Below, piece after piece: positions 1 to 64,000 of a DNA stretch of 64,000 bases (the first letter of the stretch is position 1; every line of letters begins with the position of its first letter). The notes below the pieces were generated by a model. The model ran no database searches. It was given only the letters and a program-made list of their open reading frames with translations, and was not told the DNA's origin. This DNA comes from Caldicellulosiruptor bescii DSM 6725 (GTDB taxonomy: Bacteria > Bacillota > Thermoanaerobacteria > Caldicellulosiruptorales > Caldicellulosiruptoraceae). The DNA lies in assembly GCF_000022325.1 (NCBI RefSeq), contig NC_012034.1, positions 2,710,001-2,774,000 of the forward strand, given 5' to 3'. A program made the position numbers and the translations under genes.

Positions 1-1118
1 GAAAGCGCATTGTTAGCTACTGGCCAAACAGCAGACATCTCTGGGATGTTTGGCATAGGTATTCCAACCTTTGCCTGTTCAGCAAATGCGCTCATGATTT
101 TGTCTGCCTTGACCTCGCTACTTGTTAGCACCTTGTTCAAAACAGGTATTCTGTGACCAACTTTGAACAGTGTCAGAGCAGAGTTTTCAACAAGATACTT
201 CATAAGTTTGAAAGCTGCATCTTTGTTTTTGGACTTTGCTGAAACGAATGCTGCCTGAACACCAACAAACGATGGTGTTGGTTTTCCATCATCTGTCTTT
301 GGCAATGGTGCTACTGCAAATGGTACTTTTGCCTTTATAAAGTCCTGAACATCCCATGGACCGCTGATGTAAAATGCAATCTTCTGGTTCTGGAAGTTAC
401 CCTTTGCAATATCACCCTTGATGTCCTTTGGCATGAATTTATATGTCTGAACAAAATCTCTTATCAATGAAAGTCCTTTTATCGCACCATTTGTTGCAAG
501 TCCGATATCGTTTGGATCAAGCGAACCACCCTTGTTCTTGAACACATATCCACCATTTTGAGCAATGAACGCAAAGCTGAAATAGAAGTTGTTAACATCG
601 TACATAAACCCGTATTTCTTAGCCAATGTGATGAGCTGGCTCATTGTCTTTGGAGCCTCTTTTACTTTTGATGTATTATAGAAAAGCGCATATGTCTCCA
701 TAGCAATTGGAAGAGCATAGAGCTTCCCTTCAAATGAACATGCATCAAGCGCAGTTGATACAAAGTTTTTCTTGTCAATGAGATTTGCTGGAACTGCTTC
801 TAAAAGCTTTGCTTTCCAGAAAGCACCAAGGTTATCATGTGGAATACCAAACATGATATCTGGACCTTTTCCGCTCATTGCAGCTGTCTGGAAGCTCTGG
901 AACGAACCTTGGTCTGTGATGACTTTTACAGTGTATCCATTTTCTTTTCCCCACTTATCTGCAATTGGTTGCAAAGCTTTTACTTCATCCTGAGTAAGAT
1001 GTGACCAGACAACAAGCTGTTTTTTGGATGTCGCAAATACTCCGCTCAGTGGTATCAGCGCCACAACCGCAAAAGTAATTATTAGCGCTACTGTCAAGAT
1101 TCTTTTTAGATTTTTCAT
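1..1118 (-). CDS. malE: Maltodextrin-type ABC transporter substrate-binding protein, 3' end outside window
   Basis: The protein captures malto-oligosaccharides outside the cell for the permeases encoded at 3973-5750. About 372 codons are visible, starting at the ATG 1116-1118 behind a strong GGAGG site; the family is near 390-400 residues, so only the C-terminal tail is missing. A basic N-terminus and hydrophobic core (residues 1-23) form a signal peptide, but I see no lipobox cysteine, which is unusual for a Gram-positive binding protein. The family-type stretch GPDIMFGIPHDNLG and a later FYISGPWDV support the assignment. Sugar specificity is inferred from neighbours (phosphorylase, GH13, MalF/MalG). 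Confidence 0.85.
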   Translation of the reverse strand, partial: MKNLKRILTVALIITFAVVALIPLSGVFATSKKQLVVWSHLTQDEVKALQPIADKWGKENGYTVKVITDQGSFQSFQTAAMSGKGPDIMFGIPHDNLGAFWKAKLLEAVPANLIDKKNFVSTALDACSFEGKLYALPIAMETYALFYNTSKVKEAPKTMSQLITLAKKYGFMYDVNNFYFSFAFIAQNGGYVFKNKGGSLDPNDIGLATNGAIKGLSLIRDFVQTYKFMPKDIKGDIAKGNFQNQKIAFYISGPWDVQDFIKAKVPFAVAPLPKTDDGKPTPSFVGVQAAFVSAKSKNKDAAFKLMKYLVENSALTLFKVGHRIPVLNKVLTSSEVKADKIMSAFAEQAKVGIPMPNIPEMSAVWPVANNAL

Positions 1119-1150
1119 AATCAAAACAACCTCCCTTAAGTTTATTTAAT

Positions 1151-1166
1151 ATGCAAACGTTTGATA
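1151..1166. promoter_or_regulatory. LacI-family operator upstream of malE
   Basis: The 10-bp perfect palindrome CAAACGTTTG (1154-1163) within TGCAAACGTTTGAT is a typical LacI/GalR-type operator. It sits just downstream of the malE -10 box, overlapping the expected transcription start, so bound repressor would block initiation. The adjacent LacI-type regulator gene is the obvious candidate binder. Confidence 0.75.
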
Positions 1167-1171
1167 ATAAC

Positions 1172-1200
1172 ATTATATATTTCTCTCTAAAAAAAGTCAA
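1172..1200 (-). promoter_or_regulatory. malE promoter
   Basis: On the minus strand TTGACT (1195-1200) and TATAAT (1172-1177) are separated by exactly 17 bases, a near-perfect vegetative promoter. malE therefore has its own promoter in addition to the one before malF. Confidence 0.75.
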
Positions 1201-1257
1201 GAGAGAGAAAAAATTTTTGACTCCATCAATAAATTTAGTTTCTTTTTAATGCAATCA

Positions 1258-2280
1258 TTATAACGTTTGAGCTTTTCCGCACGAGTCTCTTTCAACAATC
1301 TGATGTGGAACAATTATTCTTCTGTAAGTCTTTGCTGACTCACTTAAGTCCATCATCAACACTTCGGCAGCAAGCCTGCCAAGGTGAAAAATATTAATAT
1401 CAACTGTTGTTAGAGGTGGTTGGCATATCTCACTAACAATGGAGTTATTGAAAGAAATCACTGAAAGTTCTTTCCCCACATTAAGATTTAAACTTTCAGC
1501 AACTTTGAAAATCTCAATCGCAATCAGATCGTCCATACACACTATGGCAGTTGGCTTATCCTCTTGACTTAAAATCTCATATGCATTTTCTCTGTAACTT
1601 TTTTTGTAATTGCTTGCAAATTTTATATAGGTATTTTTTGGTTGTATACCGTATTTCTCAAGAGCTTTTTTGTAGCCTGAAAACCTGTCGCTTGTTACTA
1701 CCAAATCACTGGGTCCGCCCATGAAGGCAATTTTCCTATGCCCCAGCCTTATGAGGTACTCGGTGGCTTCAAATCCTGCTTTGATATTGTCGTTATCCAC
1801 CCAGTTTACACTGTTTTCATAGCCAATTGGTCTTCCAATCACAACAAACTTAAAGTCAATGCTCTTTAGATACTCAATTGCTGGGTCCTTTTCCCTTGAT
1901 GAAAGGAGCACAAACCCATCAACCTTTTTGCTCTCAACAAGTCTTTTCAAAAGCTCTTTTTCCTTTTCAGGATTTGAGATTGCAAGCAGGATATCATACT
2001 CAAAACTATTTACTAAATTACATATGCTCGTTATCACCTGGTCGAAAAAAGAATTTAAAAAAGCGTTCTCGGGCTCTCGCGGCACAAATACACCAACCGT
2101 GAAAGATTTTTTTACAACCAGCCCCTTTGCATTTGCATTAGGAACATAGCCAAGTTTTTTTATAGCCTCAAGAACCCGCTTGGTTGTCTCAGGACTGATT
2201 TTGCTACTGCCAGCAAGAACCCGCGAAACAGTTGATGGTGAAACATTGGCTTCTTTAGCTATTTCTTTTATTGTTGCCAT
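1258..2280 (-). CDS. LacI-family transcriptional regulator of the maltodextrin genes
   Basis: This is a LacI/GalR-type sugar-responsive repressor of about 340 residues. Residues 1-30 hold the helix-turn-helix (IKEIAKEANVSPSTVSRVL) and the hinge helix follows near residue 50; the remainder is a periplasmic-binding-protein-like effector domain (GHRKIAFMGG, CMDDLIAIEI). A GTG at 2283 directly precedes the ATG at 2280, both within reach of the GAGG site at 2292-2295; I prefer the ATG because family members start MATIKEIA. It lies between the phosphorylase and malE, and operators of the right type occur at four promoters nearby, so it probably controls this regulon. The inducer is not deducible. 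Confidence 0.88.
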   Translation of the reverse strand: MATIKEIAKEANVSPSTVSRVLAGSSKISPETTKRVLEAIKKLGYVPNANAKGLVVKKSFTVGVFVPREPENAFLNSFFDQVITSICNLVNSFEYDILLAISNPEKEKELLKRLVESKKVDGFVLLSSREKDPAIEYLKSIDFKFVVIGRPIGYENSVNWVDNDNIKAGFEATEYLIRLGHRKIAFMGGPSDLVVTSDRFSGYKKALEKYGIQPKNTYIKFASNYKKSYRENAYEILSQEDKPTAIVCMDDLIAIEIFKVAESLNLNVGKELSVISFNNSIVSEICQPPLTTVDINIFHLGRLAAEVLMMDLSESAKTYRRIIVPHQIVERDSCGKAQTL

Positions 2281-2286
2281 CACCTA

Positions 2287-3909
2287 TCAATCCTCGTGGG
2301 ATTTTTGAATGTACATCTTCTCGTAGTACTCCTTTACCATCCTCTCTGCAGAAAACTTTTCAAGTGTAGATTCAATGCTATTTTGCATCATCTTTACCCA
2401 TTTGTCTTTGTTTTTATAGTATGTTGGTATTACCTCGTTTTGCATGACATTAACTAAACTCTTAAGGTCGTGGCTATCTTGTTCTTTTTCGTCTTTTGAC
2501 TCAAACCCATCGCCAATTTGCCAACCATTGATTCCATGTTGGCACGCCTCAGGCCACCATCCATCCAAGGTGGAAACGTTCAAAACACCGTTCATTGCAG
2601 CTTTCATCCCTGAGGTTCCGCACGCTTCTAAAGGTCTTCGCGGGTTGTTGAGCCAGATATCGCATCCGCGGGTTAGCATCTTACCAATTTCCATGTCATA
2701 GTCTTCCAAAAACACGACCTTGCCGGGATACTTTTTGGACATTGCAATGATGTTGTTGACAATCTCTTTGCCGGTGTCATCCAGCGGATGGCTTTTGCCT
2801 GCAAAGATTATTTGAAGATCGTTTTTGAACATCTTGTCAGCCGCTTCTTTGTCCCTAAAAATGAGGTCGCTTCGCTTATATGGAGCTGCCCTTCTTGCAA
2901 ATCCAATTGTCAAAACATCTTCTCTTAATTTAACGCCCGTTCTTTTTTCAACAAAATCCAAAAGCTCACGTTTTATTTGAGTATGTGTCTGCCAAAGCTT
3001 TTCAGGATTGTGTCTTGATTCTAATATTCTTCTGTCTGCCCATGTTCCAACATGAACACCGTTTGTAATACCAATTATTTTGCTTCTTCTATCAACCTGA
3101 GCCCACATAGCATTCGCAGTTACTCTGTGCAGGTCAGACACAGCATTTGAAATGCGAGCAAGTCTTAGCGCTGCAACTGTCATGTTAAAAGGCGCACCGC
3201 CAATATAAACAAGCTGCTCTTCTGTAAGATTCAAGTTTGCACCCATATACATAAGAAGTTTTAAAGGATGTGTTTCATTTCCTGCTTCAACAGGTGTATG
3301 TGTTGTAAACACAATCTTTTCTCTTGCTTTAGATAGTGCCTGTTCAAATGAAAGACCTTTTTCTTCCATGTAATACCTTACAAGCTCAAGTCCAGCAAAC
3401 ACAGCATGTCCTTCATTGAAATGATACACATCAACCTTGATACCAAGCTCTTTTAAAGCCCTCACACCGCCAATACCCAAAACCATCTCTTGAGCAACTC
3501 TTTCTTCACCGAACCAGCCATAAAGCTGTCCTGTAATCCACCTGTCACTATTTTCAGGAAGGTCAGTGTCAAGAAGGTAAAGGTCACTATTTCCAAAATT
3601 GTCAACTTTCCACACCTTGCAGTACACATCTCTGTTTCTAATTCTTACCTTAACCTTAACACCTGTGTCTTTTAAAAAGTTGTACCTATAGATTGGAAAA
3701 GCATCAATCACACCATATTCTTCTGTCACAATCTGCTTGTTATACCCTTGCTTCCACAGAATTCCAACACCTACAACAGGGTATCCTAAATCCTTTGCAG
3801 CTTTTAAATAGTCACCTGCAAGTATTCCAAGCCCACCTGCGTAGATTTTGAAGTTAGAATCAAGACCAAACTCCATGCTAAAATACGCGACTGTAGGAAG
3901 TTTTTTCAT
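2287..3909 (-). CDS. Alpha-glucan (maltodextrin) phosphorylase, GT35
   Basis: The enzyme cleaves alpha-1,4-glucans with phosphate to give glucose 1-phosphate in the cytosol, using pyridoxal phosphate. The N-terminus (YFSMEFGLDSNFKIYAGGLG) and the cofactor-lysine motif EACGTSGMKAAMNG near residue 430 mark the family. At 540 residues it belongs to the short archaeal/thermophile type, not the roughly 800-residue E. coli MalP type. The start is ATG 3907-3909 behind GGAGGAT. It ends 6 bp before the regulator start and follows malG, fitting phosphorolytic use of imported maltodextrins. Confidence 0.9.
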   Translation of the reverse strand: MKKLPTVAYFSMEFGLDSNFKIYAGGLGILAGDYLKAAKDLGYPVVGVGILWKQGYNKQIVTEEYGVIDAFPIYRYNFLKDTGVKVKVRIRNRDVYCKVWKVDNFGNSDLYLLDTDLPENSDRWITGQLYGWFGEERVAQEMVLGIGGVRALKELGIKVDVYHFNEGHAVFAGLELVRYYMEEKGLSFEQALSKAREKIVFTTHTPVEAGNETHPLKLLMYMGANLNLTEEQLVYIGGAPFNMTVAALRLARISNAVSDLHRVTANAMWAQVDRRSKIIGITNGVHVGTWADRRILESRHNPEKLWQTHTQIKRELLDFVEKRTGVKLREDVLTIGFARRAAPYKRSDLIFRDKEAADKMFKNDLQIIFAGKSHPLDDTGKEIVNNIIAMSKKYPGKVVFLEDYDMEIGKMLTRGCDIWLNNPRRPLEACGTSGMKAAMNGVLNVSTLDGWWPEACQHGINGWQIGDGFESKDEKEQDSHDLKSLVNVMQNEVIPTYYKNKDKWVKMMQNSIESTLEKFSAERMVKEYYEKMYIQKSHED

Positions 3910-3972
3910 TCTATCTAATCCTCCTTCTAAAAAAGAATTTTTATAATTTTTATGGTCAATTTAAACCTCAAA

Positions 3973-4842
3973 TTAACCCTTGATAGCACCTGCTGCAAGA
4001 CCGCTTTGAATCTGTTTTTGTAGTGCCATGTATATAATCACAATTGGCAGTGATGCTAGTATTGATGCTGCTGAAAACATAGGCCAGTTAGCTGAAAACT
4101 GGTTGTTTATAAAGTTTCTAAGTCCAATTGGGACTGTTGCATTTTCAGGTGACTGTAAAACTAAGCTTGAAAGCAAAAACTCGTTGAACACACCGTTAAA
4201 ACTCCAGATAAACATCACAGCAAGCATTGGTGCAGTAAGTGGTAGAATAATCTTTCTGAAAATCAGAAAATGTCCTGCACCGTCAATTATTGCCGCCTCA
4301 TCAATCTCGTATGGTATCTGGTCCATGTTTCCTTTCAAAAGCCAGATGTTAAACGCAGAACCACCTGCCAGTACCAGAATGAGTGCGAAAAGATTGTCAA
4401 GAAGATTGAACTTTGCTAAAAGCCCATATATCGCAGGCATTGCCATAAATGTTGGAAACATCTGCAGAATTAAAAGTGTTTTGAGTCCGTTTTTCCTTCC
4501 AACAAAGTTTATCCTTGAAAATGCATATGCTGCGGGAGCTGTCATGAAAATCTGCAAGAATGCAACTCCAAAACACACAATCAAGCTATTTTTGACCCAC
4601 ATCACAAAGTCAGGCAGTGTCTGAGAAGGACTGCTCTTTTTCCTAAAAAGCTCTATATAGTTCTCAAACGTAATCTCTTTTGGGAAAAACGACGACTGGA
4701 AGAACGCCCCACCTTTTGATAGCGACGCAACTATGATAAACCATGTAGGAAGTAGCGACAGTATTATCGCAACCCAAATAATCACTCTTGATATCCACAG
4801 AACAATAGCATCCTGCTTTGTCATATACTCTCTTCCAACCAT
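3973..4842 (-). CDS. malG: Maltodextrin ABC transporter permease MalG
   Basis: This is an inner-membrane permease subunit of a carbohydrate uptake ABC transporter (MalG type, 289 residues, about six membrane segments). The cytoplasmic EAA loop that contacts the ATPase is visible as EIDEAAIIDGAGHFLIFRKI near residue 190. Its ATG overlaps the malF stop as TAATG, so the two are translationally coupled. No ATP-binding subunit is encoded nearby; as in many Firmicutes a shared MsmX-like ATPase elsewhere probably energises it (inference). Confidence 0.88.
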   Translation of the reverse strand: MVGREYMTKQDAIVLWISRVIIWVAIILSLLPTWFIIVASLSKGGAFFQSSFFPKEITFENYIELFRKKSSPSQTLPDFVMWVKNSLIVCFGVAFLQIFMTAPAAYAFSRINFVGRKNGLKTLLILQMFPTFMAMPAIYGLLAKFNLLDNLFALILVLAGGSAFNIWLLKGNMDQIPYEIDEAAIIDGAGHFLIFRKIILPLTAPMLAVMFIWSFNGVFNEFLLSSLVLQSPENATVPIGLRNFINNQFSANWPMFSAASILASLPIVIIYMALQKQIQSGLAAGAIKG

Positions 4843-5750
4843 TATCTTTCACCACCCTCAAATGCTCTTGTCAGTTTCATGTTGATAAGCGAAATTGTTC
4901 CCACAATGAAGAAGATTATGATTGACATCGCAGAGGCAAGGTCGTACCTGTAAAACTGCATTGTAAGCTTGTATGTTGTTGAGACAAGAAGGTCTGTGTG
5001 CCCTGCAAACTGAGTGTCAAGCCTTGCAGGTCCGCCGCCTGTCACAAGGTATACAACGTTGAAGTTGTTGAAAGCATATGCAAACGATGAAATCAAAATT
5101 GGAAGCGCTGTTGGTACAATCATAGGTATTGTAATTTTAAATAGCTTTGTAAACCAGCCAGCTCCGTCTATCTCAGCAACCTCGTAAAGCTCTGGTGGAA
5201 TTGACTGAAGAGCACCAAGTGACGCATTCATCATAAACGGGTATGAAAGCCACAGATTAACAATAAATATACTTATCTTTGCCCAAAACGGGTCTGTCAT
5301 CCAAGGCAATGGATTAAGGTGAATTGTTTTTAAAAGCATGTTTATAGCTCCGTACTCTTCATTCAATAGTCCCTGCCATGCCAAAGAAGCAATTGTTCCT
5401 GGGATGGCCCATGGGATTATTAATATTGACCTGTAAATATTTGTCTCTTTCATAAATTTGTTGTTAAGAAGCACAGCAAGCAAAAGCCCCACTGCAAAAT
5501 TGATAAGAACTGTAACAAGTGCAAATGTAAATGTCCATGCAAATGTTGGCGCAAATACCTCTTTGAAAGGTCCTGTTATGATATCAACAAAGTTCTTAAA
5601 TCCTACAAATTTGTAGTCTTCCATGTGGTTGAGATTAAAATTTGTAAATGCATAATAAACTGTCATAGCAATAGGGAAGAAAGATAGCACTGCCATGGAT
5701 ATCAAAGCTGGCGCAAGATATACATAACCTATTGGCTCGCGCTTTTTCAT
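4842..5750 (-). CDS. malF: Maltodextrin ABC transporter permease MalF
   Basis: This is the partner permease of MalG, with a long first hydrophobic segment after MKKREPIGYVYLAPALIS and an EAA loop (ELYEVAEIDGAGWFTKLFKI) in the second half. The reading frame is open further upstream, but the longer version would run through the operator, and the AAGGAGG-type site at about 5760-5767 places the start at ATG 5748-5750, giving about 302 residues. It is the first gene of the malFG-phosphorylase-regulator transcript. Confidence 0.88.
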   Translation of the reverse strand: MKKREPIGYVYLAPALISMAVLSFFPIAMTVYYAFTNFNLNHMEDYKFVGFKNFVDIITGPFKEVFAPTFAWTFTFALVTVLINFAVGLLLAVLLNNKFMKETNIYRSILIIPWAIPGTIASLAWQGLLNEEYGAINMLLKTIHLNPLPWMTDPFWAKISIFIVNLWLSYPFMMNASLGALQSIPPELYEVAEIDGAGWFTKLFKITIPMIVPTALPILISSFAYAFNNFNVVYLVTGGGPARLDTQFAGHTDLLVSTTYKLTMQFYRYDLASAMSIIIFFIVGTISLINMKLTRAFEGGER

Positions 5751-5779
5751 AATTTTTTTCCTCCTTTGAAATAGAATGT

Positions 5780-5791
5780 GCAATCGTTTGC
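5780..5791. promoter_or_regulatory. LacI-family operator upstream of malF
   Basis: GCAATCGTTTGC is a near-palindrome with one mismatched pair, of the same type as the malE site. It lies between the malF -10 box and the ribosome binding site, in the same position relative to the promoter as at malE. Confidence 0.65.
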
Positions 5792-5801
5792 TCTTGAGAA
5801 T

Positions 5802-5830
5802 ATTATACAATCCTCTTTCTTGCGTGTCAA
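5802..5830 (-). promoter_or_regulatory. malF promoter, full consensus
   Basis: Reading the minus strand, TTGACA (5825-5830) and TATAAT (5802-5807) are separated by 17 bases: a perfect sigma-A consensus pair. The operator at 5780-5791 follows immediately. Confidence 0.8.
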
Positions 5831-5856
5831 CATTTTTTAGTCTTTTCTATAAGAGT

Positions 5857-7587
5857 TTATTTAACAATTACAATTTCAAAGCTCTCGGGATTTAGTTCAA
5901 GTTCAATATAGCATGAATGGTTTTTAATTTTCTGCTGCGTGCTGAAAAATTCAATTTCTCTGTCAACAATAAACTCTGACCACAGCTTTACTTTTTGCAA
6001 AGCTTTGCGTGGATTAAAAAGAATGTACACAGCTTCACTTTCACTTTTTCTTTCAAAGCAAAGCACATCACCAATCGAAAACTCTTTAACATAGTCACTG
6101 TTTAAAGCCGAAGATGTTTTTTTGAGATCTATCAATCTTCTGTAAAGCTTAAAAATCTCCTTGTCCTGCTTTTCTTCTTCCCATATCATCCCCCTTCTGC
6201 AGTCGGGGTCATGTCCGCCTTCCATTCCAATCTCATCACCATAGTAAATCATAGGAATTCCCTGATAGGTAAGGTTGTACACTGCAGCAAGCATTGCAAG
6301 TTTTTTGTTTCCATGTCTTGTTAAAACCCTTTCTGTGTCGTGGCTGCCAATGAGGTTCAGCTGGCACGAAAAAAGTATAGGATTAAATTTTAGCCTGTAA
6401 TCTGCCAAAATCCTTGATGCATCCTCTGCATTATATTTACCCATCAAATACCTTGCAAAAACCTCCCACGAAAAGTAGTTCATCACCCCATCAAACATGT
6501 CTCCCATAAGGAAATTTTCGCTCCTGTGCATTACCTCACCAATTAAAAGAATGTCTTTTTTTATGGCTTTTAGCTCATTTCTTATCCTTCTTATAAAGTT
6601 TTTGTCAAGCTCGTTTGCAACATCAAACCTAAAGCCGTCAACGTCAAACTCCAAAAGCCAATACTTTAAAACTTCTAAAAAGAAGTCCTGGACATCTTTG
6701 TTTGAAGTATTTATTCTTGGCATGCTCCTCACATTTGTTGCAAAGGTCTCATAGTTTCCTTTTTGGATATCCACAGGTAAAGACCTTATATTATACCAGC
6801 TATAATACTTTGAATTTTCTCCATTTTTTATAACATCCTGAAAAGCAAAAAATCCAACGCCTGTGTGGTTAAAAACCATGTCAAGTATTATCCTGATGCC
6901 ATTTTCGTGAAGACTGTCAACAAGTTCTTTGAACTCCTCTTTTGTACCTAAAATCGGGTCAACGTCAAAGTAGTCATCTACATTGTAGCGGTGGCTAGAG
7001 GTTGATTTAAAAATTGGTGTAAGATAAATGGCATTTATTCCAAGAGTTTTAAAATACTCTATTTTTTCTTTTATGCCTGCAAAATCACCACCAAGAAAAA
7101 CTTCAGAGCCTGGTACATCCCAGCTGCAGTAATCCCAATCAAATAATTTTTTGCTGTGCACTTCTTTTTTGCCTCTTTTGAACCTGTCTGGGAAAATCTC
7201 GTAGACAACCAAACCTTCTGCAAAAGACGGCTTTTCAAAAATATCTGCCTCATTCGCATAAGGAAACTGGAAAGAATCAAAATACAGGTTTTCTTCAGTA
7301 TCTACAAGTCCAAACTGGTTAAATATTTTAAAACTTCCATCCAAAAGCTCAATCAAAAACTTGTACGCAAATCTTGGCGTTTTGTTTTGCACATGCGCTG
7401 TATACACTTCAAAACTTCCAACGTTCATGTAAAAATCCATCTTCACTTTCTGAACATCCAAATCATACCTGTCTGAGAATATCAAACTGACACTTCTTGC
7501 AAATCCTTTTTGCACCCAAAGTTTTACATAAAACCTATCTTTGCTCATAGCAAAAATGTCATGAACTTGATTGTGGATAACCTGCAA
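5857..7587 (-). CDS. Cytoplasmic GH13 alpha-glucan hydrolase (neopullulanase/cyclomaltodextrinase-like)
   Basis: This GH13 enzyme has no signal peptide, so it acts on imported oligosaccharides. Numbered from the upstream ATG 7629, an N-terminal beta domain (to about 130) precedes a TIM barrel with YEIFPDRF (143-150), DMVFNHTGVG (250), nucleophile D336 in GFRFDVANE, acid/base E365 in LLIGEV and D431 in LIGSHDTER. The ATG at 7629 has no Shine-Dalgarno, whereas an in-frame TTG at 7587 sits 10 bases after AAGGAG, so I place the start there (576 residues). Exact specificity (neopullulanase, maltogenic amylase or cyclomaltodextrinase) cannot be settled by eye. Confidence 0.87.
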   Translation of the reverse strand: MQVIHNQVHDIFAMSKDRFYVKLWVQKGFARSVSLIFSDRYDLDVQKVKMDFYMNVGSFEVYTAHVQNKTPRFAYKFLIELLDGSFKIFNQFGLVDTEENLYFDSFQFPYANEADIFEKPSFAEGLVVYEIFPDRFKRGKKEVHSKKLFDWDYCSWDVPGSEVFLGGDFAGIKEKIEYFKTLGINAIYLTPIFKSTSSHRYNVDDYFDVDPILGTKEEFKELVDSLHENGIRIILDMVFNHTGVGFFAFQDVIKNGENSKYYSWYNIRSLPVDIQKGNYETFATNVRSMPRINTSNKDVQDFFLEVLKYWLLEFDVDGFRFDVANELDKNFIRRIRNELKAIKKDILLIGEVMHRSENFLMGDMFDGVMNYFSWEVFARYLMGKYNAEDASRILADYRLKFNPILFSCQLNLIGSHDTERVLTRHGNKKLAMLAAVYNLTYQGIPMIYYGDEIGMEGGHDPDCRRGMIWEEEKQDKEIFKLYRRLIDLKKTSSALNSDYVKEFSIGDVLCFERKSESEAVYILFNPRKALQKVKLWSEFIVDREIEFFSTQQKIKNHSCYIELELNPESFEIVIVK

Positions 7588-7660
7588 ATTTTGCACTCTC
7601 CTTCGGAAATATTTTTTGAAATACAACATTGAAATTTATTTTATCACTTTTCTATCTATA

Positions 7661-7676
7661 ATGCAAATGTTTGCAT
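7661..7676. promoter_or_regulatory. LacI-family operator between divergent GH13 and aldolase genes
   Basis: ATGCAAATGTTTGCAT is a 7-bp inverted repeat around a 2-bp centre, matching the other operators in the window. It lies 75-90 bp upstream of the GH13 start and about 150 bp upstream of the aldolase start. I could not identify a clear promoter beside it on either strand. Confidence 0.6.
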
Positions 7677-7823
7677 AAATTTGTTTTGTAGGCACTTATA
7701 AAGTTTTCAAAATGTCAAATTTGGGTATTTTCAAATCAACCAAATAATTGTAAAATAAAATAGAACAAAAAATCAAAACAATACAATATTACGACAATAC
7801 ACTTTAAAAGAAAGGTGGAAAAA

Positions 7824-8474
7824 ATGCAGGATATAAGAAGTATCAAATCACAGATATGCAGAATTGGAAGAATCATGTACGAAAGAGGATATATTAGCGG
7901 ACCTGATGGAAACATCTCTGTAAGGGTGGACCGGGATAAGATCATCACAACACCGTCGGGTGTGTCGAAAGGTTTTTTGAGTGAAGATATGCTTGTTCTA
8001 ATTGATATGGAAGGCAAAATTCTTGAAAAGACAAATTACAAGCCATCATCTGAGATAAAGATGCACCTTAAAGTCTATCAAGAAAGAGAAGATGTTAATG
8101 CATGTGTTCATGCACACTCACCTTATGCAACCACATTTGCAGTCTTAAGAAAGCCTCTTGACAAACCAATTTTAGCAGAGTCAGTCTTCATCTTTGGCGG
8201 GTATATTCCTGTTGCGCCGTTTGCAACACCTTCAACAGTTGAGGTACCAGAGTCAATAGCACCTTTTATAAAAAACTACGATGCTGTGCTTCTTTCAAAC
8301 CATGGCGTTTTGACATACGACAAGGACTTTGAGATGGCATTTTACAAGCTTGAGATTGTTGAGTTCTGGGCAAAGATTTTATTTCTATCAAGTCAGATAG
8401 GCACACCGCAGGTTCTGAGCGCTGAGGAAATTCAAAAGGTTTTGGATTTGAGAAAGGAGACCAAAAATGCTTGA
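7824..8474 (+). CDS. Class II (zinc) sugar-phosphate aldolase, fuculose/rhamnulose-phosphate type
   Basis: Members cleave fuculose-1-P, rhamnulose-1-P or related phosphates to dihydroxyacetone phosphate and an aldehyde, or epimerise ribulose-5-P. Zinc-ligand motifs are visible as HAHSPYATTFAV near residue 95 and NHGVLTYD near residue 150; the N-terminus has GNISVR and TPSG, which bind phosphate. A GTG at 7815 overlaps the ribosome binding site AAAGGTGG, so the true start is ATG 7824 (216 residues). It overlaps the GH106-like gene by 8 bp, and that context favours a deoxyhexose pathway. Confidence 0.82.
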   Translation: MQDIRSIKSQICRIGRIMYERGYISGPDGNISVRVDRDKIITTPSGVSKGFLSEDMLVLIDMEGKILEKTNYKPSSEIKMHLKVYQEREDVNACVHAHSPYATTFAVLRKPLDKPILAESVFIFGGYIPVAPFATPSTVEVPESIAPFIKNYDAVLLSNHGVLTYDKDFEMAFYKLEIVEFWAKILFLSSQIGTPQVLSAEEIQKVLDLRKETKNA

Positions 8475-11457
8475 TTTAGAAAAACTCAAAAACCCAGATA
8501 ATTTTTACAGGTGCGCACCTTTCTGGAGTTGGAATGACAATTTAAAAGAGGAAGAGCTTTTGCGCCAGATAACTGAAATGCACCAAAAAGGTTATGGCGG
8601 TTTTTTCATGCACTCAAGGGTTGGGCTTGTGACAGAGTATCTGTCTGAAGAGTGGCTAAATCTTGTCAAAAAATGTATAGAGCATGCAAAAAAGCTAAAC
8701 ATGCTTGCATGGCTTTATGATGAGGACAAGTGGCCGTCTGGTTTTGCTGGGGGTGCTGTGGCTTTTAAAAATCCTTCATATAGGCACAAGTTTTTAGTAC
8801 TTTTGAAAGAGGACCAGGTTGAACACGACGATGAGCTGCTCTCAAGCTTTGTCCACAGAAACACAAAGTACATTGTTGCAAAGCGCACAATGAAGCTTGG
8901 CGACAAGTGGTTCAATGGAAGCTGCTATGTCGACCTTCTTTCAAAAGAGGCAACTTTGGAGTTTATAAACCTCACACATGAGAGATACAAAAGCTATTGC
9001 CAAGACTATTTTGGTGATGCAATGCCGGGAATATTCACCGATGAGCCAACATATTTAAGGGTACACTACAAAGATATTGCTACATTGCCATGGACAGAAA
9101 AGCTTCCAGAAAGGTTTTTGCAGAAAAAAGGATATGACATAAAAGAGCACTTTGAAGAGCTCTTCTTCAATGTGGGTAATTACCACAAGGTCAGGTTTGA
9201 CTTTTTTGATATTGCCCTTGAAATGTTCATAGAAAACTTTACCATTCCTTATGCAAAGTGGTGCGAAGAAAATGGTATTATGATGACAGGACACTACATG
9301 GCAGAAGATACAATGCGCGGCCAGATTGAATGGATAGGCGCTGCAATGCCCCACTATGAGTACATGCAGCTTCCTGGAGTTGACAAGCTTGCAAGACATT
9401 TAGAGCAGGTAGTTACAATGAAACAGGTGTCATCGGTTGCAGAGCAGCTTGGCAAAAAAGGGGTACTGTGCGAAACCTTTGGAACAACAGGTCAGCATGT
9501 AAGTTTTCTTCACAGAAAATGGATATCAGACTGGCAGGCAGTGCTTGGTATAACATACATAAACCCACATCTTAGCCTGTATTCCATGAGAGGTGAGAGA
9601 AAAAGAGACTATCCACCAAACCTTTTTTACCAGCAGCCATGGTGGGAAGATGAAAAGTTCTTTGCAGACTATCTTGCAAGAATTTCGTACATAGCAGGGC
9701 TCGGCAAAAGAGATGTTGATGTGCTTGTTCTCCACCCCATATCATCTGCCTGGGCAGAGTATTCTAAGTTTGATGACAGCGTGGACAAGCTGGATATTCT
9801 GCTTGACAAAACGGTAAAAGAGCTTATAGCAAACAAGATTGACTTTCACTTTGGCGATGAGATAATCCTATCAAAGTATGCACAAGTTGAAAATTGCAAA
9901 ATTAAAGTTGGCAGTTATAGCTACAAAGTAGTTGTCCTGCCGCCTCTTACAAACTTGAGAAAGACAACACTTAAGCTTTTGCAAAACTTTGTAAATACCG
10001 GTGGCAAGATAGTTGCACTTAAAGATTTCATGTTTTCAAGATTTGAACTTTGCATGATAGACGGCAGCAAGTGTGACATTCCTTTAAAAGAAAAATTCAA
10101 AAATGCTTCAGATTTAAACGAACTTGTGAACATCTTAAAAGAAGAGGTTTCAAACTATATTGAAGTGATTGACAAAAAGACAGGTCAAAACGCTAAAAAA
10201 ATCATATTTCAGAACAGAAAGCTAAATGATGGAAACAGAATAATATTTTTGGCAAACACAGGCCTTCAAAGAGAAGCAGAAATCACAATAAAAATTCTTA
10301 CTGACAAAAATGTTTTTGTCGCAGACCTTGTAGATTTTGGTGTGTTCAAGATTCCAACATTAAGAAGGGAAAATGGTTGTGCTGTGATTGATGCAACAAT
10401 GTATCCTGCATCAAGTTTGTGTCTTTTGGTATCTAGCAAAGAGCTTTCGCAAAACACAAAAAATGTCATTTCGGGCGTTGTATTTGACAATAGTTTTGAA
10501 TACAAAACAGGCAGTTGTGAGTTTGACATAGCGCTTAAAAACTACAATACATTGATACTTGATAGAATAAAATATGAGGTTGATGGCAAGGTAATTTTTG
10601 AAGATTGTTATTGTGCCCAGGTTTGGCACAAGCATTTTTATAATCTCCCGGAAGGAACACCTTTCAAAGCCACGTACCATTTTGAGCTTGAAAAAGTGCC
10701 GTCAAAGCTTTTTGTGGCAATAGAGTGTGCAGAGAATCTTGACATGATTCTTGTAAATAATCAGCCTGTCAAATTTGAAAGAAAAAGCGAAAGTTTTTCG
10801 CCCGACCAAAACTTTTTGGATGTGAACATTGGCAAGATTGATATTACATCTTTTGTCAAAGAAGGCAAAAATGAAATAGTACTCAGTGGCAGAAAGTCAA
10901 ACAACATCACAGCACCTGGCTGCCATGAGAGGGTAAAAGACCCAAAAAACCACAGACCAACTGAGGTAGAAGCCATTTATCTTGTAGGAAGCTTTTCTCT
11001 TATTTGCGTTGATGAGACAAGGTTTATTTTAACCGAGCCTAAAAAACCATGTCATTTTGATATAACAAAAGACGGGTATCCTTTTTATGTCGGGTCGGTA
11101 AGCTTAAAAAGCTCTTTTGAGATTACAAAAGAAAGTTCAAAAAGAGTTTATATAAAGCTCAATAGCGTCAGCGCAGCAGTTGCCAAAGTTTTTGTAAACG
11201 GCAAGAAAACATGCACCCTTTTTTCCCAGCCGTTTTTGGCTGACATAACAGAGTATGTAAATGACGGTAAAAATGAGCTTGAGATAGTTTTAACAAACAC
11301 ACTTTTTAACCTCATAGAAGCAAACCACAAAGCAGACGTGTTTGATGAGCTGTACAGACGTCCCCAGAGCTTTATTGACTTTGAAAATTTCACATCACGA
11401 TATATGATCTTGCCATTTGGCCTTGGAAGTTATAGTATATTAACATCCAATGTTTAA
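8467..11457 (+). CDS. GH106-like glycoside hydrolase (alpha-L-rhamnosidase family)
   Basis: The 996-residue protein starts with the pattern typical of GH106: FWSWNDNLKEEELLRQITEM, GGFFMHSRVGL, YLSEEWL and WLYDEDKWPSGFAGG within the first 100 residues. The middle holds conserved YINPH and PWW segments of the barrel, and the C-terminal 350 residues look like beta-sandwich, galactose-binding-like modules. There is no signal peptide, so it acts on imported rhamnosides. It is coupled to the aldolase upstream and followed at about 20 bp by the corrinoid protein gene. The family call is by motif memory and the substrate is inferred. Confidence 0.75.
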   Translation: MLDLEKLKNPDNFYRCAPFWSWNDNLKEEELLRQITEMHQKGYGGFFMHSRVGLVTEYLSEEWLNLVKKCIEHAKKLNMLAWLYDEDKWPSGFAGGAVAFKNPSYRHKFLVLLKEDQVEHDDELLSSFVHRNTKYIVAKRTMKLGDKWFNGSCYVDLLSKEATLEFINLTHERYKSYCQDYFGDAMPGIFTDEPTYLRVHYKDIATLPWTEKLPERFLQKKGYDIKEHFEELFFNVGNYHKVRFDFFDIALEMFIENFTIPYAKWCEENGIMMTGHYMAEDTMRGQIEWIGAAMPHYEYMQLPGVDKLARHLEQVVTMKQVSSVAEQLGKKGVLCETFGTTGQHVSFLHRKWISDWQAVLGITYINPHLSLYSMRGERKRDYPPNLFYQQPWWEDEKFFADYLARISYIAGLGKRDVDVLVLHPISSAWAEYSKFDDSVDKLDILLDKTVKELIANKIDFHFGDEIILSKYAQVENCKIKVGSYSYKVVVLPPLTNLRKTTLKLLQNFVNTGGKIVALKDFMFSRFELCMIDGSKCDIPLKEKFKNASDLNELVNILKEEVSNYIEVIDKKTGQNAKKIIFQNRKLNDGNRIIFLANTGLQREAEITIKILTDKNVFVADLVDFGVFKIPTLRRENGCAVIDATMYPASSLCLLVSSKELSQNTKNVISGVVFDNSFEYKTGSCEFDIALKNYNTLILDRIKYEVDGKVIFEDCYCAQVWHKHFYNLPEGTPFKATYHFELEKVPSKLFVAIECAENLDMILVNNQPVKFERKSESFSPDQNFLDVNIGKIDITSFVKEGKNEIVLSGRKSNNITAPGCHERVKDPKNHRPTEVEAIYLVGSFSLICVDETRFILTEPKKPCHFDITKDGYPFYVGSVSLKSSFEITKESSKRVYIKLNSVSAAVAKVFVNGKKTCTLFSQPFLADITEYVNDGKNELEIVLTNTLFNLIEANHKADVFDELYRRPQSFIDFENFTSRYMILPFGLGSYSILTSNV

Positions 11458-11476
11458 AAAGGGGGCCGACTTAAAA

Positions 11477-12118
11477 ATGGAGATCTTAAACGAGATATCA
11501 CAGCTCATTCAAAAAGGAAACGCAAAACTTGTACCTGAAAAGGTAAAAGAAGCTTTATCTTCTGGAATCTCTGCTGAGACAATCTTGAATGATGCACTTA
11601 TCCAGGCAATGTCGGTTGTGGGTGAGAAGTTCAAAAACAATGAGATTTACGTGCCAGAGGTGTTGATTGCAGCACGTGCAATGAAAGCTGCGCTGGAAGT
11701 ACTAAAACCAATCCTGACAGAGACAGGTGTAAAGCCAATCGGTAAGGTTGTGATTGGCACTGTAAAAGGCGATTTGCACGATATTGGCAAAAACTTAGTT
11801 GCTATGATGATGACAGGTGCAGGGCTTGAGGTAATCGACCTTGGAGTGGATGTTGCGCCCGAGAAGTTCTGTGAAGCTGTAAAAAACCACAACCCACAGA
11901 TTGTTGCAATGTCAGCACTGCTTACAACAACCATGCCAAACATGAAAACAACAATTGAAAAGCTACAAGAGCAAGGTTTGCGCGATAAGGTAAAGGTAAT
12001 AGTTGGTGGTGCACCTGTGACAGAGAGCTTTGCAAAGAGCATCGGAGCTGATGGGTATGCACCTGATGCGGCATCTGCTGCAGAGCTTGCAAAAAAGTTT
12101 GTCAAGGGTGCTGCATGA
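11477..12118 (+). CDS. Corrinoid (B12)-binding methyltransferase protein
   Basis: This is a cognate corrinoid protein that shuttles methyl groups on cobalamin for a substrate-specific methyltransferase. Residues 1-85 form the helical cap (LIQKGNAKLVPEKVKEALS, FKNNEIYVPEVLIAARAM); the B12 domain follows with the base-off histidine motif GDLHDIGKN, then SALLTTTMP and VGGAPVT. An upstream ATG at 11450 overlaps the glycosidase and has no ribosome site, so I take ATG 11477 after GGGGG (213 residues). No MtaB/MtbB-like or MtaA-like partner is encoded nearby. A strong terminator follows at 12144. Confidence 0.88.
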   Translation: MEILNEISQLIQKGNAKLVPEKVKEALSSGISAETILNDALIQAMSVVGEKFKNNEIYVPEVLIAARAMKAALEVLKPILTETGVKPIGKVVIGTVKGDLHDIGKNLVAMMMTGAGLEVIDLGVDVAPEKFCEAVKNHNPQIVAMSALLTTTMPNMKTTIEKLQEQGLRDKVKVIVGGAPVTESFAKSIGADGYAPDAASAAELAKKFVKGAA

Positions 12119-12143
12119 AAATTTAAAATATTAATCAAAATAA

Positions 12144-12176
12144 CCACAGGCAGTCTTGCCTGTGGCTTTTCATTTT
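12144..12176 (+). terminator. Intrinsic terminator of the aldolase-GH106-corrinoid operon
   Basis: A perfect 9-bp stem CCACAGGCA/TGCCTGTGG (12144-12152 with 12157-12165) with a GTCT loop is followed by a T-rich tail. It ends the plus-strand operon just before the convergent spmB stop. Confidence 0.9.
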
Positions 12177-12695
12177 TTATATGCTTATTCTCACAATCAT
12201 GGCTGCGATGAATAAAATCAGAAAATCTACAGCTATTGCCACCGGTATCAGATACCTTGTCTTTTTTACATTGGTTGCTGCAAGGTATGTGGTGATGACG
12301 TAAAAGAGAGTCTCTGTCGATGCGCATATTATAGAAGAATATATGCCTACCTTAGAGTCAACACCGTACTTTTCGAAGATGTCTTTTAGCACAACAAAAC
12401 TGCTACTGCCAGAAAACGGTTTTATGATAATAAGACCAAGCGCTTCTTTGTATATTCCAAAAAAGCTCAATACGGGAGACAAGAGCTTTTGCAGGATATC
12501 CAGAACCCCTGTCTTTGTGAAAAGCTCAACAGCCACAATCAGTGCAAAAACGTTTGGGAATATCTTTATTGAAATTCTAAGTCCATCTTTCACACCTTCT
12601 ACAAAGCTTTTGAAGACATCTATCTTTTTTGCGGCTGCAAACAGGATTATTACAAGTAAAAAAGAGACTATCAGAAAATCTGAGATATTTTTCAT
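12177..12695 (-). CDS. spmB: Spore maturation protein B
   Basis: SpmB is a multi-membrane-span protein that acts with SpmA in dehydration of the spore core. The visible part has the family features KPFSGSSSFVVLKDIFEKYG and the FYVITTYLAATNVKKTRY segment. I choose ATG 12693-12695, which overlaps the spmA stop as ATGA and has AAGGTG at the right distance; this gives 172 residues. It forms a two-gene unit with spmA. Confidence 0.88.
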   Translation of the reverse strand: MKNISDFLIVSFLLVIILFAAAKKIDVFKSFVEGVKDGLRISIKIFPNVFALIVAVELFTKTGVLDILQKLLSPVLSFFGIYKEALGLIIIKPFSGSSSFVVLKDIFEKYGVDSKVGIYSSIICASTETLFYVITTYLAATNVKKTRYLIPVAIAVDFLILFIAAMIVRISI

Positions 12696-13261
12696 TGCTT
12701 CCACACCTTCGATAAGACCTTACACATTATAATTCCCACAAAAAGACTTGCCATTGAAACAAAAAGTGTGGGAAAGCTGACTACTGCTGGAGCTGATGAT
12801 GAAAACTTGGTTCGTAAAATTATCACAGTTGTTGGAATTAGCTGAATTGAACAGGTGTTTATCAGCACAAACAAAATCATGTCGTCAGAGGCTGTAGAAT
12901 TTTTGGCTTCTTTTGAAAGCTCTTGCATGGCAAGTATACCTGCCGGTGTTGCAGCATTACCAAGCCCGAGCATGTTAGCAACAACATTTAAAAGCATAAA
13001 ATTCAGCGCTCTTTCGTTTTTTGTTTTAAATAAAGCTTCAAAAATGGGTTTTAAGAGCTTTTTTAAAATCTCAACAAGGTTGCTATCCTGCACAACTCTC
13101 AAAAATCCTGACCAGAGCATTATTGAAAGCAAAATGGTCAAGAAAATATCAGCTGCTTTTTGAGGTGCCGAAAACAGAATTTCTGTAATTTTTTCTACAT
13201 TCCCAAAAAGAAGCTGGTACAAAATAGAAGATACAATTGCACCAAGCCAGAATGCGTTCAT
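12692..13261 (-). CDS. spmA: Spore maturation protein A
   Basis: SpmA is an integral membrane nucleoside-transporter-fold protein paired with SpmB. Family marks are LGLGNAATPAGILAMQELSKEAKN and NTCSIQLIPTTVIILR. The frame is open upstream, but GAGG at 13270-13273 places the start at ATG 13259-13261 (190 residues, MNAFWLGAIV). It overlaps spmB by 4 bp. Together with SpoIVA and a photoproduct-lyase homologue in this window it points to a sporulating ancestry. Confidence 0.88.
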   Translation of the reverse strand: MNAFWLGAIVSSILYQLLFGNVEKITEILFSAPQKAADIFLTILLSIMLWSGFLRVVQDSNLVEILKKLLKPIFEALFKTKNERALNFMLLNVVANMLGLGNAATPAGILAMQELSKEAKNSTASDDMILFVLINTCSIQLIPTTVIILRTKFSSSAPAVVSFPTLFVSMASLFVGIIMCKVLSKVWKQ

Positions 13262-13413
13262 TTTTTGAGCCTCTTTAGAGTTTTTGTCACTATATAATTT
13301 ATACTTAAGCTTGCTTGAGAATATAACAAAAAAGCACTCTGCCAAAGAATACAAAAAGCACTTTTAGCAGAGTGCAAACTTTTAAAAAGCAAATCCTCAT
13401 TAAAATTTACAAT

Positions 13414-14520
13414 TTACAAACACAAAACCTCCCTTAATAGCTCCATATCAAGAAGAGGTGTTCGAGGCGCTGTGCTCTCAACATCAACAAACCTTCCCTC
13501 TTGGGCAGAAAGATAGATTGCCCACAGAGTTTCCAGCACATGATAAGAAAGCCTGCCCGATGCCCTAAGAGGTGTTGAGAGCTTTATTGAAAGTGCCATG
13601 TCAAGTATCCCAAGCCCGCGCAGGTTGTCGTAATTGAACGGATTGATGGTCGGCATCTTTGTAAATTCCTTATCATCGTGTCTTTTTAAATATACTCTAC
13701 CATGGTCAAAAAAGTTTGGATCTGGAACAATTAACGTACCTTCTGTCCCATAAATCTCTATCCCGCGCAGGTTTGTATCCGGCACATCATACGACACAGT
13801 AACATTTCCTATAACACCTGTGTCAAAAAGAAGGTTTGCAGTCACATATGTTGGCATTTCAACCTCAATCTTTTCTCCTCTGTGAGGCTCAGAAGTTATA
13901 AGCCTTTCTTTGTATGTTACCATGCCCATACCAGATACTTTTTTGACAGATCCAAGTAAAAACGCAAGAGCTGTTAAACAATAAGGCCCGACGTCAAAAA
14001 GCGGTCCTAAGTATTTTTTGAAAATAAAATGTGGGTTTGGATGCCACTTTTCAGGTCCACCGTAGAGAATAAAACAGTTTGCAGCAAAGGGTCTTCCTAT
14101 CCATCCATCTTCAATGAGCTTTTTTGCTGTCTGAATGTTCGCACCAAGAAATGTATCAGGTGCACATCCAACTTTAAGGTTTTTCTTTTCTGCAAGCTCC
14201 AGAATTTCCTTTGCTTCCTTAAGCGTTGAGCAAAGAGGCTTTTCGCTGTAAAGGTGCTTTCCACTTTCCAAAACCCTTTTGTTGATTTCATAGTGGTGCT
14301 GAGGCGGGGTGAGGTTAACAATTATATCCACATCAAGATCATACACTTTGTCAGGTTCTACCACCTGCAGCACAGAAAACTCTGAGGCTATGCTCCTTGC
14401 TTTATCCAAGTCTACATCTGCGCACGCAACAACGTCAAATATCCCAAACCTTTTGAGATTTTTAAGGTAAACTGGCGCAATGTTACCACAGCCAAGCACT
14501 GCAACTTTTACTTTTTCCAT
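13414..14520 (-). CDS. Gfo/Idh/MocA-family NAD(P)-dependent sugar dehydrogenase
   Basis: A 368-residue soluble oxidoreductase acting on a sugar or sugar derivative. The Rossmann motif GCGNIAPVY starts at residue 10, followed by the hallmark SEKPLCSTLKEAKEI (lysine of the EKP motif) near residue 95 and a catalytic-region DVGPYCLTAL near residue 190. The start ATG 14518-14520 follows AGGAGG. It stands alone between spmA and the divergent MacA-like gene. The substrate cannot be predicted from sequence. Confidence 0.82.
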   Translation of the reverse strand: MEKVKVAVLGCGNIAPVYLKNLKRFGIFDVVACADVDLDKARSIASEFSVLQVVEPDKVYDLDVDIIVNLTPPQHHYEINKRVLESGKHLYSEKPLCSTLKEAKEILELAEKKNLKVGCAPDTFLGANIQTAKKLIEDGWIGRPFAANCFILYGGPEKWHPNPHFIFKKYLGPLFDVGPYCLTALAFLLGSVKKVSGMGMVTYKERLITSEPHRGEKIEVEMPTYVTANLLFDTGVIGNVTVSYDVPDTNLRGIEIYGTEGTLIVPDPNFFDHGRVYLKRHDDKEFTKMPTINPFNYDNLRGLGILDMALSIKLSTPLRASGRLSYHVLETLWAIYLSAQEGRFVDVESTAPRTPLLDMELLREVLCL

Positions 14521-14725
14521 TTTTCTTGCCTCCTGCAGTTTTTAAAAGTTAAAGCAAAATTCATTATAGCATATTTTGATCTAAACAATTTAGCTTTTGT
14601 TTATTGACAAATTAATTTCATTGCTACAATATTATTTTGTATATAAATATTTCTACACCAAAATTTTTGAACAGCTAAAAATAATTGAAAAGTCATAAAA
14701 CTTGAGAAGGTTGGTGAATGGAGCA

Positions 14726-15892
14726 ATGAAAAGGTCATCAAAAGGTATTGTAATCACCATTTTAGTGGTTGCACTGATTGCCCTGAGCGTATATGGTATA
14801 TCTCAGAGGAACCAGCAGATGCTAAACGCGGTTGAGGTGAAAACTGCAAAAGTTGAAAAAGGAGATATTGTATGGCTATTCTCAACAAATGGTGATGTTG
14901 AATCAAAATCAAAACAAGATTATTTCATCCTCACCCCCACAAAGGTGCTAAAAGTATTTGTGGATGTGGGAGATAAAGTGAAAAAGGGTGACAAGCTTTT
15001 AGAGCTTGAGACTCAGGATCTATCAATTCAATACAAAATTGCGCAAAAACAGCTTGAAATGGCAAAACTTCAATTAGAATCTCTGAAAAAATTAAAAGAA
15101 AGATGGTCAAGTCAAAACCAAAGCTCTTTGCAAAATAGCACAGCACCTATTCAGAGTTATTCTCTGAACACTTTAACATCATCGCAGATGCAAGTGGCAT
15201 CTCCTGGTTATAGCCTTGATGATCAGATAAAACTTCAGGAAAAACAGGTTGAAATTGCTCAGCTAAATCTTCAAAGTATAAAACAAAACATGGACAAACA
15301 GCAGCGATATGTCAAAGCACAGATAAATGGAGTTGTGACAGCTATAAACGCACGGGAAGGAAACGTTTTTAGCTCTGTGCAGCTTCCTGCAGTTACAGTT
15401 GAAGACCCTGAAAACCTGCAGATTGTTCTTAATGTCAATCAATATGATGCTATAAATATTTCTGAGGGGCAAAAGGCTTTAATAAGATTTGGTGAAAAAA
15501 CTTTTGATGGAGCTGTCAAGATGGTCAGTCCCGCTGCAACAAAGGTAATTACTCAAACAGGAGCTGAGAACGTTGTAAAGGTGTATGTGGATATTCTAAA
15601 CAATGATGGCACGATAAAACCAGGTTTTAACGTTGATGTGGATATAAAGCTTGGCGAAAAGAAAAATGTTTTAAAAGTCCCTTCAGAAGCCATTTTAACA
15701 GACAAAAAGGGGCAAAGCTTTGTCTACATTGTGGAAAATGGTGTTGCAAAGCAAAGAAAGGTAGAAGTTGGTCTTTCCTCTGATTTAGAAACCGAAATTA
15801 AAAGCGGTGTTGCTGTTGGTGAAAAAGTAATTTTAAATCCCAACAGCTCAATCCAAAACGGTACAAAAGTTAAAGAAAAAGGTGGAAGCTAA
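14726..15892 (+). CDS. MacA/HlyD-type periplasmic adaptor of an ABC exporter
   Basis: This membrane-fusion protein has one N-terminal membrane anchor (ITILVVALIALSVYGI), a lipoyl-like half motif (FVDVGDKVKKGDKLLELE), a coiled-coil hairpin rich in Q/K/L (about residues 105-195), the second half-lipoyl (AQINGVVTAINAREGN), and beta-barrel domains. It bridges the ATPase-permease encoded next. Several candidate starts exist; ATG 14726 lies about 9 bases behind GGTG, while TTG 14702 has no proper site. It is 2 bp from the ATPase gene, giving a MacA-MacB(ATPase)-MacB(permease) operon. Confidence 0.85.
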   Translation: MKRSSKGIVITILVVALIALSVYGISQRNQQMLNAVEVKTAKVEKGDIVWLFSTNGDVESKSKQDYFILTPTKVLKVFVDVGDKVKKGDKLLELETQDLSIQYKIAQKQLEMAKLQLESLKKLKERWSSQNQSSLQNSTAPIQSYSLNTLTSSQMQVASPGYSLDDQIKLQEKQVEIAQLNLQSIKQNMDKQQRYVKAQINGVVTAINAREGNVFSSVQLPAVTVEDPENLQIVLNVNQYDAINISEGQKALIRFGEKTFDGAVKMVSPAATKVITQTGAENVVKVYVDILNNDGTIKPGFNVDVDIKLGEKKNVLKVPSEAILTDKKGQSFVYIVENGVAKQRKVEVGLSSDLETEIKSGVAVGEKVILNPNSSIQNGTKVKEKGGS

Positions 15893-15894
15893 GT

Positions 15895-16587
15895 ATGATT
15901 GAATTAAAGGATATAAAAAAGGTGTACAGTCTTGGGAAGGTGGAACTTGAAGTACTCAAAGGAATTTCTCTTAAAGTAGAAAAAGGAGAATATGTTGCAA
16001 TTGTAGGTCCTTCTGGTTCTGGCAAATCAACGTTAATGAACATCATCGGGCTTCTTGACAAGCCCACTTCAGGAAGTTATCTTCTGGATGGTCTTGAGGT
16101 GTCAACATTGAACGACATGCAGCTTGCATCGCTTAGAAACAAAAATATAGGTTTTGTTTTTCAATCATTCAACCTGCTTAGTAAACTCAATGCCCTTGAA
16201 AACGTTGAACTTCCAATGATATACGCAAAAATTCCTCCCAAGGAAAGAAGACAAAGGGCTCTTTCTGCTTTAGAGCGTGTTGGTCTTTCAGACAGAATTT
16301 ATCACAGACCAAATGAGCTCTCAGGTGGTCAGCAGCAAAGAGTTGCCATTGCACGTGCAATTGTTATGAATCCTTCTTTCTTGCTTGCCGATGAGCCAAC
16401 TGGAAACTTAGATACTGCATCCAGTATTGAAATAATGAAGATATTCCATGAACTGAACAAAGCCGGTACAACCATAATAATGGTAACCCATGAACAGGAC
16501 ATTGCAAACCATGCAAAGAGAATCATCAGAATCAGAGATGGTATGATAATTGATGATGCCCCGGTAAAAAACAGGATAACATACTAA
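15895..16587 (+). CDS. MacB/LolD-type ABC transporter ATPase
   Basis: A 230-residue cytoplasmic ATPase with Walker A GPSGSGKST (residues 39-47), Q-loop FVFQSFNLLSKL, signature LSGGQQQRVAIARA, Walker B FLLADEPTGNLD and the switch histidine in MVTHEQD. This group energises mechanotransmission-type exporters for antimicrobial peptides, lipoproteins or signal peptides. It lies between the adaptor and the FtsX-type permease genes. Confidence 0.92.
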   Translation: MIELKDIKKVYSLGKVELEVLKGISLKVEKGEYVAIVGPSGSGKSTLMNIIGLLDKPTSGSYLLDGLEVSTLNDMQLASLRNKNIGFVFQSFNLLSKLNALENVELPMIYAKIPPKERRQRALSALERVGLSDRIYHRPNELSGGQQQRVAIARAIVMNPSFLLADEPTGNLDTASSIEIMKIFHELNKAGTTIIMVTHEQDIANHAKRIIRIRDGMIIDDAPVKNRITY

Positions 16588-16612
16588 AAAGAATTATCAA
16601 GGTGATGGGAGC

Positions 16613-17821
16613 ATGTATATGAGAGAGCTTATCAAAGTAGCAATAAAGAGCATTTTTTCAAATAAGCTGAGGACATTTTTGACCATGTTGGGAATTATAA
16701 TCGGTATCGCTTCTGTGATAACAATTGTATCTCTGGGTGAAGGTGGTAAGACAGCCATTTTGGGCGAATTTGAAAAAATAGGCGTGAATATTTTCTCTGT
16801 CAGACCACGAACAGATGTGGAGATAACCGAAAGTGACAGACTCACTGTCAAAGATGTTGAGATGATACGAAAGAGAGTTTCATCTGTAAAGTATGCTGCT
16901 CCAGTTGCCCAAAAGTTTGGACTTGTCAAGTCTGGAAAAAGAACCAAAAAAGCTATTTTTATCGCAACAGACTTTGACTACGGTAATGTCTCAAACTTGA
17001 AAATTATATACGGAAGATTTTTGAACGAAAGAGATATCCTGCTTGGTCGAAATGTTGTTTTGATTGATAGAGAGTCGGCAAAAGAGCTATTTGGATACGA
17101 AGACTGTGTTGGTCAGACCATAAAGGTGGGGTCTTCCACATCCTTTGATACCGCAAAGATAATTGGTGTGATAGACAGCGGCAGCTACAGGGTTTTGGGC
17201 GGAGCTGCAGCTGATCAGTTTCCTGTTATTGCTGCAATGCCAATAACCTACGCACAAAAGATATTTGATGATGTGACCATCTCACAGATTTACGTAATGA
17301 CTTACAATTCAGACCAGCTTGATGAGGCAACATCTCAGGTAGTGAGACTTTTAGAGTTGAGACATCACAACAAAGACAAGTATAAAACAGAAAACTTTGT
17401 AAATTTCATGGAGCAATTTGAAAGAATACTTGGTATTTTTACAACTGTAATGAGTGCAATCGCAGCAATATCTCTGGTGGTTGGCGGAATTGGAGTTATG
17501 AACATAATGCTTGTTGCTGTGACAGAACGAACGAGGGAGATAGGAATCAGAAAAGCAATCGGTGCAACACAAAGAGACATCCTGGTACAGTTTTTAATTG
17601 AGGCACTTTTGATATCTCTTATAGGCGGCAGTATAGGTACACTTTTGGGCTATCTTCTCGCAAATTTGGTAGGCCCATTTATTCAAATTACCCCTGTTGT
17701 GTCGCTGAAGACAATTTTAATAGCTTTTGCGTTCTCGTCGGCTGTTGGAATCTTCTTTGGGATTTACCCTGCAAAAAGAGCAGCACAGCTCGATCCAATC
17801 GTTGCTCTGCGGTATGAGTGA
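16613..17821 (+). CDS. MacB-type FtsX-family permease
   Basis: A 402-residue permease with one N-terminal membrane helix, a large extracellular MacB core domain (about residues 45-270) and three C-terminal helices. The family-specific segment ISLVVGGIGVMNIMLVAVTERTREIG-IRKAIGA is present near residues 285-320. ATG 16613 follows AAGGTGATGGGAG; ATG 16619 is an alternative. It completes the exporter begun at 14726; the operon ends at the terminator at 17834. Confidence 0.9.
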   Translation: MYMRELIKVAIKSIFSNKLRTFLTMLGIIIGIASVITIVSLGEGGKTAILGEFEKIGVNIFSVRPRTDVEITESDRLTVKDVEMIRKRVSSVKYAAPVAQKFGLVKSGKRTKKAIFIATDFDYGNVSNLKIIYGRFLNERDILLGRNVVLIDRESAKELFGYEDCVGQTIKVGSSTSFDTAKIIGVIDSGSYRVLGGAAADQFPVIAAMPITYAQKIFDDVTISQIYVMTYNSDQLDEATSQVVRLLELRHHNKDKYKTENFVNFMEQFERILGIFTTVMSAIAAISLVVGGIGVMNIMLVAVTERTREIGIRKAIGATQRDILVQFLIEALLISLIGGSIGTLLGYLLANLVGPFIQITPVVSLKTILIAFAFSSAVGIFFGIYPAKRAAQLDPIVALRYE

Positions 17822-17833
17822 AAAACAAATGTT

Positions 17834-17880
17834 ACCCCTTTAAGCTATAAAAATATAGCTTTTTTCAGCTTAAAGGGGTT
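17834..17880. terminator. Bidirectional terminator between convergent genes
   Basis: ACCCCTTTAAGCT (17834-17846) pairs with AGCTTAAAGGGGT (17867-17879), forming a 13-bp stem between the permease stop and the stop of the convergent kinase pseudogene. A-rich and T-rich flanks allow it to work in both directions. Confidence 0.8.
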
Positions 17881-17882
17881 TT

Positions 17883-19153
17883 CTAACTAGATGATTTTGT
17901 ATTTTCTAACTTCGTTCTAAAATGAATATATCCATCCTCTATAAATGTCTCAAGTTTTATATCCAAAATCTTGCAGAGTTCTTTCATGATAGACAGCCCC
18001 AGCCCAAAACCTTTCCTGCTTGATTTGTATCTTTCAAATAGAAAAATGAGTTCCTCTTCTTTGAGGTCTGTCTTGTTGTAGATATCCACATACTCCCTCT
18101 CAGCTTCGATATATACTTTTTTATCCTTTGTATTTTCAATTGCATTTTGCAGAAGGTTGTTTATTATTCTTCTAAATGAATTTAAGTCAGTCTTTATCTT
18201 TGGGGAATTTAAGCTTTTGATAATAATCTCAATATCTTCAATCTCAGCAAGCTTTTTGAGCTGCTCGCATGATTGCTTGATTACTAAATTAACATCAACT
18301 TCTTCTATCTTTTTCTCAATTATTCCCGCTGAAATCTTTGAAAGCTCAACCATATTGGAAATCAAGTTTTGCATATAATTACACTGTTTTTCAATTCCAT
18401 CCATATTCTGTTTAATTTTTTCTTTATCATTATTATCCAAATATTTTGTGCTCTCACAATAGCCTTTTATAACAGCAATTGGTGTTTTTAAATCATGAAC
18501 AAAATTAGCAACAAATTCTCGCCTTACCCTCTCAAGAAACCTCAATGAATTTTTAAGGCTATTGATGGACCTTGCAAGGTCTCCAACTTCATCTGTTGAG
18601 TTGTCTTTAAGTTCAAAGTCCTCGCCTTTAGCAATCTTTTGCGTAGCAACTGAAATTTTTATTATACGCTTTGAAATATGTCGTGAGATCAAGAGCGATA
18701 CTAAAAGTCCGATTAAAATAAAAATAATGCTAATTTTAATTAAATTTTTTGATATTATATTCAATGCATATCCATAATATGGTTTTGTAGTTATTGCAAT
18801 AGAAGTAAAATCCACTCTTTTCAACACGTATGCAATATATTCAACTTTAAGATGTGGATGAGAAAATTAATAAACTCCATTTGGGGTAAATACTGGTAAA
18901 ATCATGTGATAGGGAAGATCTGATCCACCTTCCTCAAAAACAATGGTATTTCCTTGTAAAATTAGTATTTTCATTGCTGACAAATCGCATTCCAATTTGT
19001 TTTCAAGCGCATCTTGGGAAAGTTTTTTTAAATCATCAATAATTATATCCTCTAAAAAATACTTAAGGTAAAGCATATTTGAGATGTATATACTCAAAAC
19101 CAAAAAACTATTATTCCTATAAAGTTTAAAGCTATTTTAGTAAAAAGTTTCAT
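17883..19153 (-). pseudogene. Broken sensor histidine kinase
   Basis: The 3' part encodes a membrane helix, HAMP-like linker, H-box (FVHDLKTPIAVIKGY), N-box (NLLQNAIENT) and the short C-terminal ATPase region GFGLGLSI. The 5' part encodes the first membrane segment and an extracellular sensor. Two lesions separate them from a working frame: an in-frame TAA at 18865-18867 (after FTPNGVY, followed directly by coding-like FSHPHLKVEYIAYVLKRV), and a lost T in a T-run near 19106 which throws the true start MKLFTKIALNFIGIIV (ATG 19151-19153) out of frame. No response regulator gene lies beside it. Confidence 0.8.
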
Positions 19154-19199
19154 CTTACTCTTACATCCTCTCTCTCAAGAAAAAGCGTTCAAACCTTCT

Positions 19200-19550
19200 T
19201 TGTATTTTTCAAGCTTAGGAATAGGATACATGCTAATTGATATTCCACTTATTCAAAAATTTATTCTATACCTGGGTCATCCAGTACTTGCTTTTAATTA
19301 TGTACTTGCTGGGCTTTTGATTGGCAGCGGAATGCCGTTCCCAAGAGGTATAAAGATATTAAGCGAAAATAAAAAGAAAAGCAAAACAATTCCTGTGATG
19401 TGGGGACTCAACGGTGCAATGTCAGTTGTGGGTTCAGTTTTATCAATTATGCTTTCCATGGAATTTGGATTTACTATTGCTATACTTGTAGGAGCTCTTT
19501 TATATGGGCTTATAAGCTTGCTGAGTAGAAATTTAGTAATTGCTAAATAA
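19200..19550 (+). pseudogene. C-terminal fragment of a spermidine-synthase-like membrane protein
   Basis: The 116 codons encode four or so hydrophobic segments with LGIGYMLIDIPLIQKFILYLGHP and WGLNGAMSVVGSVLSI. These match my memory of the C-terminal membrane part of large membrane-embedded spermidine-synthase-like proteins, whose catalytic domain is absent here. There is no ribosome site or ATG at the left end, and the frame is simply open toward the divergent kinase remnant, so I read it as a deletion remnant. Confidence 0.55.
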
Positions 19551-19578
19551 AAAATCAAAATTAAAAGGAGAGATGAAG

Positions 19579-19800
19579 ATGAAAGATCCTTTATTGTTAC
19601 TGCTTGCAATGAGTGGCTGCTTATTGGTACATCTTTTCACGCACAAAGCAATGATGGGAAGCGGATGCCACGGCCATGACCACCCCCACAGCAATGAAAC
19701 CCAAAAAGCATCTGACTTCAAAGATCATCAGTTCCATCACCATCACCACAGTGAAGAATTAGTTGCACTTTATAAACATAAAAGTAAAGAGAACAAGTAG
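19579..19800 (+). CDS. Small His-rich membrane-anchored protein
   Basis: A predicted 73-residue protein with an N-terminal hydrophobic anchor (MKDPLLLLLAMSGCLLVHLF) followed by a tail of clustered histidines (SGCHGHDHPHS and FHHHHHSEE). The ATG at 19579 lies about 9 bases after AAAAGGAG; the ATG at 19573 would be too close. The histidine clusters suggest metal binding, as in small DUF2933-like proteins of metal-handling loci, but I do not recognise the family with certainty. Confidence 0.6.
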   Translation: MKDPLLLLLAMSGCLLVHLFTHKAMMGSGCHGHDHPHSNETQKASDFKDHQFHHHHHSEELVALYKHKSKENK

Positions 19801-19820
19801 AGGGATTTATCCCTTTTTTT
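19801..19820 (+). terminator. Short intrinsic terminator
   Basis: AGGGA/TCCCT stem with a TTTA loop followed by T7 immediately after the His-rich gene. Confidence 0.7.
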
Positions 19821-19848
19821 GTGATTTATCGCATCAAATAGGACAATA

Positions 19849-19892
19849 TAGACAAAAAAGTTCATATGGTATATAATAATGCAAACGATATT
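19849..19892 (+). promoter_or_regulatory. Promoter and LacI-type half operator before the truncated amylase
   Basis: TAGACA (19849-19854) and TATAAT (19872-19877) are 17 bases apart. GCAAACG (19881-19887), an exact half of the malE-type operator, follows in the same position as at malE and malF; the other half is degenerate. This ties the amylase to the maltodextrin regulon. Confidence 0.6.
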
Positions 19893-19915
19893 ATTTGAAA
19901 AAGGTGAATATTTCA

Positions 19916-20692
19916 ATGAAGAGAATCTTAAGATACATACTTATATTTGCTATCGTTTTCGTAATTGGACTTAGTCCATTTTTGGCAGGTTTTTCTAATT
20001 CTCAAAGCCCAATTCAAACTAAAAAAGACGGTTTGATTTTCTATGAAGTTTTTGTCAGGTCATTTTATGATAGTAATGGTGATGGCATAGGGGACATAAA
20101 TGGTTTGGCTGAAAAACTTCCATATATCAAATCCTTGGGTGTAAATGCCATCTGGCTTATGCCAATATTTGAATCTCCAAGCTATCACGGATATGATGTG
20201 ACTAACTATTACAAAGTCAATCCCGACTATGGTACAAATGAGGATTTTGTCAACTTCATAAAAAAGGCTCACAAGATGGGTATCAAAGTAATTATAGATA
20301 TGATGATAAATCACACAAGCAGCAAACACCCTTGGTTTATCGAAGCATCAAGTAATAAAAATAGCAAGTACAGAAACTATTATATCTGGGCAATACCAAA
20401 CACAAACCTCAATGAACCATCAGACCTTGGCACAAAACAATGGTATAAAAAGGGTGATAGTTACTACAACGCTATATTTTGGTCTGAGATGCCAGACCTC
20501 AATTTCGACAATAAAGCTGTGAGAGAAGAGATGAAGAAAATTGCCAAGTTCTGGTTAGAAAAAGGAGTAGATGGATTTAGGCTTGATGCCGCAAAGCATA
20601 TTTACCCCTCAAGCAGAGAAAAAGATACTCTTGCGTGGTGGGAAGAATATGCAAAATTCTGTCGAAGCAATAAACTAAAATCATATCTTTAA
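19916..20692 (+). pseudogene. Truncated secreted GH13 alpha-amylase
   Basis: The gene encodes a signal peptide (MKRILRYILIFAIVFVIGLSPFLAG) and the first half of a GH13 barrel: IFYEVFVRSFYDSNGDGIGD, MMINHTSSKHPWF and the nucleophile motif GVDGFRLDAAKHIY. It stops about 30 residues after the nucleophile, before the acid/base glutamate and the HD motif, and before the expected C-terminal domains; family members are around twice as long. The DNA downstream shows no continuation. ATG 19916 follows AAGGTG. It probably lost function by deletion, while promoter and operator remain. Confidence 0.75.
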
Positions 20693-20959
20693 TAGAATCT
20701 CAGAGGCGGGCAACTTCTTCAGAATGGTCTGCCTTTAAGTTTTTTTTAAAAATTTTTTTAAAATGCTACTTTATAAATTTTTTATCATCTGTTTAACAAA
20801 ACTAATTTTAGATTTATATGCTCACAATAATTTAACGAAAAATAATTTCAAAACATAGTGCTAAGCTTTCTTCAAACAATATCAGAGAATTTTGATATGT
20901 GGTATAATCAAAATTGGAATCTGAAAGCTACAAATAGCAACAGAAGGAGCGAGCATTTA

Positions 20960-21799
20960 ATGATATATATCGTCACTGCTTTCCATGCAGAAGCAAAGGC
21001 TCTGATAGAATATTTTGACCTGAAAAAATTATATGTACCTTCAAAATTTCAGATTTTTTCTGGCAATGATATTCTTCTTATAGAAAGCAAGGAAGGAATT
21101 ATAAAGAGCAGTATTGCAACAACATTTGTCTTGACAAAGTTTGGAGCAGGTAGCAAAGATATGGCTCTGAACATTGGGATTTGCGGAGCTGTGGAAAATA
21201 CCTTTTCAAAAGGCGATGTTATTCTTTGCAACAAAATAATAAATCACCACTCAAAAAAGGCATTCTACCCGGATATTTTAATTTCGCATAGCATGAAAGA
21301 GGCAACACTCGAAAGCTTTATGCACCCTGTGAAAAAAGATAGCTTGCCAGTTGAAATCGAGGGAGATATAGTTGATATGGAGGGTGCAGGATTTTTTGAG
21401 GCATCTTCTATCTTTTTGCCCCTTCATAATATACACTGCATCAAGATAGTTTATGACTTTTTGGACTTTGAAAAGATAAATCCTTCTGAGATTGAAAATC
21501 TGATAAAGCAAAGTATTCCTCATATAGAAAATTTGATAAATTCCCTCTTAAAATTAAATTTTGAATCTTGCAACAATACCCCTGAAATTAATAATATACC
21601 TCTGATTGTAAATAAACTAAAACACAGTTTACATCTTACAGCTTATATGACCAACGAGCTTGAAGGTTTGTTAAAAGATTATATAATAAGGCATAAAAAA
21701 CTACCTAATTCTATTTTTGAATTTTTTGAAGTTCAAATAAACTCAAAAAAGGAGGGCAAAAATTACTTTGACAAGCTCAAAAAAATCCTTCTTAGCTAA
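20960..21799 (+). CDS. Nucleoside phosphorylase/nucleosidase-family protein (MTA/SAH nucleosidase-like)
   Basis: The N-terminal 170 residues resemble the purine nucleoside phosphorylase/MTAN fold (IVTAFHAEAKALIEYF, NIGICGAV, VDMEGAGFFEA). MTAN enzymes cleave methylthioadenosine, S-adenosylhomocysteine or 5'-deoxyadenosine. The C-terminal 90 residues are helical and unassigned. ATG 20960 lies about 10 bases behind AAGGAG. The gene overlaps the radical SAM gene by 32 bp; a nucleosidase removing 5'-deoxyadenosine would fit beside a radical SAM enzyme, but this is inference. Confidence 0.7.
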   Translation: MIYIVTAFHAEAKALIEYFDLKKLYVPSKFQIFSGNDILLIESKEGIIKSSIATTFVLTKFGAGSKDMALNIGICGAVENTFSKGDVILCNKIINHHSKKAFYPDILISHSMKEATLESFMHPVKKDSLPVEIEGDIVDMEGAGFFEASSIFLPLHNIHCIKIVYDFLDFEKINPSEIENLIKQSIPHIENLINSLLKLNFESCNNTPEINNIPLIVNKLKHSLHLTAYMTNELEGLLKDYIIRHKKLPNSIFEFFEVQINSKKEGKNYFDKLKKILLS

Positions 21800-22778
21800 G
21801 CATTTTTCTCATGTTTATATTGAAAAAGCCGTTCTTTCTCATCCTGTTACAATAAAAATTTTAGAGAAACTGCAAAGGTCTAAAATAGTTAAAATAGATA
21901 ATTATAAAGAGGTTTTCTGCAGATCAGGTCAAAATTATTTTCTTCAGGAAAAGAGCAAAAAATTAATTCTTGCAAAAAAATCAGGAGAGTTCCTCTATCC
22001 TGGCCCCCAGATTTGCCATAAATTTGGATACGACAACTTCTTTTATACAAGCAACATTTTGAACTGTATTTACAGCTGTGAATATTGTTTTTTGAAAGGA
22101 ATGTACTCCTCTGCAAATATAGTAATATTTGTGAACATCGAAGACTACTTCAAAGAGATTGATGCTGTTTTGAAAAATAAGCCGCTGTATCTTTCTGTAT
22201 CATACGAAACAGACCTTTTAGCACTTGAAAATATTGTCCCATTTTCTTCTGCTTGGATTGAATACGCAACTTCAAAGCAAAATTTGACAATTGAAATTAG
22301 AACAAAAAGTACCAACTTCCAAACTATAGAAAACTTAAAACCTAAAGATAACGTAATTTTGGCATGGACACTATCTCCTGAAGAAATTATAGAAAAGTTT
22401 GAAAATGGCACACCTTCTTTATATTCACGGATTTCTGCAATTAAAAAAGCTACAGAAAAAGGCTGGAATGTGAGGCTTTGTTTTGACCCAATTTTATACA
22501 TTCCCGACTGGAAATCAATTTATGAAAAGTTCTTAAGACAGGTTTTTGAAGAGTTGAACCCTGATAAGATTGTAGATATTTCAGTTGGTTTGTTTAGAAT
22601 TCCAAAAGACTATCTTAAGAGTATGAAAAAAGTTTTTGCAAACGAAATTACCTCTTTTCCTTATGAAGAATCACAAAATATCTGCACTTACCCTAAAAAG
22701 TTAAAAGAAGAAATGATAAATACAATACTTTTAATACTTGGCAATTTTATTTTTTCTTCAAAGATTTTTGTGATTTAA
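21768..22778 (+). CDS. Spore-photoproduct-lyase-like radical SAM protein
   Basis: A 336-residue protein with the radical SAM cysteine motif CIYSCEYCFLKG (C-x3-C-x2-C) near residue 100, preceded by GPQICHKFGYDNFF as in spore photoproduct lyases, and later LSVSYETDLLALE and EIRTKSTN. SPL reverses the UV spore lesion in DNA. TTG 21768 follows GGAGGG at 11 bases and lies inside the nucleosidase gene, so the pair is coupled. It is divergent from classical SplB, so a different DNA or RNA substrate is possible. Confidence 0.75.
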   Translation: MTSSKKSFLAKHFSHVYIEKAVLSHPVTIKILEKLQRSKIVKIDNYKEVFCRSGQNYFLQEKSKKLILAKKSGEFLYPGPQICHKFGYDNFFYTSNILNCIYSCEYCFLKGMYSSANIVIFVNIEDYFKEIDAVLKNKPLYLSVSYETDLLALENIVPFSSAWIEYATSKQNLTIEIRTKSTNFQTIENLKPKDNVILAWTLSPEEIIEKFENGTPSLYSRISAIKKATEKGWNVRLCFDPILYIPDWKSIYEKFLRQVFEELNPDKIVDISVGLFRIPKDYLKSMKKVFANEITSFPYEESQNICTYPKKLKEEMINTILLILGNFIFSSKIFVI

Positions 22779-23132
22779 TCGTAAAAAACAAAATATAATC
22801 AACTATTCTCGAGACCAATTATTAATGTACCCAAAACACTAACAATTTACAGTTCAAAAAAAATCAAAAACCTGTTTCTAAATCTTCTTTTAAATTCTAA
22901 AATGCTGCCTTTATTTTGTGTAACTATGTCTATCTATAGCAAAATCAAAACAAAAATGGTATAATAGTTTTTTCACTATCCCCTTCTTACCTTATTATTC
23001 CCTTGAAAACAAACGGCGCACCCAGGAGGATTTACCCTGACCTTTAGAACCATAGTTTAAGGAGATATTATTTTACAAACATTAACAAGATACAAATATC
23101 TTGATACATCTTAATTACAAGACTCTGATAAT
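22779..23132. other. Non-coding interval with a degenerate tRNA 3'-end copy
   Basis: I see no gene here. Positions about 22999-23043 closely match the 3' end of the tRNA-Arg gene at 25106 and its flank, including the shared CCCAGGAGGATT, with substitutions and gaps further in. It cannot fold as a tRNA and looks like an attachment-site scar. Confidence 0.5.
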
Positions 23133-23522
23133 TTATTCCAGCTCAATAAAATATACATTTTTTTTATTTCGGTAGCTGTAGAAAAATTTTGGTTGCTGGT
23201 TGTTTGTCTTGTATGATTGCTTATCTTTCTTTCTCTTAAACTTCGGCATCCTAAAATGTTTCGGGTTTTTGAAATAGTCTTTGAATGCCTTTTCCTGCTG
23301 AAGTTAAACATTTGCAAGTGCAATACTATCCACTTCTCTCAAGAAAGGATATTCTTTTTTATACCTTGCTGGAGTTATTCTGGGAACTTTTTTACCCTGT
23401 CTCAGTGCTTCTAACTTTTCTTCTAACATCTTGTTCCATACAAATCTACAACAGCCAAAAGTCTTTTTAAAAAATTCTTCTTGCGCTTTATTATATATTC
23501 GATACTCATATGCTTTTAGCAT
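23133..23522 (-). pseudogene. TnpB remnant of an IS200/IS605-family element
   Basis: The frame starts MLKAYEYRIYNKAQEEFFKKTFGCCRFVWNKML, the usual N-terminus of IS605-type TnpB (RNA-guided nuclease), is interrupted by TAA after SIALANV, and continues in frame as QQEKAFKDYFKN, FRMPKFKRKKDKQSYKTNNQ before ending at 23133. Only about 130 of roughly 400 residues remain; the RuvC and zinc-finger parts are lost. No TnpA is present. Confidence 0.8.
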
Positions 23523-23640
23523 TTTCTTTTCTCACATTGACTGAATATTTATCAATCGCAAATCATCTCCATCTTATAGATGCTGGAGACTTCTTGCGAA
23601 AAGCCCGTTAAAGTGGGTGATACGCAATATTAAATACTAT
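23523..23640. mobile_element. Probable left end of the IS605-type element
   Basis: Upstream of the TnpB start the minus strand contains CTCCAGCATCT-ATA-AGATGGAG, an imperfect hairpin, followed at the outer side by GCCCGTTAAAGTGGG. Subterminal hairpins of this kind are characteristic of IS200/IS605 ends, but the exact boundary is not visible. Confidence 0.35.
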
Positions 23641-23786
23641 CGACATATATCATCAACACGTGTTAAAATGATTTTGTGAGGTGTATTAGTTACAATTCCA
23701 TTTCATAATAAATCCTTAAACCAACAATATTCTATAGCATTCTCAAGCAAGCAGGATTAAAATAAGTAAAACAAGGGAGAAAAACA

Positions 23787-24158
23787 ATGAAAGATAAGTA
23801 TATTTTCCCAGCCATATTTGAATCTGCAGAAAAGGAAGGCTATGTCGTTACATTTCCAGATTTACCCAGTTGTATAACAGAAGGCAAAAATCTTAAAGAA
23901 GCTTTATACATGGCAAAAGAAGCTTTAGAGCTGCATATTTATGGTTTAGAAGAAGATGGTGAAAAAATCCCTGAAGCTACACCACCAGAAAAATTGAATG
24001 TCCCAAAAGGTGCTTTTATAGTTTTAATCATAGCATATATGCCACCTGTCAGGGAAATGATGGCTAAAAAAAGCGTAAATTAAATATTGACGCTGGCAAG
24101 ATGGTCAAGCAGGGCAGCTGAAGAAGTACATATTAATTTTCTGCAGATTTTGCAATAA
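23787..24158 (+). pseudogene. HicB-like antitoxin with internal stop
   Basis: The first 98 codons encode the HicB partial RNase H-like fold (IFPAIFESAEKEGYVVTFPDLPSCITEGKNLKEAL). A TAA at 24081-24083 interrupts it, but the same frame continues with ILTLARWSSRAAEEVHINFLQILQ, clearly the HicB DNA-binding tail (compare KTLTLPRWLNELAEEAGINFSQLLQ), ending at 24158. No HicA gene is adjacent. A 98-residue truncated product may still be made. Confidence 0.72.
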
Positions 24159-24307
24159 ATTGGGAAAAACTTGGGATTAAATGACAAAATTCATAATATA
24201 TTTTGTAATTTCTTTATGTTCGATTATTTTTTTAAAAGTATAGCGATTATAATAAATTTGTTTTAGAACTGTTAAATTAAAACAACTCAACAAGGAAGGT
24301 GATTCTG

Positions 24308-24889
24308 ATGGAAGTCAGAACACCTAAAATATACACCTATGTAGACTATCTTCAGCTGCATCAAGACACAAGGGTAGAGCTGATTGATGGTGTTATTTAT
24401 GATATGAGCCCTGCACTTTCAAGAAAACATCAGAAAATAGTGGTGGAGTTTACAACAGCAATAAATAACTATCTTAAAGTAAGTAAAAAGCCTTGTGAAA
24501 TATACACAGCTCCATTTGATGTAGTCCTAACAGAGGAAGGACAGGATGAAAAGCAAGCAACAAACGTTGTTCAGCCTGATATCTCAATCATATGCGATAA
24601 GAAAAAGCTAACCGAAAAAGGCTGTGTTGGAGTTCCTGAGATGATAATTGAGGTTGTGTCAGAATATAATCCATTTCACGACTATATAAGAAAGCTAAAC
24701 CTGTATAATCAGTATAAAGTTAAAGAGTATTGGATTGTCAATCCGAACAACCAAACAATTTTGGTATATAGACTTAAAGATAATGAAGACTACCTGCCAC
24801 CAGAAGTTTACACCTTCAATGACAAGGTTAATGTTGGTATTTTTGAAGACCTTATAATAGACTTTGCTCAAATCAAAGAGGTGTTATAA
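24308..24889 (+). CDS. Uma2-family (DUF820) PD-(D/E)xK endonuclease-like protein
   Basis: A 193-residue protein of the Uma2/DUF820 family, which has a restriction-endonuclease-like fold. The motifs are VELIDGVIYDMSPAL, VVQPDISIICD, PEMIIEVVSEYN and the closing LYNQYKVKEYWIVNP, together carrying the acidic pair and downstream lysine. Function is unknown for the family, which is often multi-copy in thermophiles and cyanobacteria. ATG 24308 lies 10 bases after AAGGAAGG; the GTG at 24299 is too close. A terminator follows at 24980. Confidence 0.82.
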   Translation: MEVRTPKIYTYVDYLQLHQDTRVELIDGVIYDMSPALSRKHQKIVVEFTTAINNYLKVSKKPCEIYTAPFDVVLTEEGQDEKQATNVVQPDISIICDKKKLTEKGCVGVPEMIIEVVSEYNPFHDYIRKLNLYNQYKVKEYWIVNPNNQTILVYRLKDNEDYLPPEVYTFNDKVNVGIFEDLIIDFAQIKEVL

Positions 24890-24979
24890 TATACCAGTAA
24901 AGACCAAAAAGAAATGGAATAATAAAGGCAGGATATACAGAACAAAGTTAAATCATCTGTTAGAGCAAGCAAACATAAA

Positions 24980-25025
24980 GGGTAACCACTCCTAAGATAG
25001 TGGAGTAGTTACCCTAATTTTTTAC
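24980..25025 (+). terminator. Intrinsic terminator after the Uma2 gene
   Basis: GGGTAAC-C-ACTCC pairs with GGAGT-A-GTTACCC around a nine-base loop, followed by TAATTTTTT. Confidence 0.85.
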
Positions 25026-25105
25026 AGTTTCTCGGGTAGCTGTAGGGTAGCTGTAGAAAATGAGTTTGTAATATTATTCCACACATCAAACCCCTTAAAA
25101 ACAAA

Positions 25106-25182
<77 letters not shown>

Positions 25183-25189
25183 ATTTAAA

Positions 25190-25265
<76 letters not shown>

Positions 25266-25293
25266 ACCTGTTATACTTTTTTATTAAATTAAA

Positions 25294-25369
25294 TGGAGCT
25301 GGCGATGGGACTCGAACCCGCAACCTGCCGATTACAAGTCGGCTGCTCTACCGATTGAGCTACGCCAGC
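25294..25369 (-). tRNA. tRNA-Thr (anticodon TGT)
   Basis: A 76-nt cloverleaf: acceptor GCTGGCG/CGCCAGC, anticodon stem GCCGA/TCGGC with loop CTTGTAA, encoded CCA. The T stem reads GCGGG/CCCAT, which contains one C-A mismatch and one G-T pair. Confidence 0.93.
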
Positions 25370-25386
25370 ACCATTTTTAATCTTAG

Positions 25387-25471
25387 TGGTGGAGGGGGTT
25401 GGATTCGAACCAACGAAGCCTGCGGCAACAGATTTACAGTCTGCCCCCTTTGACCACTTGGGTACCCCTCC
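25387..25471 (-). tRNA. tRNA-Tyr (anticodon GTA)
   Basis: An 85-nt tRNA with long variable arm: acceptor GGAGGGG/CCCCTCC, anticodon loop CTGTAAA, T loop TTCGAAT, discriminator A and encoded CCA. Confidence 0.95.
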
Positions 25472-25558
25472 ATGTTTAACTTCCAGACAACTTCAAATCC
25501 GACGCTTCTGTATTTTAGCACACACTGCTCTTCTTTGTCAATACCTATTTTCTTCTCA

Positions 25559-25635
25559 TGGTCGGGGTGAGAGGACTTGAACCTCCGGCCCCATGGTCCC
25601 AAACCACGTGCTCTACCAAGCTGAGCTACACCCCG
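25559..25635 (-). tRNA. tRNA-Pro (anticodon TGG)
   Basis: A 77-nt cloverleaf: acceptor CGGGGTG/CACCCCG, anticodon loop TTTGGGA, T arm GGAGG-TTCAAGT-CCTCT, encoded CCA. It is the first gene of the cluster. Confidence 0.95.
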
Positions 25636-25649
25636 CCATCAGCATTTAT

Positions 25650-25678
25650 ATGATAACATCATTTTTTGTTTTCGTCAA
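25650..25678 (-). promoter_or_regulatory. Promoter of the tRNA cluster
   Basis: On the minus strand TTGACG (25673-25678) and TATCAT (25650-25655) are 17 bases apart, placing the start site a few bases before tRNA-Pro. Confidence 0.65.
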
Positions 25679-25786
25679 GAGGTTGTAATGAGGAATTTTT
25701 TAACTTCCTTATATTATAGCAAACATGGTATAATTCAATAATGTCTACAATATAAATCAAAATAATAGCATTTGGAGGAATGAAAA

Positions 25787-26494
25787 ATGCAGCATATATT
25801 CAGCAAGGTGAGAAAAGCTGTTGAAGATTTCAACATGATAGAAGAAGGAGATAAAATTGCAGTTGGTGTTTCTGCGGGAAAAGACAGCCTTACCATGCTT
25901 TATACTTTAAGTTTTTTGAGAAAGTTTTATCCAAAAAAATTTGAGGTTGTAGCAATCACAGTCGATATGGGTTTTGAAGGAATGGATTTTTTGCCAATCA
26001 AAGAATTTTGTGATAAAATAGATGTTGAATTTCATCTTGTTCCATCGCAAATAAAACAGATTGTGTTTGACATTAGAAAAGAAGAAAACCCTTGCTCGCT
26101 TTGTGCAAATCTTCGCCGTGGAATACTCAATTCCACTGCAAAAAGTCTTGGCTGCAACAAGGTTGCGCTTGGGCATCACTTGGATGATGTGGTTGAAACA
26201 TTCTTCCTGAGCCTATTTTTTGAAGGAAGAATCTACTGTTTTTCACCAAAGACATACCTTGACAGGACTCAAATTACAACTATAAGACCTATGATTTACT
26301 TAAAAGAACATGACTTAAGGTCTGCTGCAAAAAAGCTTGAACTACCTGTAATCACAAATCCATGCCCTGCAAATGGAAAAACTAACAGGCAAAGAATGAA
26401 AGAGTTTGTAAAAAACTTAAAACAATTTCACCCTGCAACCAAAGATTTGGTCTTCAATGCTATAAAGAGAAACATATGGGGGTTGAAAGACTAA
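25787..26494 (+). CDS. TtcA/TilS-superfamily PP-loop tRNA-modifying ATPase
   Basis: A 235-residue cytosolic protein with PP-loop SAGKDSLTML (residues 28-37), the CSLCANLRRG CxxC pair near residue 105, GHHLDDVVETFF and a late CP in NPCPANGKTNRQ. These fit the TtcA group, which thiolates cytidine 32 of tRNAs through an Fe-S cluster. The PP-loop has A instead of the second G of SGGKDS. ATG follows GGAGGAATGAAAA. Its position next to tRNA genes is suggestive but probably incidental. Confidence 0.8.
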   Translation: MQHIFSKVRKAVEDFNMIEEGDKIAVGVSAGKDSLTMLYTLSFLRKFYPKKFEVVAITVDMGFEGMDFLPIKEFCDKIDVEFHLVPSQIKQIVFDIRKEENPCSLCANLRRGILNSTAKSLGCNKVALGHHLDDVVETFFLSLFFEGRIYCFSPKTYLDRTQITTIRPMIYLKEHDLRSAAKKLELPVITNPCPANGKTNRQRMKEFVKNLKQFHPATKDLVFNAIKRNIWGLKD

Positions 26495-26533
26495 ACTCTT
26501 GCAATTTTCCATGACAAAAGACTGGAGGCAAGC

Positions 26534-29173
26534 GTGAAGATGAAAAGGTTTTTAAGCTTTATCTCATTTGCAACAATTTTGTCGATTGTTCTATCAGCAT
26601 TTGCAAAACCGTACACAGAAATTTTGAGATTTAAAACAATACAGCAGATTGCTCCGCGTACGTACTATGAAAAGTACGAACTTTTAACAGATGAGGGGTT
26701 TGTAGATATAAACTGCATAAAGCTTGACCTTATAGATGGCGGGTTTTACTTTGACGTGTTGAAAGCCAGTGTTGCAAACACTGGTGATTTTGTCTATAAC
26801 ATGGTTTACAATCAAATTGACAAAAACCCTGTTGCTGCAATAAACGCAAACTTCTTTTATACAAACACCAAAACAGATTACAATAAAATCTGGCCGATTG
26901 GAATTTCAGTGTCAGATGGCAAAATTCTTTCTTCACCAAACAACAAGCAAAATACCTTCCCGGCCTTTATGTACACAAATGCAAGTGAAATTCTTTTTGA
27001 CTATATAAATGGTCTTTCATACAAACTTGTAAACTTAGATTCTGGCTATGAATTCAAGATTGCACACATAAACAAGTTCACAGGCGATTTGACATACCCT
27101 ATTTTGTTCACGGGCGATTATGTTCAAAAAACCATTGGTAACAAATACAAGGGAATTGTGGAGCTTATTATAAAAGATGGAATCATCAAAGATATCAGAG
27201 AAGAAGATCAGGCTGTTGCATTGGATAAAGATGAGTATCTTTTGGCAGCAACAGGAAACTATGCAAAAAACCTAAAAACAAACTTCAAAGTTGGCGACAA
27301 GGTGGAAATCAAGATAGACCTCTCTGTTCCCATTGAGAAGTTAAAAGCTGCAGCATCCGGCAATACCTTTTTGTTAAAAGACGGCAAAATACCATCTTTT
27401 ACACATGAGATTGCAGGTAGGCATCCGCGCTCTGCAATTGGCATTGATAAAACTGGTCGGTATCTTTATCTTGTTGCAGTTGATGGCCGAAATGGAAAGA
27501 GTATTGGCCTTTCACAGGGTGAACTTGCAAGGTTTTTGCAGTCAATTGGCGTGTGGACAGCCATAAACCTTGATGGCGGGTATTCCACACAGCTTATTGC
27601 CAAGGACAATGATGGAAACCTCAAAGCCTTTTACAACACAGGTGAGACCAGAAAAGTCTTTGATTCAATAGCAGCTTTTTACAAATACAGAGATGATAAA
27701 ATTTCCACATTTTATATAGACTGTCCTGATAAGGTTTTTGCAGACGAAGAGTATCCCATAAAGGTTTTTGCAAAGGACAGGTTCTACAACACAATCACAT
27801 ACGATGCTGTATATTTGAAGGTATACCAGGATGCCTATGAGATAGACATAAAAGATGGTTTATTTATACCTTACAAAGATGGTCTTGTTACAATATCTTG
27901 TGTTTATGAAGATATGTACCAAAAAGCTTTTGCCCAAAAAAAGATTTCAGTCTACAAGCCAGAGATTTTGATCACAAGCAAAAAGCAGCTTTATCTTTTG
28001 CCCGGTGAGTCTGTAGCGCTGAGGTTTTTTATTAAAGATAAGGTTGGTCACTTTAAAGAGATAGACCCAAGAAAAGTTCAAGTAGAAGAAAATCCAGCTT
28101 TTGAGTTCAAAGACGGAAGTTTCACAGCAAAATCTGACTTCCGAGGCTTTGTAACATTTACTTACAAAGATTTAAAATGCAGTATACCAGTTGGGATAGG
28201 TGAGACTTTACAGCTTCTTCGGTCGTTTGACTATCTTGCTTTGAGCTGGCCAAAAGGTGTTTCAATGTTTCTTTCATCTAAGAACAAAACACAGGGAAAA
28301 TATTCAAACAAGATATACTTCAGCGTCTCATCAACAAAAGGCAAAAGTTTTAAGCTCAACTTTAAAACTCCTGTCGACCTTACAAATATAAGTAAAATTT
28401 CATTTGACCTTTGCGCAAAGAATGTCAAAGTCTATCTTGGTTTTAAAATGTTAAATGGCATGCAAAAAGAGGTTGAGATTTCGCAGCTTAAAGTCGACAA
28501 TTTTAAAAGCTATTCCTTGAATGTAGAGAGTTACAAAACCTTAGATTATATTTTTCTTATTCCTCAAAAGACGCAAGGTTATATCTGGATTGACAATCTT
28601 ACAGGCAATGTTGTGAATTTACCACCTGTTGAAAATATCAACCAGTATGTTGCAAAGTTCGATAGTAACCTTGCAAAATCATCTGTTATCTTTCTGACAA
28701 AGAGTTTTGAAAACCTGCCAAGTGACACAAAGAAAAAAGTAGAATCTAATCTTGGCAGCTATTTGAAATGCTACAGTCTTGAAAAGTACAATCCTCCATA
28801 CGAAAAGAATGAAAAGTTCAACATAGTATTTTTAAGAACCAAAAGCGGTTCAATTTTGGACTTTTCGTTCTATCAATGGATGAGGATTAAAAATCTATCA
28901 ACTGAGAAAAAATCTATGATTGTTGTTTTGGACATTCCCTTTGAAAGCCTCAGACAAGATGAAAAAGATATACTCATAAGACTTTTAAAATCAAGAAAAT
29001 CACCCTCAATGATTATCTGCACTACAAGTGATTATACCCGTGTAGAAAGATACGATACTCTTTACATCGGATATGCATTATCAAACGATCTTTTAGCAAA
29101 ATCAAGTACGAAAAGTGTAAACCTTGCATGTGATGTTGAAAAAGGGTATATTTACCTTGCAAGAGGGTATTAA
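26534..29173 (+). CDS. Secreted phosphodiester-glycosidase (NAGPA)-domain protein
   Basis: An 879-residue exported protein. After a signal peptide (to about residue 26) comes a NAGPA/DUF2233 domain with GRHPRSAIGID, VAVDGR and WTAINLDGGYSTQL near residues 295-355; such domains hydrolyse GlcNAc-phosphodiesters or act on wall glycopolymers. The remaining 500 residues appear to be beta-rich modules plus a C-terminal sugar-binding-like region. GTG 26534 and ATG 26540 both lie near GGAGG. It is monocistronic between the TtcA-like gene and the terminator at 29180. Confidence 0.75.
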   Translation: MKMKRFLSFISFATILSIVLSAFAKPYTEILRFKTIQQIAPRTYYEKYELLTDEGFVDINCIKLDLIDGGFYFDVLKASVANTGDFVYNMVYNQIDKNPVAAINANFFYTNTKTDYNKIWPIGISVSDGKILSSPNNKQNTFPAFMYTNASEILFDYINGLSYKLVNLDSGYEFKIAHINKFTGDLTYPILFTGDYVQKTIGNKYKGIVELIIKDGIIKDIREEDQAVALDKDEYLLAATGNYAKNLKTNFKVGDKVEIKIDLSVPIEKLKAAASGNTFLLKDGKIPSFTHEIAGRHPRSAIGIDKTGRYLYLVAVDGRNGKSIGLSQGELARFLQSIGVWTAINLDGGYSTQLIAKDNDGNLKAFYNTGETRKVFDSIAAFYKYRDDKISTFYIDCPDKVFADEEYPIKVFAKDRFYNTITYDAVYLKVYQDAYEIDIKDGLFIPYKDGLVTISCVYEDMYQKAFAQKKISVYKPEILITSKKQLYLLPGESVALRFFIKDKVGHFKEIDPRKVQVEENPAFEFKDGSFTAKSDFRGFVTFTYKDLKCSIPVGIGETLQLLRSFDYLALSWPKGVSMFLSSKNKTQGKYSNKIYFSVSSTKGKSFKLNFKTPVDLTNISKISFDLCAKNVKVYLGFKMLNGMQKEVEISQLKVDNFKSYSLNVESYKTLDYIFLIPQKTQGYIWIDNLTGNVVNLPPVENINQYVAKFDSNLAKSSVIFLTKSFENLPSDTKKKVESNLGSYLKCYSLEKYNPPYEKNEKFNIVFLRTKSGSILDFSFYQWMRIKNLSTEKKSMIVVLDIPFESLRQDEKDILIRLLKSRKSPSMIICTTSDYTRVERYDTLYIGYALSNDLLAKSSTKSVNLACDVEKGYIYLARGY

Positions 29174-29179
29174 AACACA

Positions 29180-29212
29180 AAAAGGTCCAAGACTTAGCGT
29201 TTGGACCTTTTT
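29180..29212. terminator. Bidirectional terminator
   Basis: AAAAGGTCCAA pairs with TTGGACCTTTT around GACTTAGCGT, with A- and T-tracts on both sides, between convergent genes. Confidence 0.85.
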
Positions 29213-29215
29213 GGT

Positions 29216-30691
29216 TTAAAGTATAATACAAATAAGCCCGCCACTTCCCTCATTTATAATTTTTTGCAATGTTTCTTTCAACTTTGCTTGAGCATCTTCT
29301 GGCATTCTGTATAGCTTGTTTTGCAAGCCTTCCTTAACAAGCTCGTGCAGAGATTTTCCAAATATATTGGACTCCCAAATCTTTTTTGGGTCATCTTCAA
29401 ACTCTCTCATCAAAAAGTTTACAAGCTCTTCACTTTGTTTTTCTGTTCCAACAATTGGTGATACCTCTGTTTCAACCTCAACTCTTATAATGTGAAGAGA
29501 GGGAGCTGATGCCTTTAGTCTTACACCAAAACTATTTCCTCTTTTGACTATCTCAGGAGTTTCAAGCTTAAGTTCGTTTAAGGATGGTGGTACAATACCA
29601 TAACCTTTTTCACCTGCTTCTTCAAGCGCATCTTTGAGTTTATCATAGTCTTTCTTCACCTGTGCAAGTTCAGAAAGAAGTTTTAATAAGTGATGATCGC
29701 CTTTTATTTCAAATCCAGTGAACTCCTCAATAATCCTGAACAAAAGTCCTTCTTTGAAATAAATTGAAAGCTCGCTCTTCCCATCTCCCAAATTTATTCC
29801 TACAACCTCACACCTGTCAATCTGGGGAAGTTGTTTTAAAACTTCAAGCTGGTCTGTTATATCTCTGATTTTGTTAAGTTTTTCTGCATATTCTTTTATC
29901 TTTTCATAAATCTCTTTTTTGAGCCACGACTCATCTTCCATCTCGTCAAACCATCTGGGCAGGTTAATCTTTACTTCAACAATAGGAAACTCAAACAGTA
30001 CTGTCTCTAAAATCCTCTTTACATCCTCAATCTGCATCTGAAGACAGTTGACAATCAAAACTGGCATTTTGTACTTCTCTTCAAGATCTTTTTTGAGCTC
30101 TTGTGTGTCGGGTGAGTAGGGTTTTGCGGTGTTGAGAACAATCACAAATGGTTTGTTGATTTGTTTTAATTCTTCAATCACTCTCTCTTCTGCCTTTATG
30201 TAGTTTTCTCGTGGTATATCAGTAATTGTGCCATCTGTTGTAATGACTACCCCAATCGTTGAGTGGTCCTGGATGACCTTTTTAGTGCCAATCTCTGCTG
30301 CCTCTTCAAACGGGATTGGCTTTTCGAACCACGGTGTTGTGACCATGCGCGGGTGGTTTTCTTCCAAATGTCCCATTGCACCTTCAACAAGGTACCCAAC
30401 GCAGTCAACAAGCCGTACCTTCAGTCTTGCACCGCTTGATAGCAAAACTTCAACAGCTTCATTGGGAACAAACTTGGGCTCTGTTGTCATTATGGTTTTT
30501 CCCTGTGCGCTTTGAGGTAGTTCATCCTTTGTTCTCTCTTTTTTATACTCATCTTCAATGTTAGGAATTACAAAAAGGTCCATGAATTTTTTTATAAATG
30601 TGGACTTTCCTGTTCTGACAGGTCCAACCACGCCAATGTAAATGTCACCGTTTGTCCTTTTGGCTATTTCTCTGTAGATATCAGCATCCAT
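29216..30691 (-). CDS. spoIVA: Stage IV sporulation protein A (coat morphogenetic ATPase)
   Basis: SpoIVA polymerises on the forespore surface and anchors the coat. The 491-residue product has the N-terminal MDADIYREIAKRTNGDIYIG, Walker A GPVRTGKST (near residue 24), TTDGTITDIPRE, the GTPase-like NTAKPYS and a long C-terminal middle/oligomerisation region ending in GGLICIIL. Residue count and order match the family. The AGGGGG site favours ATG 30691 or the TTG just before it over the ATG-like upstream codons. It stands alone. Confidence 0.92.
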   Translation of the reverse strand: MDADIYREIAKRTNGDIYIGVVGPVRTGKSTFIKKFMDLFVIPNIEDEYKKERTKDELPQSAQGKTIMTTEPKFVPNEAVEVLLSSGARLKVRLVDCVGYLVEGAMGHLEENHPRMVTTPWFEKPIPFEEAAEIGTKKVIQDHSTIGVVITTDGTITDIPRENYIKAEERVIEELKQINKPFVIVLNTAKPYSPDTQELKKDLEEKYKMPVLIVNCLQMQIEDVKRILETVLFEFPIVEVKINLPRWFDEMEDESWLKKEIYEKIKEYAEKLNKIRDITDQLEVLKQLPQIDRCEVVGINLGDGKSELSIYFKEGLLFRIIEEFTGFEIKGDHHLLKLLSELAQVKKDYDKLKDALEEAGEKGYGIVPPSLNELKLETPEIVKRGNSFGVRLKASAPSLHIIRVEVETEVSPIVGTEKQSEELVNFLMREFEDDPKKIWESNIFGKSLHELVKEGLQNKLYRMPEDAQAKLKETLQKIINEGSGGLICIIL

Positions 30692-30780
30692 CAAAACATC
30701 TTTCCCCCTATGCAATTTCAAATGGACTTGTCAGTAAAAATATATTTTTTTTGAGGGGGAAATATTACAAGATTTAACCT

Positions 30781-31500
30781 TTACTCTGTTTTCTGCTTTG
30801 AAATGATATTTGACCTTATCATCAGGACTAAGAATACCAAAATATATACAAAGCTAAGAACAGTAGGAATAACCTCATTTTGAGTTTTTAACCCTTCTTT
30901 AAGAATCTCTTCAACCAAGTCTTTTAAAACTTCAGACGAAACAATCACTAAAATTAATGTTGTAGCAATGAAAAAGAGTCTTATATTTATTCTATTAGAA
31001 AGCTTAAATACAAAGTATCCCAAAAGCACAGCTGCAAATATCCCCAAACCAATCCCGTAGAATAAAGTTAAAGATTTATCCTTGGAAAATGAAGCCAATG
31101 AAAATATCACCAGTTCCGCTCCTTCTCGCAGAACATTTACAAGAGATAGGAGAAAAATTCCATATGAATATTTTTTGAAATTAACAACCTTTTCATAAGT
31201 CTGCTGTTTTAAATCCCTTTTTTGATATTTAATAGCTAAAACTAAAAACCACGTAATTAAAATCACCAGTAAAGCTTTTAATGCTACCTCAACTCCCTCA
31301 AAGGACTCTTCCAAGCTCTCATAAAAGGCAAATACAATAATACCAAGCAATGCACTTAAAACAATCCCTAATACCAGCCCAATATTCATACTCTTTAGTA
31401 AATCCTTTTGGTTAAGCTTTTGAATAACCCCAATCATCACAGCAACTACAAGAATTATCTCAAAAACCTCTCTAAAAGCAATTATAAATCCCTGAACCAT
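30781..31500 (-). CDS. FTR1-family iron permease
   Basis: A 239-residue seven-helix membrane protein with the two R-E-x-x-E iron-path motifs: FREVFEI in the first helix and LREGAELV in the fourth. The first motif has V-F where REGLE is usual. It imports iron, usually Fe(III) after oxidation or as part of EfeU-like systems; no EfeO/EfeB partner is nearby. ATG 31498-31500 follows AAAGGAG; the longer frame would run through the Fur-like box. Expression is probably iron-repressed. Confidence 0.82.
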   Translation of the reverse strand: MVQGFIIAFREVFEIILVVAVMIGVIQKLNQKDLLKSMNIGLVLGIVLSALLGIIVFAFYESLEESFEGVEVALKALLVILITWFLVLAIKYQKRDLKQQTYEKVVNFKKYSYGIFLLSLVNVLREGAELVIFSLASFSKDKSLTLFYGIGLGIFAAVLLGYFVFKLSNRINIRLFFIATTLILVIVSSEVLKDLVEEILKEGLKTQNEVIPTVLSFVYILVFLVLMIRSNIISKQKTE

Positions 31501-31523
31501 ACCAAAACTCCTTTCTGTGTTTT

Positions 31524-31544
31524 TGAAATTGATTTTCATTTTCA
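31524..31544. promoter_or_regulatory. Overlapping Fur-type boxes before the iron permease
   Basis: Two overlapping 7-1-7 sites (31524-31538 and 31530-31544) resemble TGATAAT-N-ATTATCA; the minus-strand version TGAAAAT-C-AATTTCA matches at about 12 of 14 positions. They lie just upstream of the permease ribosome site. Confidence 0.55.
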
Positions 31545-31748
31545 ATTATAAAGCAATGTGATAAGAATGTCAAGTATTTCTATATAAATACTTGGTTATT
31601 ATTTGTTATCCAATTTATCTATTTGCGGACTTTTGTAAATTTGATTGATCGTGAAAAAATATTACCATATACCCCTAATATGTATATTGACCTTTGCAGT
31701 ATCAGAAGTTATAATATATTTAGCAAACAAAATAAAGGAGTGATGGGT

Positions 31749-31967
31749 ATGCCATTCTATGATTTGAGATGCAAAGAATGCGGTGAGGAGTTCAATATCA
31801 GAGCATCTATTAAAGAGAGGGAAAACAAAGAGATTGAATGTCCAAACTGCCACAGTCATGAGCTTGAGGCAGTTTTTAAAAGCGTGAATATCATCTCATC
31901 CTCGAAGTCTTCTGATAGTGGCTATTCTTGTACAAGTGGATGTTGTGGAGGTTCCTGTGGATTCTAA
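31749..31967 (+). CDS. FmdB-family zinc-ribbon regulatory protein
   Basis: A 72-residue protein starting MPFYDLRCKECGEEFNI with CxxC (CKEC) and a second CPNC pair, forming a small zinc ribbon; the tail SCTSGCCGGSCGF is typical of the family. The role of FmdB proteins is unsettled. The start is ATG 31749, 8 bases after GGAG; the ATG at 31743 is too close. Confidence 0.85.
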   Translation: MPFYDLRCKECGEEFNIRASIKERENKEIECPNCHSHELEAVFKSVNIISSSKSSDSGYSCTSGCCGGSCGF

Positions 31968-31972
31968 GACAG

Positions 31973-32022
31973 GGGTAATCTTGAAGTAAAAACTTTTCAA
32001 GGTTGCCCTTTTGTTTTTTTTA
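31973..32022 (+). terminator. Intrinsic terminator after fmdB-like gene
   Basis: GGGTAATCTTGAA pairs with TTCAAGGTTGCCC with one or two mismatches, followed by CTTTTGTTTTTTT. Confidence 0.85.
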
Positions 32023-32079
32023 TTTTTGTGTGGTATAATTTAAAATATCAAAAACTTTAAACTTTCTTTAATTTTCAAA

Positions 32080-32589
32080 ATGCATGAAAGAGAAGCTCTT
32101 TTTAATCTTTTAAAGGATGCCGAAAAGATTGCAAAAGTCCTGCAAATTAGACCATTTTCGTTATACCTTTTAGGCGGATCTGCATGTATTTTGGGTGAAT
32201 ATTTAGACAGAGCCACCCGCGATTTTGATATTTTAGATTTGAATTATCCTTCTGAAATTGGAAAAGTCCTCAGGTTTCTCGGAGATTTTGACCTTCTTGA
32301 ATATGAAAGCACTCCAATAGCACCATCGTTTAAAGAAAGAGCAAAAAAGCTTGACGGCTTTGAATATATAAGAGTTTATATTCCTTCAAAAGAAGATATA
32401 GTGGTAAGTAAAATTATTAGGCTTGATGAAAAAGATATTGAGGATATAAATAAATTAATACTATCATGTAATAAAGAATTAATAAACAAAATAATTGAAG
32501 AAATATTAAATAGAAAAGACTTTTTTGAAACAAAAAAGAAAAGGTTTTTAGAAAAACTTGAAATATTTAGGGTGATATATGATGTATAG
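32080..32589 (+). CDS. DUF6036-like nucleotidyltransferase-fold protein
   Basis: A 169-residue protein with the nucleotidyltransferase-like signature LLGGSACILGEYLDRATRDFDILD (residues 30-53), giving the GG/GS turn and the D-x-D pair, then IPSKEDIVVSKI in the second half. Proteins of this type (DUF6036) are often one half of two-gene toxin-antitoxin-like units. The ribosome site is weak. It overlaps the next gene by 11 bp. Confidence 0.65.
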   Translation: MHEREALFNLLKDAEKIAKVLQIRPFSLYLLGGSACILGEYLDRATRDFDILDLNYPSEIGKVLRFLGDFDLLEYESTPIAPSFKERAKKLDGFEYIRVYIPSKEDIVVSKIIRLDEKDIEDINKLILSCNKELINKIIEEILNRKDFFETKKKRFLEKLEIFRVIYDV

Positions 32590-32929
32590 GATATTCTGTG
32601 AAAACTACTATAATTATATCAAGAATTTTAAAAACAAGAGCGCAAAGGATGAATATAGGTATAAAATAGCAAAAGTGTTTGGATTAATTGTAAACCCTCA
32701 AAAATTTTATAAGGAAAAAAGCAAAAACTCTGAAACTTATCAAAACCTTTGCGACCTTCTTTACTATATGAAAGAAAATATCCATAGATACCCAAAATTC
32801 AAAGCTTTTTTATGGACCTTAGAATCTCGTCAAATTGAACCAGTTTACTGCGGTAAAACCCCTCAAAATGTACTTGAAGAACAGGCAAAGCTTGCAAATA
32901 TGTTTTTAAACCTCATGTACTGGGAATAA
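32579..32929 (+). CDS. Small basic protein coupled to the DUF6036-like gene, unknown function
   Basis: I do not recognise this 116-residue protein. It is soluble, aromatic- and lysine-rich, helical in appearance, and ends LEEQAKLANMFLNLMYWE. The start is ATG 32579 or 32582 behind GGTGAT inside the upstream gene, so the two are translated together. Its partner suggests a role as second component of a toxin-antitoxin-like pair, but nothing in this protein itself shows it. Confidence 0.55.
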   Translation: MMYRIFCENYYNYIKNFKNKSAKDEYRYKIAKVFGLIVNPQKFYKEKSKNSETYQNLCDLLYYMKENIHRYPKFKAFLWTLESRQIEPVYCGKTPQNVLEEQAKLANMFLNLMYWE

Positions 32930-32949
32930 GTACCCATTTTTTAAATTTA

Positions 32950-32993
32950 AAAAAAGGACCTCATCGGCTTTTTGCCGAATCAGTCCTTTTTAC
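32950..32993. terminator. Bidirectional terminator
   Basis: AAAAAGGAC and GTCCTTTTT form the outer stem and TCGGC-TTTTT-GCCGA the inner hairpin, between convergent genes. Confidence 0.8.
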
Positions 32994-33862
32994 TTTTGCT
33001 TTCCTTTTACCATCTTCACATATGTTGAGGCTGAAAGCCCAGCAATCTGACCCTCACCGACAGCCTTTGCAACTTGATAAGGACGTCCTGTACAGTCTCC
33101 TGCTGCAAAAAGCCCTTCAATTGATGTTTGCATCTTGCTATCAACTTTTATGTGCCCATCTTCTGCAAACTCAAGACCATAAATTAGCTGGTCAGCCGGC
33201 ATAGTTTTTCTTATTATAAATATTCCGTCAACATTCAATATTCTGTTTTCAAGCTCTAATGCATTTACAAAGTCTTCCCCATACACGCCTTTTGGGCGTG
33301 ACAAAATAACCTCAACATTGTCTTTGAAATGAAACTCATTCTTTTTATAAAGGGGAATATAGTACAGTTTTTTTGCAAGCTCAGACAAGTACTCAGCCTC
33401 TTCTTCAGCTTCAATAGCCTCTCCAATAACTGCGATGGTTCTTCCCCTGTAGAGCATCCCATCGCAAACAGCACAATAGGAAATCCCCTGACCTACAAAT
33501 TCGCCCTCATTTTCCAACAAAGTCTTCTTTGGTGTGCCAATTGCTAAAATGACAGAGTACGCCTCAAAAAACTCGTTGTTTGCATTTATCGTGAAAATGT
33601 CACCTGATTTGTAGAAGTTTATAACCTTCTTGTGCACAACCTCAACACCCATCTTTTTGGCATGATCATAAAACGCCTGCAAAAGCTCTTTTCCTGTTAC
33701 ACCATGAAACCCCAGATAGTTGTTCACTTCAGGTGCCCTGTAGATACTTGAGTCTTCTTCTTTTGTTGAAAACACAACAACACTCCTGTTTGTCTGAGCA
33801 AGATTTATGGCAGCAGATAAGCCCGCTGGTCCTGCTCCAATCACCGCACAATCATAAATCAT
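32990..33862 (-). CDS. Thioredoxin-reductase-like flavoprotein, probably pyridine-nucleotide independent
   Basis: A 290-residue flavoprotein with FAD motif GAGPAG (residues 9-14), redox-active CAVC (130-133) and the C-terminal FAD motif GLFAAGDCTGRPYQVA. In NADPH-dependent TrxB the second nucleotide domain has GGGDSAxEEA and HRRxxFR; here these are GEAIEAEEEA (147-156) and YKKNEF, lacking the glycine-rich turn and the arginines. This resembles ferredoxin-linked (FFTR) or other NADPH-independent members. ATG 33862 follows GGGGTGA; the longer frame has no ribosome site. It follows darA by 58 bp. No thioredoxin gene is adjacent. Confidence 0.82.
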   Translation of the reverse strand: MIYDCAVIGAGPAGLSAAINLAQTNRSVVVFSTKEEDSSIYRAPEVNNYLGFHGVTGKELLQAFYDHAKKMGVEVVHKKVINFYKSGDIFTINANNEFFEAYSVILAIGTPKKTLLENEGEFVGQGISYCAVCDGMLYRGRTIAVIGEAIEAEEEAEYLSELAKKLYYIPLYKKNEFHFKDNVEVILSRPKGVYGEDFVNALELENRILNVDGIFIIRKTMPADQLIYGLEFAEDGHIKVDSKMQTSIEGLFAAGDCTGRPYQVAKAVGEGQIAGLSASTYVKMVKGKQK

Positions 33863-33920
33863 CTTCAACTTCACCCCTATATTATTATACCCATACAGGG
33901 TATATTTTAAAACTATCATT

Positions 33921-34247
33921 TCAAACTTTCAAGAAGTTTTCAATGTCTAACACAAAAATCACCGCTCCGCCTTGTTCAATCTTCTGCTTGCTTACAAAAA
34001 ACAGGCTCTGCAAAGCAGGTGGCAAAGTAGATTTTGAAACCTCTTTCCTTTCTGACACGTTCTTTTTTATAAGCTCAATCACCTCATCAAGCCTATCATC
34101 TTCTGCACCTATCATGAATGTAACAGTGCCCCTATTCAAAAAACCGCCGGTTGAATAGATAATTGTTGCAGGAACACCATTTTCAATAAGTGCAAGGTTT
34201 AGTTTATTTTTATCTACTTCTGATACAATGGCTAAAACTAATTTCAT
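33921..34247 (-). CDS. darA: PII-like cyclic-di-AMP receptor
   Basis: A 108-residue PII-fold protein that binds c-di-AMP as a trimer (DarA/PstA). Visible family features are MKLVLAIVSEVDKNKLNLALIENG at the N-terminus, STGGFLNRGTVTFMIGAEDDRLDEVI in the middle and GGAVIFVLDIENF at the end. ATG 34247 follows AGGGTGA. The gene is upstream of and co-directional with the flavoprotein gene. Confidence 0.88.
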   Translation of the reverse strand: MKLVLAIVSEVDKNKLNLALIENGVPATIIYSTGGFLNRGTVTFMIGAEDDRLDEVIELIKKNVSERKEVSKSTLPPALQSLFFVSKQKIEQGGAVIFVLDIENFLKV

Positions 34248-34418
34248 ATTTTTACATTCACCCTTTTTAAAAATCAATCATGATATTATTTTACCACAAT
34301 TTTCTTAAGTTGATTTAAATTTTATGTAAAAGTTTTGTTGTTAGCAAATGCAATTTTGGTGGTATAATAAATAAGTTAGAAGATTTTAAATCCATTTTGA
34401 CAAGGAGATGTCGCAAAA

Positions 34419-35159
34419 ATGCTTGAAATCTTTGACCTTCACGTTGAGGTTGGTTCAAAAGAGATTTTAAAAGGCGTTTCTCTCACAATCCCGGACGGAG
34501 AGACGCACATTCTGTTTGGTCCGAACGGAAGTGGAAAGACAACACTCATGATGAGCATAATGGGTCTTCCCAAATACAAAATCACATCAGGGAAGATAAT
34601 CTTCAATGGCATCGACATCACATACATGCCAACTCATGAAAGAGCAAAGCTTGGAATTGGAATGATGTTCCAAAAACCACCAGCTATAAGAGGCGTTGAG
34701 CTTCAAAAACTTTCTGAGATAATAAAGTCTATAAGAAACACCGATGCTGACATTCAAGAGTATGCAAGAATTTTAAATTTAGAGGAGCACCTATCAAGGG
34801 AAGTAAACTATGGATTTTCTGGTGGTGAGATGAAAAGGTCTGAACTTCTGCAGCTTTTGTGTCAAAAACCAAGCCTTGTGCTCTTAGATGAGCCAGAGTC
34901 AGGTGTTGACCTTGACAATATAAACCTTTTGGGAAATGTAATTAAAAAGCTTTTGAAAGGTGAAAAGATAAAAAAACGTCACACCTCCGGCTTGATTGTC
35001 ACACACACAGGGTATATTTTGGAGTATGTCAATGCAGACAAAGGGCACATTCTGATGGATGGAAAGATAGTGTGCTCAGGTTCTGCAGAAGACCTCTTTG
35101 AAGAGATAAGACAAAACGGGTTTGGGAGGTGTGAAAATTGTCTTCAAGACACTATATAG
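34419..35159 (+). CDS. sufC: SufC ABC-type ATPase for Fe-S cluster assembly
   Basis: A 246-residue ATPase with Walker A GPNGSGKTT, signature region YGFSGGEMKRSELLQL, Walker B LVLLDEPESGVD (the SufC-type ESGVD) and HTGYIL near the end. It drives conformational change in its SufB-type partner. ATG 34419 follows AAGGAG. It overlaps the next gene by 22 bp. Confidence 0.92.
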   Translation: MLEIFDLHVEVGSKEILKGVSLTIPDGETHILFGPNGSGKTTLMMSIMGLPKYKITSGKIIFNGIDITYMPTHERAKLGIGMMFQKPPAIRGVELQKLSEIIKSIRNTDADIQEYARILNLEEHLSREVNYGFSGGEMKRSELLQLLCQKPSLVLLDEPESGVDLDNINLLGNVIKKLLKGEKIKKRHTSGLIVTHTGYILEYVNADKGHILMDGKIVCSGSAEDLFEEIRQNGFGRCENCLQDTI

Positions 35160-36388
35160 ATCAAAAGATTTTGGAGCTTGCAAAGTCAGCTTTAAATAAA
35201 AAGGCAGCTTATGGGCAAGATGTTGACCTTTCCCAGTTTGAAGAAGCAGAGGAAAAAGACCAGATTTCAGAGCTCTCTAAACTTCCAGAAGAGATTCAAA
35301 AGACAATACTAAATGCAGGAATAGAGGTATCTGAAGAAGGCCGGTCGGGAAGTTTTTTGCAGCTTGACCACTCTGTTGTATACAGACGGCTTCAGCAAAG
35401 GTACCATGGCCAGCTTGAGATTTTGGACATAAATGAAGCTTTGGAAAAGTATCCAGAGGTTCGCGAAAAGTATTTCTGGAAAGCGGTAAAGCCTGACAGG
35501 GATAAATACACTGCATTTTCGGCAACACACCCTGCCCACGGGTATTTTATAAGAGTGTTCAAAGGGCAGAAGGTTGAAAAGCCAATACAGGCGTGCCTGC
35601 TTTTGCAGGAAAATGCAAGGATACAAAACGTGCACAATATTGTTATCTTAGAAGAAGGTGCAGAGGTCCAGATTATAAACGGATGCGCAACAGCACCAAA
35701 GGTAAAGGAAGGGCTGCACATTGGAATTTCTGAGTTTTACCTTGAAAAGGGAAGCAGGCTCACATTTACAATGGTTCACAATTGGGCAGAAGATTTTTAT
35801 GTCAGACCCCGTGGAGTGACCATTGTTGAAGATGATGCTGTGTTTGTTTCAAACTACGTGCTTTTAAAACCTGTGAAGTCCATACAGTCGTTTCCCATTG
35901 CAATCTTGAAAGGAAAAAACTCGGTTGCATCCTTTAACTCGCTCTTGTATGGGCTAAAAGACTCTGAGATTGACATGGGATCGCATATAATACTGGAAGG
36001 TGAAAATTCAAGTGGCCAAGCAATTTCAAGGGCTATTGTAAAAGACAGGGCAAAGATATACTCGCGTGGAATTCTGGAGGCGCGGCAGAACCACTCAAAA
36101 GCGCACCTTGACTGCCGAGGAATACTTTTATCAAGCAACGGAATGATGTATGCTGTGCCAGAACTATTATCAGACGGTGCGCCACAGAGCCACCTTTCAC
36201 ATGAGGCAGCAATAGGTCCCATTGCCGAAGAAGAAGTAGAATACCTGATGAGCAGAGGACTTTCAAAAGATGAGGCAATATCTCTTATAACCCAAGGGTT
36301 TATGGATGTAAAAATACTTGGGCTTCCCAAACATCTTGAAAATTATATACAGGAGCTTATTTTGCAGACCCAGGAGGAGAATATGTAA
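35138..36388 (+). CDS. sufB: SufB/SufD-family Fe-S scaffold protein
   Basis: A 416-residue member with a helical N-terminus and the beta-helix core (FYVRPRGVTIVEDDAVFVSNYVLL, GLKDSEIDMGSHIILEG) and the C-terminal SHEAAIGPIAEEEVEYLMSRGLSKDEA that binds SufC. It is the only SufB/D paralogue here, and no SufS, SufU or SufT follows. TTG 35138, 8 bases after GGGAGGTG, is the best start and lies within sufC. Such a two-gene unit resembles the minimal SufCB (SMS) systems of anaerobes and archaea. Confidence 0.88.
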   Translation: MSSRHYIDQKILELAKSALNKKAAYGQDVDLSQFEEAEEKDQISELSKLPEEIQKTILNAGIEVSEEGRSGSFLQLDHSVVYRRLQQRYHGQLEILDINEALEKYPEVREKYFWKAVKPDRDKYTAFSATHPAHGYFIRVFKGQKVEKPIQACLLLQENARIQNVHNIVILEEGAEVQIINGCATAPKVKEGLHIGISEFYLEKGSRLTFTMVHNWAEDFYVRPRGVTIVEDDAVFVSNYVLLKPVKSIQSFPIAILKGKNSVASFNSLLYGLKDSEIDMGSHIILEGENSSGQAISRAIVKDRAKIYSRGILEARQNHSKAHLDCRGILLSSNGMMYAVPELLSDGAPQSHLSHEAAIGPIAEEEVEYLMSRGLSKDEAISLITQGFMDVKILGLPKHLENYIQELILQTQEENM

Positions 36389-36394
36389 AAATAA

Positions 36395-36484
36395 GGCAAG
36401 GTGGCAAAGCCTGAACTACTATCCGTTTATTTGGATAGTTAAGGCTTCTTTTGAGCTAAAGTCCTAAGAGTTTGCTGCCTTGCC
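36395..36484 (+). other. Compact three-way-junction RNA element of unknown function
   Basis: A 14-bp closing helix (36395-36408 with 36471-36484) encloses two hairpins: one with ACTATCC/GGATAGT (36418-36424 with 36433-36439) supported by GCCT/AGGC, and one CTTTT/AAGAG (36448-36452 with 36466-36470). The closing helix uses two G-U pairs that form only in the plus-strand RNA, so the structure is likely plus-strand specific. It could be a 3' UTR element of the suf transcript, an elaborate terminator, or a small RNA; I know no matching family. Confidence 0.5.
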
Positions 36485-36496
36485 CATTTTATATTT

Positions 36497-37684
36497 TTAT
36501 TCGTACCTTAGCGCCTCAATAGGATTTAAGCGTGCTGCTTTCTCTGCCGGAAGCATTCCAAAAATAACTCCTACCAAAACCGAAATTCCAAAAGCCAGAA
36601 AAGCCCACTTTAGCGAATATACAGGCTCAACCCCAGGAATCCTCGAAATCCCCACGGCAATTACAAAAAACCCAAGCAATATACCAATTATACCACCAAC
36701 ACCTGTTATAACCATCGACTCTATGAGAAACTGTACTCTAATATCCTTTCTCTTTGCTCCAATTGCTTTTCGAATCCCAATCTCTCTTGTTCTTTCTGTG
36801 ACAGACACAAGCATAATATTCATAATTCCAATGCCACCAACTACAAGAGAGATTGTAGCAATGCCACCAAGTATTATCATCAGAAGATATGTTATTTGAT
36901 TTAGAGTTGACATAAGTTCAGACATATCATAAACTGTATAGTTTTCTTCTTTTTTTACGATACTGCTCAAATATGCTTTTATTCTCTTTTTAACCTCATT
37001 GTTCTTATCAGCAGAAACTGTACGTACCAAAAAATTTTTCACAAGCGCATAGTCGTCTGTCGAGAGGCTATCTAAGGCAAATAAGGGCACTATGATACTG
37101 TCGTCAACCGTGTTGTCCCTTCCGCCCTGTTTTTCTTTCAAAACTCCAACCACCTTGAAAACCTGACCATTTACGTTTATCTCTTGCCCCACTGGATTTT
37201 GGCTATTAAATAGCTTTTTCTGTATCCTCGAACCTATCACTGACACTTTTTGCCTAAAATCACTGTCTACAGGACTTATAAACCTTCCTTTTGAAAGTGC
37301 AAGGTTTTGTATCATCATGTACTCGGCTGTTGCACCAATAATCTGGCACTCCTCTTTTTTACCTCTGAAAATTGCCTGAGCAGGATATTGGACAAATGGG
37401 CTCACACCCAGGATAACATCGTTATTTTTCCTTGCAAACTCTAAAAATTGATCAACCGAAATATCTTCGCTCTTTGAAACTGGATTTATAAAAACATACA
37501 CAAGGTTTGTACCAAGCTTTTCTATCTCTTTTGTAATACCAGCTGTGGTGCCCTCAGCAAGCCCCACAGCTGCAACCACTGCTCCGACACCTATGACAAC
37601 ACCAAGAAGTGTTAGAAATGACCTTAGCCTGTTGAGAAAAATACTCTGGATTGCCATCTTGCAAGAAAGCAAAAACTTCTCCAT
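36497..37684 (-). CDS. MacB-type FtsX-family permease without its own ATPase
   Basis: A 395-residue permease with N-terminal helix (MAIQSIFLNRLRSFLTLLGVVIGVGAVV), a periplasmic-type core and the C-terminal block ISLVVGGIGIMNIMLVSVTERTREIGIRKAIGA, ending LNPIEALRYE. It is paralogous to the permease at 16613. ATG 37684 is preceded by AAGGGGAAG; the longer frame overlaps the adaptor gene. No ATPase gene accompanies it, so it may borrow the one at 15895 or another. Confidence 0.87.
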   Translation of the reverse strand: MEKFLLSCKMAIQSIFLNRLRSFLTLLGVVIGVGAVVAAVGLAEGTTAGITKEIEKLGTNLVYVFINPVSKSEDISVDQFLEFARKNNDVILGVSPFVQYPAQAIFRGKKEECQIIGATAEYMMIQNLALSKGRFISPVDSDFRQKVSVIGSRIQKKLFNSQNPVGQEINVNGQVFKVVGVLKEKQGGRDNTVDDSIIVPLFALDSLSTDDYALVKNFLVRTVSADKNNEVKKRIKAYLSSIVKKEENYTVYDMSELMSTLNQITYLLMIILGGIATISLVVGGIGIMNIMLVSVTERTREIGIRKAIGAKRKDIRVQFLIESMVITGVGGIIGILLGFFVIAVGISRIPGVEPVYSLKWAFLAFGISVLVGVIFGMLPAEKAARLNPIEALRYE

Positions 37685-37703
37685 CGCACAACATCTTCCC
37701 CTT

Positions 37704-39353
37704 TTAGTAGAAAAGACTTTGACCCTGTTTTTCAGTATCAAACTTTGGAAGCACCACTTCTTCGCCCTCGATGAGCCCTTCCAAGATTTCAACATATTTA
37801 TCTGTTGTCATGCCAAGTTTGACTGCCCTTTTTTCTGCATCTTTATAGTAAGAGCTGTCAAGTCCGTATTCGTCTGTTTTCTGGCTGGTTTTTTGTTCTT
37901 TGTTTTTCTCAGAAGTTTTAGCCTTTTGTTGTGGGTAAACATACACATAATATTTTCCATCATCTTTGTGAACTGCTTCAACTGGTACAACCAGCGCATT
38001 TTCCTTGGACTTTAAGATAATCTCTGCTTCTGCGTGCATCCCAATCTTTATATTACTGTTATTTTCAAATTCTATCTTAACAACAAACTTTGAGACGCTA
38101 CCATTGCTATCCGATTGTGCCTTTTCAGAAATCTCTGCAACATACCCTTCTAAAGGCCTATTTCTTGTACTTCCTACCGCATCAAGCTTTATGTTAACCT
38201 TCTGCCCAGGCTTTATCTTCAAAATGTCAAGTTCTTCCACCTGAGCACTTATAACAAGGTGTTTCGGGTCATACACTGAACATATCATCTGCCCAACAGT
38301 CACCACATCACCATCCTGGAGATTCAAATCAGCTATTTTGCCGTCAATTGGAGCTAAAACCTCATAGTTTTTCAAATCATCTTCGGCTGCTTTTATTTGG
38401 GATTTTATATCCTCTATCTTTAAATCAAGCTGCTTTATTTGCATCTCAACCTCGTCGGTTGAAAACTTCAAAAGCAAGCTACCTGTTTTTACCTTCTGCC
38501 CATTTTCAACAAAAACCTTTTCTACTCTGCCAGAAACAGGGCTTACAATGATCTTTTTTGAAAATACCTCTAAAATACCTTCGCTAAGAGATGTCACTTT
38601 TTCACCGTTTGAAAGCTTTAAACTTACACTTGCCCTCATACCCTCTGTCAAGCTACCGTTTTTGTTTGAAACTACCACCTTTGCATCAAACACCATCACA
38701 CCATCCTGATTTTTGTATATCCTGCTTCCCAAGCCTTCAACAACACCGTCGACCCTGTCCATAAGATCAGATACCACAACCTCTGCCTTCTGTCCTCTTT
38801 TTACCTTTCCATAACACCAGGCAGGAAGCTGCACGCTCAGCTTCATCTTTGAGTCATCAACAATGGTCATTACCTGCATTTCTTGACTGACAAACATACC
38901 TTCACTTGTTGTAAGATTTTGCACAAAACCGTCCTGGGGAGATTTTAAAGTAAAGTTTTGAAGCTGTCTTTGAAAATTTTCTCTTTGAAGTTCAAGATCT
39001 AAAAGCTGTCTTTTCAAAGCCTCTATCTTAAAAACTGCCTGGCTGTCATCTATCTTAGCGATTAAATCTCCTTTTTTGACATACTGCCCGTTTTTGACAA
39101 AAATTTTTTCTATAGCTCCATTTACCTTCGAGATGACATTTCTTGTGTTGCTGCTTTGCACAATGCCAGACACCAAAAGTGTTTGCTTTAAAGAAATCTT
39201 TTGTACCTTTGCAGTCCTTGGCTTAGATGAAGCATTCTTTTTGCTCCCAGATGGCATAGTTAAAACAAGTGTTAAAATAAATCCCACTAATATAAGTAAC
39301 ACAATAATTACAGCTTTTTGCCAGTTTTTTAGACCTTTTGCAGTGTTTTGCAT
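37704..39353 (-). CDS. Duplicated-module HlyD/MacA-type adaptor protein
   Basis: A 549-residue adaptor, much longer than the usual 350-420. After a membrane anchor it carries two consecutive adaptor units: the first has ISKVNGAIEKIFVKNGQYVKKGDLIAKID and LKSPQDGFVQNLTT, the second has VSPVSGRVEKVFVENGQKVKTGSLLLKF and VLAPIDGKIADLNLQDGD. Only a short first coiled coil is present. ATG 39353 lies about 11 bases after AAGGAG. It lies between a Yip1-domain gene and the permease gene with 19 bp to the latter. Confidence 0.82.
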   Translation of the reverse strand: MQNTAKGLKNWQKAVIIVLLILVGFILTLVLTMPSGSKKNASSKPRTAKVQKISLKQTLLVSGIVQSSNTRNVISKVNGAIEKIFVKNGQYVKKGDLIAKIDDSQAVFKIEALKRQLLDLELQRENFQRQLQNFTLKSPQDGFVQNLTTSEGMFVSQEMQVMTIVDDSKMKLSVQLPAWCYGKVKRGQKAEVVVSDLMDRVDGVVEGLGSRIYKNQDGVMVFDAKVVVSNKNGSLTEGMRASVSLKLSNGEKVTSLSEGILEVFSKKIIVSPVSGRVEKVFVENGQKVKTGSLLLKFSTDEVEMQIKQLDLKIEDIKSQIKAAEDDLKNYEVLAPIDGKIADLNLQDGDVVTVGQMICSVYDPKHLVISAQVEELDILKIKPGQKVNIKLDAVGSTRNRPLEGYVAEISEKAQSDSNGSVSKFVVKIEFENNSNIKIGMHAEAEIILKSKENALVVPVEAVHKDDGKYYVYVYPQQKAKTSEKNKEQKTSQKTDEYGLDSSYYKDAEKRAVKLGMTTDKYVEILEGLIEGEEVVLPKFDTEKQGQSLFY

Positions 39354-39372
39354 GTGAGAATACTCTCCTTTT

Positions 39373-40035
39373 TTATCTGCCACCAAACTTCATAAAGTTT
39401 TGCGTAAACATTGAAACAATGGGCATTATGAGTGTGACTGCACTATAGACAATACTTACAATAATACTTTTTGCTTTGTTAAGTTCACAGGCAGCAAACA
39501 CTCCAACGCCAATCAATACATACCGCCAGATAGCAAACACATGCAGGTATGTTCTTATAAAATACTTAAAATCCATTTGAATGTCCAAAATGTTCAAATT
39601 TACGACCCTGGCATATATCACATAGAAGATGTAATATGGAATCATCACAAGATTTGCAACTGCTACAATTGTAAGTGCTCTTTTGTAATCAATCTCACCA
39701 CCTGCAAGCCTTACAATTATGAGCAAGACAAAGGAAGCAATAAAAAATGAAATAATGGTATGTAAAAATGTTGTTCCTGCTAAATAAATAGGTGATTTTG
39801 TAAATTTTAGGTTTTTTAAAGTAGCTTCTTGTACTTGCGGATCTTCAGTGAATCTTTTTACATACTCTAACATAGCTTCATCTGAGATTTTAGGCAAAAA
39901 AAACGTAGTAAGTGCTGCTACTATCGGTATAAAAAATATTAAAATCACAAAGTCTGGCTTTTCTTTGACTTTCTGAAATACTTTTGTTGGTGAAATAACA
40001 AGATTCAGAAGATTTGATGGCTTCAAGTATTCCAT
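39373..40035 (-). CDS. Yip1-domain membrane protein
   Basis: A 220-residue protein with five hydrophobic segments and the Yip1/DUF1282-type pattern SPTKVFQKVKEKPDFVILIFFIPIVAAL at the N-terminus. It starts with an ATG after AAGGAGGAG and heads the operon Yip1-adaptor-permease. In Firmicutes Yip1 proteins are commonly encoded next to MacAB-like exporters, with unknown role. Confidence 0.75.
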   Translation of the reverse strand: MEYLKPSNLLNLVISPTKVFQKVKEKPDFVILIFFIPIVAALTTFFLPKISDEAMLEYVKRFTEDPQVQEATLKNLKFTKSPIYLAGTTFLHTIISFFIASFVLLIIVRLAGGEIDYKRALTIVAVANLVMIPYYIFYVIYARVVNLNILDIQMDFKYFIRTYLHVFAIWRYVLIGVGVFAACELNKAKSIIVSIVYSAVTLIMPIVSMFTQNFMKFGGR

Positions 40036-40474
40036 ACCTTAAACTCCTCCTTTTTAATTTAATCAAAATTTGCACAGTTACTTCTATTTACTATGATTAT
40101 TAAAATATCAACCACCTTTTATATTATAATTCATTTTCCAGTTTAAAACAACAATATTTTATGAACCTTTAATTTTGTTAAAATATTTTATTTCTTGTCC
40201 TACAAATCACAAGGATTTAATTAAAATTGCGCTTAGGAAGTTAAATTATGCTAAACCTTTTAAACAAAAGCACCATAATTATCACCAATCCATTTAGTCC
40301 ATATATACCACACTTTGCATAAAAAGTGAGGTCAATGTTATACATACTAAAAATAATTGGTATTACAATTGCAATTTTACTCACTCTTTTTGCTTTTGAT
40401 AACCATTAATGTGAACAAAAAGCTAAAACAAAATTTATTACAAAAAATATTATGAACACAAATTGCTGTTTCTA

Positions 40475-40663
40475 TTATTTTTTTGTTTTTCTCCCCATTT
40501 TTAATAATTCTGCTTGAAACCACCCATGCCAAACAAATAATAAAATAAAAATTATTATTGCTGCTTTAATACTCTTAACATTAAAAAATACCTTTGCAAT
40601 AACAGCACTCAATATAATTAAGATAACCCCAATAATATATAACCATATTTTTTTGTTACTCAT
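40475..40663 (-). CDS. Small membrane protein, likely bacteriocin self-immunity (CirE-like position)
   Basis: A 62-residue protein with two hydrophobic segments (WLYIIGVILIILSAVIAKVFF and AAIIIFILLFVWHGWF) and a basic C-terminus (LLKMGRKTKK). ATG 40663 follows GGGAGG; the upstream ATG-like codon overlaps the ATPase. It is the last gene of the circular-bacteriocin operon, the place where circularin-type clusters carry a small cationic two-helix immunity protein. Function is inferred from size, topology and position. Confidence 0.7.
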   Translation of the reverse strand: MSNKKIWLYIIGVILIILSAVIAKVFFNVKSIKAAIIIFILLFVWHGWFQAELLKMGRKTKK

Positions 40664-40684
40664 TTTAAACCCTCCCTGACACAA

Positions 40685-41323
40685 TTAATTAGCCTTTTGT
40701 AAAAAACCAAAGTCAATAATTTTATCACACATTAACTTATCATTATCTGAATGCGAAACAATTAAAAATGATTTATCCTGTTTTTTCATTTCAAAAATAA
40801 TATTTGCCAAAGCTACTTTACTTTCTTTATCTAAACTATTAAATGGTTCATCCATAAGATACAACTCGGCATTTTTAGCCAGCATCATAGCTATAAACAA
40901 TTTTTGTCTCATTCCTGCTGAATATTCTAAAATAGGTTGTTTTAGATACATATCTATATTTAATAAATTGCAAAATTCATACACTTTTTTAGTGTACTCG
41001 TTTTCATTAAAAATATATGAAAAAAACTTTATATTTTTAAAGCCAGAAAGATTTTCAAGTAAATATATTCTGTCAGGAACATATGAAAATTTAAATTTTA
41101 TATCAGAAAATTTTACTTGTTTACCATTCAAATAGGCTGCGTAAACCAGATTTTCATCATCAATTATTCCCATTAAAATTTTAAGAAATGTAGTCTTCCC
41201 ACTTCCATTCGGTCCTATAATTTTTATTACCTCATTCTTATTAATAGACAAATTTAAATCTCTTAATATATACTTCTTTCCATCATAGCTGTATCTGAGA
41301 TTTTCTATTTGTAGATAAGCCAT
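40685..41323 (-). CDS. ABC ATPase of the circular-bacteriocin export/immunity complex (CirD-like)
   Basis: A 212-residue ATPase with Walker A GPNGSGKTT (near residue 37), signature YSAGMRQKLFIAM, Walker B ELYLMDEPFNSLD and switch region IVSHSDN. It has no fused membrane part and would work with the SpoIIM-like and large membrane proteins encoded upstream. ATG 41323 follows GAGGTGA. The stop is directly followed by the small membrane protein. Confidence 0.85.
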   Translation of the reverse strand: MAYLQIENLRYSYDGKKYILRDLNLSINKNEVIKIIGPNGSGKTTFLKILMGIIDDENLVYAAYLNGKQVKFSDIKFKFSYVPDRIYLLENLSGFKNIKFFSYIFNENEYTKKVYEFCNLLNIDMYLKQPILEYSAGMRQKLFIAMMLAKNAELYLMDEPFNSLDKESKVALANIIFEMKKQDKSFLIVSHSDNDKLMCDKIIDFGFLQKAN

Positions 41324-41360
41324 TTTATTTCACCTCAAGAACGTGTAAGTTAATAATTTT

Positions 41361-41909
41361 TCATGCGTAATAAGATACAAGAGATTCGATAATTGCGGCA
41401 AAAGCTACAAGAACAGTTGCTAAAAAAATTAAAAAAAGAACTCCTCTTAAATATATGTATGAGTGTCTTTGTTGATTCATTGAATTTTTTGAAATTACAT
41501 AAACAACTTTCAAAGGATAATAACCTAACGACGAAAAAAGTAAAAACCCGGTAATCTCAAATATAGCATGTGGCAATATGTATTTAATAATTGGTAGCCA
41601 CCCATAACTATTATAAACACTTGCAAGAATATAGCCCAAAGTAATTCCATTATATATAACGTAAAACGTTGTCCCTATCCCAAATGATATAATACCAAAA
41701 AGTAAAGCCTTTGAGCAAGTTAATATATTATTTTTAAATATATCTAAAAACGTCAATTTAGTTAAATTTATTTTAATATCTTTATTATAGCCTATAAGAA
41801 TCCCTACACTTAAAGAAAGTCCATAAAACATAAGTGCAATTAAAAATAAGGGTTTAATCTCTTTAATAGTCTTTATTATAACTACCCTTAATTTTTCTTT
41901 TTTTTGCAT
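41361..41909 (-). CDS. SpoIIM/DUF95-family membrane protein of the bacteriocin cluster (CirC-like)
   Basis: A 182-residue protein with five or so membrane helices. The family core is GIISFGIGTTFYVIYNGITLGYILA and the characteristic LPHAIFEITGFLLFSSLGY. DUF95 proteins are a near-constant part of circular-bacteriocin loci, acting in secretion or circularisation. ATG 41909 lies about 9 bases after GGAAGG, inside the 3' end of the preceding gene (47-bp overlap). Confidence 0.82.
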   Translation of the reverse strand: MQKKEKLRVVIIKTIKEIKPLFLIALMFYGLSLSVGILIGYNKDIKINLTKLTFLDIFKNNILTCSKALLFGIISFGIGTTFYVIYNGITLGYILASVYNSYGWLPIIKYILPHAIFEITGFLLFSSLGYYPLKVVYVISKNSMNQQRHSYIYLRGVLFLIFLATVLVAFAAIIESLVSYYA

Positions 41910-43614
41910 AATTATCAACCTTCCCAACCCCTATACATAGACTTGAAACATAACAAAAACAAACAGCTATATAACAATACAACCATTCAATACCTTTAAG
42001 TAAAGAAAATATTGAGTTAACCACCAATAAGCAATTTGGTATAAATAATAAATAGTATCTTACAATTGTAATTGGAGCTTTAAGCGTAGCCATAATAAAC
42101 CCATTATTTTCTGTTTCGCCATATATGAGTAAATGTTGTATGTTTTTTGTGAAATATAAGTAATAAGGTTTTATTAATTGAACTATCGCATGCTTCATTG
42201 CAAACAAAATTATTAAAATATTGAACAAAAGAAAAACTGCCTTTAATTTCAAACTATACAAAAATATTAGTGTTATTAATAACGAACCAATCAGTATCGG
42301 TAAAGCAGAAAAAACAATTAGAACTTTAATCTTCGGTATCATTAGTCCATCCCAAAATCTAAAATCTTCGCTACAGTATATTGCTAAACTTACTTTTTTG
42401 TCATAATTAAATTTAAATAAGTCTTCAATCATGAAATTGCATGTTCCAATATATCCATACATAATAAGATAAATACATATAAAATGAATAATTATAGAAA
42501 CATAAAAACTCTGTATTGTTCCTGCTACTGCTATACTCACACCTGTTGCAAAGAATAATTCATATGGGAAAAGACATCCTATAATTTTATTTGGCTCTAA
42601 ATTTTTGAGGTAATTTATAAACAAGCACATATCCTTATAAAATCCAGCTTTTAATGAATTGTTATTTATTTTTGGTTTAGCATATCTACAAAATAAGTAA
42701 CAAAATATGCTTTTTACTATACTATTAATGCTTCTTCCTTTTTTATAATGGAAAAGCCTCTTAGATTTACCAGGGTTCTTTCTTAATATATAAAATATTG
42801 TAAAGCAAATTATAATTTCTATTATTACAGCTACTATGTATGTCTTATAATTTTTTGACATATTATTAACTATATCAGACAAATCTTCTACTTTATGAAC
42901 ATAGTAATAACACTTTTTGTTAAAATGATTATTCATAATATTATCGAGGTTAATTAATATTTTTTCTAAAGGCACTTTTAAAGCCTTATATTTATTTATA
43001 ACTGCACGTAAACCATAGATAAATTGAATTCCAAATTTAGCCATAAAAAATACAATTAACGTTGCGTAACTTCTTAAAAAAAGAAATGAAAAATAAATTC
43101 TATATGTAGTATTACTGTTTAAAATATATTTTAAACAGTAAATTAACAAAAAAAGTACTTCAACAAATACATAAAACACTAAAAGCCAAGTCATATTATG
43201 TAATAATGTTAAAATTATTATGAGAAACTTCATTAAAATAATTTCAATTTGTCTCGAAAAGTAGGGATACAGAAAAAACACCTTAAATGCTATTTCCTTG
43301 TTTGGTAAATATATGCATAATAACTCAAATTCTGATTTCTGTTGTAACCTACTTATGCTAACGTTATAAAACAAATTTAAGTTTATCAATAAATAAACTA
43401 ATAAAAAGATTAAACATTCCATATTTTTGTTATAATTATTCGAAATCTTTAACATCATACTTACTACGTAATAGAAAAAGACAAGGCTTAATATTTTTAA
43501 TAGAATATAAATAATCTCCCACCTTTTTAAATTAAAAATTTTAGCAATTCTTTTATATTTTTTCGATAATTCTTCTTGGATAAGCAAAAAATATATTTTC
43601 AAAAACCTTACCAC
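41863..43614 (-). CDS. Large polytopic membrane protein of the bacteriocin cluster (CirB-like)
   Basis: A 583-residue, very hydrophobic and AT-rich protein with around twelve predicted membrane helices. I recognise no motif, but in circularin A and related clusters a membrane protein of this size (CirB) follows the structural gene and is needed for production. GTG 43614 sits 5 bases after GAGGGGG. Codon and base composition are more AT-rich than the flanking MacAB-like and ABC genes, consistent with horizontal transfer. Confidence 0.72.
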   Translation of the reverse strand: MVRFLKIYFLLIQEELSKKYKRIAKIFNLKRWEIIYILLKILSLVFFYYVVSMMLKISNNYNKNMECLIFLLVYLLINLNLFYNVSISRLQQKSEFELLCIYLPNKEIAFKVFFLYPYFSRQIEIILMKFLIIILTLLHNMTWLLVFYVFVEVLFLLIYCLKYILNSNTTYRIYFSFLFLRSYATLIVFFMAKFGIQFIYGLRAVINKYKALKVPLEKILINLDNIMNNHFNKKCYYYVHKVEDLSDIVNNMSKNYKTYIVAVIIEIIICFTIFYILRKNPGKSKRLFHYKKGRSINSIVKSIFCYLFCRYAKPKINNNSLKAGFYKDMCLFINYLKNLEPNKIIGCLFPYELFFATGVSIAVAGTIQSFYVSIIIHFICIYLIMYGYIGTCNFMIEDLFKFNYDKKVSLAIYCSEDFRFWDGLMIPKIKVLIVFSALPILIGSLLITLIFLYSLKLKAVFLLFNILIILFAMKHAIVQLIKPYYLYFTKNIQHLLIYGETENNGFIMATLKAPITIVRYYLLFIPNCLLVVNSIFSLLKGIEWLYCYIAVCFCYVSSLCIGVGKVDNYAKKRKIKGSYNKDY

Positions 43615-43692
43615 TTTAACCCCCTCTTATCAATTTCGAGCTTTTAAAAAATCTTTAATTAGAAAATTTAATTTTGTGATAAAATTATTAAT

Positions 43693-43730
43693 GCAAGGGA
43701 TCGTCTTTATGATTTAAGCTGACCCCTTGC
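43693..43730 (-). terminator. Attenuating hairpin after the bacteriocin structural gene
   Basis: GCAAGGG and CCCTTGC (43693-43699 with 43724-43730) close a hairpin just downstream of the precursor stop, followed on the minus strand by an AT-rich tail. It would allow high expression of the precursor and lower expression of the export genes. Confidence 0.55.
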
Positions 43731-43762
43731 AAAAGAGTTTGAAAAAATTAATCACTAAAACT

Positions 43763-43987
43763 TTACCATAATATAGTTCCCCTCAACCCAAGTTGTGCGA
43801 CCTTACTTTTAACTAGGTTAATAAAAGCTGTCCAGCCACCTTCCAAGATAATAGCACTAACCCCAGCTGTAAGAATAGATGTTAAAGCTATTATAATTGA
43901 AACTATTGTGGATCCGGTAAGTATAATATTTACGATAGTTACAGCAAGAGTTTCAGGAATTCCTAATGTTGCAGCTACATATAGCAT
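43763..43987 (-). CDS. Circular bacteriocin precursor, circularin A/uberolysin type
   Basis: A 74-residue peptide that reads MLY followed by VAATLGIPETLAVTIVNIIL, then TGSTIVSIIIALTSILTAG and ending LRGTILW. It aligns along its length with circularin A (three-residue leader, VAGALGVQ, TTIVNVIL, GW-x-F, C-terminal aromatic). Predicted maturation removes MLY and joins V4 to W74 to give a 71-residue head-to-tail circle of four or five helices with the cationic patch KSKVAQLGLR. A very strong AGGGGAGGTGA site precedes ATG 43987. The operon following it matches cirBCDE. Confidence 0.87.
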   Translation of the reverse strand: MLYVAATLGIPETLAVTIVNIILTGSTIVSIIIALTSILTAGVSAIILEGGWTAFINLVKSKVAQLGLRGTILW

Positions 43988-44477
43988 TTTCTATTCACCT
44001 CCCCTCTTTTTGATTTTTTAGAGTTTTGTGCTAAACGCTCCACTTGGAGCGTTTAATACTTTTTTAAGTTTATAATAAAAGAGTACGTTTTTCTTAATTA
44101 TTTTCTCCTCATTTCTCCATCCACTTGATATTTTAGTACCTCAGTTTCTTTATTCTCTTATTTAGAGCATTTTATTCTCAAACTATTTTTTCTGTAAACT
44201 TTTTCTTGGAACTCCCATGCAAATTTTATCTTATGCACTTTCACTCTGTCAATGCCGTTTTTTTTTTTTTTGTCTATTTTCAGCCAAATTTTGAGCTGAA
44301 GATACATTTTTCTTTAAATAGCTTAAACTTTCTCTAATTTTCTTGAGTTTAAAAAGCCAAAACTGCAAACAGTTAAAATATATGGTTTCTGCGTTTAGAA
44401 AGAAAAAGCCATAAGTCAACTTGTTCAGTAATCTTTAAAAGTTTTTGGCTTCAAGCTTTATTTTCAAACTAAAAACT
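43988..44477. other. Leader and intergenic region upstream of the bacteriocin operon
   Basis: No protein gene seen. It contains a perfect hairpin AAACGCTCC-ACTT-GGAGCGTTT at 44033-44054, a promoter-like pair on the minus strand (TTAAGA 44092-44097 and TATAAA 44069-44074, 17-base spacer), a T14 run at 44258-44271, and a small TTCAGC/GCTGAA hairpin near 44280-44301. Confidence 0.5.
44069..44097 (-). promoter_or_regulatory. Candidate promoter of the circular-bacteriocin operon
   Basis: TTAAGA and TATAAA separated by 17 bases; transcription would start near 44062 and run directly into the 9-bp hairpin at 44033-44054 before the structural gene. Confidence 0.45.
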
Positions 44478-46331
44478 CTACACCACTGCAAACTGGCTCA
44501 TATAAAGGTTATAATAAAATCCTCTCTTTTGCAAAAGCTCTTCATGCGTTCCCTGTTCAACAACTTGACCATTGTTTATAACCAAAATCAAATCAGCATT
44601 TCTGATAGTAGAGAGTCTGTGGGCTATCACAAAGCTTGTTCTTCCCTGCATGAGCTTTAGCATTGCGCTTTGGACAAGCTTTTCTGTTCTCGTATCGATA
44701 TTGCTTGTTGCCTCATCTAAGATGAGTATTGCCGGGTCAGATAAGATTGCCCGGGCTAAAGCCAAAAGCTGTCTCTGTCCTTGGCTAAGGTCTGCTCCTC
44801 CATCTGTGAGTACTGTGTCATACCCGTGTGGAAGATGTCTTATAAACTCATGAGCATTGGCAGTCTTGGCAGCCATTACAACCTCGTCATCTGTCGCAGA
44901 AAGTCTTCCATACCGGATATTCTCTTTTACAGGTTCAGAAAAAAGATATGTGTCCTGAAGCACAATACCAAGGTTTTTCCTCAAAGATTCTCTACTGATT
45001 TTTCGAATGTCGATACCATCAATCAGTATCTGGCCACTGTCGATATCATAAAATCGGCTAAGCAAATTTACAATTGTTGTCTTGCCACTGCCTGTGGGAC
45101 CTACCAGTGCTACCATCTGCCCCGGCTTTACATGAAAGCTAATATCTTTCAAAACAGGCTGACCTTTGTTGTATGAAAACCAAACGTTTTTAAATTCCAC
45201 CTCACCTTTTAAGCTATCTATCTCAATCTCATCCTCTGCATGCTTTTCTTCTTCCTCATCCATTATCTCAAACACTCTTTCTGCTGAAGCAAAAGCAGAC
45301 TGAATTTGATTGAATTGGTTTGCAAGCTCGTTTAAAGGTCTTGTGAACTGCCTTGCATACTGAATAAAACTTGCAATTGTACCAACCGTGATAAAGCCTT
45401 TGAGTGCCAAAAAACCACCCGATGCTGCAACAATGATAAACGCAAGGTTGTTCAAAAGGTTCATAAGTGGTGGGATGATTCCTGAAAAGATCTGGGCTCT
45501 TATCCCAACCTGTGTAAGCTCTCTGTTTACCCTTTCGAATTTTTCAATCTCATTTTTCTCTCTTGTGAACACTTTGATGACCTTCTGCCCTGTAATGTCT
45601 TCCTCAATCACGCTGTTCAAACTTCCCAGAAGTTTCTGGTTTTGTGAAAAAAGCTTTCTTGTCGTGTTTGCAATCAGGTTTGTAAGACCGAACATCAAAG
45701 GAACAACAAGCAGGGTAAGGATTGTAAGAACTGGACTTAAACTCAGCATAACAGCTATAGACCCTGCAAGGGTGATAATGCTTGAAAATATTGAAGTTAG
45801 GCTTGCACTCAAAGTGTTGCTGACAACATCTATGTCGTTTGTAAGTCGTGACATTAAATCTCCATGTGCCCTGGTGTCAAAAATCTTTATGGGAATTCGT
45901 TGGAGCTTTGAGAACAGGTCGTTTCGCATCTTGAAAACTGCTCTTTGCGAGACTATCATCATCCCATAGCCCTGGATATAAGCAAAGATTGAATTTAAGA
46001 TATATAGAATAATCATTGCCAAAACGATTTTAAAAAGCCCATCAAGTTTTCTTGGGATGATGTACTGGTCTATTGCTTTTTGTATCAAAAGAGGTGATAC
46101 TATTTGGATGAAAGAGCTAATCAGTATCACCAAAAATATTCCAAAAAGCAGAAGTTTAAATTCTCCAAAGTACTTCCAAAGCCTTCTGAGTGTATTTTTC
46201 AAATCCTTTGGCTTGGCACTTTTGGCAGAAAATCTATGACCAGGCCCTCTTCCCGGTGCAGGTCCTGGTCCAAACGCAGGTGGCTGAAAAGAAGATGTAG
46301 ATCCTTTTCTTTCTTCAGGCACTTTTTTCAT
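44478..46331 (-). CDS. Heterodimeric ABC exporter half, canonical ATPase site
   Basis: A 617-residue fused membrane-ATPase half-transporter. Residues about 1-45 are a proline/glycine-rich extension, then six helices, then an ATPase with Walker A GPTGSGKTT, signature variant LSQGQRQLLALARAIL, Walker B ILILDEATSNID and H-loop IAHRLSTI. The catalytic glutamate is intact. It overlaps the preceding half-transporter gene by 17 bp, so the two form a BmrCD/TM287-288-like pair for drug or lipid export. Confidence 0.9.
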   Translation of the reverse strand: MKKVPEERKGSTSSFQPPAFGPGPAPGRGPGHRFSAKSAKPKDLKNTLRRLWKYFGEFKLLLFGIFLVILISSFIQIVSPLLIQKAIDQYIIPRKLDGLFKIVLAMIILYILNSIFAYIQGYGMMIVSQRAVFKMRNDLFSKLQRIPIKIFDTRAHGDLMSRLTNDIDVVSNTLSASLTSIFSSIITLAGSIAVMLSLSPVLTILTLLVVPLMFGLTNLIANTTRKLFSQNQKLLGSLNSVIEEDITGQKVIKVFTREKNEIEKFERVNRELTQVGIRAQIFSGIIPPLMNLLNNLAFIIVAASGGFLALKGFITVGTIASFIQYARQFTRPLNELANQFNQIQSAFASAERVFEIMDEEEEKHAEDEIEIDSLKGEVEFKNVWFSYNKGQPVLKDISFHVKPGQMVALVGPTGSGKTTIVNLLSRFYDIDSGQILIDGIDIRKISRESLRKNLGIVLQDTYLFSEPVKENIRYGRLSATDDEVVMAAKTANAHEFIRHLPHGYDTVLTDGGADLSQGQRQLLALARAILSDPAILILDEATSNIDTRTEKLVQSAMLKLMQGRTSFVIAHRLSTIRNADLILVINNGQVVEQGTHEELLQKRGFYYNLYMSQFAVV

Positions 46332-48060
46332 CCCCCTCTCCCATCTGAGTATAATAGATTTCCTGGTAAATAGGACATGTTTTCAACAGCTCTTCATGTG
46401 TTCCCATTGCGACAACTTTTCCAGCGTCCATGACCAAAATCTTATCTGCATGTTTTATAGAAGATATCCTCTGGGCGATTATGAAAGTGGTTGTGCCATC
46501 AATATACTCTTTCAAAGCTGCTTGTATTTTCTTTTCTGTTGCCATGTCAACAGCAGATGTGCAGTCGTCCAAAATCAAAATCTTTGGCTTTTTCAAAATA
46601 GCTCTTGCAATTGATATTCTCTGTTTCTGTCCGCCAGAAAGGTTCACACCCCGCTCAGAAACGTCTGTGTCATACCCTTTTTCAAAGCTCATTATAAAAT
46701 CGTGTGCCTGCGCAGCTTTTGCCGCTTCAATTATCTGCTCCATTGAGGCTTCTTCATTGCCCCATGCAATGTTTTCTTTTAAGCTTCCTGTGAAAAGTAT
46801 TGTTTCCTGCAAAACCATGCTGATGCTCTTTCTTAAAACATCAACGTCGTAGTCTTTCACATTTATATCGTCTATTAAAACCTCTCCATATGTCGCATCG
46901 TAAAGCCTCGGGATAAGACTTACCAAGGTGGACTTTCCAGCACCCGTTGTGCCAATGATTCCAATGACCTCGCCCGGGTTTGCAACAAATGAGATGTTCT
47001 CAAGAGCAGGACTTTCTTCATTTTCATTGTAATAAAACGTGACATTTCTAAACTCTACCTTGCCAAGTTCTACCGGCTTTTTGATTGCATTCCCTTTACT
47101 CTTTATATCAATTTCACACTCCAAAACTTCATTGATTCTTTCTGCAGATGCACTTGCCCTTGTGATGAACAAGAATATATTTCCTATCATCATGAGGGAA
47201 AATAAAATCTGCATCGTGTAGTTTATAAATGCCATCAGCTGACCAACTTCCATATAACCATATTTTACTTGAAATCCACCAAGCCATACAACGCCTACCA
47301 TCGCCATGTTCATCACAAGTCCAAAAAGAGGCATTGAGATCACCACAAACCCAAATGCTTTGAGCGACGTTTGCAAAAGTTGCTGGTTTGCATCAAAAAA
47401 TCTGTTTTTTTCATGCTCATGTCTTACAAATGCCTTGACAACACGGCTACCTAAAAGGTTTTCGCGCATAACAGCGTTTACCCTGTCAATCTTTTTCTGG
47501 AGCTCTGAAAACATGGGAAAGCTCTTTTTTATCATAAAGTAGAAAATCAAGATGACAAATGGTATTGCAGTAAACAATACCAAGGAAAGTTTAACGTTTA
47601 TTGTAAGAGCCATCACAAGCCCGCCAATGAAAAGAAGAGGTGCTCGCACCACAATCCTTAGCATCATCATGACAACATTCTGTATCTGCATAACATCGTT
47701 CGTAAGCCTTGTGATGAGAGTCTCAGGTCTGAATCTGTCGACATTTTTAAACGAAAACGCCATCACCTTTCTGAAAAGGTCGCATCTCAAATCATAGGCA
47801 AAATTCTGGCTTGCAATGCTCGAAAAAACAACACATCCGCCACCACCAACCATCCCAATTAACGCTGCCAAAATCATCAAAAGACCGGTTTTGAAAATGT
47901 ATGCCATATCCCCGTTTTTAAGTCCAACATCTATTATTCTCTCCAAAAACCTTGGCTGCATGAGGTCCATCACAACCTCTAAAAGCATAAAAAGCGGAGC
48001 TAATACCACTGCCCATGTATACGGTTTTAGATACCTAAAAAGCTTTATCATCCTTTGCAT
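46315..48060 (-). CDS. Heterodimeric ABC exporter half, degenerate ATPase site
   Basis: A 581-residue half-transporter with six helices and an ATPase: Walker A GTTGAGKST, signature LSGGQKQRISIARAIL, Walker B ILILDDCTSAVD. The usual catalytic glutamate is aspartate, and the H-loop position reads IAQRISSI, with Q replacing the switch histidine. These are marks of the non-catalytic subunit of asymmetric exporters. It is translationally coupled with the MarR gene upstream (26-bp overlap) and its partner downstream. Confidence 0.9.
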   Translation of the reverse strand: MQRMIKLFRYLKPYTWAVVLAPLFMLLEVVMDLMQPRFLERIIDVGLKNGDMAYIFKTGLLMILAALIGMVGGGGCVVFSSIASQNFAYDLRCDLFRKVMAFSFKNVDRFRPETLITRLTNDVMQIQNVVMMMLRIVVRAPLLFIGGLVMALTINVKLSLVLFTAIPFVILIFYFMIKKSFPMFSELQKKIDRVNAVMRENLLGSRVVKAFVRHEHEKNRFFDANQQLLQTSLKAFGFVVISMPLFGLVMNMAMVGVVWLGGFQVKYGYMEVGQLMAFINYTMQILFSLMMIGNIFLFITRASASAERINEVLECEIDIKSKGNAIKKPVELGKVEFRNVTFYYNENEESPALENISFVANPGEVIGIIGTTGAGKSTLVSLIPRLYDATYGEVLIDDINVKDYDVDVLRKSISMVLQETILFTGSLKENIAWGNEEASMEQIIEAAKAAQAHDFIMSFEKGYDTDVSERGVNLSGGQKQRISIARAILKKPKILILDDCTSAVDMATEKKIQAALKEYIDGTTTFIIAQRISSIKHADKILVMDAGKVVAMGTHEELLKTCPIYQEIYYTQMGEGDEKSA

Positions 48061-48532
48061 CTTCCTCCTTTTGCGGGCTTGAGCCTATCATCTTCATGAC
48101 AAGTTTTTTAAGTCTCTTTAGTACATACCACAGCTCTTCAATCTCATCATCAGATAGCTTCTGTAGATGCTTTTTCAAGTTGTGGTTGACCCACTGGGTG
48201 TGAAGATAGGTAAGCTCTTTTCCCTTTTGAGTTATCTCAATAATAGATACTCTTCTGTCTGACTCATCCTGGCTTCTTTTGACATACCCTTGCAAAATCA
48301 GCTTGTCAATAAGTGGCGTCATGTTCGGAGCAAGAATAGAAAGCCTTTTTGATATCTCGCTTATGGACATTGGTCCAAAATCGTCTAAAATGTGCAGGAT
48401 GTGTATAAAGCGCGGTGAAAGTCCATATTTTTCGGTAAATTCATCTTTTTTGAGCACATTTTTTGTGAGCATCGGAAATATGGAAAGCATATTATCTGCA
48501 ATCTGGTTAATTAACTCTTGAGTTATTTGCAC
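48035..48532 (-). CDS. MarR-family regulator of the ABC exporter
   Basis: A 165-residue winged-helix regulator: GPMSISEISKRLSILAPNMTPLIDKLILQGYVKRSQDESDRRVSIIEIT contains the recognition helix and the D-x-R-R wing. GTG 48532 follows AAGGAG at 10 bases. It is the first gene of the exporter operon and likely represses it until a ligand binds. Confidence 0.87.
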   Translation of the reverse strand: MQITQELINQIADNMLSIFPMLTKNVLKKDEFTEKYGLSPRFIHILHILDDFGPMSISEISKRLSILAPNMTPLIDKLILQGYVKRSQDESDRRVSIIEITQKGKELTYLHTQWVNHNLKKHLQKLSDDEIEELWYVLKRLKKLVMKMIGSSPQKEEDAKDDKAF

Positions 48533-48771
48533 TTTGTTATCACTCCTTAAACTTTTGTTTGAAAAAAATTCTGGAAAGTAATATAATAATCAAAAATGCA
48601 GGTTTGAACAAATTCCTAAAGAGTTTATTAACTTATGAAAACATAATTTTTTGTCTTTTGCAGTGGGGGATTTATTGAAATTTAAGAAACTATGATTTAT
48701 ACTTTCATAATTATTATACTAACATAACTATCTGCCAGTCAATAAATTTTATCAAGAAGGAGAGAACATCA

Positions 48772-49509
48772 ATGATAGGTCTTGGGACTATTGTAAACGC
48801 TGCTGCCGTGATTGTAGGGTCAATTTTGGGGCTTGTGTTAAAGTTTGGAATCCCAGAAAGGTTCAAATCTACAATTATGCAGGCAATATCGCTATCTGTC
48901 ATCTTCATTGGGACATCAGGTGTGCTTCAGGGCATATTCAAAGTTTTAAATAGCGGCAGAATTGACAGGCAGTACATAATGCTTATGATATTCTCGCTTG
49001 TAATTGGCGGACTTGTGGGCGAGATATTGAAAATTGAAGATTTTTTGGACAGGCTGGGCGAAAGAATAAAAAAGATTGTATCGAAGGTGATAAAATCAGA
49101 AAATTCTACATTTACAGAAGGGTTTGTCACAGCAAGCCTTGTGTTCTGTGTTGGTGCAATGGCAATTGTAGGATCTTTGGAAGATGGGCTTAATCGCAAT
49201 TTTAGCATTCTCTTTGCAAAGTCAATATTAGATGGCGTGACCTCTGTGATATTTTCTGCAACACTGGGAATAGGCGTTATGTTTTCAAGCGTTGTTGTGC
49301 TTTTATACCAGGGTTCAATCACACTTCTTGCCGGGCTTTTGAAACCTCTTTTGACAGACACTGTGGTGCTTCAAATGTCAATGGTAGGCTCTGTTTTGAT
49401 ATTTGCAATAGGTCTTAATATGCTTGGAGTATCTAAAATTAAAGTAGGCAATCTTCTCCCTGCAATATTTGTGCCTGCTGTCTGGTATGTGGTTAATTTG
49501 CTAATTTGA
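48772..49509 (+). CDS. DUF554-family membrane protein
   Basis: A 245-residue polytopic membrane protein starting MIGLGTIVNAAAVIVGSILGLVLKFGIPERF, the normal DUF554 (YdfK/YqgA) N-terminus, with CVGAMAIVGSLEDGLNRNF in the middle. The function of the family is unknown. ATG follows AAGGAGAG. It is monocistronic. Confidence 0.87.
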   Translation: MIGLGTIVNAAAVIVGSILGLVLKFGIPERFKSTIMQAISLSVIFIGTSGVLQGIFKVLNSGRIDRQYIMLMIFSLVIGGLVGEILKIEDFLDRLGERIKKIVSKVIKSENSTFTEGFVTASLVFCVGAMAIVGSLEDGLNRNFSILFAKSILDGVTSVIFSATLGIGVMFSSVVVLLYQGSITLLAGLLKPLLTDTVVLQMSMVGSVLIFAIGLNMLGVSKIKVGNLLPAIFVPAVWYVVNLLI

Positions 49510-49726
49510 ATTTTTTAAACTTTTTGAAACTGGCATGTCTTTACTGATTATTTTTTAGAAATTTCTCAGGAAGCTGAAGACTTTAGAGAAACTCTTTTAG
49601 AAATTTTTAAGATAAGGCTGGTAAGATTGAAAGATTCATAAGTACTAAATCTTTATTTTTAAACTTGAAGAATTTACTTAGAAAATTAAAAAAGTTATCA
49701 TCTTGACCAATTAAAAAAACATATTC

Positions 49727-49755
49727 TTGATATAAAACGAGAAAAGGGGTATAAT
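49727..49755 (+). promoter_or_regulatory. Promoter of the type III antitoxin RNA
   Basis: TTGATA (49727-49732) and TATAAT (49750-49755) with a 17-base spacer form a near-consensus promoter about 30 bp before the first 46-bp repeat. Confidence 0.75.
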
Positions 49756-49782
49756 TGTTAATAGAAAAGTGTTTTTTCTCAA

Positions 49783-49881
49783 GTAAGTTTTGTCGGTAAC
49801 CGGCATCCGACTAATAAAATGCCGGCTCGTAAGTTTTGTCGGTAACCGGCATCCGACTAATAAAATGCCGGCTCGTAAGTT
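49783..49881 (+). ncRNA. Tandem-repeat antitoxin RNA of a type III toxin-antitoxin system
   Basis: Two identical 46-bp repeats (49783-49828 and 49829-49874) and a 7-base third start (49875-49881). Each unit contains the hairpin CCGGCAT/ATGCCGG plus single-stranded flanks (GTAAGTTTTGTCGG and CCGACTAATAAA); GTCGG and CCGAC could also pair to give a pseudoknot or alternative stem. In type III systems the toxin nuclease cuts the precursor into single repeats that bind and inhibit the toxin. Promoter upstream, terminator and toxin gene downstream are all present. Confidence 0.85.
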
Positions 49882-49884
49882 CTC

Positions 49885-49918
49885 AAAAAAGAGCCCTCAT
49901 TGTAGAGGGCTCTTATTC
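49885..49918 (+). terminator. Terminator between antitoxin RNA and toxin gene
   Basis: GAGCCCTC-ATTGTA-GAGGGCTC followed by TTATT. Leaky termination at this point sets the excess of antitoxin RNA over toxin mRNA in type III systems. Confidence 0.88.
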
Positions 49919-49947
49919 TATATATTCTAAAAAAGGGGAAATAATGC

Positions 49948-50439
49948 GTGAAACCTCAACTCCACTTTTTTTATATTATAAGCGATAAGTTTTTCGAAGA
50001 TTTTCCAGACCCATATTTGAAAGAAAATAAAGAAGAAAATAGACCAAATTACTATTGTTTTGAAAGTGAAAATGATGAAATATATTGGATGATACCAGTC
50101 AGTTCAAAAATAGAAAAATACAAAAAGATTGTTGAACATTATGAATCTCACGGTCGCAAATGTATAAAGGTATTTATTATTGAGATTGCAGGAAGAGAAA
50201 TAGCTCTTCTAATTCAAGATATGTTTCCTGTAACTGAAGAATACATAGTTCGTGAATTCACCATTAAAAATATTCCTTTAAAACTTCTCGATACTTCTCA
50301 AATAAAAGAAATTGAAAAAAGAGCTAAAAAAGCATTGGCACTACTGAGACAAGGGAAAAAGCTTTTGAAAACTCAGCCAAATGTTTTAGAGATTGAAAAA
50401 GCATTAAAACAGAAACTCCTCAACAAAGAAAGGGGCTGA
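49948..50439 (+). CDS. Type III toxin, CptN-like endoribonuclease
   Basis: A 163-residue protein whose segments FFYIISDKFFEDFPDPYLKEN, RPNYYCFE, YWMIPVSSKIEKYKKI, LLIQDMFPVTEEYI and ALALLRQGKKLLKTQP agree with what I know of the CptIN/ToxN group: a compact RNase with a ToxN-like beta barrel. It sits 30 bp after the terminator that follows the repeat RNA. GTG 49948 lies 10 bases behind AGGGG. The family call is by memory; the architecture itself is strong evidence of a type III toxin. Confidence 0.83.
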   Translation: MKPQLHFFYIISDKFFEDFPDPYLKENKEENRPNYYCFESENDEIYWMIPVSSKIEKYKKIVEHYESHGRKCIKVFIIEIAGREIALLIQDMFPVTEEYIVREFTIKNIPLKLLDTSQIKEIEKRAKKALALLRQGKKLLKTQPNVLEIEKALKQKLLNKERG

Positions 50440-50475
50440 GGTAAAGGACAAAGCCTTTGACCAATCCAGCCCCTT
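50430..50475. terminator. Large hairpin overlapping the toxin stop codon
   Basis: AAGGGGCTG (50430-50438) pairs with CAGCCCCTT (50467-50475); inside, GGTAAAGG pairs with CCTTTGACC imperfectly. The stem includes the toxin stop codon. There is no T-tract, so it may protect the mRNA 3' end instead of terminating. Confidence 0.5.
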
Positions 50476-50504
50476 CCAAAATCTATTCAAAAAGGAGGAG
50501 TCTC

Positions 50505-50555
50505 ATGTTTGCATCTTTTGTTCTTTTCTCGTTTGCCTTTCTACTTAATATTTAA
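50505..50555 (+). CDS. Possible 16-residue hydrophobic peptide
   Basis: ATG 50505 is preceded by a full-consensus AAAGGAGG at 50491-50498 and encodes MFASFVLFSFAFLLNI, entirely hydrophobic, then TAA. Such a site in front of a tiny membrane peptide suggests real translation (leader peptide or membrane-active toxin), but no homology can be judged at this length. Confidence 0.4.
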   Translation: MFASFVLFSFAFLLNI

Positions 50556-50622
50556 CCCAAAATTTTTTAAAAAAGTATAAAGAAATGTTTAAAAATTTGT
50601 AAACAATCTTTTAATAAAAACA

Positions 50623-50634
50623 TGACATATGTCA
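50623..50634. promoter_or_regulatory. Palindromic operator candidate before the LnrLMN-like operon
   Basis: TGACATATGTCA is a perfect 12-bp palindrome about 80 bp before the ATPase gene. Its size and symmetry suit a dimeric LuxR-type response regulator such as the one at 55199. Confidence 0.5.
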
Positions 50635-50713
50635 CTACAAAAATTTCTTCAATAGTATATTCTAATTATTGAAAGAAAATATATTTAAATACTTAAGAAG
50701 GTGATGGGAAATT

Positions 50714-51679
50714 ATGACTGTGCTTGAAATCAAAAACCTTGTAAAAAGATATGGAAATGTTTTAGCACTTGACAACCTGTCACTGACAATCAAAGAAGGT
50801 GAAGTTTTCGGACTTTTGGGACCAAATGGTGCAGGCAAAACTACATTTATAAATTGCATACTGGGACTTACTAACATCGACAGAGGCGAAATTTATATAT
50901 TCGAAAAACCTTTAAACAAAGCTTTAAAAGAGTTAAAATCACAAATTGGAATTGTACCACAGGAAATTTCGCTCTACAGCAACCTAACTGTGTATGAAAA
51001 CTTAAGCTTTTTTGGTTCGCTTTATAACCTCTCAGGGAAGCTTTTGAAAGAGAGAATAGAGTTTGCTTTAGAGTTTGTTCAGATGCAGGATAGCATCAAA
51101 AAACAGGTCAAAAACCTATCTGGCGGGATGAAAAGAAGAATAAACATTGCAGCAGCTCTTCTTAACAGCCCCAAACTTCTTATTATGGATGAGCCAACTG
51201 TTGGAATTGACATATACTCAAGAAAACTAATTTTAGAATCTGTCCAAAAACTTGCGCAAAGCGGCATTACAATAATCTATACAACTCACTACATCGAAGA
51301 GGTTGATAGAATTTGTACATCTGTTGCGTTCATAAATAAAGGAACAATCATCGAATATGGCTCAAAAGAATTTTTATTAAAAAAACTGTCAGATACAAAT
51401 ATTATCAGGATAAAATTGAGCAAGATTTTAGATGAGGTTCTGACAAAAATCAAAAACTTAGACGGAGTTGAAAGTGTAGCTTTTACTGGAGATGAACTTA
51501 CAGTTTCTGTTGAAAAGTCAAAAAATCTTATAAAAGAGATTGTCGAAACTTTGTCTCAGGATGGATGTGAAATACTTTCCATATCTTATGAAAAGCCCAC
51601 AATGGAAAAGCTCTACTTTGCAGTGATGGGCTATACCATAGATGAAAAAGGAGAGATTGTCCATGAGAGCAGCAGTTAA
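50714..51679 (+). CDS. ABC exporter ATPase (LnrL/DrrA-like)
   Basis: A 321-residue ATPase with Walker A GPNGAGKTT, signature LSGGMKRRINIAAALL, Walker B LLIMDEPTVGID and TTHYIEEVD, plus a C-terminal DrrA-type extension (about residues 230-321). ATG 50714 follows GAAGGTGATGGG. It is followed by two ABC-2 permease genes and then a two-component system, the same set as lnrLMN/lnrJK, which exports amphipathic antibiotics such as linearmycins. Confidence 0.87.
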   Translation: MTVLEIKNLVKRYGNVLALDNLSLTIKEGEVFGLLGPNGAGKTTFINCILGLTNIDRGEIYIFEKPLNKALKELKSQIGIVPQEISLYSNLTVYENLSFFGSLYNLSGKLLKERIEFALEFVQMQDSIKKQVKNLSGGMKRRINIAAALLNSPKLLIMDEPTVGIDIYSRKLILESVQKLAQSGITIIYTTHYIEEVDRICTSVAFINKGTIIEYGSKEFLLKKLSDTNIIRIKLSKILDEVLTKIKNLDGVESVAFTGDELTVSVEKSKNLIKEIVETLSQDGCEILSISYEKPTMEKLYFAVMGYTIDEKGEIVHESSS

Positions 51680-52808
51680 AGCCTTTTTATATACTTTAAA
51701 AGAAAATGCTATGAGCATTCCCCTGCTTTCTATAATGCTAATCTTCCCAATCATCTTGATTTTCATACTTGGAACTGCACTGTCTGGATATTTTAAACAA
51801 GTTGATATTCCGAAGATGAATATAATCATTGTTGAAGTAAATCTCAAGCCAAGCATTTATGATACTATTTTAAAATACGATAAAACTTTTACTAAGTTAT
51901 TCAATGCAGAAGTTTTTGCTTCCAAGTCGGCTGCACTGAAAAAGTTTTCATCCTCTAATAAATACGTTGCTGTTGTGACATTCAAAGAGCATCAAAGGAA
52001 TAACCATTCAAATTATAGTCCTTTTGGGAATTTTGACATTGAAATTACCTCAAAAGGAGGTTCACAAGAAGCTGGATTTGTCAAAGTGTATTTTAATATT
52101 TTTGCAAACTACTACAAATTTGCAAGAAGTATTTATTCACCTTCTGACATACCAAAATCAATAAATTTTGAATCTGCATTTTCGGGTCGCTTCCCAAGAG
52201 CTCTTGATTACTATGCTGTTGCAATGGTTGTTATGATGGCACTGTACGGCAGTTTTGGTGGTATTGCAGTAATTGAAGAAGAAAGAAAACAAAATACTCT
52301 CATAAGGCTTTTTGCATCACCTAAAAATCCGCAAATTATATTTGTTTCAAAAGCTTTTGCCCAGATGGTATTTTTGTATATTCAGCTTTGCTTAATAGTG
52401 CTTTTTTCAAAATACATATACCAAGCAAACTGGGGTGAAAATCTTTGGATTATATTCTTACTTCTTTTTATCTACAGCATCTTTGCTATACTTTTTGGAA
52501 TTTTTATTGCTCTTATCTCTAAAAACTATATACTCTCAAATGTTATAGTTAGCTCATTTGCTGTAATATCTACCTTTTTGGCAGGAGGATATGTAAGAAT
52601 TGATATCAGCACAAAATTTTTAAGTTTCCTTAGAGACATTCTACCAAACTGTGCTGTACAGTCTGCATTTTTTACCATAATCTACAATCCAAGTGAAATA
52701 ACACATGTCAAAAATGTTTTTGTATATCTTTTTCTTCTTTGTTTGATTATTGTTCTTACTAGCATACTTTTAATGAGGAAGGTGAAACTATGGCAGTTTT
52801 CAAGATAA
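51663..52808 (+). CDS. ABC-2 permease (LnrM-like)
   Basis: A 381-residue permease with one N-terminal helix, an extracytoplasmic domain of about 150 residues and five C-terminal helices (YYAVAMVVMMALYGSFGG, ILFGIFIALISKNYIL). The domain order is typical of ABC2_membrane_3 proteins. ATG 51663 follows AGGAGAGA within the ATPase gene. It overlaps the next permease by 19 bp. Confidence 0.82.
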   Translation: MRAAVKAFLYTLKENAMSIPLLSIMLIFPIILIFILGTALSGYFKQVDIPKMNIIIVEVNLKPSIYDTILKYDKTFTKLFNAEVFASKSAALKKFSSSNKYVAVVTFKEHQRNNHSNYSPFGNFDIEITSKGGSQEAGFVKVYFNIFANYYKFARSIYSPSDIPKSINFESAFSGRFPRALDYYAVAMVVMMALYGSFGGIAVIEEERKQNTLIRLFASPKNPQIIFVSKAFAQMVFLYIQLCLIVLFSKYIYQANWGENLWIIFLLLFIYSIFAILFGIFIALISKNYILSNVIVSSFAVISTFLAGGYVRIDISTKFLSFLRDILPNCAVQSAFFTIIYNPSEITHVKNVFVYLFLLCLIIVLTSILLMRKVKLWQFSR

Positions 52809-53908
52809 ATATAAAACGCCTTTTGAAAGACAAATTCAATCTATTTTTGATGATTATACTTCCTTCAATTGCAGTTGCTCTTTCAACCTTTTTTACATTA
52901 AGCGTTGAATCTTCTTATAAAATTGGAATTATTACAGACAAAGAAAAAAGCAAGGTTGTAAAACTAATTGAAAAAGAGCTCAAAAAATGTTTTGATGTTA
53001 AAACCTTTGACCCTACCAAATCAATTGTAAGCCAGATGGTTCAAAGCGGTATTGACTGTGTTGTTGTTTTAAAGAACAAGTCAGTTGATGATATTATTAA
53101 TGAAAAACAGAAAAATATAAAAATATATACATTTGGAAAGTCTGAAACTCATGTTATTTTAAAGGAATATCTAAACAGTGTACTCAAAATATTTATTTCT
53201 CAAAAGCGAATACACAACTCTTATTTTTTAGAACCTTCAAAGTATATTTTTGAGCATTCTCCAATTGTATTAAATAAAATTTTGCATCAGCAGTCAAAAT
53301 CTCTTTCAATTGCTTTTGCCTCAGGATTTTTTGTAATGTCTCTGTTTTGGCTTGCACTTAATGCTTCTAATATAATATTAAAAGATTATCAAGAAAGAGT
53401 TATTCTGCGAATTTTATGCTCACCAATTTCAAAGCAAAGCTATATTCTGCAATCTATCTTGAGCATATTTTCCATTACATTTTTACAGCTAATCTTTTTT
53501 GTGCTGCTATGTTCGTATGCATTTAGACTTACTTTTGGAACTAACATACTTATTGTTATTTCAGTTCTCTCCATTTGTAGCTTTATGTTTGTTGCTTTTG
53601 CTGTAATGTTTATAAGCATAGTTAATGACATGAGAAAACTTGCAAGTTTGAATTCAATGGTCGTAACAATAACAATAATGTGCATGCTTGGAGGTTGTTA
53701 TTGGCCGCTCAGCATTATGCCAAAGTTTCTTCAAAAGATTGCATTGTTTTTCCCAACAACATACGCAGTAAATCTAACAAAGAATGTGCTAACTGGCAAA
53801 TCCATAGAAAGTATGATGGTTGACATTGCGCAAGTAGCAGCATTTTGTCTGTTTTTTACACTTGTGGGCATAAAGCAGCTTTCTAAAAATGTAATGTCAA
53901 AGCTGTGA
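52790..53908 (+). CDS. ABC-2 permease (LnrN-like)
   Basis: A 372-residue permease of the same design: N-terminal helix (LFLMIILPSIAVALSTFFTL), external domain, then helices with GCYWPLSIMPKFLQKIALFFPTTYAVN, the conserved ABC-2 region near the C-terminus. ATG 52790 follows GAGGAAGGTG. Together with the preceding permease it forms a heterodimeric channel. Confidence 0.82.
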   Translation: MAVFKINIKRLLKDKFNLFLMIILPSIAVALSTFFTLSVESSYKIGIITDKEKSKVVKLIEKELKKCFDVKTFDPTKSIVSQMVQSGIDCVVVLKNKSVDDIINEKQKNIKIYTFGKSETHVILKEYLNSVLKIFISQKRIHNSYFLEPSKYIFEHSPIVLNKILHQQSKSLSIAFASGFFVMSLFWLALNASNIILKDYQERVILRILCSPISKQSYILQSILSIFSITFLQLIFFVLLCSYAFRLTFGTNILIVISVLSICSFMFVAFAVMFISIVNDMRKLASLNSMVVTITIMCMLGGCYWPLSIMPKFLQKIALFFPTTYAVNLTKNVLTGKSIESMMVDIAQVAAFCLFFTLVGIKQLSKNVMSKL

Positions 53909-53914
53909 ATTTGT

Positions 53915-53947
53915 AAAAAGGCACCTTTTTCAGGTGCTTTTACTTTT
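53915..53947 (+). terminator. Terminator after the ABC-2 genes
   Basis: AAAAGGCACCT and AGGTGCTTTT form a stem with one bulge and a short loop, followed by ACTTTTTTT. Confidence 0.75.
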
Positions 53948-54093
53948 TTTGAATATTATGTACTCCCCACACCTGAGTTCAAACTCTTCCGGAAAGACAA
54001 AAGTTGACAAATCAATCTCAGTAATAATTTTGGGCTTTACTGTACAATATGATAAAATAAATTTTAGCAATAACAACTTTGCGGGAAAAGAAA

Positions 54094-55212
54094 ATGCTTT
54101 CATTCATTGTAAGCGCCTATGCTCTTTGGAGTTTATATGAGGATGGCAAGCTTTCCAAAATAGCCATTTTGTTTTTACTTCTCTTTTTGTCATTAGAATT
54201 CTTAAAAACTGAATATCTAAAATCCATATACCATACAGCAGTGGCAGCCTTTGCAGAGCTGATAATAATATTTCTTGCTATTTTTCTCTGCGGATGGGAA
54301 TTCTCTTTTTTAATTTCAATTGCTGTGTGTACATTTTTGCACCATAGAAACAAGTTATCAATTTACTCAATTGCCTCTATACTCTTTATTAGCCTTTTTC
54401 TTATCCCTTCAAAGATGGTAAGGGAATATGCTTTTGTCTGCGTTTTTGTTTTTTCTCTAAAATTAGTCACACAGATGCTGAAGGATAGCAAACACAAATA
54501 CTTAGAAAAAATTGACCACTTAAGACTTTTAAACCTGCAACTAAGCAAGCTAAAAACACAGCTTTTAGAGTCCCAACAGACAATAGAAGGTCTTGCGGCA
54601 CAAAACCAAAAGATGGAAATAGCAACTTCTTTGCACGACACAGTTGGGCACAACTTGGCAGCGCTGAATATCCAGCTCAATGCCATAAAGAGCTTGCTGG
54701 AGAAAAAAGGAGTACTTGAAGATGCTCAAATAAGCCAAATCATATCTTCATGCTTGCAGCAGACTCAAACATCTTACGAAAGTTTGAGAAAGTTTGTCTA
54801 TTCAATGAAAAACTCTTTTGAAACCAAAGAAAAGTACTTATCTCAATTGATAGAAAATTTTAACTTCTGCAACATAACATTAAACCGCAGCGGAGACATT
54901 GAAAACATTCCATCACACGTATTTGAAAATCTAATGGCAATCCTCAAAGAAGCTCTTTTAAACGTGGCAAAACACTCAAATGCTACTCAAGTAGCTGTAT
55001 CTTTGGAATCAAAACCAGCATATGTACGTCTTGCTGTGCATGACAATGGCAAGAAAAAAGGAGAAATAAAAGAGGGCGTTGGGCTCATGAGCATAAAACT
55101 TCGAGCAAAGTCTATGGGCGCAACAGTCAACATTGACAACCATGCTGGATTTTCAATAGTGGTATTTGTCCCATTAAAAAGCAGGAGGGAAGATTACTTT
55201 GAAAAAACCTAA
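54094..55212 (+). CDS. LiaS/DesK-type sensor histidine kinase
   Basis: A 372-residue membrane kinase: about five N-terminal helices with almost no extracellular loop (membrane-sensing type), a coiled coil (LRLLNLQLSKLKTQLLESQQTIEG), HisKA_3 box EIATSLHDTVGHNLAALNIQL with the phospho-accepting histidine, and a short ATPase domain with LKEALLNVAKHSNATQVAV and GVGLMSI. ATG 54094 has only a weak GGGAAAAG site. It overlaps the response regulator by 14 bp and probably senses the exporter's substrate in the membrane. Confidence 0.87.
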   Translation: MLSFIVSAYALWSLYEDGKLSKIAILFLLLFLSLEFLKTEYLKSIYHTAVAAFAELIIIFLAIFLCGWEFSFLISIAVCTFLHHRNKLSIYSIASILFISLFLIPSKMVREYAFVCVFVFSLKLVTQMLKDSKHKYLEKIDHLRLLNLQLSKLKTQLLESQQTIEGLAAQNQKMEIATSLHDTVGHNLAALNIQLNAIKSLLEKKGVLEDAQISQIISSCLQQTQTSYESLRKFVYSMKNSFETKEKYLSQLIENFNFCNITLNRSGDIENIPSHVFENLMAILKEALLNVAKHSNATQVAVSLESKPAYVRLAVHDNGKKKGEIKEGVGLMSIKLRAKSMGATVNIDNHAGFSIVVFVPLKSRREDYFEKT

Positions 55213-55834
55213 GGTCTTAATTGTGGATGATAACCCTGCCGTTTTGGACGGTCTTAAAATCATCCTTGAGCTTGAAAATTTTGAGGTTGTAAGTCTTTGC
55301 ACCAATGCAAAAGAAGCAATAGAGTTTCTCGAAAAGAAGCATGCTGACGTTGTTCTTATGGATATTAGAATGCCTGTTATGGATGGTATTGAGGGAACTT
55401 TTAATATAAAAACCAAATTTCCAAATGTCAAAGTGATAATATTAACAACATTTTGTGAAGAAGATTACATAAAAAAGAGCCTGAGCTTTGGCGCAGATGG
55501 GTACATCCTTAAAAGCTCTGATGCAAAGCATATTGTGAATTCTATTTTGTCTGTGCTTGACGGTAAGGTTGTTATGGACAAAGAAATTGCTTTATACATT
55601 TCAGATGTATTGAAAAGGACCAGTAAGCAGCTGCTTGAAAAAACACAAAACCTTACTGAAAGAGAGCTTGAAATTGCAAAGCTCATATCACAAGGATACT
55701 CAAATAAGGAAATTGCAAGGATGCTATTCATCTCTGAAGGTACAGTAAGAAACTACATAACATCCATTCTTCAAAAGTTAAATCTTAAAAATAGAACCCA
55801 AATTGCAGTATACTATCTTACTAAATTTTCTTAA
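55199..55834 (+). CDS. NarL/FixJ-family response regulator
   Basis: A 211-residue regulator: receiver domain with acidic DDNPAV, phospho-acceptor VVLMDIRMPVMDG (about residue 55), T and K at the switch positions (ILTT, ILKSS), then LuxR-type HTH LTERELEIAKLISQGYSNKEIARMLFISEGTVRNYITSILQKL. TTG 55199 is 9 bases after AGGAGGG. It likely controls the exporter operon upstream through the palindrome at 50623. Confidence 0.9.
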   Translation: MKKPKVLIVDDNPAVLDGLKIILELENFEVVSLCTNAKEAIEFLEKKHADVVLMDIRMPVMDGIEGTFNIKTKFPNVKVIILTTFCEEDYIKKSLSFGADGYILKSSDAKHIVNSILSVLDGKVVMDKEIALYISDVLKRTSKQLLEKTQNLTERELEIAKLISQGYSNKEIARMLFISEGTVRNYITSILQKLNLKNRTQIAVYYLTKFS

Positions 55835-56040
55835 TCTCAAAAGTGTAAGACATAGGCATTTGTTAATTAATTAAAAGTATGCGTGAATAAGTGGTCATAA
55901 AAAACAAATTGAAACAACTCATTGGCGATATAACCATAGTTTTTGTTTTTGCCTACTTTTTTGTGTTTGCCAGAGTAAAGATGTTATCCAAAAATGTACT
56001 TTCGAAGGTGTAAAATAAAGTTTTTTCTTGTGGTAATATT

Positions 56041-56187
56041 TTAATGTAAAATATCGTAAATTAATCTGCCAACAAATTCTCCAATTTTAAAGGCTAAAAG
56101 AGATAATAATCCAAAACCAATAAAAATCAACGATGCCCTTATTATAGGTGGGAATTTCTCCAATTTTGCAATCATCTGTTTTAGCAC
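56041..56187 (-). CDS. 48-residue single-span membrane protein
   Basis: The GTG at 56187 lies 8 bases after GGAGG (56196-56200) and opens MLKQMIAKLEKFPPIIRASL followed by a hydrophobic helix (IFIGFGLLSLLAF) and GEFVGRLIYDILH. The start spacing, charge distribution and single-span topology look like a true small protein; I do not recognise the family. Confidence 0.5.
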   Translation of the reverse strand: MLKQMIAKLEKFPPIIRASLIFIGFGLLSLLAFKIGEFVGRLIYDILH

Positions 56188-56298
56188 TTACCAAACCTCC
56201 AGTTCTATATCGGAGATGATTAAAGGAAAGTTACAGCAGAAGACAATCTAAATGTATCTAATAAGAATCTTCTCTTTTTCAGGAAATTGACAAAAAGC

Positions 56299-56545
56299 TT
56301 AAAGGAGTTCTAAAACCTCTTCTAAACTTATTCGTGCTTGTTCCAAGATATTTTTTAATGTTCCTCTTGCGACTTCTTAATGCACTGGAACAATTACGAT
56401 TCTTGTTGGATTTTCTTTTTTTGAGTTTGAGATGACTGCCTTTTTGTGCAACTTCCCAGACTTGCCTGCTTCCTGCAAACCAAGCTTCATTCTTGCTCTG
56501 CACTATATACCGGAGTCTGCTATGGGCTTTCGAGCTGTTCTGCAT
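56299..56545 (-). pseudogene. HicA-like toxin remnant
   Basis: One frame reads VWEVAQKGSHLKLKK, the double-stranded-RNA-binding GSH motif of HicA; after a frameshift in an A-run another frame gives KKENPTRIVIVPVH, a stop, then EVARGTLKNILEQARISLEEVLELL, the usual HicA C-terminus. The gene is therefore inactivated by a frameshift and an in-frame stop. The only HicB-like gene in the window, at 23787, is also broken and distant. Confidence 0.65.
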
Positions 56546-56626
56546 CCTGCCATGGTTTTGAAAAAGTTTAAATTACCTTGAGTTTGTTATAAATAGCGAA
56601 CATTTGTAGGTATTAAATAAAGAACC

Positions 56627-57580
56627 TCAGTTAATCAACTCTTTTCTCAGTTCTTTTACCTTTTCTATGTCTAATTCTGTAAGCTCTGCAATGTCTTCAT
56701 CGCTAAAACCTCTTCTTATCATCTTCTTTGCTACCTCGATTTTCCCTTCAATTTTCCCTTCAATTTTTCCTTCAATTTTTCCCTCATTGAATTTTCTCAT
56801 CTGTACTTCGTCCAGTAGTTTTGCAACATTAGATACAAACTCTCCCATTTGCCTACTCCCCCCTTGTTTAACTCTTTGTGCAAGTTCGTCGTATTTTTCT
56901 TTGTCTTCCTTTGCGAGCCTTGGTCGAATTACATTTCCTGCCCATATTAAGAATCTCTCTGCGTTGTTTTGGCTTAATTTCTCAAGCTTCGGTTCAATCT
57001 CTTTCAGTCTTTTTACAAGCTCTTCTGTGTCATCCCTTACCTGTTCTAAGTAAAACACTGCTGGACTCAAGATATCCTCTTCCTCTTGAAGTAAAGTTTT
57101 GGCATCTAATTTTGAAATGTTCACAAGAGCATACTTGAAAATATCATCCTTGAAAATATCAAATTCGCTGATTATCTCCTGTGGAACATCCCAGTCCTTC
57201 TCAAGACCGTTGTATGTGACTATCGGGATTATTGCTGGAAGTTTCTTTACACCTTCTCTAATCTTCTTTGCCCAGAGCAATATCATGTATCTCAGTAGTC
57301 TTTCTGGCATGTCTTCAGCTACTGTTGATTGGTTTTCAATGATAATGTAGAAATATACTTCCCTGTCTTTTAGCCTTGCCTTTGCTATGACATCGGCTCT
57401 TTTCTGGTGAAAAGTTTCATCTACAAACTCTTTATCGGCAAGTTCTATCGAGTCTTCTTGAATCTCTTTTGCCCAACTGTAGCCTATTACATCTTTCACG
57501 AGGAAGAGAATATCTTTTGGGTGTTCAAACAAAAACTTAAAGGTTGAATCATGTTCCTGCGGTGGTAAATTGCTACTCAT
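56627..57580 (-). CDS. Rpn-family (PDDEXK transposase-like) nuclease
   Basis: A 317-residue Rpn/YhgA-like protein: HDSTFKFLFEHPKDILFLVKDVIG at the N-terminus and the nuclease core RADVIAKARLKDREVYFYIIIENQST with D and E-x-Q/K positions, then LLRYMILLWAKKI. These DNases promote RecA-independent recombination or act as phage-defence effectors. The C-terminal part has four EGKI tetrapeptide copies (12-bp repeats) followed by GFSDEDIAELTELDIEKVKELR. ATG 57580 is preceded by GAAGGAGAAG. Confidence 0.82.
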   Translation of the reverse strand: MSSNLPPQEHDSTFKFLFEHPKDILFLVKDVIGYSWAKEIQEDSIELADKEFVDETFHQKRADVIAKARLKDREVYFYIIIENQSTVAEDMPERLLRYMILLWAKKIREGVKKLPAIIPIVTYNGLEKDWDVPQEIISEFDIFKDDIFKYALVNISKLDAKTLLQEEEDILSPAVFYLEQVRDDTEELVKRLKEIEPKLEKLSQNNAERFLIWAGNVIRPRLAKEDKEKYDELAQRVKQGGSRQMGEFVSNVAKLLDEVQMRKFNEGKIEGKIEGKIEGKIEVAKKMIRRGFSDEDIAELTELDIEKVKELRKELIN

Positions 57581-57821
57581 TTCTTTACTTCTCCTTCGTT
57601 GGCAAACTTTAAAAGCATAAGTGCTTAACTCCTTCCACCTTTATTATACCACACCAAAAAACAATAAACACAGATCTTTGCACCGATAGCTTTTATTCTC
57701 TCTCTTTTATAAAGTTATCTCAAAAACACTCACTTGCGTTGTTTTTATTATATACTCACTTTTCTTGTATAGCAATTTAATTCAAAGAAAGTATTCTCAG
57801 TACCATAGTATGCGTGTACGT

Positions 57822-58422
57822 TTATTGGGCGGCTGAATGTACGTTGTGTTGTAATTCAAAATCAAGCCTGACAACCTTCCAGCCTGCTGGTACTGTTAGA
57901 CCTGTGACCTTTGCAGGTTGTAATTTGTGCTGGATTGTAGATATGTTGTACTGCCCGTTTGAAATTGTAACAGTGCCTTGTGTACTGGAATATAACTCTT
58001 GTTGCAATGTTTGGTTCATATTCTTTTATCCACCAGTAACCAATTGATAAGGATTGTCACGGATTTGCACTGTAGCTTACTTTTGTTGCACCATAAGGGT
58101 TGCCCGGTACATTTCCCGGCAGCCCATATACTGCTTTCCTGTAGTCTATTGCGTATTCGGTGTTGAGGTAAAAGGTACCATAACCATCTTTAATAATGTA
58201 CTTTCGTGTTCCTTGTGGTAATACATCTCTTAATACATCATCTCTTGTTATTCCATTATAGCTGTCGAATCCACCTTCATAATAATTGTTTGATACTGCA
58301 CTATAGTCGATTGCATATACTTTTGCCAAAGGTAAAAACTGAACTACAAGTTCAAATACAAATACCAAGATTAAAAATAAAGCAAAAGGTTTATTTTGAC
58401 CCTTGCTCTTGAATATTTTCAT
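57822..58422 (-). pseudogene. Broken secreted protein of unknown function
   Basis: ATG 58422 with GAGGAGGTG opens a signal-peptide protein (FALFLILVFVFELVVQF, then KVYAIDYSAVSNNYYEGG). A TGA at 58057-58059 stops it after 121 codons, but the same frame continues SLSIGYWWIKEYEPNIATRV and, after a frameshift near CAGTACAC, QGTVTISNGQYNISTIQ up to 57822. It reads as one beta-rich secreted protein broken by a nonsense codon (likely Trp to stop) and a slip. The upstream neighbour is the S-layer-like gene, 25 bp away. Confidence 0.6.
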
Positions 58423-58447
58423 CCTTGAAAACACCTCCTCAGCAGAA

Positions 58448-60067
58448 TCAGTACGTCCCATCATATAAAGATATCTGAGCTGCTGTTGTTCCTATTGCAC
58501 CATATCTTCTATTAAAAACTATTCCAACAGAGTCCTCCGAACTAAGAAGCACCAACCTCTTTTCAGTTGTAAGTCTATATTTGCAATACAACAGTTGCCA
58601 CAGTTCATCTATTCGGTACGTTATTGTCTTGCCTGTATGGTAGTAGAGAACACAGTATAAACCGTCAGGTTCATATCCCCTTGCTTTTTTAAACTTATAA
58701 TTATATCCATAATCATCGATAGTATCATTTTTAAATGTCAGTTCATCAAACACAACTCTTTTGCTCTCATCAAATATCTTTGTTATCATGTCAACTGCTT
58801 CTGCTCTTGTTAAAAGCCTGCCTACATTGAATCTTATATCAGGCATGTTCATCACAGGTGGGTATTTTGGAATACCTGTCCATACATCAGCAATCGGTTT
58901 GAAGTTTTTATAAACGTTCTTAAATATGTTTACATCAACATTAGCTTCTGGCTGGATAATACCCAAATCAGCAAGTCTGAGTACTGCTTCCTGATATAAT
59001 GCTGGTATTTTGTTAAAGTCAGAGCAAATGTATTTAAACCTTGTCCAGTCAAGTGGGAACTTTCTTGGCAGTTTCATAAGCCATCTGTTAAGTGCTTCAT
59101 TTGTCACAGGATTGAGTTCTGCTGTCCACTGCCAGTCATCTATGTTTGTGCTCTTGTATTTGCCAAATTCAAGATAACTCAAAAATATTTGAAAGTACCT
59201 TGGCTTGGTAAACCATATACCATCTGGTGGAAAATCAAATTTGTAAGTAAAAAACGTATAGCAACCAGACCAATATGCTAGCTTATCATTTCTTTTTGGT
59301 TCGTAATATAACTTGTAAAGTTCTCTGTTTTGAACAGTTGAGACAAACTCTTTATCTGTTATTGTTGAAAAACCACCCAGTAGACTATGATGCCCCAGCA
59401 CCCACACCTGAGCTTTTAACCTTTCTGCTGGCAGGTCAAACTTGACTTTGTTAGGGTTCTCTTTCATAAATCTCTGCAGAACCTTCCACCAATCAAGCGG
59501 CAAAAAGTAACCTTTGAGTCTGTTCCATACATGCACTGTCTTAACTGTCCCATCCCTGTAATACTTGTCAATCACAACAAGGTCATATGCCATTACAGCG
59601 TATTTTGAATTAAAATGCGCCCAAGGGCTATCATCCCATTCTGGTGGAGTCCATGCAACATAAGCACCTCTGAAATTGTGAGTTACATCTTCTCCTAACC
59701 AGAACGTGTAGTCTACTGGAGACAGTACAACAGTCTTGACCGGTATGTTCTTATCCTTAAGCTCCGGCACTGCATTTATCAGCTTCCACACAATGTAGCT
59801 TGCCTGTGCTCTTGTAAGTGGCTTGTCTTGTTTGACCTCACCCGGTATCAAGCCCATAGAAACTGCCTTTCCCCAGTAGTCCAGAGGTTTATCCGGCTTT
59901 ACCTTTGCTCCCATCAAGAGCGATGTTACAAACTCACCTGCTGTGATGTAGTCTATCTTAGCTGCTGCTGTTTTGACTGCCTGTGTAAGCGACCCTGCCT
60001 GTGCTACTGGGTAGGAAAAGGTTAAAAGCAAACCAAGGATGAGTAAAAAACTCAAAAGTTTTCTCAT
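58448..60067 (-). CDS. Secreted S-layer-homology-like surface protein
   Basis: A 539-residue exported protein: signal peptide MRKLLSFLLILGLLLTFSYPVAQAG, then SLH-type repeats with LTRAQASYIVWKLI near residue 85 and LTRAEAVDMITKIFD near residue 430, separated by an aromatic-rich region (many W/Y) I do not recognise. It would be cell-surface bound. ATG 60067 follows AAAGGAG. A TATAAT-like box lies near 60105. The two halves of the SLH signature are placed unusually far apart. Confidence 0.7.
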   Translation of the reverse strand: MRKLLSFLLILGLLLTFSYPVAQAGSLTQAVKTAAAKIDYITAGEFVTSLLMGAKVKPDKPLDYWGKAVSMGLIPGEVKQDKPLTRAQASYIVWKLINAVPELKDKNIPVKTVVLSPVDYTFWLGEDVTHNFRGAYVAWTPPEWDDSPWAHFNSKYAVMAYDLVVIDKYYRDGTVKTVHVWNRLKGYFLPLDWWKVLQRFMKENPNKVKFDLPAERLKAQVWVLGHHSLLGGFSTITDKEFVSTVQNRELYKLYYEPKRNDKLAYWSGCYTFFTYKFDFPPDGIWFTKPRYFQIFLSYLEFGKYKSTNIDDWQWTAELNPVTNEALNRWLMKLPRKFPLDWTRFKYICSDFNKIPALYQEAVLRLADLGIIQPEANVDVNIFKNVYKNFKPIADVWTGIPKYPPVMNMPDIRFNVGRLLTRAEAVDMITKIFDESKRVVFDELTFKNDTIDDYGYNYKFKKARGYEPDGLYCVLYYHTGKTITYRIDELWQLLYCKYRLTTEKRLVLLSSEDSVGIVFNRRYGAIGTTAAQISLYDGTY

Positions 60068-60153
60068 AGCTCTATCAACTCCTTTTTGCTAAAGTTTTTT
60101 CTCATTATAGTTATACCATGATTTCGAAATTTGCTACACAGAATTTTGCCTGC

Positions 60154-60205
60154 CAAAAAACAGAAAGCCACGGCAAGGTTTTCCCTGCAAACCTGTACCG
60201 TGGCT
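60154..60205 (-). terminator. Minus-strand terminator upstream of the S-layer-like gene
   Basis: AGCCACGG/CCGTGGCT (60166-60173 with 60198-60205) with an inner AGGTTT/AAACCT-type stem; on the minus strand the tail is TTTCTGTTTTTT. It would end transcripts coming from the decayed genes at 60455 and beyond. The rest of 60206-60454 shows nothing recognisable. Confidence 0.65.
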
Positions 60206-60454
60206 AACCTCCCTTCTGATTTACTCGTTTCCGTTTTACATGCGTAAAAAAATTTGACACTCTGTGTTACAACCTGAAAAATGTATTTTAGGAATAACCA
60301 CTTCTACTCTGATTTCAATAGCATATCAACTATTTTTTCAGGTTTTTTAGCTTTACTCCAGTAATATTACACTATTTTTTAACACCTCAAAAATTTTAAA
60401 CTTCGTATAAAAAATTAAAAAGTACACTTTTTTACTAAATCTAAAGAAAAAATT

Positions 60455-61011
60455 TTAAAATTTGCCCCATTTTTTACCATACTTCTTTTCTATTTTCTTA
60501 GCCAGCCACTCAAAATATTCGGCATAAAACGGGTTCTCTTTTCTCTTTTCTTTTATATGTTCTTCTAAATCTCTATATAACTTCAACACCTGAGTTCCCG
60601 AAGCACTTTCAAAAATCCAGAGATAGGAAGGTATCTTTTTTTAACCATTAAACCCCAAAAATGAAAATATGAACATACAACTGAGGCATTTAAATCATCT
60701 GGACCAATTTTTTCTCCATTTTTCACTTTATCATAAATGTATTTCCTTCTTTCTTTCATTTCTGCAGTATCACCTTGAGAAAAATATTCCTTTACAGCTT
60801 CCAAGGATGATATTCTAAAACTTGCAACGCCTATTATTATACCACCAATACCAGAAATAATAGCAATGATATTAACTATCGCCTGCAAAACCTGATTGTT
60901 TGAAACTAATATTTCAGCCAAATTTTTCACAAAATTTAAATTGAAAACAATTAACATAAGTAAAAGTACACTTATGAAAATTACTAATGTTCTGAGATAA
61001 TATTTTTTCAT
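60455..61011 (-). pseudogene. Frameshifted small membrane protein (DUF4760-like), copy 1
   Basis: ATG 61011, 9 bases after AAGGTG, opens a protein with two membrane helices (LVIFISVLLLMLIVFNL and IVNIIAIISGIGGIIIGV) followed by VASFRISSLEAVKEYFSQ and GPDDLNASVVCSYFHFWGLMVKKRYLPI. A one-base shift after that point leads to an early stop at 60583, whereas the other frame continues WIFESASGTQVLKLYRDLEEH to a natural stop at 60455. A more decayed copy is at 62370-62440. Confidence 0.65.
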
Positions 61012-61114
61012 CTGCTTGCCCACCTTACTATTTAAACCAAGACTTACCTATTGGTAGTTCCATGTTTTTTATATGTAAAACACAATACCTTTGATATACA
61101 ACTTTTGTAATTTT

Positions 61115-61333
61115 TTAAATAGACTCAAAGTCATAAACTTGTGAATTGTCTTGAGCTGGGTTAATATAACGCACAAATTCCTTCACAGCTTCTATTCTTT
61201 TTACTAAGCAAGGATGAGTAGAAAAGAGTTCTGAAAAATTCATCCAAAAACTTTTATCCTCTCTTGCTTCTTTTAAAAGCTTATCAATATCAATTCTATT
61301 ATACAAATCCTTGCCGGCTGCAAGTAAAATCAA
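61115..61333 (-). pseudogene. C-terminal fragment of an M48 (HtpX-like) peptidase, copy 1
   Basis: The 72 codons read LLAAGKDLYNRIDIDKLLKEA, then SFWMNFSELFSTHPCLVKRIEAVKEFVRYINP, the typical C-terminal end of M48 peptidases (STHPxLxKRI). The catalytic HExxH domain is missing and the left-hand frame start coincides with unrelated DNA, so it is a remnant. Confidence 0.6.
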
Positions 61334-61379
61334 ACCTTCTCAAGATTTGTTTGCAAGTTTATGCGTTTGTGTTGCATAT

Positions 61380-61564
61380 TCAAGACAGTCGTTGCATGCC
61401 TTTTTCAAACAATGTTGAATACCTATCAAACCCAACCTCAAGAACAATGTCTGTCACCGGCTTGTCCGTTGAAAGGAGCAAGCTGCATGCGTGCTGAAGC
61501 CTCACCTCAATCAAAAAGTTGTGAAAGTTACTCCCAACAAGCTTTTTTAAAAAGCTGGCTTTCT
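61380..61564 (-). pseudogene. Fragment of an AraC-family regulator
   Basis: The minus strand encodes ASFLKKLVGSNFHNFLIEVRLQHA followed by CSLLLSTDKPVTDIVLEVGFDRYSTLFEKGMQRLS and a stop: the two helix-turn-helix units of AraC proteins with the second half degenerate. No effector domain or start remains. Confidence 0.55.
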
Positions 61565-61610
61565 AAAAACAAAAAAGCCACAGACGGTTTGCAGAAAAAT
61601 TTATCTGTGG
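61565..61610 (-). terminator. Terminator of the PIN-domain operon
   Basis: CCACAGA/TCTGTGG (61578-61584 with 61604-61610), followed on the minus strand by GCTTTTTTGTTTTT. Confidence 0.8.
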
Positions 61611-61626
61611 TCTATCTGTTATGAAA

Positions 61627-61809
61627 TTATTGAATAATTTCTTTCTTTTTTTTCTTTTTCAGTTCCTCTAATTCTCTCTCTACTTTTTTTGCCGTTTCTT
61701 CAAAATATCTAATCAATTCTTCTGGAGTCATGTCTTTTGTTTCTTCGTAGATCTCCTCCTGTATCCTGTGCAGTTCTTTCATCGCACTTGTTTCAAACAT
61801 ATTTGTCAC
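61627..61809 (-). CDS. Small charged helical protein, possible antitoxin
   Basis: A 60-residue protein, highly charged and helical (MKELHRIQEEIYEETKDMTPEELIRYFEETAKKVERELEE split over two helices) ending in a lysine run. Its ATG overlaps the PIN-domain stop by 4 bp (ATGA). Small helical proteins of this kind are often VapB-like or DUF2281-like antitoxins, although the toxin-first order is not the usual one. I do not recognise the family. Confidence 0.6.
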   Translation of the reverse strand: MTNMFETSAMKELHRIQEEIYEETKDMTPEELIRYFEETAKKVERELEELKKKKKKEIIQ

Positions 61810-62282
61810 TCCTCTTCCTCTAATATCATAAGTGGGGACACCAGTTGAATTTCTCTATAACCCATAAGTTTGTTTATTGCGTTTACGCCTTGAATTGTCC
61901 TATATTTAACTATATGCTTAAAATTCCATGATACCAAAATATCACATTCGTTAATGCTTGCAACTGCAATATGGACTGCGTCGTCGAAATACTTTGACGG
62001 AATTATACATTCATTTACATACTTCTGCGCAAGTTCCAAAACTTGTTGGTTAATCTCAATTCTCGTGAATTCTATCTGGGACATATACTCTAATAGCCTG
62101 CTTCTTTTTGGTTCCTTGCACTTATTTAATTCAGTTATTACTGCACTTGAAATGTATACATTGTATTTTCCTTGTTTAAGCTCATCCCAAAATTTTTTTG
62201 TTATCTGCATATACTCAGGATTATCCTGCTGGTCTAAGTGACTTATAACTGAAGTGTCAAGATATACTCGTAGCCTGGTCAA
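61806..62282 (-). CDS. PIN-domain protein (VapC-like toxin candidate)
   Basis: A 158-residue PIN-fold protein with the acidic set RVYLDTSVISHL (first Asp near residue 9), SSAVITELNKC (Glu), YFDDAVHIAVASINECDILVSWNFKHI (Asp pair). VapC-type members cut tRNA or rRNA. The best start is the TTG at 62282, without a close Shine-Dalgarno. It is coupled to the small charged protein that follows. Confidence 0.75.
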   Translation of the reverse strand: MTRLRVYLDTSVISHLDQQDNPEYMQITKKFWDELKQGKYNVYISSAVITELNKCKEPKRSRLLEYMSQIEFTRIEINQQVLELAQKYVNECIIPSKYFDDAVHIAVASINECDILVSWNFKHIVKYRTIQGVNAINKLMGYREIQLVSPLMILEEEE

Positions 62283-62833
62283 TGTTTCAAATTTTCTCCC
62301 CTTCTTACACTAACATCTCTTCCCTGCCTCTGATTTAATTATACCACAAACCTGCATATTCTGTGTTAAAAAATATGAACGTACAATTGAAACACTAAAA
62401 ATTATTAGAATCAATTTTTTTCTCACTTTTCTACTTTGACTTAACTTTGTCCCTGCCATAAAAGGTTTTTGCTTTATATTGGATATCATAAACCAATATT
62501 AGATGATTTTGTAATTATCGTCGTTATTTCACCAAATAATTGACTCAACCCTAAAAACTTATGCGTTGTCCTACACCGGATTAATATACTGCACAAAATT
62601 AGTTACAGACTTTAGTTTGATCATGAACTTTTATTCAGCTGGTTATAATCTCAAAATTTTTGACTTCAAAACAGAACTTGCACTGCAATATTCTATTTCT
62701 TAAATAATTATGCTTGCTTTTTTGTGATTATTAGTTTATTATATAATTAAATGCTTATAAGCTATTGAAAGAGAGGTGTAAAAAGCACAACTCTTTCTTT
62801 TAAAGCTGAAAAAAGAAAGATTGTGCGAAAAAT
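62283..62833. other. Intergenic region holding decayed second copies of the M48/DUF4760 module
   Basis: Positions about 62370-62440 resemble 60655-60740 of the DUF4760-like gene, and about 62540-62620 resemble 61125-61200 of the M48 tail (minus strand VTNFVQYINP against VKEFVRYINP), both with stops and shifts. Nothing else recognisable. Confidence 0.5.
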
Positions 62834-63130
62834 ATGTCTACGGAAGAAAGACTTGCAAAGGTGTTCAAAGCGCTTTCTCACCCAATTAGAATAAAGATAG
62901 TTCAAAACCTTTTGAGCGGTGAAAAGTGCGTATGTGAACTTTTACAGTTTGTTGAATTTTCTCAACCAAATTTATCTCAACATTTAAAAATCTTAAAAGA
63001 GGCCGGTTTGCTTGAACACCGCAAAGTGGGTGCAAATATGCATTACAGGATTAAAAATGAATATGTCAAGGCTTTGCTGAATATAGCAGAAAAATTCATA
63101 ATTGAGAACCAAAATTTTGAAAGGATGTGA
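62834..63130 (+). CDS. arsR: ArsR-family metal(loid)-responsive repressor
   Basis: A 98-residue winged-helix repressor: LAKVFKALSHPIRIKIVQNLLSGEKCVCELLQFVEFSQPNLSQHLKILKEAGLLEHRKVG. The CVC in the alpha-3 position (ExCVCEL) is the arsenite/antimonite binding motif of classical ArsR. The ATG has a weak upstream site (GAAAGATTG). It is followed at 6 bp by the permease, so it likely controls it. Confidence 0.87.
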   Translation: MSTEERLAKVFKALSHPIRIKIVQNLLSGEKCVCELLQFVEFSQPNLSQHLKILKEAGLLEHRKVGANMHYRIKNEYVKALLNIAEKFIIENQNFERM

Positions 63131-63136
63131 TAGAAT

Positions 63137-64000
63137 TTGTTTTTCCCCATTCAAAAATTTGCAGATTTTGTAACTTACAATATTTTTAAAATCCCTCAGA
63201 ATTCAAAGCTCGCAAGTGCTGTGAACTTTTTTATATTTGACACAATCAAGATTTTCATTCTGCTATTTCTGATTGTATTTGTCATAACCTTTATAAGAAG
63301 CTTTTTCTCACCAGAAAAGACAAGAGAAATTCTTTCACACAAAAAACAAAATATCTTCCTTGCCCACATTTTAGCAGCGCTTTTAGGAATTGTGACACCA
63401 TTTTGTTCGTGCTCAGCAGTTCCGCTTTTTATTGGATTTGTTGAAGCAGGCATTCCACTTGGTGTGACATTTTCGTACTTGATTGCTGCCCCAATGGTAA
63501 ATGAGGTGGCGCTTGGACTTTTATATGCAAATTTTGGTCTTAAAATCGCTCTCATTTATGTACTGTCAGGTGAGATAATTGCAATTGCAAGTGGCATCCT
63601 AATTGGAAAGCTTAATCTTGAAAAATATGTTGAGGACTATGTTTTTAAAATCAAAGTTGGAAACGTTCAGATTGCTGAGGACAAAAAAACTTTAAATCAG
63701 CGTCTCAAAGAAACACTGGAATTTACCATTGAGCTTATAAAAAAGGTATGGGTATTTGTTGTTGTTGGAATTGGTATTGGTGCTTTTTTACACGGCTATA
63801 TCCCAACAGGAGCACTGACAAAGATTGCTGGAAAGAACAATCCTTTTGCTGTAATTTTTGCAACAGCACTCGGAATACCTCTTTATTCTAACGCAGCAGG
63901 AATAATTCCACTTGTGAGTGAATTCAGGCGCCTTGGGGTTTCGATGGGAACATCACTCTCTTTCATGATGAGTGTAACAGCCCTCTCTTTGCCTGAGATG
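63137..64000 (+). CDS. ArsP/DUF318-type permease, 3' end outside window
   Basis: 288 codons of a polytopic membrane protein with TPFCSCSAVPLFIGFVEAGIPLGVTFSYLIAAPMVNEVALGLL, the DUF318/ArsP signature whose CSCS cysteines bind trivalent (organo)arsenicals, and the second-half repeat PLYSNAAGIIPLV. Only TTG 63137 can start the frame, since TAG lies two codons upstream; the ATG/TGA overlap of arsR puts AAGGA about 12 bases before. Probably an arsenic or methylarsenite efflux permease. Confidence 0.83.
   Translation, partial: MFFPIQKFADFVTYNIFKIPQNSKLASAVNFFIFDTIKIFILLFLIVFVITFIRSFFSPEKTREILSHKKQNIFLAHILAALLGIVTPFCSCSAVPLFIGFVEAGIPLGVTFSYLIAAPMVNEVALGLLYANFGLKIALIYVLSGEIIAIASGILIGKLNLEKYVEDYVFKIKVGNVQIAEDKKTLNQRLKETLEFTIELIKKVWVFVVVGIGIGAFLHGYIPTGALTKIAGKNNPFAVIFATALGIPLYSNAAGIIPLVSEFRRLGVSMGTSLSFMMSVTALSLPEM

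Follow-up and report, generated by a model that had tools for sequence, protein, structure and literature searches.

What is the function of a 90-nt branched stem that fills the space between two convergent operons of Caldicellulosiruptor bescii DSM 6725? The stem lies in a 64,000-nt stretch of the genome (the window, to which all coordinates refer) and occupies nearly all of the 108-nt gap (36389-36496) in which sufC-sufB, on the plus strand, converges with macA-macB-like genes, on the minus strand. It begins 6 nt past the sufB stop codon. The suf unit (34419-36388) contains sufC (34419-35159, plus strand), encoding the Fe-S assembly ATPase (TIGR01978, 212.6 bits; cut-off 212.8), and, just upstream of the element, a scaffold gene (35138-36388, plus strand) that scored 221.8 bits for SmsB and 194.5 bits for sufB. 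Both values are below the model cut-offs, and we call the scaffold SufB/SmsB-like, a name that accommodates either assignment. As judged from the families of these two genes, the unit is apparently a minimal system made of SufC and one such scaffold. On the minus strand, the convergent gene encodes a MacB-like ABC permease (36497-37795; stop codon at 36497-36499) whose start may be over-extended, and a MacA-like or RND-type adaptor subunit (37704-39386; TIGR01730, 214.1 bits with a cut-off of 94.9) is encoded upstream in the same unit. Among the papers listed by a literature search, none appears to treat this locus.

The whole element spans 36395-36484 on the plus strand, as delimited by its coordinates, its folding and its homologues in the genus. 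The closing helix, P1, consists of 14 pairs between a 5′ arm at 36395-36408 (GGCAAGGTGGCAAA) and a 3′ arm at 36471-36484 (TTTGCTGCCTTGCC); the eighth pair is U-G and the ninth G-U, and both become A-C mismatches on the opposite strand. These limits, the helix and its two wobble pairs had been given exactly by the first-pass annotation, which also placed two hairpins inside P1. That description holds for P2 (36418-36439), a strong hairpin of 8 bp (36418-36425 with 36432-36439) and a 6-nt loop, but less well for P3 (36440-36466), which forms 8 bp in the congeners G005 and G011 and is weak in C. bescii, where it carries an A-C mismatch. The C. bescii element is a closing helix around one good and one weak hairpin, and inside P1 its minimum-energy pairing departs from the clean three-way junction seen in those two congeners.

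The minimum free energy of the 90 nt was −38.7 kcal/mol on the plus strand (z −5.25, reached by 0 of 200 shuffles) and −30.2 kcal/mol on the minus strand (z −4.0). When GC-corrected folding energies were compared among 90-nt segments sampled across the 64 kb in steps of 10 on both strands, the element ranked first of 12,782 on the plus strand, a rank slightly boosted by a grid that held its exact reported frame, and was outranked by 75 segments on the minus strand. The fold of the 90-nt element is real. It was not listed by an inverted-repeat search, because its arms contain wobbles. The second-strongest fold of the window, at 24975-25064 on the plus strand, adjoins a cluster of tRNA genes on the opposite strand (25109-25635).

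At 75 °C, the assumed growth temperature, P1 paired on the plus strand with a probability of 0.98 in all 11 homologues, a value that in C. bescii applies to the outer seven pairs. Plus-strand energies of the homologues at this temperature ranged from −8.6 to −16.8, and those of six simple hairpins of the window from −4.8 to −7.4. Stripped of the inner hairpins, P1 reached −4.8 kcal/mol, compared with −11.2 kcal/mol for the whole element at 75 °C, and for this reason the inner hairpins probably matter.

The proximity to the sufB stop codon, the top-ranked fold and the pairing of P1 at 75 °C agree with the stable stem that an intrinsic terminator places at the 3′ end of a transcript. On the other hand, a single hairpin with a short loop is found only in G006 and G010, nine of the 11 homologues being branched, and a consensus terminator scan, which permits only loops of 3-8, did not report the element. 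Scored by a U-tract rule, the U-rich tail of the plus transcript (36485-36499, CATTTTATATTTTTA), overlapping the macB stop codon, gave 1.52, and that of the minus transcript (36380-36394, minus strand, TTATTTTTACATATT), overlapping the end of the suf gene, gave 3.61; by the same rule, eight simple hairpins of the window gave 2.5-5.2 on the strand read and 0.5-3.4 on the other strand (scored in five). The earlier remark that there is no strong T-tract is thus correct for the plus strand but not for the minus strand. Among the homologues, the plus score stayed at 1.1-3.0 in all 11, mostly because CA follows the stem, a spacer that delays the tail in seven of them, and the minus score was 3.0-3.6 in nine of 11 (full range 2.3-3.6). 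An A-rich tract upstream of the stem, as expected if a tail is to be provided for both strands, is found in most homologues (AAAAATAA / AAATAAAGA) and is partly lost in G001 and G009. Elsewhere in the window, at 49815-49965, a direct repeat of ACTTACGAGCCGGCATTTTA on the minus strand stands beside a canonical terminator.

According to the first-pass annotation, a simple terminator would not need this architecture. The argument is weakened by a survey of convergent gaps of 25-250 nt, obtained by mechanical ORF calling in 464 kb of the C. bescii genome (20 stretches plus the window), in which 22 of 23 gaps carried a hairpin domain at least as stable as −10 kcal/mol. The strongest domain was branched in six of the 23 gaps, within 120 nt in three of those six, and the element was the strongest of all domains of up to 120 nt.

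It is weakened further by the variants found in relatives. When 201 bases surrounding the element were used as a query, 20 of 61 genomes matched, in many cases just at the coding ends; within the genus (12 genomes, including C. bescii), the element is full-length (85-93 nt) in nine genomes, short (45 nt) in two and absent in one, single-copy per genome and fixed in position. The short form, in G006 and G010, keeps the outer stem of the full-length form but consists of one hairpin; these genomes lack P2 and the inner part of P1, an absence consistent with a loss between AAGG repeats, and carry an extra minus-strand reading frame between the element and macB. In G007, where the convergent neighbor differs, a canonical simple terminator stands in place of the element, and in the outgroup G012 the corresponding slot is taken by a simple hairpin followed by a ATTTTTTTAA tail. 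Simple hairpins, then, take the place of the branched stem in relatives. In G003, an insertion gave rise to a further, truncated copy of the sufB 3′ end; the first sufB copy has its own canonical terminator, and the element follows the truncated copy, where it folds at −42.4. The arrangement is seen in L040 (24-782 and 3446-3691), where the insertion measures about 2.9 kb. The element lies farther from sufB in G001, G003 and G009, with extra DNA in between; within this DNA of G001 (L044) we noticed by eye a promoter-like TTGACT-16-TATAAT after the sufB stop, unnoticed in the others.

The first-pass annotation had staked its structured RNA on compensatory changes in homologues, and these are present only weakly. 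In the automatic alignment A1, 95.5% of 267 cells pair, in comparison with 31-64% when partners are slid, and many pairs are invariant. One pair shows a two-sided change, a number reached by 181 of 500 shuffles in a sample whose power is low (nine sequences, 82% mean identity). In the author's hand alignment, U-A gives way to C-G at the third pair beyond the internal mismatch in G001, G003 and G009; bulges and deletions on one arm of P1 have counterparts on the other. Neutral evolution was simulated from three structured roots along a flank tree, with no indels, with assumed base frequencies and kappa, and with the scale matched to 82% identity; of 500 runs for each root, 0, 1 and 0 reached the observed mean plus-strand energy, and 1, 5 and 29 the observed mean minus-strand energy. 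The rarity of such runs indicates that stability has been maintained, more clearly on the plus than on the minus strand. The fold has stayed stronger than neutral drift would leave it, and the earlier proposal that the suf mRNA carries a structured, plus-leaning RNA at its 3′ end is supported by this stability and by wobbles that recur in congeners.

How far does the element favor one strand? It had been described as strand-polar; indeed, the plus strand folds clearly better in seven of the nine full-length homologues, but the two strands are equal within 1 kcal/mol in G003 and G009, and it is the minus strand that has the better U-tract. G-U pairs occur in P1 at five positions on the plus strand, whereas a wobble on the minus strand occurs at one position, in one homologue, and this 5-to-1 bias is suggestive, not decisive. 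The observed difference between plus and minus energies was reached in 157, 162 and 0 of 500 simulated runs, depending on the root, and from a polar root the difference was inherited in about a third of the runs; the simulation thus does not prove polarity. The preference of the fold for the plus (suf) strand is only a lean. The better plus-strand folding in spite of the weak plus U-tract, together with the wobble bias, would fit an element acting mainly as a plus-strand 3′ stabilizer or processing end, with the suf transcript entering macB antisense and being trimmed back to the stem, and with minus-strand termination secondary. We hold this to be possible though rather unlikely, because simple terminators substitute in the corresponding slot and because the strongly folding G003 element trails a truncated sufB copy instead of the intact gene.

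Searches for relatives outside this position gave no sign of a family. Rfam, queried with the whole window at gathering level and with 36250-36600 at E 10, returned nothing relevant; one match, at 17.2 bits against a cut-off of 50, was judged to be chance, and a likeness to the c-di-GMP-I riboswitch, seen by eye, was unsupported by the search at E 10. A DNA search of the C. bescii genome found, besides the element itself, only chance matches of 14-22 bases. The model R1, trained on the nine full-length members without the two short ones, recovered those nine and nothing else convincing in the genus (a match in G004, E 0.56, looked like chance); it found no match at E 0.01 in 25 other genomes of the class, and no element match appeared in the 26 suf loci scanned out of 80 obtained. 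No Rfam family reached the gathering score, and two-sided covariation did not exceed that of shuffles. The element does not speak for a new class of RNA.

These searches also bear on the idea of a DNA-level palindrome or mobile repeat (REP/MITE-like) whose RNA fold is incidental. The outer arms are near-palindromic, and AAAGA immediately precedes GGCAAGG in 10 of 11 homologues (C. bescii being the exception), including G001, G003 and G009, whose DNA further upstream differs. However, each genome holds one copy, no second family member emerged in the genus, and the G-U positions, which are mismatches in a palindrome, nevertheless persist; we give this idea hardly any credence.

The tight P2-P3 and P3-P1 junctions, which form a three-way junction in several congeners, and the conservation of a single copy in place could point instead to a regulatory or independent RNA acting beyond the transcript ends, either a small RNA derived from the 3′ UTR or a ligand- or temperature-responsive three-way junction. 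This is improbable given that the junction and inner helices are remodeled or deleted, being lost in G006 and G010 and replaced by other minimum-energy interiors at 37 °C in G000, G002, G004 and G008, that Rfam and covariation lend it nothing, and that the plus strand past the element offers no directly downstream gene for cis control. A junction that varies and plain hairpins that substitute for it argue against a specialized, aptamer-like RNA. Still more doubtful is that the suf message ends in a genus-specific three-way-junction RNA that terminates conditionally or regulates from the 3′ UTR, in which the inner hairpins would sense temperature or Fe-S state and so tune read-through into macAB antisense RNA.

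We consider that the convergent sufCB and macAB-like operons probably share the element as a branched intrinsic terminator that acts in both directions and leaves their transcripts with a stable 3′ end. It lies in the sole gap between two operons that both need a 3′ end, and this role is favored by what occupies the matching slot in relatives: the 45-nt hairpin in G006 and G010, and simple terminators in G007, in G012 and behind the first sufB copy of G003. The poor plus-strand U-tract counts against a terminator, which also leaves the retained branching and the plus lean unexplained. RNA polymerase leaving sufB would transcribe P2 and P3, whose local folding would draw the distant arms of P1 together; closure of P1 up to the U-rich stretch would then release the polymerase, and the stable stem left on the transcript end would resist 3′ exonucleases. 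The macB transcript would end likewise on the minus strand, with a weaker stem (two A-C mismatches) and a better U-tract. The element is best read as enlarged and branched relative to most terminators in the C. bescii genome, and as apparently interchangeable with simple hairpins; most likely, it represents an ordinary function in an unusual shape, conserved within the genus. If it terminates as proposed, intrinsic termination in a thermophile can rely on a branched RNA of 90 nt that escapes terminator finders designed around short-loop hairpins, and one locus would swap among branched, simple and canonical forms within a single genus. The variants would form a small natural series for testing the closing helix, the inner hairpins and the U-tract at high temperature.

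Three known systems resemble the element in part. Stem-loops of the REP type, which stabilize mRNA 3′ ends, are long stable stems that occur as dispersed repeats; the element is likewise a long stable stem just past a stop codon, but is single-copy between fixed genes. The terminator/antiterminator of the cobalamin riboswitch in the metE leader of the genus gave weak second-locus matches to R1 in G005, G006 and G001 (E 0.014-0.11) and combines a long helix, in which the wobble pair of P1 recurs, with the terminator tail ATTTTGTTTTT; in contrast to the element, it belongs to a 5′ leader that includes a genuine aptamer (RF00174, 124 bits; one locus tested). In L135 of G001 (1257-1478 and downstream), and also in L134 and L136, where RF00174 precedes metE, a long alternative helix (GTCAAGGTGGTAAAGAC/GTCTTTACTGCCTTGAC) resembles P1, both wobble pairs included. 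We judged the similarity to be short and these matches non-homologous, the likeness probably reflecting chance or convergence. Finally, the element differs from bidirectional Rho-independent terminators in its 90-nt branched form, in a plus tail that opens with CA and in the plus-favoring wobbles of its stem, but has in common with them that a stable stem occupies the space between convergent genes, that both strands carry U-rich tails and that relatives have simple terminators in the same slot.
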